Assembly (NCBI GenBank): GCA_021806685.1
Contig: JAJZQU010000008.1
Span: 1-34,571 of the forward strand
Length of the DNA stretch: 34,571 nt
Direction: 5' to 3'
From: a bacterium
GTDB lineage: Bacteria > Patescibacteriota > Patescibacteriia > 2-12-FULL-60-25
A model generated the notes under the pieces. That model did not search any database. It saw only the letters and a program-made list of their open reading frames with translations, and had not been told where the DNA came from. Of the stretch, positions 1 through 34,571 are shown piece after piece; the stretch's first letter is position 1; each line of letters starts with the position of its first letter. Position numbers and translations under genes: made by a program.

Positions 1-25
1 TTCCGATCTTCCGATTTCTTACGTT

Positions 26-340
26 ATGAAGAAAGAACCGACTATCCAGGACGTGCTAAACGTCCTGCAAGGCTTTTCCGCTCAAGTGGACAAGCGTTTT
101 GTAGGGATCGATACGCGCCTTGGTAAGCTAGAAATGGCTTTTATTAATCTCGACGACAAAATGGGTAAGATGGATGCCCGAGTTACCCATCTCGAAGTAC
201 AGCACGAGCGGACTTTTCGCCGTATTGATGAATTTCTAATTCTAACCAACCGCCACGAGGCTGAACTGGCGGCTTTGCGCTCTGCTGATTGCCGTCTGGA
301 TGAACGTCTGCTCATTTTGGAGAAAAAAGTCTCAGCCTGA
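26..340 (+). CDS. Small coiled-coil hypothetical protein
   Basis: 104 aa ORF with heptad-like helical composition, followed by a hairpin terminator at 372-400; convergent with khpA. Confidence 0.7.
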   Translation: MKKEPTIQDVLNVLQGFSAQVDKRFVGIDTRLGKLEMAFINLDDKMGKMDARVTHLEVQHERTFRRIDEFLILTNRHEAELAALRSADCRLDERLLILEKKVSA

Positions 341-371
341 TAACCACTTAATCCAAAAAGTCTATAAACAA

Positions 372-400
372 AACCGCCCGGATAACTCCGAGCGGTTTTT
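372..400. terminator. Intrinsic terminator between convergent genes
   Basis: AACCGC-(CGG..CCG)-GCGGTT stem followed by TTTTTTT on the + strand. Confidence 0.75.
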
Positions 401-413
401 TTGGGATTCGTTT

Positions 414-779
414 TTATATTCCGAGATCCGCGAGGTCCTGATCCGAAACCAGCTTTTCGCTGCGTGCGGCACCCTGTTCCTCGCCACCTGTTTTGCGGCG
501 GGACTCCTGGTGTGCCATGCGGGCGTTCTCAGGTTCGTAAACCTTGAGGTTGACGCGGGCATTTTCCTTAGCACCGACGATCTTGAGCAAGATGCGCAAG
601 GCGCGGGCAGTTTGGCCTTGGCGGCCAATGACGTATCCCATATCCTCCTGATTGATGTGGAGGGTGATGAGCACGCCGCGCTCGTCGACCGTGCGTTCAG
701 TCTTTACGTCTTCCGGGTGGTTGACGATGGACTTAACCACGAACTCAATAAACTGCTGGTCCTTAAACTGTTCTGCCAT
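414..779 (-). CDS. khpA: KH-domain RNA-binding protein (KhpA-like)
   Basis: MAEQFKDQQFIEFVVKSIVNHPEDVKTERTVDERGVLITLHINQEDMGYVIGRQGQTARALRILLKIVGAK; GxxG-type KH motif; next to rpsP. The ATG at 779 is preferred over the TTG at 794. Confidence 0.88.
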   Translation of the reverse strand: MAEQFKDQQFIEFVVKSIVNHPEDVKTERTVDERGVLITLHINQEDMGYVIGRQGQTARALRILLKIVGAKENARVNLKVYEPENARMAHQESRRKTGGEEQGAARSEKLVSDQDLADLGI

Positions 780-970
780 ATCGGCTCTGAACAATCCGAT
801 CTACGATTCCGTGCTTGCTTAAGCAAGACGCGTACCCTAAAACGGATAAAACATTACCAGCCCAAGATGCGGACTGTGTCTAAATTATCTGTAAATAACT
901 GGGGAATTGATCGGCATCTTCAACCAAAAACCGCAAATAATTTAACACAAAATGGGTTAATTGTCAAAGA

Positions 971-997
971 AAAAATCCCGTTGGAACGGGATTTTTT
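971..997 (-). terminator. Terminator downstream of rpsP
   Basis: AAAAATCCCGTT-gg-AACGGGATTTTTT, a near-perfect inverted repeat with A/T tracts on both sides. Confidence 0.8.
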
Positions 998-1004
998 ACT
1001 CAAC

Positions 1005-1310
1005 TTAGGCTTTTTTCTCTGCTTTGGCCTTGCGACGCTTGGAAATTGACACAACCTTCCTTTTATCGCCTTTGACCAAGCCCTGGTCAGCCAGCAAGTT
1101 CCAAACCGTGTCAGAACATTGGGCACCTTTTGAGATCCAATATTCGATCCGATCTTTCTTAAGCTCGACTGTGGCCGGGCTTGTCCTGGGGTTGTAGCGG
1201 CCCAAGATTTCGAGGGCCTTGCCCCATGGGTCACGCGTCTTTTCGGAAATAATGAAGCGATATTCCGGCTGCTTCTTCTTGCCGATGCGGGTTAAACGAA
1301 TTACCAACAT
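1005..1310 (-). CDS. rpsP: 30S ribosomal protein S16
   Basis: MLVIRLTRIGKKKQPEYRFIISEKTRDPWGKALEILGRYNPRT is characteristic of S16. Confidence 0.97.
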   Translation of the reverse strand: MLVIRLTRIGKKKQPEYRFIISEKTRDPWGKALEILGRYNPRTSPATVELKKDRIEYWISKGAQCSDTVWNLLADQGLVKGDKRKVVSISKRRKAKAEKKA

Positions 1311-1462
1311 AAGATTGATTGTAATTTAGTGGAGTTTAAATGCAGATGGGTTACCAGATCCAGCTGCTTTGAGCTGCGCCCCATCTTTCTGACGGAGGGA
1401 CGATAGGGCGTAATATAAGGGAAATTGCCTAATAAGTCAAGGATGCTATAGTGTCTTCAGAT

Positions 1463-2116
1463 ATGCCTGAAATTGAGCTTTCTGAGACCCTACTCATAGA
1501 TAAACCGGCTGGTATAACCTCGCATGATGTTGTCGACCAGGTTAGGCGTATTTATAAAACTCGCCGCGTAGGCCATGCCGGTACTCTGGACCCTTTTGCG
1601 ACAGGACTTTTGATCGTGGCTGTCGGTAAGGCAACTAAAGACATCCAGCGTTTTGTTGGTTTGGACAAGGAATACATCGCGACCGCTCGCTTGGGGGCCA
1701 CGAGTGACACTTATGACCTGACTGGTCAATTAACAATTAAAAATAAACAATTAACAATTTCCGAAGATGACGTCAGAACGGCATTGATGAGCTTTAAAGG
1801 TGGGTATGCGCAAAAAGCGCCGGCTTATTCGGCTAAAAAAGTTCATGGTCAAAAATTATATGAGATGGCGCGACGCGGCGAAGATGTTGAGCATCTGCGA
1901 CCAATTAAAAACGTGGACATCAGCGAGATTGAGCTGCTCGACTATCACTGGCCGGACGTGACGTTCCGTGTCACTTGCTCATCCGGTACATACATCCGCT
2001 CGCTCGCCCATGACCTGGGAGAAAAACTTGGGTGCGGGGCTTATCTGACCGCTTTGCGGAGGACTAGGATTGGCGACTATAAGATTGAAGATGCAAAGAA
2101 ACTAAAAGATTTTTAG
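1463..2116 (+). CDS. truB: tRNA pseudouridine(55) synthase TruB
   Basis: LLIDKPAGITSHDVVDQVR, RRVGHAGTLDPFATGLL and SSGTYIRSLAHDLGEKLGCGAYLTALRRTRIG motifs. ATG 1463 is preferred because the GTG at 1451 lies inside a TGCTATAGT -10 box. Confidence 0.96.
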   Translation: MPEIELSETLLIDKPAGITSHDVVDQVRRIYKTRRVGHAGTLDPFATGLLIVAVGKATKDIQRFVGLDKEYIATARLGATSDTYDLTGQLTIKNKQLTISEDDVRTALMSFKGGYAQKAPAYSAKKVHGQKLYEMARRGEDVEHLRPIKNVDISEIELLDYHWPDVTFRVTCSSGTYIRSLAHDLGEKLGCGAYLTALRRTRIGDYKIEDAKKLKDF

Positions 2117-2130
2117 GCCAAAACTACCTA

Positions 2131-2151
2131 GCCCCTCCGGGGCCTTTTTTT
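2131..2151 (+). terminator. truB terminator
   Basis: GCCCC-TCC-GGGGC followed by a T-run. Confidence 0.75.
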
Positions 2152-2193
2152 AACGCTTGTCATCTTTCGTGGTACAATCCGTCTATTAAAAAT

Positions 2194-4446
2194 ATGCGCA
2201 AAATAATCTCCTTTTTCAGCACTGCGGCTATGGTCATAGCGCCGTTATGTGCCTCGTTGGCCGCGCCAGTTGCGGCCCAAGCTACGACCATTGGTTTAAT
2301 TAAAGGGCCCCTTGATTCTGTCTATTGGCACTCTGCCAATAATAAGAGATATGTCTTTCCTACGGAAAAGACTTTTCAGAGCTGGTACGGTTACAGCTCA
2401 CCAGATATCCAGGTCCTGACTTTTGATGAATTAGGCGCAATACCCATTGGCGGTAATGCGACTTATAAACCGGGTGTCCGCTTGGTCAAAATCACGACTG
2501 ACCCCAAAGTATATGCCGTTGCCCGCTATGGCACACTGCGCTGGATAACCAGCGAAGCTTTGGCCAGAGAACTTTATGGTTCTGACTGGGCCAGAAAAGT
2601 CGATGATATCCCAGACGCTTTCTTTACTAACTATAAAATCGGGGCAAGCATAAATTCAACATCTGATTTTAACCCTGCTTCAGAAGCAGCAGCTGTTACT
2701 ACACCGGAAGACAACATTGGCACCTCGTCAGCCACTTCCCCGACAAGTCCCACGGGCGCTAATCCCCCTGCTACTAATCCAACAACACCCCCAACAACAT
2801 CTCCGACAACTTCTCCGACCAGTCCTCGCTTTTACACTTCTGTCAGCAAGACTACGATTACCCCGGGTGAAACTATCAGGTTGAGTGAGACCTTAAATTC
2901 AAGCATCACCTCTCCGGCCATCACTAAGATGGATATTTTGGATCCCAGAACAGCTACTTCAATACAAACCTGTACTGACACAAGCACCTGCTCGGTTTCC
3001 ATTACTCTTGATATCCGTTTGGGCGTGACCAATATCATTTTCCACGCCCGCGGTTATGATGCATACAACAACTTAGTGGCCGAAGAATGGTTCCCAACTG
3101 TTTCGATTGTCCAACCCCAAGCTGCAGCACCTTCAGCCCCAACCATCACTTCGCCTTATTCAAACCAAGTTGTAACCACTTATCCGCGCACCCTCAAGAT
3201 TGCCTGGTCACCGGATAACCAGAGGCGCCATACTGTCGAGCTCGCTTGCGATACTTGCGGGGTAACAGGGCTTTGGTCGTCAGTCACCACATATTCCGCC
3301 GATAATTACACTATGGAAATCCCAAGCGTTACCTTGCCGGGAGACAACCAATTCCGGGTACGCGTCAAAGCCATCAATTCAGACGGGATTGAAGGAGTCT
3401 GGTCCGGTTGGGTATATTTCAGCGCCAAGACCACGGCCGCCTCAGCGCCCGCAGCCCCTGTCTTGACCGCGCCTCTGGCTAACCAGCAGTTCACTAATTA
3501 TCCCCGCACGCTAACAACCAGCTGGGTTAGGGACGGTTATAAAACGCATACCATCGAAGTGGCCTGCGATTATTGCGTCTCTGTTTCGCAGCCATACAGC
3601 AATCCGACGACCTACGTTGCTGACAATTATGCGTCTTCATACGCCTTACCCGCTCTCCCTGGCGACAACCAATACCGCATCAGGATAAAGACGACCAATG
3701 AAAACAATATTGATAGCCCCTGGTCGAGCTACACTTATTTCAGTTTCAAGACACCTGCGGCAACCACAGACCTGCAAATCACTGACGTCCTATTTAGGGA
3801 TGCGACGGTTAACGATAACCTTGGGACTTTGGTTGGGTTGAAACTTAACCGTCAGCCATATAAAGTTTCGTTAAAGTTCATCAGCCCTACTGGCCTTAAT
3901 ATATTGAATGGTTATACCAACCTCTCGCATAACTACGCGATGCCGTACGAAGACAATTATGTGATGATCATGAATAACCTGGCTTCGAACGTTGATTATC
4001 AATATACAGTCACTGCCGAGGACTGGAACGGGGCGGGAAGCGTCACCAAGACTGGCACTTACCACTCGCCTTCTTTGACCCAGACTTTTGTCTACATGGA
4101 TTATCAGGTTTCCGGCACTTCGCAACAAGGACAAGTCGTCATCAGCCCAACGCAGTGCAACCAGGTCAAGTGCGGTTATAACTTCATGAATAAGACATAC
4201 ACAGCGCAGTCGCTGGGTGCCTTTTATAGCCTATCGGAAAACGGCATGCTTAAGTTCTATGCCAACAACATTGGCCAAGGAGGAATTGCTCCTTTGGCCA
4301 ATGGGGACACCTCTCCCCCGCTCGTAAGCAGCGGACAGTATTATAGATTCGGAGTCCCAATCACCGTCGGCTCATGGTATGCGGTCTATGATGAAGCTAA
4401 CCAGATGTTCATCAAACTGCATGTCTCAAAAATAGTCACGCCTTAA
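2194..4446 (+). CDS. Secreted surface protein with N-terminal CPR-type domain, Thr/Pro/Ser linker and tandem Ig/Fn3-like domains
   Basis: Signal peptide MRKIISFFSTAAMVIAPLCASLAAPVAAQA; GLIKGPLDSVYWHSANNKRYVFPTEKTFQSWYG...VKITTDPKVYAVARYGTLRWITSEALARELYG domain; TSPTSPTGANPPATNPTTPPTTSPTTSPTSP linker; two homologous approximately 106-aa repeats. Confidence 0.8.
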   Translation: MRKIISFFSTAAMVIAPLCASLAAPVAAQATTIGLIKGPLDSVYWHSANNKRYVFPTEKTFQSWYGYSSPDIQVLTFDELGAIPIGGNATYKPGVRLVKITTDPKVYAVARYGTLRWITSEALARELYGSDWARKVDDIPDAFFTNYKIGASINSTSDFNPASEAAAVTTPEDNIGTSSATSPTSPTGANPPATNPTTPPTTSPTTSPTSPRFYTSVSKTTITPGETIRLSETLNSSITSPAITKMDILDPRTATSIQTCTDTSTCSVSITLDIRLGVTNIIFHARGYDAYNNLVAEEWFPTVSIVQPQAAAPSAPTITSPYSNQVVTTYPRTLKIAWSPDNQRRHTVELACDTCGVTGLWSSVTTYSADNYTMEIPSVTLPGDNQFRVRVKAINSDGIEGVWSGWVYFSAKTTAASAPAAPVLTAPLANQQFTNYPRTLTTSWVRDGYKTHTIEVACDYCVSVSQPYSNPTTYVADNYASSYALPALPGDNQYRIRIKTTNENNIDSPWSSYTYFSFKTPAATTDLQITDVLFRDATVNDNLGTLVGLKLNRQPYKVSLKFISPTGLNILNGYTNLSHNYAMPYEDNYVMIMNNLASNVDYQYTVTAEDWNGAGSVTKTGTYHSPSLTQTFVYMDYQVSGTSQQGQVVISPTQCNQVKCGYNFMNKTYTAQSLGAFYSLSENGMLKFYANNIGQGGIAPLANGDTSPPLVSSGQYYRFGVPITVGSWYAVYDEANQMFIKLHVSKIVTP

Positions 4447-4463
4447 ACCTAAACCATAAATCA

Positions 4464-4490
4464 AAAGACGGCCTTCGGGCCGTCTTTTTT
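4464..4490 (+). terminator. Terminator of the surface protein gene
   Basis: AAAGACGGCC-TTCG-GGCCGTCTTTTTT. Confidence 0.9.
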
Positions 4491-4727
4491 ATCAGGTCCC
4501 CTGCTAGACATTTTGCCCATCCTTTGATAATCTTAGTGCCATCAGCCCTTAATATTGTTAACCGCATCGGATGGCAAGACTGCAAAGCTGATCACGTTAC
4601 TGTCTAGGTAGGTGTTCGCCTCTAATTTCATGCTCAACTTAGCCCAAAATCTTCCAGATTTTTCCGGACAAGGCCCAAGCATCATGGCGCCGTGATCGTT
4701 TGTTGAATACAAAAGCAGGTCTTTGCC

Positions 4728-6275
4728 ATGCGATTAAACGCTATGTTTTATGTTATTGCAGTCATCCTGAGCCTAGCCGCCGGAGCGATTGTAACTTCGT
4801 CCGTTTATTCAGCCAAAGCTAAAAAGGCCAAGCTGACCTTGTCTGAAGCAGAGGCTAAAGCCAAAAAGATTCTGGATGACGTCACGACCAAGGAGCAGGA
4901 AGTGATGGTCCGCGCCAAAGACAAGGCCATCAAAATTATTGAAGATGCGCGTCGCGAAGAAAAAGTCACCCAAGAAGAACTTAAGAAACAATCAGCCTTG
5001 CTGGTTGAACGCGAAGCGGCTTTTGGCGCCAAGATGATCGAGGTGGATGATCTGAAGAAAGGCCTAGAAGTTAAGGCTGCCGAAATTACCGAAAAAGTTA
5101 AAGAGATTGATCAACTTAAAGTTGAAGAAAGCAAAAAGTTGGAAGAGGTTGCCAGCCTAACGCAAGAGCAAGCTGTCGAGCGCCTTTTGGCTTTGGCCGA
5201 AGAGCAAAGCCAGGACACGCTTATGAGCCGTGTGCGCAAACTGGAGCAGATGGAATCCGATGAAATCGACCGCAAGGCCAAGAACATCCTGGGCGTGGCC
5301 GTACAGCGTTTGGCAGCCTCACACGTAGTTGAAACTACAACGACCAATGTCGAGCTGCCCAGCGACGAAATGAAAGGCCGCGTCATCGGCCGTGAAGGAC
5401 GCAATATCAAGACCATCGAACTTTTGACCGGTTGCGAACTCATCATAGATGAAACGCCTAACATGCTAACTATCTCTGGTTTCTCCCCCATCCGCCGCCA
5501 AGTAGCCAAGCGTGCCTTGGATAAGTTGATTTCTGATGGCCGCATCCACCCGGGACGCATTGAAGAAGCTGTTGAGGAAGCGAAAAAGGAATTGGCTTTG
5601 GATATTAAGAAGGCTGGCGAAGATGCCCTCTTCCAAGTTGGCATTTCAATGGCCGGCATTGATCCTAAACTGGTGCAGATCTTAGGTCGCCTCAAATACC
5701 GCACGTCATACGGCCAGAATATCTTGCAACATTCAATGGAAGTTTCATTGATTGCCACTACTTTGGCCGAAGAGCTGGGCGCTAATGTACTGGTTTGCAA
5801 GAAGGGCGGCTTGTTCCATGATATTGGCAAGGCCGTTGACCATGACCTACAAGGCGGCCATCCTGAGTTGGGTGTCCAAATCTTAAAGAAGTTCGGCATG
5901 CCGGAAGAAATCTGGTACCAGTGTATTGGCCACCACGAAGACAAGCCCAAGACGCTCGAAGGCGTAATCGTCAAAGCGGCCGATGCCATCAGCGGAGCCA
6001 GGCCTGGCGCGCGCAAAGATTCACTTGAACAATACGTTAAACGCCTGGAAGAACTGGAGAACGTGGCAGCGGGCTTTGAAGGCATTGATAAGGTTTATGC
6101 TATACAAGCCGGCCGCGAAATTCGCGTGTTCGTCAATCCCAAAGCCATGGATGACTTCGCTGCCACCAACTTGGCACGTGAGATTGCCGCTAAAATCGAA
6201 GCTGAACTCAAATATCCTGGTGAAATCAGGGTGACACTCATCCGCGAAACAAGAATCGTTGAGTACGCAAGGTAA
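4728..6275 (+). CDS. rny: Ribonuclease Y
   Basis: N-terminal TM segment, long coiled coil, KH domain (GRVIGREGRNIKTIELLTGCELIIDETP), and HD domain (GGLFHDIGKAVDHDLQGGHPELG). Confidence 0.96.
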   Translation: MRLNAMFYVIAVILSLAAGAIVTSSVYSAKAKKAKLTLSEAEAKAKKILDDVTTKEQEVMVRAKDKAIKIIEDARREEKVTQEELKKQSALLVEREAAFGAKMIEVDDLKKGLEVKAAEITEKVKEIDQLKVEESKKLEEVASLTQEQAVERLLALAEEQSQDTLMSRVRKLEQMESDEIDRKAKNILGVAVQRLAASHVVETTTTNVELPSDEMKGRVIGREGRNIKTIELLTGCELIIDETPNMLTISGFSPIRRQVAKRALDKLISDGRIHPGRIEEAVEEAKKELALDIKKAGEDALFQVGISMAGIDPKLVQILGRLKYRTSYGQNILQHSMEVSLIATTLAEELGANVLVCKKGGLFHDIGKAVDHDLQGGHPELGVQILKKFGMPEEIWYQCIGHHEDKPKTLEGVIVKAADAISGARPGARKDSLEQYVKRLEELENVAAGFEGIDKVYAIQAGREIRVFVNPKAMDDFAATNLAREIAAKIEAELKYPGEIRVTLIRETRIVEYAR

Positions 6276-6292
6276 ATTAAGCCATTGGCTAT

Positions 6293-7105
6293 ATGCCTCA
6301 AATCAATTTGCTTGTCTTTGGCGATGTAGTCGGCAAGCTGGGCCGCAAGGCTTTAGCCAAAAAATTGCCTGAACTCAAGGCGCACTATAATCCGCATCTG
6401 ACTATTGCTAATGCGGAAAATTTGGCGCACGGACGCGGTTTGACCGAGAGCACACTGAATGAACTTGTCGAGGCTGGCGTTGATGCATTTACCTCCGGCC
6501 AACATGTCTGGGAAAACCAACAAGGCACTCCCTTGTTGTCCGATGAAAAATGGTCCAAACGCCTGATCAGGCCAGCCAATGTCGACCCGGTCTTGCCGGG
6601 TAACGGCACCATGTCCTTAACAATACTTGGCAAGACGGTTGTTGTTGTTAATTTACAGGGCCGCTTATTCATGCAGCAAGATTCATCCTCACCATTTTTG
6701 TCTTTTGATAGGATTTGGCAAGATTTGTCATCCGACCAAGCCAAGCCAATCGTGATTATCGACTTCCATGCCGAAGCTACGAGCGAAAAGCAGGCTTTTG
6801 GCCACTATGTGGATGGACGGGCTTGCCTCATGTACGGAACGCATACCCATGTGCCCACGGCTGACGCCAAAATCCTGCCTCAAGGTACTGCTTATTGCAC
6901 TGATATTGGTATGGTTGGGTCAGCTGATTCTGTCATTGGATTCGAAAAAAATAGCTCTATTAAGCGATTTTTAGAAGAAACGACTGCCCCCTATGAGCTC
7001 CTAAGTTCTGGCCAGGCAGAGGTAAACGGACTATCCATATCCCTTGATCTTGACTCAAACCAGGTCTTAGCCTTAGAGCAAATCCGCGAATTTGTTGATA
7101 TATAA
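6293..7105 (+). CDS. YmdB-family metallophosphoesterase
   Basis: NLLVFGDVVGKLGRKAL, IANAENLAHGRGL, DFHAEATSEKQAFGHYVDGRACLMYGTHTHVPTADAKILPQGTAYCTDIGM; immediately follows rny. Confidence 0.93.
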   Translation: MPQINLLVFGDVVGKLGRKALAKKLPELKAHYNPHLTIANAENLAHGRGLTESTLNELVEAGVDAFTSGQHVWENQQGTPLLSDEKWSKRLIRPANVDPVLPGNGTMSLTILGKTVVVVNLQGRLFMQQDSSSPFLSFDRIWQDLSSDQAKPIVIIDFHAEATSEKQAFGHYVDGRACLMYGTHTHVPTADAKILPQGTAYCTDIGMVGSADSVIGFEKNSSIKRFLEETTAPYELLSSGQAEVNGLSISLDLDSNQVLALEQIREFVDI

Positions 7106-7195
7106 GCGCAATATTGCTATACTCCTTTTAACGCTAACCGTTTGTGGCCGACCCCAAAAGGTCATGGACGGGCTAATTCATTCATAAACATATCT

Positions 7196-7510
7196 ATGAA
7201 CAAAGCGGAATTAATCAACGTCATTGCCGAAAAAGTCGGCGTTACCAAGAAGCAGGCCGAGGACATGATCGAATTTTTGGTTGAGACCATTACCGAAGAG
7301 CTCAAAAAGGGCAATGAGGTTACAATCGCTGGTTTTGGCCAATTCTTGGCCAAGAGGCGCGCTGGTCGCATGGGCGTTAACCCACAAAACCCAACCGAGA
7401 AGATCCAGATCCCATCAGTCACCGTGCCTAAGTTCAAGGCTGGCAAAGGACTGAAGGATGCTTTGAAGGCTTCGATGGCTGCCGCAGCCCCGACCGCCCC
7501 AACAATGTAA
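7196..7510 (+). CDS. HU-family DNA-binding protein
   Basis: MNKAELINVIAEKVGVTKKQAEDMIEFLVETITEELKKGNEVTIAGFGQFLAKRRAGRMGVNPQNPTEKIQIPSVTVPKFKAGKGLKDAL; ATG at 7196 rather than the ORF-track start at 7142. Confidence 0.96.
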   Translation: MNKAELINVIAEKVGVTKKQAEDMIEFLVETITEELKKGNEVTIAGFGQFLAKRRAGRMGVNPQNPTEKIQIPSVTVPKFKAGKGLKDALKASMAAAAPTAPTM

Positions 7511-7530
7511 AAACATTTTAGTTACAAGTA

Positions 7531-7556
7531 AAAACGCCTTCCGAGGCGTTTTTACT
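7531..7556. terminator. Bidirectional terminator between HU and the methyltransferase gene
   Basis: AAAACGCCT-TCCG-AGGCGTTTTT between convergent genes. Confidence 0.85.
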
Positions 7557-8280
7557 TTTTCATAACCAGAGCTACTAAGTTCCTTCCCTTAACCCAAGAG
7601 CACCAACTCTCTTTGTCATAAGCCCCGATTTTTTCAATTGACCAAAGGGCGGGATCAAAAAGCGATTTGAATTCACTTAAAGTGAAAGCATGGACATAGC
7701 GCTCTTCCAGTTTGCCACTGGCTTTCCAAGGATAATATAAATCGCCGGGCTCCCCGCCTTTAACGCCCCTGAGGCGCAACCAGGCATTCTTAAAAGTATT
7801 CCATGACAAAAAGCGTAGCGCCCGCGGATTCCAAACCGTTAAAAGCATCAAACCGCCGGGTTTTAAAATCCTATGTAATTCCGTTATCGACTCGGCACGC
7901 ATTTCTCGCGAAGGGATGTGGTGCAGCACGGCAATACATGCGATGGCATCTGCGCACCTGTCTTGAAGATCAAGTTTGGGCAAAGAACCTGTAATGACCT
8001 CTCCATTGTTTCGCGACAATAAAAACTGGTCAGCTTCTTTGCGCAACGAACTTGAAGGCTCCACCCCTAAATATCTGACGTCATTTGGTATCACATCCGC
8101 CAACCTGCAATTGCCTGCACCAATGTCGACCAACAAATCTCCTGACTTTAAGCGGTCTGTCAATAAACCCATCAGATTCCATGGCTGAGTTCGCTTAGAG
8201 CTGAAAGCTGGGCCTTCTGACTCATAAAAATCAGCCACTTCCTTGGCCAACTTGCGCCTTACCCCGTTTTCCATCATCAT
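7552..8280 (-). CDS. Class I SAM methyltransferase, Trm9/ALKBH8-MT-like (candidate tRNA wobble-uridine methyltransferase)
   Basis: LLVDIGAGNCRLADV SAM-binding motif; FYESEGPAFSSKRTQPW, CIAVLHHIPSREMR, LHRILKPGGLMLLTVWNP, DLYYPWK and a C-terminal W-rich tail follow the layout of Trm9/ALKBH8-MT proteins; divergent from elp3. Confidence 0.75.
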   Translation of the reverse strand: MMMENGVRRKLAKEVADFYESEGPAFSSKRTQPWNLMGLLTDRLKSGDLLVDIGAGNCRLADVIPNDVRYLGVEPSSSLRKEADQFLLSRNNGEVITGSLPKLDLQDRCADAIACIAVLHHIPSREMRAESITELHRILKPGGLMLLTVWNPRALRFLSWNTFKNAWLRLRGVKGGEPGDLYYPWKASGKLEERYVHAFTLSEFKSLFDPALWSIEKIGAYDKESWCSWVKGRNLVALVMKK

Positions 8281-8304
8281 AGTCTAACTATAGCATTTCA
8301 TTCC
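8281..8304. promoter_or_regulatory. Overlapping divergent promoter sharing one -10 (ACTATAGCA)
   Basis: - strand TGCTATAGT (8295-8287) is 6 nt from the methyltransferase ATG; + strand TATAGC (8289-8294) serves elp3. Confidence 0.5.
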
Positions 8305-9978
8305 TTGAAGTCCATAGTCATGCAACCCTCTCCACCGCTCCAACTCGCAAAAGACATCCTAAAAGATGCGGCTGCTTCGAATTGCGCGACCAGGGTTAGT
8401 TTGGCGTTAGTTGCCCGGCATCATCTGAAAGATACGCCTTATGCTTTCCCAACATCCATGCAATTTTGGACAGCTTACCGCGAACTTTTGACTGAAGGTT
8501 TGGAAAAAAACGAGCCACTTGAAAGAGCCATTCGCGTCAAAGATGTTAGGACAGACAGCGGTGTTGCCCCCATCACTGTTTTAACCAAACCCTTCCCCTG
8601 CCCAGGGCGTTGCGTCTATTGCCCCACAGAAGCCCGAATGCCCAAAAGCTATATCTCGACAGAACCGGCAGCAGCCCGCGCTCTTGGTTTGGAGTTTGAT
8701 CCTTATGAGCAAGTCCGGCAGAGAATTATGGCCCTGGAGCGGAACGGCCACCAAGCCAATAAAATTGAATTGATTGTTAAGGGCGGGACCTGGTCAGCTT
8801 ACACAGCTGATTATCGAGAGTGGTTCATCACAAGATGTTTCCAGGCAGCAAATGAAATCCCTCATCCTCCGACTCCTTCTCCCACGGATGCAGGAGAAGG
8901 AGAGCTTGAAAAGGCTCAAAAAATAAACGAGACAGCGGCTTATCGCATTATTGGATTAACGATTGAGACGCGGCCTGACTGGGTTAAGCCAAAGGAAGTC
9001 ATTCATCTGCGAAAGTTGGGGGTCACGCGCATTGAACTTGGGTTACAGATTATCAACGACAGGGTTTTGAGTTATACCAAGCGCGGGACAACGGTGGCCG
9101 ATGCCGAACGCGCTATAGCCTTGCTTAAAACTGCCGGCTTTAAAGTTGACGTGCATATTTTGCCAGGCCAACCGGGCGCGTCTGTTGAAGATGACTTGGA
9201 ATCATTTCGTCTTTTGTTCGCTGACCCTCGCTTTCGCCCTGACATGGTCAAAATTTATCCTTGCGTGGTGCTCCCCAACTCAGAACTGGCAGAATGGATG
9301 ACAAAGGGCGAGTTCAAACCGCTTGAAGGCGAAGAATTACTTGAGTTACTGATCAAGATGCAAACTATGGTGCCGCGCTATTGCCGTGTGCCACGTGTCA
9401 TTCGCGATTTTCCAACAACCCAAATTGCTTTTGGCAATAAAAAATCCAATTTGCGCGAGATTTTAGACGCTGAAATGAAAAAACGCGGGGTCCAATGCGT
9501 TTGCTTGCGCTGCCGAGAAGTCGGGCATGTGGCGGGCGACCACACGGGCGACAAAACCCAAGTTTTTGAAGAGCGTTATGAAAATGCCGGCGGCACTGAA
9601 GTCTTCTTGTCGGTTGAAAACGAAGATCGAAGCGCGGTTTTCGCGTTTTTGAGGATGCGGCTCCCTCTATTCTCGGCCTTTTCCCCCGCCGATGCAGGAG
9701 AGGGATGCCAAATCATCTACGAGGCTTTTCCGATTTTGAAAGGCGCGGCAATAATCCGTGAGCTGCACACTTACGGCACAGCACTAAACATCGACCAACG
9801 CGATCCTTTGGCGGCCCAACACAAAGGCTATGGGCGTTTACTTATGCAAAAAGCCGAGGAGCTTGCGGCAGCCGAAGGCTTTGACCACATGGCTGTCATC
9901 AGCGGTCTTGGCGTGCGTGAATATTACAAAATACTGGGTTACCAGGAGCAAGACACTTACATGGCCAAAACTCTTTAA
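8305..9978 (+). CDS. elp3: Elp3-family radical SAM/acetyltransferase (tRNA U34 carboxymethyltransferase)
   Basis: VLTKPFPCPGRCVYCPTEARMPKSY (CxxxxCxxC), ETRPDWV, QPGASVEDD, IYPCVVLPNSELAEWM, RVPRVIRDFPTT, C-terminal GNAT HKGYGRLLMQKAEELA. Start could be TTG 8305 or ATG 8320. Confidence 0.95.
   Translation: MKSIVMQPSPPLQLAKDILKDAAASNCATRVSLALVARHHLKDTPYAFPTSMQFWTAYRELLTEGLEKNEPLERAIRVKDVRTDSGVAPITVLTKPFPCPGRCVYCPTEARMPKSYISTEPAAARALGLEFDPYEQVRQRIMALERNGHQANKIELIVKGGTWSAYTADYREWFITRCFQAANEIPHPPTPSPTDAGEGELEKAQKINETAAYRIIGLTIETRPDWVKPKEVIHLRKLGVTRIELGLQIINDRVLSYTKRGTTVADAERAIALLKTAGFKVDVHILPGQPGASVEDDLESFRLLFADPRFRPDMVKIYPCVVLPNSELAEWMTKGEFKPLEGEELLELLIKMQTMVPRYCRVPRVIRDFPTTQIAFGNKKSNLREILDAEMKKRGVQCVCLRCREVGHVAGDHTGDKTQVFEERYENAGGTEVFLSVENEDRSAVFAFLRMRLPLFSAFSPADAGEGCQIIYEAFPILKGAAIIRELHTYGTALNIDQRDPLAAQHKGYGRLLMQKAEELAAAEGFDHMAVISGLGVREYYKILGYQEQDTYMAKTL
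8873..8902. repeat. In-frame palindromic element A inside elp3
   Basis: CTCCTTCTCC-cacggatgca-GGAGAAGGAG perfect 10-bp inverted repeat; encodes PSPTDAGEGE. Confidence 0.75.
9662..9705. repeat. In-frame palindromic element B inside elp3
   Basis: TCCCTCT...AGAGGGA; shares GATGCAGGAGA and the encoded SPxDAGEG with element A. Confidence 0.65.
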
Positions 9979-9980
9979 GC

Positions 9981-12323
9981 TCAAACGCCGCCGATTTGTT
10001 GGCGCAACTGGCCGACTGTTTTGATTTCAGCTTCTAACTCAGAGATTTTTTTCATTAGCTCAGCCTTGTCTTGACCGGCCTTCTCCATTGCAGCCTTCAT
10101 GGTTTTTACGTTCCCTTCCAATTCTTCCATGCGTTGCCGCAAAAACCTTTCACGCACTGTTGATTCAAGCAGCCTATCAGTATATTCACTTTCCTTAGCT
10201 TCATTTTCCATCTTTTCGATAACATGTTCCAAGACCCTGCGCTGTAAAGCTCCCCAATCCAAGTCTTCTCCCCCATCGCTTTTAATCGCAAATTCGCCCG
10301 CCCATTGGCGGATCATTTTTGGGCCATCGTCACCAATAGCCTTGGCTGAATAATTTTCCAAAGTTTCATAATTGCCTTTGGGTTTTTCTTTGCCCGTACT
10401 TTCCAAGTAATAACGGCGCGTCAGGAGCATAAAACGCTGAATAGTTTTCTCGATTTCAACCTGGCGGTCTGCGATCCTGAATAGATAGTCGGCCGATTCA
10501 TTAACCTTAGCATCCGGACTGTTTTCATCCGCCTTAAGATGAAATTGGGCATCAGCCAACTCCTGTCTAAAGGACGCCATGTCACGTGCTGAATAAGAAC
10601 CAAAGTTAAAGTTCAGTTCTTCTGAGCGATATTGCTGTGTCCTGCCTTGGTCTAAGGCCGGGATTGGCATCTTTCTGGCCATTTCACGGATCTGGTTCTG
10701 GACTTTCCTGACGATTTCTTGGTCATCTGTTCCAAGCGTCAATGCAAACTCGTCGCCCCCAGTGCGGTATGCTTCAGCTTTAACCGAGGGATCCACTGCG
10801 CGCACAGCCGAATCCATCATCCTGGCTGCTGCCGATATGGCCGCGTTGCCTGTTTTACGCCCGCCTTCTTTGTCGAAATATTTAAGAAAAGCCATGTCTA
10901 TAGCTATGACCGTTATTGGCCTACCCTCTGCTAACCTTGACTTGATCTCCCCAAACAGCATTCCGCGTTCATAAAGGCCCGTAGCTGAATTGCGTTTGAC
11001 TTCAACGTTATATTTTTCCGACTTAGCAAGGTTCAAGCGGGCTAAAACTGATTTGTTTTCCGGATCGCTTTGGGCCAAGGCCTCCAATCGCTTAACTTCA
11101 TTGGTCTTGCTTTCAACTTCTCTTGCGCCGGTCGTAGGTTCCAACTGCCCTAAAAACTCATTATCATCTTTTACTTCTTCAAACTCTGCTGCTGTTCCGA
11201 CTTTAGATTCCTTGGCACTTAAAACTTTTTCCTCGCTAAGCTCTTGGCCATGGGACTTCAACAGATCTTCTTTCTTCTTTTCAAAAATGAACTTTGAGAG
11301 TGTAGCGGAAAGGTGATGCGCTTCTTTTTGCCGTGACCTAAAGTCGCCAATCGCCAAACTAATGGCTTTTTCGAGACCTACATCCCTAGTGCCCTTGATA
11401 GCTTCCTTAAAGGCCTCATAACCCATGGCCTCGGCCGCCGGGTCTTCCACGAACAAACGCCCTAACGTCTTTTTTAAGTAGTTCTCATAGAAAGCTTTAG
11501 CCTTTTCGTCATCACCCATCTTAAGGATCCGATCAATACGCGCGTTATTTTTCTCAATATCATTCAGCATCTGGCTTTGTTCCTTGGCCACATCTACAAA
11601 AGCCCTGCCTGGATTGGAATTGGCGATACTATCTTGGTTTTCGTTGAAATAATCCACGGCATCGGCCATGGGTACGTGCGTAGCCACCAGCGGCGGTCTT
11701 TCGCCCTGAGGCAAATCACCGGTTTCCAGGCTGCCATTCAGAGCTTGTTGAATCCTTTGGGCCGTTTCTCCATCCACATTACTCAATATTATTGTAAAAT
11801 CATTGCCCGAGCTGCGATAAATATTAAAATAATTCTCAACATCTTCCCAGGCTGCTTCCTTGCCAGTCTTTTTTTGGATTGTGTCACCAATTACTTCATC
11901 TAACTTTTCATAGATTAACTGGCAGGCGTCCCCCAAGGCCTTATTCCCAGCTTCGTGACCATATTCCTTATTCAAACGATCCAGCTCGCCCATATTAACC
12001 TGGACCAAATGCATGCCTTCAGCTTGCTTCCTATCCAAATTGCCTTGCTTATCTTGCAATTGATCAAAGACATCTTTTAAATCAGATCCCAAATCCTCGC
12101 CTTTCCAGGCGCCTGTCGCGTCTCTCTCGAAATCATATGATTCTACATCCAACCTAGCTGCTTTTAGTTCCAGTTCCGCTGCCTCTAAATCTTCTTTTGG
12201 AGCTGACGTGCCCACTAACCTTTCGTATCTATCCTTGGCATCAGTAAGCGCTTCATCCAAAGGCCTGCGCCACAACGCCTTGCGTTCTGCTTCGGTCGTA
12301 TAACCCCTTTCCCGGTTGGCCAT
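9981..12323 (-). CDS. Tandem GGDEF-domain protein (first domain degenerate, second canonical)
   Basis: First: VNMGELDRLNKEYGHEAGNKALGDACQLI...YRSSGNDFTII. Second: VIAIDMAFLKYFDKEGGRKTGNAAISAAARMM...YRTGGDEFALTLG. Confidence 0.85.
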   Translation of the reverse strand: MANRERGYTTEAERKALWRRPLDEALTDAKDRYERLVGTSAPKEDLEAAELELKAARLDVESYDFERDATGAWKGEDLGSDLKDVFDQLQDKQGNLDRKQAEGMHLVQVNMGELDRLNKEYGHEAGNKALGDACQLIYEKLDEVIGDTIQKKTGKEAAWEDVENYFNIYRSSGNDFTIILSNVDGETAQRIQQALNGSLETGDLPQGERPPLVATHVPMADAVDYFNENQDSIANSNPGRAFVDVAKEQSQMLNDIEKNNARIDRILKMGDDEKAKAFYENYLKKTLGRLFVEDPAAEAMGYEAFKEAIKGTRDVGLEKAISLAIGDFRSRQKEAHHLSATLSKFIFEKKKEDLLKSHGQELSEEKVLSAKESKVGTAAEFEEVKDDNEFLGQLEPTTGAREVESKTNEVKRLEALAQSDPENKSVLARLNLAKSEKYNVEVKRNSATGLYERGMLFGEIKSRLAEGRPITVIAIDMAFLKYFDKEGGRKTGNAAISAAARMMDSAVRAVDPSVKAEAYRTGGDEFALTLGTDDQEIVRKVQNQIREMARKMPIPALDQGRTQQYRSEELNFNFGSYSARDMASFRQELADAQFHLKADENSPDAKVNESADYLFRIADRQVEIEKTIQRFMLLTRRYYLESTGKEKPKGNYETLENYSAKAIGDDGPKMIRQWAGEFAIKSDGGEDLDWGALQRRVLEHVIEKMENEAKESEYTDRLLESTVRERFLRQRMEELEGNVKTMKAAMEKAGQDKAELMKKISELEAEIKTVGQLRQQIGGV

Positions 12324-12354
12324 AATACCGTTGATTATAGCATAATTACCAAAT

Positions 12355-12500
12355 TATCGATGACAATCACCAAATTCGAATATCCAATATCCAAAAAAAC
12401 CAATCACTAAATCACCAAAACCTATCGTATTGGATATTGAATCTTGGTATTTGAAGCTTTTTTGGACATTGGTAATTGGGTATTGGTAATTCTTGGATTA
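12355..12500. repeat. CCAA/TTGG-rich imperfect inverted repeat region
   Basis: Left half carries repeated CCAAT/CCAAA words (ccaatatccaaaaaaacc); right half carries TTGGTA/TTGG words (ttttttggacattggtaattgggtattggtaattc). Confidence 0.55.
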
Positions 12501-12508
12501 TATTGGTT

Positions 12509-12535
12509 TAAAAAAAGAAGGCCCCAAATGGGACC
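12509..12535 (-). terminator. Terminator of the small ORF at 12541-12774
   Basis: On the - strand GGTCCC-ATTT-GGGGCC followed by TTCTTTTTTT. Confidence 0.75.
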
Positions 12536-12540
12536 GAGAA

Positions 12541-12774
12541 TCAACCCCGCATAATGCGGAAAACGATATCATGGGCCACGGGCATGGACATGTGCCGGTG
12601 CAAAGCCTCAAGAGCAGCTTGGGCTTGGATATCGTCGAGGGTATGAAAGTCTGCACAGGAGCGGAGGTCTTGCTTCAGACCCCACTTGGCTTTAAGTTCG
12701 CTCGAGAGCGTATTGAAGTAAACATCACCACTGCAGTTCATGCAGATTTGATAGAGCTTCTCCTGCAGACTCAT
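12541..12774 (-). CDS. Small hypothetical protein (77 aa)
   Basis: Strong SD (TAGGAGGATGTC-ATG) and its own terminator downstream. Confidence 0.75.
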   Translation of the reverse strand: MSLQEKLYQICMNCSGDVYFNTLSSELKAKWGLKQDLRSCADFHTLDDIQAQAALEALHRHMSMPVAHDIVFRIMRG

Positions 12775-12837
12775 GACATCCTCCTACCGCAAAGGAGATT
12801 AATCAGCTTGGCACAAATTAGCGCCACTGTCAACCCC

Positions 12838-14286
12838 TTAGTACGCCTTGGCAAAGATGACAACTAGGTCGGTTTTCTGGCTACAATAAAGGCATTTTCC
12901 AGGGGTTTTAGCCTGGCCAAATGGGATGCAACGGATGGTGGCCTTGGTCTCTTCCTTGACCTTGGCTTCACACTCAGCCGACCCGCACCAATGGGCCAAA
13001 ACAAAATTGCCTTCGACATCTTTCTTAAATTTTTTGTAATCATCAACCGTTACAGTATGCTCTTCGCGGAAAGCCAGGGCTTTTTGATAAAGGTTCTTCT
13101 GGATTTGGTCGAGAATGTCCTTAATTGCGTCGATCAAACCCTCTTCGGTCAAAACTTGCTTGGTCGAAGTGTCGCGCCTGACAGTCATGACAGAGCTGTT
13201 GGCCAAATCCTTGGGCCCAATCTCGATCCTGACAGGTACACCTTTCTTTTCCCATTCAAAAAATTTTGGGCCTGGACGCAGATCGCGCGAGTCGACCTTG
13301 ACGCGCACACCTTCTTCCTTGAGTTGGTCCGCGATTTCCTGAGCTTTTGATTGCGAGGCTTCAACTTCTTCGGGCGTCACGCCAATTGGGATTATCACGA
13401 CCTGATGGGGGGCGAGCTTAGGAGGCAAGACTAGGCCCTTGTCATCACCATGGGCCATGATTAAACCGCCAATCAGGCGTGTGGAAACTCCCCAGCTAGT
13501 CTGCCAACCATATTTTTCCTTGCCGTCAGCATCCAAAAACTTAACGCCAAAGGCTTTTGCAAAATTTTGGCCAAGCATATGGGAAGTGCCTGCTTGCAAG
13601 GCCTTGCCATCACCCATCATGGCTTCAATGCAATATGTGCGGACAGCACCTGCAAACCTTTCTGAATCTGTCTTCTGGCCAGGGATGACGGGTATAGCCA
13701 TGACCTCTTCAGCAAACTGGCGGTAAACATCCAACATCTGTTTTGTAAAACTTTCTGCTTCGTCCTCTGTCTGATGGACAGTGTGTCCCTCCTGCCATAA
13801 AAATTCCGTGGTCCTCAAAAACAAGCGCGTCCGCATTTCCCAACGGACTATGTTAGCCCATTGGTTAATCAAAAGCGGCAGATCACGATAAGAGTGGATC
13901 CAACGCGAAAAGACGTCATACATGATCGTCTCAGACGTAGGACGGACGACAAGAGGCTCATCCAACTTCTGCCCGCCGGCGTGCGTGACAACCGCCACCT
14001 CGGGGGCAAAGCCCTCCACATGTTGAGCTTCACGCTTTAAAAAACTTTCAGGGATAAACAAAGGGAAATAAGCGTTCTGAACGTCTTTGGCCTTAAACCG
14101 CGCGTCTAAATCTTTCTGCATCAACTCCCAAATAGCATAACCATATGGCTTAATGACCATGCAACCCCGAACCGGAGAATGTTCGGCCATTTCTGCCTGC
14201 TCAACCACGTCTTGGTACCACTCAGAATAATCCTTTGACCTGGGCGTAATGGCTTTTTGCGCATTCTTGTCTTGTTTGGCGGGCAT
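12838..14286 (-). CDS. proS: Prolyl-tRNA synthetase (archaeal/eukaryotic-type)
   Basis: VRGCMVIKPYGYAIWELMQ, LVVRPTSETIMYDVFSRWI, RWEMRTRLFLRTTEFLWQEGHTVH, C-terminal Cys-containing domain. Confidence 0.96.
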   Translation of the reverse strand: MPAKQDKNAQKAITPRSKDYSEWYQDVVEQAEMAEHSPVRGCMVIKPYGYAIWELMQKDLDARFKAKDVQNAYFPLFIPESFLKREAQHVEGFAPEVAVVTHAGGQKLDEPLVVRPTSETIMYDVFSRWIHSYRDLPLLINQWANIVRWEMRTRLFLRTTEFLWQEGHTVHQTEDEAESFTKQMLDVYRQFAEEVMAIPVIPGQKTDSERFAGAVRTYCIEAMMGDGKALQAGTSHMLGQNFAKAFGVKFLDADGKEKYGWQTSWGVSTRLIGGLIMAHGDDKGLVLPPKLAPHQVVIIPIGVTPEEVEASQSKAQEIADQLKEEGVRVKVDSRDLRPGPKFFEWEKKGVPVRIEIGPKDLANSSVMTVRRDTSTKQVLTEEGLIDAIKDILDQIQKNLYQKALAFREEHTVTVDDYKKFKKDVEGNFVLAHWCGSAECEAKVKEETKATIRCIPFGQAKTPGKCLYCSQKTDLVVIFAKAY

Positions 14287-14320
14287 AATATTGCGTAATT
14301 TGTATCATTTACGCCGCATC

Positions 14321-14349
14321 TTGCCAAGTAAGCCTAGATGGCTTAACAT
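14321..14349 (+). promoter_or_regulatory. Sigma70-type promoter of tRNA-Leu
   Basis: TTGCCA-17 nt-TAACAT, 28 nt before the tRNA; spacer contains AAGCC-tagat-GGCTT. Confidence 0.5.
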
Positions 14350-14376
14350 ATGCCAAGTTGATAAAACATGAATGGG

Positions 14377-14463
14377 GGGCGAGTGGCGGAATTGGTAGAC
14401 GCACAGGACTCAAAATCCTGCGGTCGCAAGGCCATGAGGGTTCGACCCCCTCCCCGCCCACCA
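14377..14463 (+). tRNA. tRNA-Leu (CAA), CCA encoded
   Basis: Cloverleaf gggcgag...ctCAAaa anticodon loop, class II variable arm, T-arm gaggg-ttcgacc-ccctc, 3' CCA. Confidence 0.95.
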
Positions 14464-14550
14464 TTTGTGGTTTATAACGAGTAACCGCCATGCTTCATAA
14501 CCGACGCATAAAAACCTGGTCCGGATTTATCCGCGCCACCCGTTGAACTG

Positions 14551-14604
14551 ACCGATAGGCGTTGGGGATTTTTGTATTCCATCCACCTATCGGATGGATT
14601 TTTG
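14551..14604 (+). promoter_or_regulatory. Candidate transcription attenuator (terminator/anti-terminator) upstream of the YhhQ-like gene
   Basis: Terminator TCCATCC-acctatc-GGATGGA-TTTTT; competing CCGATAGG (14552-14559) : CCTATCGG (14586-14593). Confidence 0.45.
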
Positions 14605-14626
14605 TTTAAATTTTTGATCTAACATT

Positions 14627-15280
14627 ATGATTCAACTTACTGACAATTCATTTAAAAAAATAATGATCGCGCTGGCCGTCTATCTCGCTTCACTCTTTGC
14701 GGCCAACACGCTTGGCCTCAAGATAATGCCCTTCCTGTTCGGCTCACATCTTTCCGTAGGCGTATTTTCGTTTCCTGTAGTCTTTCTCATGACTGACGTC
14801 ATCGGCGAAATTTATGGTAAGCGCATCGCCAAACTGTTTGTCCTGGCCGGATTCATTGCCACAGCCCTCTTTATTCTCTATTCGTTCCTGTCGCTAGCTG
14901 CACCGTGGTCTGTCGACGGAGAATGGGCCCGGCAAGGCTATAACCAAATTTTTGGCATTTCGATCCGCATAGCCATAGCTTCTCTCACGGCTTTCTTGAT
15001 TGCCGAATATCAGGACGTGATCGCCTTCTTCTTTTTCCGCGACAAGCTGGGTACGAAAAACTTTTGGCTGCGCTCTAATCTCTCAAACCTATGGTCACAG
15101 TTGCTCGACACCGTCATCTTCATGACCATAGCCTTTGCGGGGATATACCAAACTCGAACGCTCATCAGCATCATCATCACTTGGTGGCTCTATAAAGTAG
15201 CCATGGGCTTGCTCTATACGCCGCTCTCTTATGTCGGTTTACGCCTGCTCCGCCAAAATAACGAAACTAATAACCACTAA
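14627..15280 (+). CDS. yhhQ: Queuosine-precursor transporter, YhhQ family
   Basis: Multi-TM protein; ANTLGLKIMPFLFG, VFSFPVVFLMTDVIGEIYGKRIAK, WLRSNLSNLWSQLLDTVIFMTIAF motifs. Confidence 0.9.
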   Translation: MIQLTDNSFKKIMIALAVYLASLFAANTLGLKIMPFLFGSHLSVGVFSFPVVFLMTDVIGEIYGKRIAKLFVLAGFIATALFILYSFLSLAAPWSVDGEWARQGYNQIFGISIRIAIASLTAFLIAEYQDVIAFFFFRDKLGTKNFWLRSNLSNLWSQLLDTVIFMTIAFAGIYQTRTLISIIITWWLYKVAMGLLYTPLSYVGLRLLRQNNETNNH

Positions 15281-15283
15281 ACC

Positions 15284-15994
15284 ATGATTATCCAACCAAT
15301 CAAAACTCGTGTCTTCCGGGAAGGTGAAGATTTATTAGCCTTCATCATTCGCTACTTCAAGAAAATTCCAGAACGGTCAGTGATTATCGTTACCTCAAAA
15401 ATCGTTGCCCTGGCAGAAAGAAGAACGGCTGTCGCCAAGGACATCCAAACCAAAGAAAAGTTGATCCGTGCGGAAAGCGAGTTTGCCATGCCGACCAAGT
15501 ATGTTTGGCTGACTGTCAAAGACGGTATGGTCATGGCTTCGGCCGGTATCGATGAGTCAAACGCGTGCGGCAAACTTATCCTCCTGCCCAGGGATTGCTT
15601 TAAAACCGCTGGCTGGCTGCGTAAAAAATTGCAAGTAAAATACAAGGTGAAAAAGTTGGGAGTCTTAATAACCGACAGCCGCACCATTCCACTTAGAGCC
15701 GGCATCACAGGCGTATCCTTGGGATACGCCGGATTCAAAGGCATTAAAGACTACCGTGGCAAACCAGACATTTTCGGCCGTAAATTCCATTTTTCCAGAA
15801 CTGACGTGGCCGACAGTCTAGCCACGGCGGCGGTGCTGGTCATGGGAGAAGGCAAGGAGCAGCAACCTCTGGCTACTATTACCGGAGCCCCAATCGAGTT
15901 TTGCCAAAAAATAAAACGTGATGAGTTACGAATTGATATCAAGGACGATATGTACCAACCATTATTTTCGAATTTACCAAAGATCACAAAGTAA
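15284..15994 (+). CDS. CofE-like (coenzyme F420-0:L-glutamate ligase fold) protein
   Basis: SVIIVTSKIVALAERR, LGVLITDSRTIPLRAGITGVSLGYAGFKGIKDYRGKPDIFGR, ADSLATAAVLVMGEGKEQQPLA. Confidence 0.87.
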   Translation: MIIQPIKTRVFREGEDLLAFIIRYFKKIPERSVIIVTSKIVALAERRTAVAKDIQTKEKLIRAESEFAMPTKYVWLTVKDGMVMASAGIDESNACGKLILLPRDCFKTAGWLRKKLQVKYKVKKLGVLITDSRTIPLRAGITGVSLGYAGFKGIKDYRGKPDIFGRKFHFSRTDVADSLATAAVLVMGEGKEQQPLATITGAPIEFCQKIKRDELRIDIKDDMYQPLFSNLPKITK

Positions 15995-16040
15995 TATTGC
16001 ACGGGTAACCTAACCGAGCTTATGCTATCATTGGTTTGAT

Positions 16041-17105
16041 ATGCGCCCATCTTTTGAAACACAACTGCGCCAAATGAACGAAATAGCCAAAGATAAGGCT
16101 AAGCCGGACAATACGGAAGAGCAGAGGAAGAAAATGGATATTGTGTTGGATTATCAAATTGAAAAAGCGGCTGAACGTTTTGAGACGCCGGAAAAGACCC
16201 AGGCAACAATATTTAAACTGCAAAAAAGGAAACAAAAAATCATGGCCAGACTCAAAGAGCAGCTGCGCCAAATCGATAATCCTTTTGAGAAAGAGGCTGT
16301 GCCTGAAGGAGCAAACCGTGTTAAGTATCAAGATGGCAAACTTGTCTGCACCACTGCAAAAGGAGAGCAAGAGATTACGCTTGGCGAACTGCTGACTGAC
16401 ATCGAATGGGGCTTGAACTATTACCTGGACCCAAATACCGTACCTCGCCTTATCCGCAAAAAATACTTTATCGAGCAGGCCAAGCATGAAATCATGGATT
16501 TACTCGACCGCCAAATCATGACCAACGAATCCCAAAGAGAGTCAGTCGATGAATTGAAGAAAGAGGGCTATATAAAGATGATTGCCCAGGAAAACCAAGA
16601 ACAGTCCGGTAAGTATGCCGAAAGGATGGTCAAAAACCTGCTTAAAAAAATTGCGATTGACCAGGATTTGGATATCGAAATTTCAGATGCGGATGCTTAT
16701 CAGGACATGGAACTTAAAATCGACTTTATAATCAAGCGCAAGATGGCCGCCCGCGGCGTGAACGTCGAAACCAACGACGAAGATCGGATTGGTATCCAAT
16801 TCACTTCCACTGATGCGCCGGAAATCGTCCATAAAAAGGAACGCCAAATCAGGCAGGCTAAGAAAAAACTCGGGCGAGAAGAAAAAATCCAGGACATTGC
16901 CCTCGTATCAATTCCATTACGCCAAATCCAAGCCATGGTTCAAGATTGGAAACGAGACAAGCTCCCAGGCGGACCGGATAAATTGTGGAACACAGCAACC
17001 AGGGCCGAAATATTCGGCAAAGTCATGAAAAATTTTTTGGCTGGAGAGGAAATTGACCAATACGTTGCAAAAATCCAAGCTAAACAGTTACGAGCAGCGG
17101 CGTGA
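16041..17105 (+). CDS. Hypothetical protein, possible PD-(D/E)XK-like fold
   Basis: 354 aa; conserved-looking KYAERMVKNLLKKIA...MELKIDFIIKRK...DRIGIQFTSTDA pattern; -10 TGCTATCAT immediately upstream. Confidence 0.75.
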   Translation: MRPSFETQLRQMNEIAKDKAKPDNTEEQRKKMDIVLDYQIEKAAERFETPEKTQATIFKLQKRKQKIMARLKEQLRQIDNPFEKEAVPEGANRVKYQDGKLVCTTAKGEQEITLGELLTDIEWGLNYYLDPNTVPRLIRKKYFIEQAKHEIMDLLDRQIMTNESQRESVDELKKEGYIKMIAQENQEQSGKYAERMVKNLLKKIAIDQDLDIEISDADAYQDMELKIDFIIKRKMAARGVNVETNDEDRIGIQFTSTDAPEIVHKKERQIRQAKKKLGREEKIQDIALVSIPLRQIQAMVQDWKRDKLPGGPDKLWNTATRAEIFGKVMKNFLAGEEIDQYVAKIQAKQLRAAA

Positions 17106-17946
17106 CATCAGGTTCAAGCTCAGCAGAGATGGACTGGACATCCGCATCTGCCGGAGGTTGATATTTCATGCGGGAAAAATTGGAATCAATAAATTCCTCG
17201 GACAGGCGCTGGCCGGTTTTGCGGTCAGCGATTTCGCGCCACAGCGAATTTGTGCGGAAGTGTTGGCCCTTGGCAACATCAAAAAGGTATTGGTGCCCCT
17301 TTTCAATAACATGATAAGCGACTTCAAGCTCTTTATCTGACCTGATCTCCCCTTTCAGATGCTCATCCGTGACCCAAACATTGATCTGAAAAGTCTTGTT
17401 AGTCGGATTATGGAATTGCAAGTCCAAATAATTATAAAAAATAGTGGCGCCAGACCCAAAAGGCAGGACACGGCCAGAATCAGGAAAAGCATCAAAGCTA
17501 TGATGATGTCGCTCTGTGACTGTGAGAGGGGTATGCAAAACCATCCAATGCAAAAGGTTGGCCATCTGGCACAAACCGCCGCCAATGTCTGATTTGGCTT
17601 CCCCATCCATTAGAACCATGCCTTCGAGGTAGCCTTTCTTGGCGGTCGGGCGGCCAACTAACTTCCAGAGCGAAAAAGTCTCGCCCGGCCTGATGACCAC
17701 GCTATTGATCTTATCAGCTGCTAACTTGAGGTTAGTGACCTTATTCACTTGCAGCCGCATATCAACATCACCCAATTTGCGCAGAAGCAAGGATTGATGG
17801 CTGAAACATTTGTAAGCCAAGTTGGTCTGTACTTTGCGGGTAGCCAGCTTCTGGCTAACTGAAGACACGCCCCGCTTTAAACGGTGGGTTTCGACACAGG
17901 CGTGGTACAGCCAGGGGTGGATTTGGGAGACTAACTTGCGGGGCAT
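17080..17946 (-). CDS. VanW family protein
   Basis: NSVVIRPGETFSLWKLVGRPTAKKGYLEGMVLMDGEAKSDIGGGLCQMANLLHWMVLHTPLTVTERHHHSFDAFPDSGRVLPFGSGATIFYNYLDLQFHN. Confidence 0.95.
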   Translation of the reverse strand: MPRKLVSQIHPWLYHACVETHRLKRGVSSVSQKLATRKVQTNLAYKCFSHQSLLLRKLGDVDMRLQVNKVTNLKLAADKINSVVIRPGETFSLWKLVGRPTAKKGYLEGMVLMDGEAKSDIGGGLCQMANLLHWMVLHTPLTVTERHHHSFDAFPDSGRVLPFGSGATIFYNYLDLQFHNPTNKTFQINVWVTDEHLKGEIRSDKELEVAYHVIEKGHQYLFDVAKGQHFRTNSLWREIADRKTGQRLSEEFIDSNFSRMKYQPPADADVQSISAELEPDVTPLLVTV

Positions 17947-18018
17947 ACGAATAATTGAGGATATAGGTGATTGTTGGTTTTGTCAACGGGTGTACCGGGT
18001 GCTTATGACAAGGTTTTT

Positions 18019-18047
18019 AAAAAAATAAGCCCCGAAGGACTCGGGGC
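18019..18047 (-). terminator. Terminator of the 18109-18885 gene
   Basis: - strand GCCCCGA-gtcct-TCGGGGC followed by TTATTTTTTT. Confidence 0.85.
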
Positions 18048-18108
18048 ACGGTGGAGGAAAGAAACGAGCCTTTGCTAAGCTACGGACGATAAGGGCAAAG
18101 CAACAGCG

Positions 18109-18885
18109 TTAAGCTGCGGAGCGGGAGCAGGAGAGGTCGTCGGCATCGTCAGGGCGGCCGTAGTCGACCCTGAACTCGCCGCCAAGCCAGTTGGCGTTAG
18201 GCACATTGCCGTCGGAGAGCCGAGAACCCGAACAGAGGGTGATGTTCTTGGTATCGAGATGACCTCCGCTTGTCACATCGTTGTACCACAGCTCCATCAC
18301 GCAACGCTCGCGCAGGACAATGCCGGAGATCTTACGAAGCTCTAAGTCATTGGCTGAGAGGTTATTATTTTCCTCATCAGCCTCCACCCGGCCTCGAAAA
18401 CATACGACATAGGCCTTGTCAGGCGTTCGGTCGTTGGCCGTAACAATAGCATCCATGTTTTCGTCTTCGCCGATGTAGGACTGGCACGGAAAACAATCCT
18501 TGCATTTGGCCCACACCTCATTCAAGGTCAGGCCTTGTGCCATCATGACCGGCCAGTTAAAACCGGGCCGAGGGGCAGGCATCACGAGGCGGGAAAAATT
18601 GACCTTACGGTTGAAGAGCTTGCGATAGAAGCGCTGCCACTCGGCAGGCCAATCCGTAATGAAGTGCCAAGGATTGTTAAGCGCGTATCGGCGGACAGCT
18701 TCAATGAACGGCTTACGGATGATAGTCTTGAACTCGCCTCCGTTTTTGAGCAGACCCTGCGCGCGCTCACGGTCGAGCTTTAAACAACGCAGAGCCTCAC
18801 TGCCAACTTCCCCTACGATCTGAATGAGCGATTTTCTCTGTCCGGCTGTCATGGGAGACGTGATCGACTTGGTCGTCATCGCCAT
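18109..18885 (-). CDS. Hypothetical protein (possible CPR paralogous family)
   Basis: SD GGAGGG before ATG; own promoter TTGACA-17-TATGTT and terminator. Confidence 0.8.
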   Translation of the reverse strand: MAMTTKSITSPMTAGQRKSLIQIVGEVGSEALRCLKLDRERAQGLLKNGGEFKTIIRKPFIEAVRRYALNNPWHFITDWPAEWQRFYRKLFNRKVNFSRLVMPAPRPGFNWPVMMAQGLTLNEVWAKCKDCFPCQSYIGEDENMDAIVTANDRTPDKAYVVCFRGRVEADEENNNLSANDLELRKISGIVLRERCVMELWYNDVTSGGHLDTKNITLCSGSRLSDGNVPNANWLGGEFRVDYGRPDDADDLSCSRSAA

Positions 18886-18961
18886 ACCCTCCTACGCCGT
18901 CACGAACATCTGCTTGGGCGGACCATCCGCTTTCGCAGTCCTCGTTAAAAACGGCCTGATG

Positions 18962-18990
18962 AACATATACATTTTTGACCAAAATGTCAA
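18962..18990 (-). promoter_or_regulatory. Sigma70 promoter of the 18109-18885 gene
   Basis: - strand TTGACA (18990-18985), 17-nt spacer, TATGTT (18967-18962). Confidence 0.6.
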
Positions 18991-19020
18991 CCTTTGGAGC
19001 TTCTTTGGTTACTGATGTAT

Positions 19021-19111
19021 CATATGACTACTAATGTGACACGTGACTTGTGACACGTCGGATTCAGACGCATCACATATCACGTGTTGCGAGTCACGAG
19101 CCATATGACTA
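19021..19111. repeat. Short direct/inverted repeat cluster upstream of polX
   Basis: TGTGACACGT at 19035-19044 and 19049-19058; CATATGACTA at 19021-19030 and 19102-19111; additional CACGTG/TCACG words. Confidence 0.7.
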
Positions 19112-20856
19112 AAGCCCAAGAACTTGCCAAAATCTTCTTAGAGTTCGCCTACTGGCACGAAATGAATGGTGTGGCCTTTAAGCCGCGGGCTTATGAAATC
19201 TCATCAGAGTCCATGGCCGGCTTGGGTGACGAGGTGGAGGCGGCCTGGCGCAAGGGCGGGGTTAAGGCGCTTAAAGAACTGCCTGGCTTGGGCCAAAGCA
19301 CGGCCGAAAAAGTTGATGAATTTTTAAGGACAGGACATATTAAAGAATATGAGCAGATGAAGAAAAGGTTTCCGGTTGATATTTGGGGGCTTTCGCGGAT
19401 CGAAGGCTTGGGGCCAAAACACATCAAAGAACTTTACCAACATCTCAAAGTAAAAAACTTGAGTGACCTGAAGCGCGCTTTGCAATCCGGCAAGATCAAA
19501 AACCTGCCGCGCTGGGGCGAGAAAAGCCAAGATAAACTCGAAAGACAGCTTAAACTCATGGAAGCTTCGGCTGGCCGCCAGCTTTTGGGTTATATTTTGC
19601 CAGCGGCTGACCAGATAGTAAAAGCCTTGAGCAAGGTGCCGGGTGTCATGCATTGCGCTTATGCCGGTTCAATCAGACGGAGGCAAGAAACCATCGGTGA
19701 CATTGATCTGCTTGCGACATCCAAAAACCCTGAACGTGTCATGGACGTTTTTGTACACTTGCCCCAAGTCGAGACGATTCACGAAAAGGGCAAGACCAGG
19801 TCATCAGTCAGGCTAAAGATTGGCATTGATGCTGACTTGCGGGTTGTACCGGATAAAGTTTACGGCGCAACTCTCCAATATTTCACTGGCGACAAAAAGC
19901 ATAACGTCATGTTGCGAGAGTATGCTTTATCTAAAGGTTTTACGCTGAACGAATATGGATTGTTTACTCTGGTCCGCAAGAAAGGCAAACACGAGGGAGG
20001 TAGATTAATCGTCTGCAAGACAGAGGAGGAAATCTATAAAAAACTTAAGATGGATACTCCCCCGCCAGAACTGCGCGTGGGCGGAGATGAAATTGAGGCA
20101 GCCCAAAAACACAAACTGCCTAATTTAATTCCGTACGGATCAGTCAAAGGCGATTTGCAGGTGCAGACGACCTGGTCAGATGGAGTTTTGAATATCAAGG
20201 AAATGGCTGAGGAAGCAAAGAAACGCGGGCTGACTTACATGGCAGTCACTGACCATACCAAATCGCTGGCTTTCATCAACGGCCTGAATGAAAAACGCCT
20301 GGCCCAGCAAGGCAAAGAGATTGATAAGCTGAATAAGACATTAAAAAGTTTCACGATCCTCAAAGGTACGGAGTGTGACATCCATAAAGATGGTAGTTTG
20401 GATTTATCTGACAAGGCTTTGGCTAAGTTGGATTGGGTCGGCATCTCTATCCACTCGCAATTTAAGTTATCGAGAGCTGAGCAGACTAAGCGGTTAGTAA
20501 AAGCCATGTCCAACCCTTACGTTGACTGTGTCTTCCATCCGACTTGCCGCTTGATTGGCAAACGCGAACCCATTGATCTTGATATGGATGAGGTTTTGGC
20601 CGCGGCTAAGCGTTATAACGTAGCGCTTGAGATTAATTCTTTCCCCGAACGATCTGATTTGCGCGACGTACACGTACGCATGGCTATTAAGGCTGGCGTC
20701 AAAATCGTCATTAACAGCGACGCGCACGCACCTGAACATTTTGATTACTTGCCTTTGGGCGAAGCCATTGCGCGCCGCGGCTGGGCCACCAAATCTGATG
20801 TCCTAAATACAAAATCATTTAAAGAACTGATGGCTCGACGAACAAAGAAACGCTAA
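19105..20856 (+). CDS. polX: DNA polymerase/3'-5' exonuclease PolX (Pol beta + PHP domains)
   Basis: AGSIRRRQETIGDIDLLATS polymerase motif; PHP motifs AVTDHTKSL, GTECDIHKDG, INSDAHAPEHFDYL; ATG 19105. Confidence 0.95.
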   Translation: MTKAQELAKIFLEFAYWHEMNGVAFKPRAYEISSESMAGLGDEVEAAWRKGGVKALKELPGLGQSTAEKVDEFLRTGHIKEYEQMKKRFPVDIWGLSRIEGLGPKHIKELYQHLKVKNLSDLKRALQSGKIKNLPRWGEKSQDKLERQLKLMEASAGRQLLGYILPAADQIVKALSKVPGVMHCAYAGSIRRRQETIGDIDLLATSKNPERVMDVFVHLPQVETIHEKGKTRSSVRLKIGIDADLRVVPDKVYGATLQYFTGDKKHNVMLREYALSKGFTLNEYGLFTLVRKKGKHEGGRLIVCKTEEEIYKKLKMDTPPPELRVGGDEIEAAQKHKLPNLIPYGSVKGDLQVQTTWSDGVLNIKEMAEEAKKRGLTYMAVTDHTKSLAFINGLNEKRLAQQGKEIDKLNKTLKSFTILKGTECDIHKDGSLDLSDKALAKLDWVGISIHSQFKLSRAEQTKRLVKAMSNPYVDCVFHPTCRLIGKREPIDLDMDEVLAAAKRYNVALEINSFPERSDLRDVHVRMAIKAGVKIVINSDAHAPEHFDYLPLGEAIARRGWATKSDVLNTKSFKELMARRTKKR

Positions 20857-21416
20857 CGTTTGTAAGTGCTTACCAGTTCAGCTTGGTCTAAAACATGATC
20901 CTTGATGGCAGCCAGGACATCTGCCTTGGTAGCTGAAGGTGTGAGGCTGAGTATCCTATCCAAAGCGTAAAGCTTGAAGATATAACGATGCGTCCCGCTG
21001 GGCGGGCAAGGACTGACATAAGCATTAGTCTTCAATGTGCTCTTGCCAACGATGCCTGGCGGTTTCTGCCCTTCGTCGATTGACGTAATGGTTGAGGGTA
21101 TGTCAAAAACAACCCAGTGCACAAAATCACCTGATGGCGCGTCCGGATCATCTACCAACAAGACAAGAGATTTGGTAGTTGATGGCAAATCATCCCAAGC
21201 TAAGGGTGGGCTGATATTTTGGCCGTCACAAGTGTATTTGGCTGGTAAGGGCTGGTTGTGGCCAAAGGCCGGACTGGTAAGTTGCATATTTTTACCGGTT
21301 TTAATCAAAACTGCGGGTTGATTAGCGGGTTGATGGCCACCATTACAACCAGCTCCATACACAAAAAAACCAAACACCAAAAACCAAGATACAAACAAAC
21401 TCCAAGTTTTAAACAT
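20853..21416 (-). CDS. YbhB/YbcL family PEBP-like lipoprotein
   Basis: N-terminal signal with lipobox-like YGAG|C; KYTCDGQNISPPLAWDDLPSTTKSLVLLVDDPDAPSGDFVHWVVFDIP; CPPSGTHRYIFKLYALD. Confidence 0.93.
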   Translation of the reverse strand: MFKTWSLFVSWFLVFGFFVYGAGCNGGHQPANQPAVLIKTGKNMQLTSPAFGHNQPLPAKYTCDGQNISPPLAWDDLPSTTKSLVLLVDDPDAPSGDFVHWVVFDIPSTITSIDEGQKPPGIVGKSTLKTNAYVSPCPPSGTHRYIFKLYALDRILSLTPSATKADVLAAIKDHVLDQAELVSTYKR

Positions 21417-21427
21417 TAAACTTCAAA

Positions 21428-21892
21428 TTATTTCTTGGCTACTTGATTAGCACCGATCGCTTCCAGAAAGGCCGTGCGGGTGTTTTTAATTGTTTTATCC
21501 CAGGAGTGTTTAACAGCCTGCATGCCTTGGCTGCCATAACCGCAATATGGTTCATGCATGGCTGACCACAGGATGTCGATATTTTCTTGATATGTCTTGG
21601 CCGCTGAATCGTTCCCCCGGTATTTCTCTATATCCTTATTCATCTGGGCCACAACTTGATCATGGCGCTTTTTCATTTCGACCGTCAGACAGCGCGTAGT
21701 CGGATTTGCATATTCTTTTTCATCAGCTCCGGGAGTAATCGAGACTTTTGCAACGCAAAAACCTTTGTTGCAACGCGGGAGTTTTTTGACGACTTTCTTG
21801 GTCGCAGCTTCAACCCCTTGCGGCAAAAAAAATAATCCCATCAAAAAAGCTGCCAGAAAAAAAGAGACCAGATATTTAGAGTCAGTTTTCAT
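21428..21892 (-). CDS. Secreted hypothetical protein
   Basis: Signal peptide KYLVSFFLAAFLMGLFFLPQGVEAA; probable operon with the PEBP gene. Confidence 0.8.
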   Translation of the reverse strand: MKTDSKYLVSFFLAAFLMGLFFLPQGVEAATKKVVKKLPRCNKGFCVAKVSITPGADEKEYANPTTRCLTVEMKKRHDQVVAQMNKDIEKYRGNDSAAKTYQENIDILWSAMHEPYCGYGSQGMQAVKHSWDKTIKNTRTAFLEAIGANQVAKK

Positions 21893-22027
21893 AATGGATG
21901 TATCTTATATGAAATCATAATATCTCCTGCCGATCAATAGACTTATGCACTGATTGGCTAGGTTGAGCGGAAATTGTTTCGTCGTAGAGACGCAAAATCT
22001 TGTGTCTCCACATACATGCGACAGGAT

Positions 22028-22056
22028 TGACAAAATGCCATTTTTTTGCTATATTT
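22028..22056 (+). promoter_or_regulatory. Canonical sigma70 promoter of the 22147-23700 gene
   Basis: TTGACA-17 nt-TATATT with extended -10 TGC. Confidence 0.8.
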
Positions 22057-22146
22057 ACCCGTCATCCTAATTCAGGGGGTGGCTAAAAAAACAGTTGATT
22101 TTCGCGTCCAGTCTGGCGCGATTCGCACATCGACAGGGAGGCTAAC

Positions 22147-23700
22147 ATGAGCTTCAAGATCAAGGTAGCTTGGAGAATCGAGAATGGCGAAGCCAAGGGA
22201 CGTATCATTGAAGACGTGAAAGGAAGACGGAAGATCGTATTCCTGGCACGTAACTTCAGTGGTCGTAGGCCCAGGGATGGCGAGATAACAGACGCCCTCA
22301 TTGAGAAGGACACCAAGCCCGAAGAGGTTGGCAGGGGTGCGCTCCTGGTGAGTCCCCGCTATGCGCCTGACACCAACGCCCTGTCCGACAAGGATGTCCG
22401 TGCCAAGCTCAACGAGCTGGCCCGAGCCGCACTTCCGGTCTTCGATGAGATGTATATCGAAGTCAACCTGCCCGGCTGGAAAGGTAACCTCACTATCAAG
22501 TTCCCAAGGAAGTGGTTCGACGAAGGTCCGCTCAGCGTGTCGTGGTCCTTCCATGCCGAAAACGGACATACCTTGTTCGATAGGCTGGAAATGACCTCGG
22601 CCATCCGATTCATTCGACAACGCGGATTGATAGTCACGGATTTGGCACAGGCCATCAAGGACCTGGGCGAACCCAAAAAAACCAAGGGATCATCTCTTCA
22701 AGCCATCCTAACCTGGACCGACAGACACGGTTACAGCCTCTGTGCGGAAGTATCTTGCAACGAGGCCAAGAACCACGGCTGCGTTCTCCAAAACTTCCGG
22801 ATCGAAGATCGTCGCGTTGTAGCCGACATCTCGATGCTCAATGGGAAGTGGGTTCAGGAAAACCAAGGGATCACAAGCCGCGAGTTCTTGTACTCAGATA
22901 CCGGCGAGCTGAGCCGAGCCGATTTCGACCAAAAGCACATATCGAGCCTGAGCGAGGAGCAACGGCGGGCAGTGGTGCTTTTGGCGCAATCCGTTTTGCA
23001 CTCTCCTGCCTGGTACCAACAGTACGTGATCGCCGAAGCGCTCAACCCGCAGGCCACTGGGTCACTGGCTGTTTGGTACGTCCTCAAGCAGCTCAAGGTA
23101 CTGGCCGAGGACATGTACACTCCCCTCGATCAATTGGAGTGGACTGTGCCGGAAATCGATAGGCTCTTGGCAAATGTGAACAAACTCCGCGCACTCAAGC
23201 CAAGCTACCGCGGCCAAGGCAATCCGGAAATCTATACCTCTGAGCCGGAAGACTCGGAAGATGTTGCCCGGATGGAAGCGGAAAACATTGCCATGCTCAC
23301 CAAGCTCAAGGCAGAATACGACGAGGTTATGGCCTCTGCCGATCTGATTCGTGAGCTACGCCGTGATCCTTCCTTCTACAAGTCGATAGACTCCGAGCTT
23401 GTCAAACTCGAGAGCGAGTCCGATAAGGCTATAGCGGGACTCAACAGAAAAGCATCAGCTGACACAGATGATCTGCGGCTGCATGCCAATCGCTTCAAAG
23501 AAGATCTGCAACGGAATCGTAAATACCTGACCGACTTCCAACGTGGCCAGTACACCCGCCAAGATTGTGAGCAATGGGTGGAGGGAATGCTCATATGCCT
23601 CCAACGTCTGCGCCGACGGTGGCAGGACATGCTCGAGTACCAGCAGAGACTCGACGCAGCCCAGGCTGACGAGTTGCAACCGGCCGAGCAGAGCGCCTGA
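22147..23700 (+). CDS. Large hypothetical protein, possible N-terminal small beta-barrel domain and C-terminal helical region
   Basis: SD GGGAGG 7 nt before ATG, canonical promoter, 517 aa; N-terminus IENGEAKGRIIEDVKGRRKIVFLARNFSGRRPRDGEITDALIEKDTKPEEVGRGALLVSPRY. Confidence 0.85.
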   Translation: MSFKIKVAWRIENGEAKGRIIEDVKGRRKIVFLARNFSGRRPRDGEITDALIEKDTKPEEVGRGALLVSPRYAPDTNALSDKDVRAKLNELARAALPVFDEMYIEVNLPGWKGNLTIKFPRKWFDEGPLSVSWSFHAENGHTLFDRLEMTSAIRFIRQRGLIVTDLAQAIKDLGEPKKTKGSSLQAILTWTDRHGYSLCAEVSCNEAKNHGCVLQNFRIEDRRVVADISMLNGKWVQENQGITSREFLYSDTGELSRADFDQKHISSLSEEQRRAVVLLAQSVLHSPAWYQQYVIAEALNPQATGSLAVWYVLKQLKVLAEDMYTPLDQLEWTVPEIDRLLANVNKLRALKPSYRGQGNPEIYTSEPEDSEDVARMEAENIAMLTKLKAEYDEVMASADLIRELRRDPSFYKSIDSELVKLESESDKAIAGLNRKASADTDDLRLHANRFKEDLQRNRKYLTDFQRGQYTRQDCEQWVEGMLICLQRLRRRWQDMLEYQQRLDAAQADELQPAEQSA

Positions 23701-23723
23701 TCCTATCGTCCTTTTCCCACCTC

Positions 23724-23746
23724 GGGGACGTCACTCGCACGTCCCC
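23724..23746 (+). terminator. Strong 3' hairpin lacking a T-run
   Basis: GGGGACGT-cactcgc-ACGTCCCC, perfect 8 bp, followed by TACACC. Confidence 0.5.
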
Positions 23747-23887
23747 TACACCACCGAATCCATAAGGCATTGTGGCTTCAGTGATGCAATTTCTTGACTA
23801 ATTGTTTTTATAAACGTAATATAGCCGCGCAATTTGAGAGGGAAGATTGTTTGCGACGGTACTCTGTTCCCTCGCTGCTTTCGTCCT

Positions 23888-23914
23888 GAATGCTAAAGCT
23901 ACGCTTTATCATTC
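23888..23914. repeat. Palindrome upstream of tRNA-Lys
   Basis: GAATGCTAAAGC-tac-GCTTTATCATTC, 11 of 12 positions paired. Confidence 0.75.
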
Positions 23915-23925
23915 CGTCCTCACTT

Positions 23926-24001
23926 GCGACGGTAGCTCAGCTGGTAGAGCAGGGGCCTCTTAAGCCCAAGGTCCCGGGTTCAAACCCCGGCCGTCGCACC
24001 A
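23926..24001 (+). tRNA. tRNA-Lys (CTT), CCA encoded
   Basis: Acceptor gcgacgg/ccgtcgc, anticodon loop ctCTTaa, T-arm ccggg-ttcaaac-cccgg, 3' acca. Confidence 0.95.
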
Positions 24002-24005
24002 GACG

Positions 24006-24028
24006 AAAAACCCCGAAAGGGGTTTTTT
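24006..24028 (+). terminator. tRNA-Lys terminator
   Basis: AAAAACCCC-GAAA-GGGGTTTTTT. Confidence 0.88.
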
Positions 24029-24040
24029 GTTTTTCAAGAT

Positions 24041-24066
24041 AAAAAAGTAGCCCGTTGATGGGGCTA
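24041..24066 (-). terminator. Terminator overlapping the stop codon of the 24064-24777 gene
   Basis: - strand TAGCCC-catcaac-GGGCTA-CTTTTTT; the first three stem bases are the stop codon TAG. Confidence 0.85.
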
Positions 24067-24777
24067 GAGGAGGAAGGCGTCTAGCGTCTTGAGGTTGGGC
24101 ACGGCATTGAAGGCTGGAAATTCTCGGATGAGAACCCGCCTATCCAATTGGTAAGACACGGCCACAACCCTGTCATCGCTAAGACGCGTGGAAGTACGAA
24201 AGAACAAAGGAGTGTGCCGATCACCGGCAAGCACAGTGAGCGATTCCATGTCGTCTTGCTCGACCAGCCAGGCAATGAGGTAAGTTACCTGGACCAGGCT
24301 GGGCAGAGTAATCCGCCGATAAAAATCGCTGTTGCTCCGCGGGTATTGCGTCCGCCTGAGTTTGTCGCGGTACTGCTCTTCGTCCGCATACGAACCAACG
24401 GTGTAGGCAACCCATTTATCAGCCGGATCAAGAATGGCCTCCAACCTATCGGTCAGACCCTTGTCCCATTCCACCCCAACCTGACGAACCGCAAAGTAAC
24501 GGTACAGGCCAGTGAAAAGGTGGATGCCTGCTGGACACCAGCAGACATGCCGATTGCCATCTTGAATACTTCTGATGAACTTACCCGCTTCCTGCGAGGT
24601 ACTGAATTCCTTCGGGCTCCTCGACTCAAGGCCAAGTAATCTCAGGAATGCTTGGTAGGTCAAATAATTGGCCGTCCAGTGGTCCCGAATCGCTCCCGTC
24701 AGGTTGATGCAAACAGGGGTTTTATCTTCCTCTTCGTCACTCAGTGCGGTAGACAAATCGATTAGTTTAGCCGCCAT
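24064..24777 (-). CDS. Hypothetical protein
   Basis: SD AAGGAGG-atgac-ATG supports the start at 24777 rather than 24801. Confidence 0.8.
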   Translation of the reverse strand: MAAKLIDLSTALSDEEEDKTPVCINLTGAIRDHWTANYLTYQAFLRLLGLESRSPKEFSTSQEAGKFIRSIQDGNRHVCWCPAGIHLFTGLYRYFAVRQVGVEWDKGLTDRLEAILDPADKWVAYTVGSYADEEQYRDKLRRTQYPRSNSDFYRRITLPSLVQVTYLIAWLVEQDDMESLTVLAGDRHTPLFFRTSTRLSDDRVVAVSYQLDRRVLIREFPAFNAVPNLKTLDAFLL

Positions 24778-24861
24778 GTCATCCTCCTTTTTGCTCGCCA
24801 CTATTTATATCACAAAGGCACCCAATCGTCACATGATATTGGGCATTGGTATTTTAATATT

Positions 24862-26148
24862 TTATGCGGCCTTAACCGTCGGCCCGCTTTTCTTGCCAAA
24901 AGTATAAACTTCTTGCTCCTGATCTTCCTCTTCTTCCTCCTCGAGGTTCGGCTCTTGATACGTGCCCAACCTGTCTAATAGATTCTGCCCGCTCTCCCCC
25001 ATCTCAGCATCCAGAGACCTTGCCTCTTGGTGTCTTATGCCTTTGGCCTGTAGCGCCAATGAACTCCTGAGGTAGTCTAAAAATTCTCCTTTTTCCGCAT
25101 AAAGGTAGATGCAACGTTCAAATATTTTTTGGAGCTTTTCTGGATCATGTTTGTAAACCGAAAGATCATCCTCTTTGTCCAGCCAACCTTGAACCAACGG
25201 CTCAACCAACTCCGAAAGCTTCTCGACTGCGGAAGTGTTGCCTTTCCGTGCAAGGCCTATCAACGCTTTAGAAACGTCGTTGCGCATCTTTTTGATGTCC
25301 TGCGGCTTAATCTGTAATTCAGCCAGCCTTTTTTGGGCAAGGGCACTTCCCTTTTCGGCCATTCTCTTAAGTTGCTTCTGCAGTTCGTGATCAATGCTGG
25401 GGCGTTCCCAGTCTAAACTGGCAAAAGAATAAAGATTATCTTTATAAGGAGCTATAGCCTCGTCTACCTCGTTTTGATCAGCATATTCTTTAGACGGCAG
25501 ATAATCTTCTAACCTACTCTTTTCTTTCCACTTAGTTCGCCAAACGGAAGGGAGCAACTCTTTGAGACGAAACCATTGTATGGCGCCTTGCTCATCTCGG
25601 ATAAAATTAGTCAGAGCTAGATATAATCTCCCTGAATTTTTCTGAATCCAAGTCGGATTCAAGATATCTGGATTTTTACTTTCAAGTAAAACGATTAGAC
25701 GATCAACACATTCTCCCAGATTTCTCGGTTTCTCGGATTTTCTTTTGATTGTCGGCGGTTCTCCAGATGGCTCTTGCATTATCGCCTGCAGTTGAGGATC
25801 AAGCCATCTACGGGGCCTAACTCTTTTGGCCTCATTCGACTTAGTTTGGCCCGCTTCCCCTCTTTTCCAGGCTGCCTGCCATTGCGGCGATAAGTGATTG
25901 ACGACTCTCTGCCAATCGACAATACCATCAGGCGTCCGCGCCTCTCTTGATAATTCTTTAAAAAGTACATTGTCAGTCAACTCAATCCAACGCGGTGAAA
26001 CTTTTTCCGGCTGCAAATCATCCAATCGTTGTTGCAACAAACGAATAAAATACGATCCGGCCTCAGCTTTTTGTTCAATACCTGATTCGCCAGGCTTTGG
26101 AGCCAGGACCTCCGAGCTGGGAACAGCGCCCATACTTTCCATTGTCAT
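24862..26148 (-). CDS. Hypothetical protein
   Basis: Long ORF; the TTG at 26184 used by the ORF track is the start of a TTGACA -35 box, so ATG 26148 is preferred. Confidence 0.78.
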   Translation of the reverse strand: MTMESMGAVPSSEVLAPKPGESGIEQKAEAGSYFIRLLQQRLDDLQPEKVSPRWIELTDNVLFKELSREARTPDGIVDWQRVVNHLSPQWQAAWKRGEAGQTKSNEAKRVRPRRWLDPQLQAIMQEPSGEPPTIKRKSEKPRNLGECVDRLIVLLESKNPDILNPTWIQKNSGRLYLALTNFIRDEQGAIQWFRLKELLPSVWRTKWKEKSRLEDYLPSKEYADQNEVDEAIAPYKDNLYSFASLDWERPSIDHELQKQLKRMAEKGSALAQKRLAELQIKPQDIKKMRNDVSKALIGLARKGNTSAVEKLSELVEPLVQGWLDKEDDLSVYKHDPEKLQKIFERCIYLYAEKGEFLDYLRSSLALQAKGIRHQEARSLDAEMGESGQNLLDRLGTYQEPNLEEEEEEDQEQEVYTFGKKSGPTVKAA

Positions 26149-26154
26149 GTTTAA

Positions 26155-26184
26155 ATTATCCCTTGAATCCCCGCCCCTTGTCAA
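26155..26184 (-). promoter_or_regulatory. Sigma70 promoter, nearly leaderless
   Basis: TTGACA-18 nt-GATAAT-TTAAAC-ATG. Confidence 0.65.
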
Positions 26185-26216
26185 AATGCGATAAAAACAG
26201 CATCATGAACCGGTTA

Positions 26217-26293
26217 GCGCCCGTAGCTCAGCTGGATAGAGTACTTCCCTCCGAAGGAAGGGGTCAGTGGTTCAAATCCACTCGGGCGCACCA
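26217..26293 (+). tRNA. tRNA-Arg (CCG), CCA encoded
   Basis: Acceptor gcgcccg/cgggcgc, anticodon arm cttcc-ctCCGaa-ggaag, 3' acca. Confidence 0.96.
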
Positions 26294-26295
26294 GT

Positions 26296-26320
26296 AAAAT
26301 CCTCCATATGGAGGATTTTT
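26296..26320 (+). terminator. tRNA-Arg terminator
   Basis: AAAATCCTCCATATGGAGGATTTTT. Confidence 0.88.
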
Positions 26321-26323
26321 GAT

Positions 26324-26346
26324 TAAAAAAAGACCGGTGTTACCGG
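26324..26346 (-). terminator. Terminator whose loop contains the stop codon of the 26340-27815 gene
   Basis: - strand CCGGT-AAC-ACCGG-TCTTTTTTT; TAA stop at 26342-26340. Confidence 0.8.
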
Positions 26347-27815
26347 CTCAAGGTGGGTGGGGTCTTATTGACTCTGGTTCGGAGCTTGTCTTTGAGGTAG
26401 TTGGTGGTGATATCCAATCCTGCCCATGAGATACTGGAAATGATTCGCCACTCAGTGCCTGGCCCGTTCAAATCCCAGTTCGAAGGAATGAGCCTGGCCC
26501 CGAAAGTCGCACTCAGCTCCTCGGTGATTTCCAGTGATCCGCCGAAACCAAAGGTGCCACGCGGTTTCCTGTCAGTTGCTTTGCCTCCGGCAGGGAGCAG
26601 GAACGATCCGTCGAGGTGCCCGGCAAAAGTATGGAATGAAACCGAGGCTTGGGTGCCCAATTCCCACGGCACATAACCCTGGTCTACCAAAACCCAAAGC
26701 CCGGAATACGCTGCCAATGATGTGTGGGCGTCGGGAAAGTATTCGAAGACCGCTGATGGCCGGGCATAAACCCCGCTAGCCGTCGCCACGTTGAATCCTA
26801 GCGTAAAGGTGTTCTTCAGACACGAGTCGAGAGCTGTCTGGGTAGTTTTTTGATCTTTAGCAACGCACTTAACCAAGTGGTCACTGAGCACAGGGTCGCG
26901 TTGGTTAATGATATCAATGCCGACTGCCAAGGCCTGGTTGGTCTTGCGGCTTTGATTACCCCAACGCGGGCCATTGGATACGCCAAAAGCAACGTAAGAT
27001 GCTTGCCGAAGATCCCAACCCGGCTCTAACTTCGCAATTTCGCCCCTCTCATTTTTCCATATGTAATATGGCTTGATGCGTCCGCCGACTGCCGCATACG
27101 TTTCGCCTCCGCCCATGGATACAGGCAATTGGAGAGAAACCGTGCGCGTATCGCTAGGTAATGAAACATTGCTCGTGGCAGAAAGCAGTACAGGCTGGGT
27201 TGGAACATTCACTTCCTTGGAAGGCAACAGCGATTCGACAACCTCCTCGGGCTCGTTGACAGGCTTTGTTTTCTTGCCCGGCCCATCTCCCTCATCATCC
27301 TTCTTTGCGCACTTTGCAGGATTGCAGCACACGCATTGCGGGGGCGGGGTCACATTCACCTGCACAGTGATGCTAGAAGGCGCGGGCAAAGTGACTTGAT
27401 CCTTTACGCCGCAGGCTTGCAGCCCTTCACCCAAAACTGAAGCGTAAATGGCCAAGAGCTTATCTGCCGCGTAGCAAACATCAGCATTGAGTTCTGTGTC
27501 TCTGACTTTGATCAGCTTGTAGGGATAACAAGAGTTACCGATAGTGCTGGGTAAGGCAGTTTGGCCACCGATGACTTTGTCGTGGAACTTCTTGACCCAG
27601 GCATTCAACTCGCCGGGTGTCATGCGATGGTCTTGTGGGCATTGCTTTTCCAGCACGGCAGATATCGAGGCGGCGTAGGCCACCAAGTTGCTGCAGCAGG
27701 TACGCCTGGGTGGAGTTGCGTTGGGTAGATTTTGGGCCCATGCAAAACTTGCCGGGCAAACCAATACAATGAACATGGCTACCAAGTGGCACGTAAACTT
27801 TTTGGCACTTCCCAT
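26340..27815 (-). CDS. Secreted Cys-rich protein with beta-barrel-like C-terminal half
   Basis: Signal peptide LVAMFIVLVCPASFAWAQ; SD AAGAAGGTG; amphipathic strand pattern near the C-terminus (TFGFGGSLEITEELSATFGARLIPSNWDLNGPGTEWRIISSISWAGLDITTNYL). Confidence 0.8.
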   Translation of the reverse strand: MGSAKKFTCHLVAMFIVLVCPASFAWAQNLPNATPPRRTCCSNLVAYAASISAVLEKQCPQDHRMTPGELNAWVKKFHDKVIGGQTALPSTIGNSCYPYKLIKVRDTELNADVCYAADKLLAIYASVLGEGLQACGVKDQVTLPAPSSITVQVNVTPPPQCVCCNPAKCAKKDDEGDGPGKKTKPVNEPEEVVESLLPSKEVNVPTQPVLLSATSNVSLPSDTRTVSLQLPVSMGGGETYAAVGGRIKPYYIWKNERGEIAKLEPGWDLRQASYVAFGVSNGPRWGNQSRKTNQALAVGIDIINQRDPVLSDHLVKCVAKDQKTTQTALDSCLKNTFTLGFNVATASGVYARPSAVFEYFPDAHTSLAAYSGLWVLVDQGYVPWELGTQASVSFHTFAGHLDGSFLLPAGGKATDRKPRGTFGFGGSLEITEELSATFGARLIPSNWDLNGPGTEWRIISSISWAGLDITTNYLKDKLRTRVNKTPPTLSR

Positions 27816-27961
27816 AACACACCTTCTTGCCTTTCATGGGGTAGTACAGAGTCATGTCCAAAGGACTATGTTTGTTTACGCCAATAAAATAGCCCCGTCA
27901 AGCATCGACTTTACATATCCAAATCTTGAGGTAGTATGTAGCTTCCCAATGGAGGTGACCC

Positions 27962-28576
27962 ATGCTCTTTCCGCACGAAGACATTGTTCAGGCCCTCGCG
28001 GGCGGCGATATCAACGATCCAGAGTATTTCGAAGCCGTCTACAAGAAGCTGGTGCTTGATCGCCCAGACGACCCGGATAAGCGCGCAGCGCTGCAAACCA
28101 CCGGGGGAAATCCCAGCGATTATCCCGAACAGTTAAAGCTCTTCCTGACGGAAGACTTGCCCTCATCCAAGAGCGTCCCGTCGCTGGTCGCGGTCTGGAA
28201 AATCGTTTTCAAGCTGATTTTTTATGCCGCTGAATCCGGTGTGGTGATCAAGGATTTTTATTGGTGGGATATCAGGCCCAAGCTGCGGGCACTGGTAGCC
28301 ACCCTCAGCCGCGAGGGCCATACCTTCCAAGTCTACTTCTACTGGAAGAAGACCAATAAAGATGAGGTCCATCCCATGCAGCGCGGATGCAAGACTGCGT
28401 GCAGCATTTCCCCGAATAAGCCCGGTATCTTACGACTCGAGTTCGATGCTGAGGCTTACCAGGAAATGCGGGCGGCCTACGAATACTGGCTAAAATCGCC
28501 TCTTGTCCTGCCTCGCGGCTTCTCAGAAGCAACTAAAAAACCTCCTTGCACGGCAGACTCCTGCGCTCCCAACTGA
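27962..28576 (+). CDS. Hypothetical protein
   Basis: SD GGAGGTGACCC-ATG; terminator embedded in the stop codon region. Confidence 0.82.
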   Translation: MLFPHEDIVQALAGGDINDPEYFEAVYKKLVLDRPDDPDKRAALQTTGGNPSDYPEQLKLFLTEDLPSSKSVPSLVAVWKIVFKLIFYAAESGVVIKDFYWWDIRPKLRALVATLSREGHTFQVYFYWKKTNKDEVHPMQRGCKTACSISPNKPGILRLEFDAEAYQEMRAAYEYWLKSPLVLPRGFSEATKKPPCTADSCAPN

Positions 28577-28590
28577 GCGCTTCTTTTTTT
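28563..28590. terminator. Terminator overlapping the TGA stop of the 27962 gene and the 3' end of the FemABX gene
   Basis: GCGCTC-ccaact-GAGCGC-TTCTTTTTTT; TGA at 28574-28576 lies in the hairpin. Confidence 0.85.
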
Positions 28591-29620
28591 AGGCTTTACC
28601 CGACAACAGCCGTCTCATGAAAATCAAAGTATACAAACTCATGTTAAGCGGCAGGTCCCAAGTGCCAATCATATCAACCTGCTGCCCTCCCCAACCATTC
28701 TTAAATCGCGAAATGCCTTCCCAAGATTTTTTATAAAGCGGCGAGGAAACATTAACCGGATTCACGCCCCAAAAATCATAAAACTTATTGCCTTCTTGCT
28801 TGGCGGCCTTGATAGCATCCCAATGCAAAGCATAAGGCGCCATGGCCTGGCGCATGAGATGGGATGATGCGCCATAAAGATAAGTGACCGTCTGGCCGTA
28901 AACGATTTCCAAATCAGCGGCCAGCATGGCGCCGTTCAGTTCAGCAACGCGCAGGCGTGCCATCTTGGCCGCGGCTAAAGTCTGTAAAGTCTTATAAAGA
29001 TAATTGGACGAATGCTGGACAAAGCCGGCGCGCTTTTCAGTCTCTTGCATGAGCTGTAAAAATTTATCAATGTCAGCCGGGTGGGATGTTAAACGCGTCT
29101 TGACGCCATGCTTGGCGGCAACCCGGATGTTGTAACGCGTTTTCTCATGCATGCGTGCCAACAATTCTTCTTCCGATGGATTTAAATTCAATAAGTTTGT
29201 GCTTGATGGATTAACCGAAAGGGAGCGAGTGAATCGCGGGGGCAAATAACGGACTTGCGATTCTAACCGGACAGCAGGCTCAAAACGCCAAAACAAACAG
29301 CGAGGTAATTTGGATTTTTCGGCCATCAAGCTGACCAGATGAGAGATAACAGCCCGATAATTTCCTTTATCAACCTTATGTGAGATGACTGGCCCACGCG
29401 GTGCAAACCAATAACCCAACCCTAAAAACTTCTTGCGGTACTCGCCTTGGACAGTACAGAGCCACTCCCCCTCCTCACCAACCAAAGCAAGGCGGCGCAC
29501 CGGGTAACCGAGCGCCTTGCGAAACTCACCCCAGGCCCATGACTGGGTGAACTGGGCCCATGGTTGACGGAGTTGGAAAATTTCCCAATTGGCCGGATCG
29601 TTGACTTCCAATAAATGCAT
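28589..29620 (-). CDS. FemABX-family peptidyltransferase (GNAT fold)
   Basis: QPWAQFTQSWAWGEFRKALGYPVRRLAL, GLGYWFAPRGPV, LARMHEKTRYNIRVAAKHGVKT, FYDFWGVNP, ISRFKNGWGGQQVDMIGTWDLPLN. Confidence 0.93.
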   Translation of the reverse strand: MHLLEVNDPANWEIFQLRQPWAQFTQSWAWGEFRKALGYPVRRLALVGEEGEWLCTVQGEYRKKFLGLGYWFAPRGPVISHKVDKGNYRAVISHLVSLMAEKSKLPRCLFWRFEPAVRLESQVRYLPPRFTRSLSVNPSSTNLLNLNPSEEELLARMHEKTRYNIRVAAKHGVKTRLTSHPADIDKFLQLMQETEKRAGFVQHSSNYLYKTLQTLAAAKMARLRVAELNGAMLAADLEIVYGQTVTYLYGASSHLMRQAMAPYALHWDAIKAAKQEGNKFYDFWGVNPVNVSSPLYKKSWEGISRFKNGWGGQQVDMIGTWDLPLNMSLYTLIFMRRLLSGKA

Positions 29621-29630
29621 AAATCACCTC

Positions 29631-29712
29631 TGTCATTTCGACCAAACGAAGTGCGTGGAGAAATCTTCGTTAACCAAGATTCCTCGACTCGCAATACTCG
29701 CTCGGAATGACA
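29631..29712. repeat. Imperfect palindromic intergenic repeat
   Basis: TGTCATTTCGACC...GAGAAATCTTcgttaaccAAGATTCCTC...CTCGGAATGACA nested inverted repeats. Confidence 0.8.
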
Positions 29713-29717
29713 TATTG

Positions 29718-30275
29718 TTACTTGCTTAAGAGTTTTAAAGCGGCGCGCAGGCGGTCAGAAGTATCGCTGGTTTCAGGCGGGACTTTTTTGGCAGCTTCGC
29801 GAGCCTGGAAAGCCGTGTAACCTAAGTTGGTCAAGGCTTCGACCAACTCCCTGTCTGATTCTGCAACTACCCCGACTTCAACTAATTTACCTTTAAGCTC
29901 AAGCACGATTTTTTGCGCCGTCTTTTTTCCAAGCCCAGGCAGCGAAGCCAACCAATCGGCATCGCCTTGCGCCAAGCGTGATCGGAGATTATCAAGCGGT
30001 GCGGCTGAGCAGACGGCCAGCGCAACTTTGGGACCAACGCCCGAAACGCCTAAAAGTTTTTCAAAAAAATCCAACTCATCCATGGTCAAAAAAGCATAGA
30101 GGTCATAAGCATCTTCCCGAATGTGTTCGTGCAAGTAAACGCGCTTATCCGTTCCGACCGAAATGGCTGATAATGTTCCAGAATGCGCCCTTAAACGGTA
30201 GCCGATGCCGTTAACTTCCAGGATAAAAAAATCCATGAAAACTTCCGCTACTTTACCATGCAATGTGGCCAACAT
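29718..30275 (-). CDS. ruvA: Holliday junction branch migration protein RuvA
   Basis: MLATLHGKVAEVFMDFFILEVNGIGYRL, LLGVSGVGPKVALAVCS, LPGLGKKTAQKIVLELKGKL. Confidence 0.97.
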   Translation of the reverse strand: MLATLHGKVAEVFMDFFILEVNGIGYRLRAHSGTLSAISVGTDKRVYLHEHIREDAYDLYAFLTMDELDFFEKLLGVSGVGPKVALAVCSAAPLDNLRSRLAQGDADWLASLPGLGKKTAQKIVLELKGKLVEVGVVAESDRELVEALTNLGYTAFQAREAAKKVPPETSDTSDRLRAALKLLSK

Positions 30276-30349
30276 ATGACCAACAGCATACCGCAGATGC
30301 GGCTTGACGTAAAAGCTATCTGACGCGCCACGCGTCTTATTTTTTATAA

Positions 30350-30395
30350 AAAAAGACTCCCGAACCCGAGGAAAGATGGGCTGGGAGCTTTAGTC
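30350..30395 (-). terminator. Terminator of the kinase gene
   Basis: - strand CTCCCAGCCC...GGGTTCGGGAG followed by TCTTTTTTT. Confidence 0.75.
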
Positions 30396-30417
30396 TGTGC
30401 GCGAGGAGGCGCAAGAC

Positions 30418-32214
30418 TCAAGGGTTGTCGAGTGGGGGCGGGGTGCCTGGGGGCAGGCCCTCGACAACGATGCCGTCGCTGGTGCTGCCAGTGCGAGGCT
30501 TGCCTTTGACAACCGGCGGCCTGGTGGCAGGCCTGGTTGAAGGCGGCCTTGGCACATAAGCCGTGGCTGGCGGAGCAGTTTCTGCAGTTGAGGGAACCGG
30601 CGTTGCTGGAGCAGTCGACTGAGCCGCTTGCATGCCGCTCGGCAAGGGTTTGCCTTGGAGCAGGCTGCAATCCGCGGGCAACCACCAGACCGCAACAGCT
30701 GCACCCATGAACAGCAGGGCCAGGATCAAGATCACCAACAACCCTTTTGATGAGCTTGGTTTGCTCAACTTGATGGGAGTGGCGGTCCTAACCTGACTGG
30801 GCGAAGGCTTGGCAGCGGGCCGTGCGACCACAATCGGTGTTGCCTTGGGTGGTGGCGCCGGAGCAACCACTACCTTTTGGGTGATAACCACCGGCTTCTG
30901 ATACGCCTGGCTGACTGCGGCTACTGCCTGAGGGACGGGTTGCTCGGCCGGGACTGGCCTTGGTGCAACCTTGCCCGTCGTACTCTGGCGTTTGGCCGGG
31001 GTAGAGGCACGCTGCATAGGAACCGCTACTTTGCCGGACGATTGGCCGTTGGCCTTTTTCGCAGGCTTCTTGACCGGCTTGGCAGGAGGCATCGGAATTG
31101 ACCTGGGGGTCGTTACCTGGCTAGGCATAGATCCGCTCCCGTAAGCCTTGGCTGTTGCCACGGCTTTGGAAGGGAGCATGGGCCCCAGACCGAGCATTGT
31201 CCTCTGCTCCCTAGCTGCCACGATCTTCTGAATCGTTTCGGCTACGGGGTCGCAGTGTGGAGAACCGTTCGGAGGATAGGATCGAATTACCGGCCTGCTA
31301 TAGGTCTCGGCATTGGGATCCTCGCTCAGCTCCTGCCAGAGCTTCTTCAGGAAGATGGCTGATTCTGAGGCAGTCGGCCTGACAGATGGCACGCGGTCCA
31401 CGCCTCGGGCAACCATGGCCTCGAGACTGGCCGGCACATTCGGATTGAACGTCGAGACTGGCTCGAGAGCCAGGTCACCGTTCTTGATCCGATACCACAG
31501 CGGGAAAAAATCCTGTGCCCGCTGAGGGTCATCGTTGTGCAGATAGGGATGCCGACCGTCCGTCAGAAACTCGTAGATCATGCTCCAAATGGCAAATACA
31601 TCTACCGTAGGAGCAAAATCTTCTCCCAAGCCCTGTTCGGGAGCCATCCACCATGGAGTGCCAAGAGTGCTGCCCGGCACCGTGTACTTGGTGGCTGCTG
31701 AGTTCATCAGCTTGACTGCACCAAAGTCTCCAACTTTGGCCGTCAACTCACCATCCAGGTCAAGGTCAAGGAATACGTTGTTAGGCTTGAGGTCTCGATG
31801 GACAATCCCCTGACCATGCCCGTAGGCAATGGCATCGGCGACTTGGTACATCAAGGTCAACATCAGTAAGAGTGGCATGCTGTTGTTGTATTGGAGGTTG
31901 AGCGAATCCAGCGTGCCTCCATCAACCCACTCAAGCACGCAAATCGTCACATCCTCATTCATGGCGCTGGAGTAGGACTCTTTACGCAACATACGCACGA
32001 TATGCGGATGATCGAGCTTGGAGTGCGTATCCACTTCGCGCTCAAACCTCTTAGCATCCTCCTTCTCGCTCGGCCTTTGGAGCCTTTTGAGCGCGACCAG
32101 CTCGCGCGTCTGCTGATCCTCGGCCTTATAGACCTCTGCGATGCCGCCGGAAAGCGGCCGACTCAGGATCTTGTACCTGCCACAAATAACTTCACCTTCA
32201 TCGAGTTCACGCAT
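30418..32214 (-). CDS. Hanks-type Ser/Thr protein kinase with Pro/Ala-rich linker, TM helix and short external tail
   Basis: VALKRL, GIVHRDLKPNNVFL, KVGDFGAVKL, GTPWWMAPEQ motifs; TM LLVILILALLFMGAAVAVWWL. ATG 32214 with SD AAGGAGC is preferred over the TTG at 32277. Confidence 0.92.
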   Translation of the reverse strand: MRELDEGEVICGRYKILSRPLSGGIAEVYKAEDQQTRELVALKRLQRPSEKEDAKRFEREVDTHSKLDHPHIVRMLRKESYSSAMNEDVTICVLEWVDGGTLDSLNLQYNNSMPLLLMLTLMYQVADAIAYGHGQGIVHRDLKPNNVFLDLDLDGELTAKVGDFGAVKLMNSAATKYTVPGSTLGTPWWMAPEQGLGEDFAPTVDVFAIWSMIYEFLTDGRHPYLHNDDPQRAQDFFPLWYRIKNGDLALEPVSTFNPNVPASLEAMVARGVDRVPSVRPTASESAIFLKKLWQELSEDPNAETYSRPVIRSYPPNGSPHCDPVAETIQKIVAAREQRTMLGLGPMLPSKAVATAKAYGSGSMPSQVTTPRSIPMPPAKPVKKPAKKANGQSSGKVAVPMQRASTPAKRQSTTGKVAPRPVPAEQPVPQAVAAVSQAYQKPVVITQKVVVAPAPPPKATPIVVARPAAKPSPSQVRTATPIKLSKPSSSKGLLVILILALLFMGAAVAVWWLPADCSLLQGKPLPSGMQAAQSTAPATPVPSTAETAPPATAYVPRPPSTRPATRPPVVKGKPRTGSTSDGIVVEGLPPGTPPPLDNP

Positions 32215-32232
32215 GGTGCCGCTCCTTGGCAA

Positions 32233-32259
32233 GCCACGGTCGTTCGCGAACGACGTGGC
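32233..32259 (-). promoter_or_regulatory. Long GC-rich palindrome in the kinase leader
   Basis: GCCACG(G)TCGTTCG|CGAACGACGTGGC, 13 bp with one bulged base. Confidence 0.8.
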
Positions 32260-32280
32260 AAGCGTGTAGGTTTTCAAGGC

Positions 32281-32300
32281 ATTCCCTCGTATTAGGGAAT
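32281..32300 (-). promoter_or_regulatory. Second inverted repeat in the kinase leader, near the predicted transcription start
   Basis: ATTCCCT-cgtatt-AGGGAAT. Confidence 0.75.
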
Positions 32301-32305
32301 CAAGG

Positions 32306-32334
32306 AATGTAGCTCATTTTTAGAGCTTTGTCAA
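32306..32334 (-). promoter_or_regulatory. Sigma70 promoter of the kinase gene
   Basis: - strand TTGACA-17 nt-TACATT; spacer contains AGCTC-taaaaat-GAGCT. Confidence 0.65.
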
Positions 32335-32335
32335 C

Positions 32336-32371
32336 CAAAAACCCCCTTCCTGCCTAATGGGAAAGGGGTTG
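32336..32371 (-). terminator. ileS terminator
   Basis: - strand AACCCCTTTCC...GGAAGGGGGTT followed by TTTGG. Confidence 0.65.
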
Positions 32372-32391
32372 GTAAATGCAGGTTATTTAGC

Positions 32392-34571
32392 TTATCTTAG
32401 CGAAATTATTAGCTTTTTATCATCCCACTTCATGACAGAGCCTTCGGCAACTTTGTCCGCTACTATGATTGAACTGGCCTTGGTTTCTTTGGCTAACTCT
32501 TCATTAATTTCCGACAGCCAAGCCACTAAATCCTTGTCATCTACAGAAATCTCGACCTTGGCCTTATCGGTCGGTGTTAGGCCGGATTGCTTGCGCAGTT
32601 GCATGATATTGCGGACCATTTCACGGTAAAAACCTTTTTTCTTGAGCTCTGGCGTCAAAACCGTATCCAACTCAATTCTCCAAGCTTCAGACTGATTAGC
32701 GTCCTCACGCAGGATGACTTGCTCAACATTTAATTCGTCGCGGATCAAACCCAACAAATCAAGTTTGGATGATAAACGTTTTAATTCAGCCGGAGCTTTG
32801 ATTATGACTGTCATGGATGCCAGGGCTTGGCGGACTGGCATCTTGGCCAAGACGCGTGCTTCCAAACCAGTTGTCACTACATCACGAACCCAGGTCATAT
32901 CTGTCTCCAAACGCTCATCAATAGCGCGGGCGTCAAACTTTGGCCAACGGTCCAAATGGACCGACATCTTCTCCCCTTCCAAATCCTGGTAAAGGCGTTC
33001 GGCAAAAAACGGGGCAAAAGGCGCCATCAACCGCGAGAGGACCAACAAGACTTCGCGCAAGGTGCGCAGGGCATCGAGCGAATCATCTTTATCAGCCTCT
33101 TGCTTCATGCGTTCGCGCGAGCGGCGCAACCACCAAGTTGAAAAGTCATCGACAAAGGGGCGCAAGGGCCGCAAGGCATTAGCTAGGTCATAATCATCCA
33201 AATTTTCAGTCATATCCTTGGCCAGAGTCTCAAGCCTGGAAAAAATCCAGCGATCCAAAACTTGCATGCTCCTTGGCTTTTGGATCTCAATGCGCTTGCC
33301 TTCAGCATATGTCAGGTAGAACTGGCGCACATTCCAAAGGATCCCGAAAATAGAGCGTTGCATCTGGGCGCAATCTTCATCTGAAAAGTTAATGGCTTCG
33401 GCTTGCATGACAGGCGATGACAAAAGGTAAACCCGTAGAGCATCCGCTCCCAACTTTTCCATAAGCGCGAAAGGATCCGTATAATTCTTCTGCGACTTGG
33501 ACATTTTTTTACCGTCAGCCGCCAAGATCATGCCAGTCGCCACAATATTTTTGGCCGCTGGCTTGCCGAACAGGCCGCTGGCCAGCACATGCATGTTGTA
33601 AAACCAACCACGCGTTTGGTCTTGCGCCTCACCGATAAAATCAGCCGGAAAATGCGATTCGAATTTTTCGCGGTTCTCAAAAGGATAATGGATAGAAGCA
33701 TAAGGCATGCCACCTGATTCCAACCAACAGTCAAAAGTGAAGATAGTGCGCTTCATGGTCCCGCCGCAATCACATTTGAATTCAACCAAATCAATACCCG
33801 GGCGGTGCATGTCCCAACCTTTTGGCAACTTGTCGCCAGCCGCTTCTTTAAGTTCGGCTATCGAACCGATCACGCGGCGTTCACTGCACTTATCGCATTC
33901 CCAGACCGGTATAGGCGCGCCCCAATACCTGGTGCGCGAAATACACCAATCCGGGGCAGTGGCCAAGCCATTGCCAAAACGGCCTTCTTTAAAAGATTCA
34001 GGGACCCAATGGATTTTCTTGGCAGCCTCAAGCATTTTGGGACGAAGTTTGTTGATATTAACAAACCAGGCTGTCTGCGCCTTATATACGAGCAGAGTCT
34101 TGCAGCGATAACACTCCGGCACGCTGTGCACGATCCGACGGTTAGCGACTAGCAAACGGCGCTTTTGCAAATCTTCAATGACCACCGGGTCAGCTTGCTT
34201 GATCGGCAAGCCCGCAAAGTCACCCATCTCGCGCGACATCTTGCCGTCTTCATCAACCGTCAGCAGGACTGGCAGCTTATGTATCTTGGAAGCGTTAAAG
34301 TCATCCTCGCCGAAAGCCGGAGCCGTATGCACCAAGCCGGTTCCATCAGCTGCGCTGACATAAGGCATGTCAACCACGCGGTAAGCATCCAGGCCCTTGG
34401 GTATCGGCAAGAAAGTATAGAGGGGTTCGTAATGCCAACCGACCAATTCGCTGCCTTCAAAGCGCCGCTCAACATGCATGGCTTCTTGTTGAAGATTCTC
34501 GTCGCTCAAATTTTCGCGGATCAATTCTTTCAAAATCTCATCCTTGCGTGACTCGGCCACAATCCAATATT
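32392..34571 (-). CDS. ileS: Isoleucyl-tRNA synthetase, C-terminal part (5' end outside the window)
   Basis: KMSKSQKNYTDP, DWCISRTRYWGAPIPVWECDKC, FDCWLESGGMPYA. The ORF-track GTG start is probably an internal Val codon (..IVAESRKDEIL). Confidence 0.95.
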   Translation of the reverse strand, partial: YWIVAESRKDEILKELIRENLSDENLQQEAMHVERRFEGSELVGWHYEPLYTFLPIPKGLDAYRVVDMPYVSAADGTGLVHTAPAFGEDDFNASKIHKLPVLLTVDEDGKMSREMGDFAGLPIKQADPVVIEDLQKRRLLVANRRIVHSVPECYRCKTLLVYKAQTAWFVNINKLRPKMLEAAKKIHWVPESFKEGRFGNGLATAPDWCISRTRYWGAPIPVWECDKCSERRVIGSIAELKEAAGDKLPKGWDMHRPGIDLVEFKCDCGGTMKRTIFTFDCWLESGGMPYASIHYPFENREKFESHFPADFIGEAQDQTRGWFYNMHVLASGLFGKPAAKNIVATGMILAADGKKMSKSQKNYTDPFALMEKLGADALRVYLLSSPVMQAEAINFSDEDCAQMQRSIFGILWNVRQFYLTYAEGKRIEIQKPRSMQVLDRWIFSRLETLAKDMTENLDDYDLANALRPLRPFVDDFSTWWLRRSRERMKQEADKDDSLDALRTLREVLLVLSRLMAPFAPFFAERLYQDLEGEKMSVHLDRWPKFDARAIDERLETDMTWVRDVVTTGLEARVLAKMPVRQALASMTVIIKAPAELKRLSSKLDLLGLIRDELNVEQVILREDANQSEAWRIELDTVLTPELKKKGFYREMVRNIMQLRKQSGLTPTDKAKVEISVDDKDLVAWLSEINEELAKETKASSIIVADKVAEGSVMKWDDKKLIISLR

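Follow-up and report, generated by a model that had tools for sequence, protein, structure and literature searches.

The eukaryotic route to mcm5U34 combines Elongator, whose catalytic subunit is Elp3, with the methyltransferase complexes Trm9-Trm112 of yeast or ALKBH8-TRMT112. On its own, purified yeast Trm9 shows no activity and depends on Trm112 (PMC6382703; PMC3110198), and tRNA binding and catalysis require five of its residues, R29, H115, R241, Y243 and N271 (PMC5372719). A 2019 review treats the Trm9 mcm5U-type modification as exclusive to eukaryotes, and likewise describes Trm9 alone as inactive (PMC6382703), while a 2017 review of Trm112 reported that bacterial genomes gave no genes with significant similarity to Trm112-dependent methyltransferases. 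Stand-alone Elp3 together with a Trm9 homologue is found in archaea; for example, (m)cm5U34 has been reported in Haloferax volcanii (PMC6367351) and the Elp3 and Trm9 genes are clustered in Sulfolobus solfataricus (PMC2584109, PMC5372719). Elp3 also occurs in bacteria, where the Dehalococcoides mccartyi enzyme (DmcElp3) has been called a rare bacterial Elp3. DmcElp3 is stand-alone and lacks the N-terminal extension that has been shown to bind tRNA in the M. infernus enzyme MinElp3 (PMC6367351), and no Trm9 partner for it is described in the literature that we found. The bacterial MnmE-MnmG(-MnmC/MnmM) system, which leads to (c)mnm5(s2)U34, acts on the same nucleotide. Our literature searches, which covered open-licence papers, returned no description of a bacterial Elp3-Trm9 pair and nothing relevant on tRNA modification in Patescibacteria or on Elp3 in combination with the Candidate Phyla Radiation.

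In this study, we analyse a 34,571-nucleotide stretch of Patescibacteria DNA (the window) that carries elp3 divergent from a gene for a Trm9-like methyltransferase (MT). The locus resembles the eukaryotic systems in its Elp3 and Trm9 catalytic families, in most key residues, in the expected order of steps and in the availability of thiolation. Unlike those systems, the two genes are adjacent and divergent, Elp1/2/4/5/6 are expected to be missing from a bacterium, no Trm112 was found in the source genome, and thiolation would depend on MnmA instead of the eukaryotic Ncs6/Urm1. The archaeal systems are closer in that they also pair a stand-alone Elp3 with a Trm9 homologue, and archaeal MTs are near relatives of the bacterial MT in our tree. 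They differ in that many archaea have Trm112, whereas the present pair occurs in bacteria, in a fixed divergent layout and in an order without stand-alone Trm112. DmcElp3 shares the bacterial, stand-alone character of the window Elp3 but not its N-terminal extension. The MnmE-MnmG(-MnmC/MnmM) system serves the same decoding role with other enzymes and other chemistry, and MnmG was found in no genome of the order. Thus, the enzymes and the expected reaction are known, and both bacterial Elp3 and the clustering of Elp3 with Trm9 in S. solfataricus have been described; what is new is the bacterial domain, the fixed divergent layout, the order without stand-alone Trm112 and the genomes without detectable MnmG.

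The divergent locus and its Elp3

The source genome is ~920 kb in size and about 85% complete, and a scan of GTDB species genomes with the MT gave Candidatus Uhrbacteria and other Patescibacteria MAGs as its closest named relatives. The first-pass annotation had described positions 7552-9978 as a divergent Elp3/MT pair with a gap of 24 bp. Both ORFs are indeed real, intact and complete, with elp3 extending over 8305-9978 and encoding 557 aa if TTG 8305 is used, but the 24-bp gap rests on that TTG codon. Because close relatives begin at a methionine equivalent to the ATG at 8320 (MQPSPP...), the elp3 start is better placed there, and the gap is therefore 39 bp, or 45 bp if the MT begins at its MENG methionine, which is the ATG of a 90%-identical relative. 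One sigma-70-like match in the intergenic region (8314-8287, directed toward the MT) is weak and amounts to no more than regional chance expectation. A palindrome that overlaps the MT stop codon is likely, from its sequence, to be a bidirectional terminator common to the MT and a convergent HU gene. Convergent with elp3 is a gene for a large GGDEF-domain protein, which is present here in a reduced genome. Coordinates of these features are collected in the table.

Table. Features of the elp3-MT locus, with two related Elp3 frames (positions are those of the window unless a locus is named)
Feature	Position	Strand	Remarks
Palindrome GTAAAAACGCCT-TCCG-AGGCGTTTTTAC	7528..7555	.	Read from sequence; overlaps MT stop codon
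Trm9-like class I SAM-dependent methyltransferase (MT)	7552..8280	-	242-aa ORF, alternative start 8274; Methyltransf_11
Divergent intergenic region	8281..8319	.	39 bp if elp3 starts at ATG 8320
Elp3, radical SAM + GNAT, predicted tRNA U34 carboxymethyl enzyme	8320..9978	+	552 aa from ATG
First in-frame elp3 insert	8860-8904		PHPPTPSPTDAGEGE
Second in-frame elp3 insert	9670-9705		FSAFSPADAGEG
GGDEF-domain protein	9981-12323	-	780 aa, convergent with elp3
Elp3 with in-frame DUF559 domain	L034:1315-3408		Loop is site of window's second insert
Elp3 with in-frame DUF559 domain	L035:1309-3510		Loop is site of window's second insert

The Elp3 protein scores 529 bits against TIGR01211 (curated cut-off 350) with residues 67-557 matched, which is full length, and phmmer against the M. 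infernus Elp3 structures gives an E-value of about 1e-117. It also aligns lengthwise with the M. infernus and D. mccartyi structures. The radical SAM cysteines (CX3CX2C, here CPGRCVYC) and the Zn cysteines are present, and the alignment gives identity at the MinElp3 acetyl-CoA-site residues K150, K266, H463 and Y517. All four of these residues, like Q461, are known to be important in acetyl-CoA hydrolysis. At MinElp3 Q461 the window protein has E, as does DmcElp3 (E386), and its N-terminus has retained an extension of the type that binds tRNA in MinElp3. By analogy with these characterized enzymes, the window Elp3 would be expected to form cm5U34.

Two in-frame inserts with 25-nt cores that are 84% alike occur within elp3, and in relatives other inserts occupy the same two Elp3 loops. 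This pattern suggests that the loops are hot spots for insertion of repeat elements that the protein tolerates. Additionally, in two relatives the GNAT part of Elp3 contains an entire in-frame DUF559 nuclease-like domain (PF04480; 101 and 107 bits). A role of the second insertion loop as an acetyl-CoA blocking loop was considered and rejected, as the loop sits before the conserved ELH and not after it.

Family assignment of the methyltransferase

Generic domain searches say little about the MT. Its Pfam matches are confined to Methyltransf_11/25/12/23 and no NCBIfam equivalog passes its cut-off (best 32.5 bits versus 155), which is what one would expect of a generic UbiE/BioC-type enzyme that adjoins elp3 by accident. 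However, the MT scores just 22.4 bits against UbiE (cut-off 216) and 12.6 against BioC (cut-off 185), all UbiE/BioC models, with cut-offs of about 158-216, stay at or below 22.4 bits, and both PDB and fold rankings favour Trm9. When the single MT was searched against 177,635 PDB sequences, the best match was 5cm2_Z, which is Trm9 from the structure of the Y. lipolytica Trm9-Trm112 complex (1.4e-8; next 2.3e-7), and the same chain ranked first for a profile of the order's MTs (7.5e-14; next 6.5e-13) and for a bacteria-only MT profile (2.3e-24; next 3.8e-15). The lead of Trm9 over the runner-up is thus about tenfold for the single MT and the order profile, and nine orders of magnitude for the bacteria-only profile. 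The latter covers Trm9 over nearly its full length, including the C-terminal lid, whereas most other structures are matched in the core only. On the basis of the NCBIfam scores and the bacteria-only profile search, we rejected the generic UbiE/BioC assignment; no UbiE/BioC-type protein matches the MT as well as Trm9 does.

Structure prediction and phylogeny lead to the same family. The AlphaFold2 model of the MT (pLDDT 95.5) places a lid hairpin over the active site (strands 180-186/191-197), and a Foldseek search with this model against 350,542 chains gives Trm9 as the best match (E 4.4e-15, TM 0.81 by target length), at an identity to YlTrm9 of only about 24%. In the tree, bacterial Elp3-linked MTs, archaeal homologues and yeast Trm9 are split from most generic methyltransferases with support of 98/97, and the archaeal part also contains two long-branch generic rows. 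Placement with archaeal and eukaryotic Trm9, away from most generic methyltransferases, consequently has moderate support. Taken together, sequence, profile and predicted fold, with moderate support from the tree, identify the MT as a Trm9 relative, as the first-pass annotation had proposed. The motifs quoted there are present (FYESEGPAFSSKRTQPW, DIGAGN, IAVLHHIPSREMR, LKPGGLMLLTVW and PW), but its W-rich C-terminal tail is not a family feature. We discarded the tail as evidence since it is not kept across the MT family, where relatives retain only the N of GRNLV.

At the level of individual residues, four of the five yeast Trm9 positions are identical in the MT (R29 to R30, H115 to H120, R241 to R194 and N271 to N234), and Y243 is replaced by V196. 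The yeast Trm9 sequence used in this alignment carries each of the five published residues at its published position, which supports its correctness. Within the order, R30, H121, R194 and N234 are invariant among the 18 MT family members, and the N271 counterpart is not kept in Chloroflexota members. The low identity to Trm9, the absence of Y243 and the loss of N271 in Chloroflexota would all fit an enzyme whose Trm9 likeness extends to fold and ancestry only, and which acts on another Elp3-derived group or on an unrelated one, such as a different U34 side chain or another RNA position; even in yeast the order of the ncm5U/cm5U pathway is unsettled (PMC3110198). We regard such a substrate as improbable. 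Trm9 is the best match by sequence, profile and fold, the counterparts of R29, H115, R241 and N271 are kept in the order, none of the NCBIfam models for other RNA methyltransferases matched the MT, and the MT co-occurs almost exclusively with Elp3, the product of which is cm5U. A Trm9-family enzyme acting on cm5U34 is consequently the reading that we carry forward.

Recurrence of the pair and its genomic context

The linkage to elp3 that had been noticed at this one locus recurs widely. Of the order's 41 genomes, 18 carry the MT and 21 carry Elp3. Every genome with both genes on a single contig has them as divergent neighbours, and the remaining cases are located at contig ends. Across 380 Patescibacteria genomes, 138 carry Elp3, 110 the MT and 109 both, so that 109/110 MT-bearing genomes also carry Elp3. 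Both genes lie on one contig in 98 genomes, and in 88 of these they diverge with less than 500 bp between them. These 88 close pairs span 41 families, with a median of 131 bp between matches, and none has a third gene between MT and Elp3. Fisher's test for co-occurrence in the 380 genomes gives p of about 1e-66 with kinship ignored, and the count of 41 families is the safer statement. Scanning GTDB species genomes with the MT alone revealed the same divergent arrangement in Magasanikbacteria and Peregrinibacteria as well as in about 15 Anaerolineae/Chloroflexota genomes. Because the divergent layout recurs in 41 Patescibacteria families and in Chloroflexota, the pair exceeds a chance arrangement, and an accidental neighbour of the UbiE/BioC type is left close to refuted, with a negligible probability. 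Archaeal Trm9-like MTs from the same scan (L060, L064, L065, L068, L074 and L080) had no Elp3 in the fetched surrounding DNA, unlike most of the bacterial ones, which do have a nearby Elp3.

The association is not symmetrical, as 29 of the 138 Elp3-bearing Patescibacteria genomes have no detectable MT; the methyl step is thus not obligatory. This fits either an optional methyl step or a diverged MT, and in these genomes cm5U/ncm5U may be the end product or another enzyme may act. Twelve of the 29 belong to a single family (f36), and the others to f31 and further families.

A search for MnmG (TIGR00136) was negative in all 41 genomes of the order, and the same search was positive in 9 control bacteria. 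Among the 380 Patescibacteria genomes MnmG was detected in 5, none an Elp3 carrier, and it was found in 0/20 Chloroflexota and other MT-bearing genomes, 19 of which have a nearby Elp3. In contrast, MnmA is present in 40/41 genomes of the order, the exception being the window's own incomplete genome. Most of the 380 genomes are without both MnmG and Elp3, and neither enzyme would account for U34 C5 modification in them.

Trm112 gave no match in the window's own genome (~85% complete). No stand-alone Trm112 was found in the order, where one of the 41 genomes had a match, located within a 359-aa frame. Phylum-wide, the 380 genomes contain one above-cut-off frame of Trm112 size (64 aa), in a genome without Elp3. 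The search was positive in 9 control genomes. These searches support, for the order and for nearly all of the phylum, the earlier suggestion that Trm112 is missing, which does not extend to Chloroflexota. Several Chloroflexota genomes with the pair have Trm112-sized ORFs, and Trm112 independence is thus claimable for Patescibacteria only, where it may be deduced from gene content. The lack of a Trm112 partner speaks against a Trm9-Trm112 complex and does not weigh on ancestry or function within the Trm9 family.

The same observations bear on whether two enzymes would suffice. Given that yeast Trm9 alone is inactive, the MT could belong to the Trm9 family and cooperate with Elp3 yet depend on a small unrecognised activator, either a diverged Trm112 or a non-homologous replacement for it. 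The Trm112-sized ORFs of the Chloroflexota relatives point in this direction, as does the fact that most Patescibacteria Trm112-domain matches belong to frames of roughly 300 aa and longer, which means that fused forms occur. Against it stand the near-complete lack of stand-alone Trm112 from the phylum, its lack from the order under a search that recognised it in 9 control genomes, and the 88 close pairs with no intervening gene. We therefore consider a hidden activator unlikely but not negligible, and retain the two-enzyme reading for Patescibacteria.

A candidate stand-alone wobble-uridine pathway

In the pathway that we propose, Elp3 would act without other Elongator subunits, using acetyl-CoA and radical SAM chemistry to carboxymethylate U34 at C5 (cm5U34). 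The adjacent Trm9-family MT, in Patescibacteria without Trm112, would then methyl-esterify cm5U34 to mcm5U34, and MnmA, encoded elsewhere in the genome, could add the 2-thio group to give mcm5s2U34. Since MnmG was not found, the Elp3-MT pathway would fill the place of MnmE-MnmG. With MnmG not found and MnmA present, mcm5s2U is the likelier end product in thiolated tRNAs. We consider this stand-alone sequence of steps, as read from gene content and from analogy with characterized enzymes, to be the probable function of the locus; the reactions, the tRNA substrates and the independence from Trm112 are all deduced in this way. A partner-free Trm9 would constitute a real departure from the known enzyme because purified yeast Trm9 needs Trm112.

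The wider reading, which we favour with somewhat less assurance, is that two enzymes acting without Trm112 to give mcm5(s2)U34 form one of the major wobble-uridine pathways of Patescibacteria in the place of MnmE-MnmG, with a relative in Anaerolineae, so that mcm5U would be bacterial as well as eukaryotic and archaeal and Trm9 could be self-sufficient. The small, possibly partner-free Trm9 and its co-occurring Elp3 offer a means to reconstitute a route for which yeast requires 15 or more proteins, and they make it testable why yeast Trm9 needs Trm112 while these MTs may not. The pair also suggests the identity of the U34 modification in a large uncultured group that is apparently without MnmG. 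Finally, the repeated linkage of Elp3 with Trm9 in two bacterial phyla alters where mcm5U should be expected; this modification has been described as eukaryotic and, judging from these genomes, is probably widespread in bacteria.
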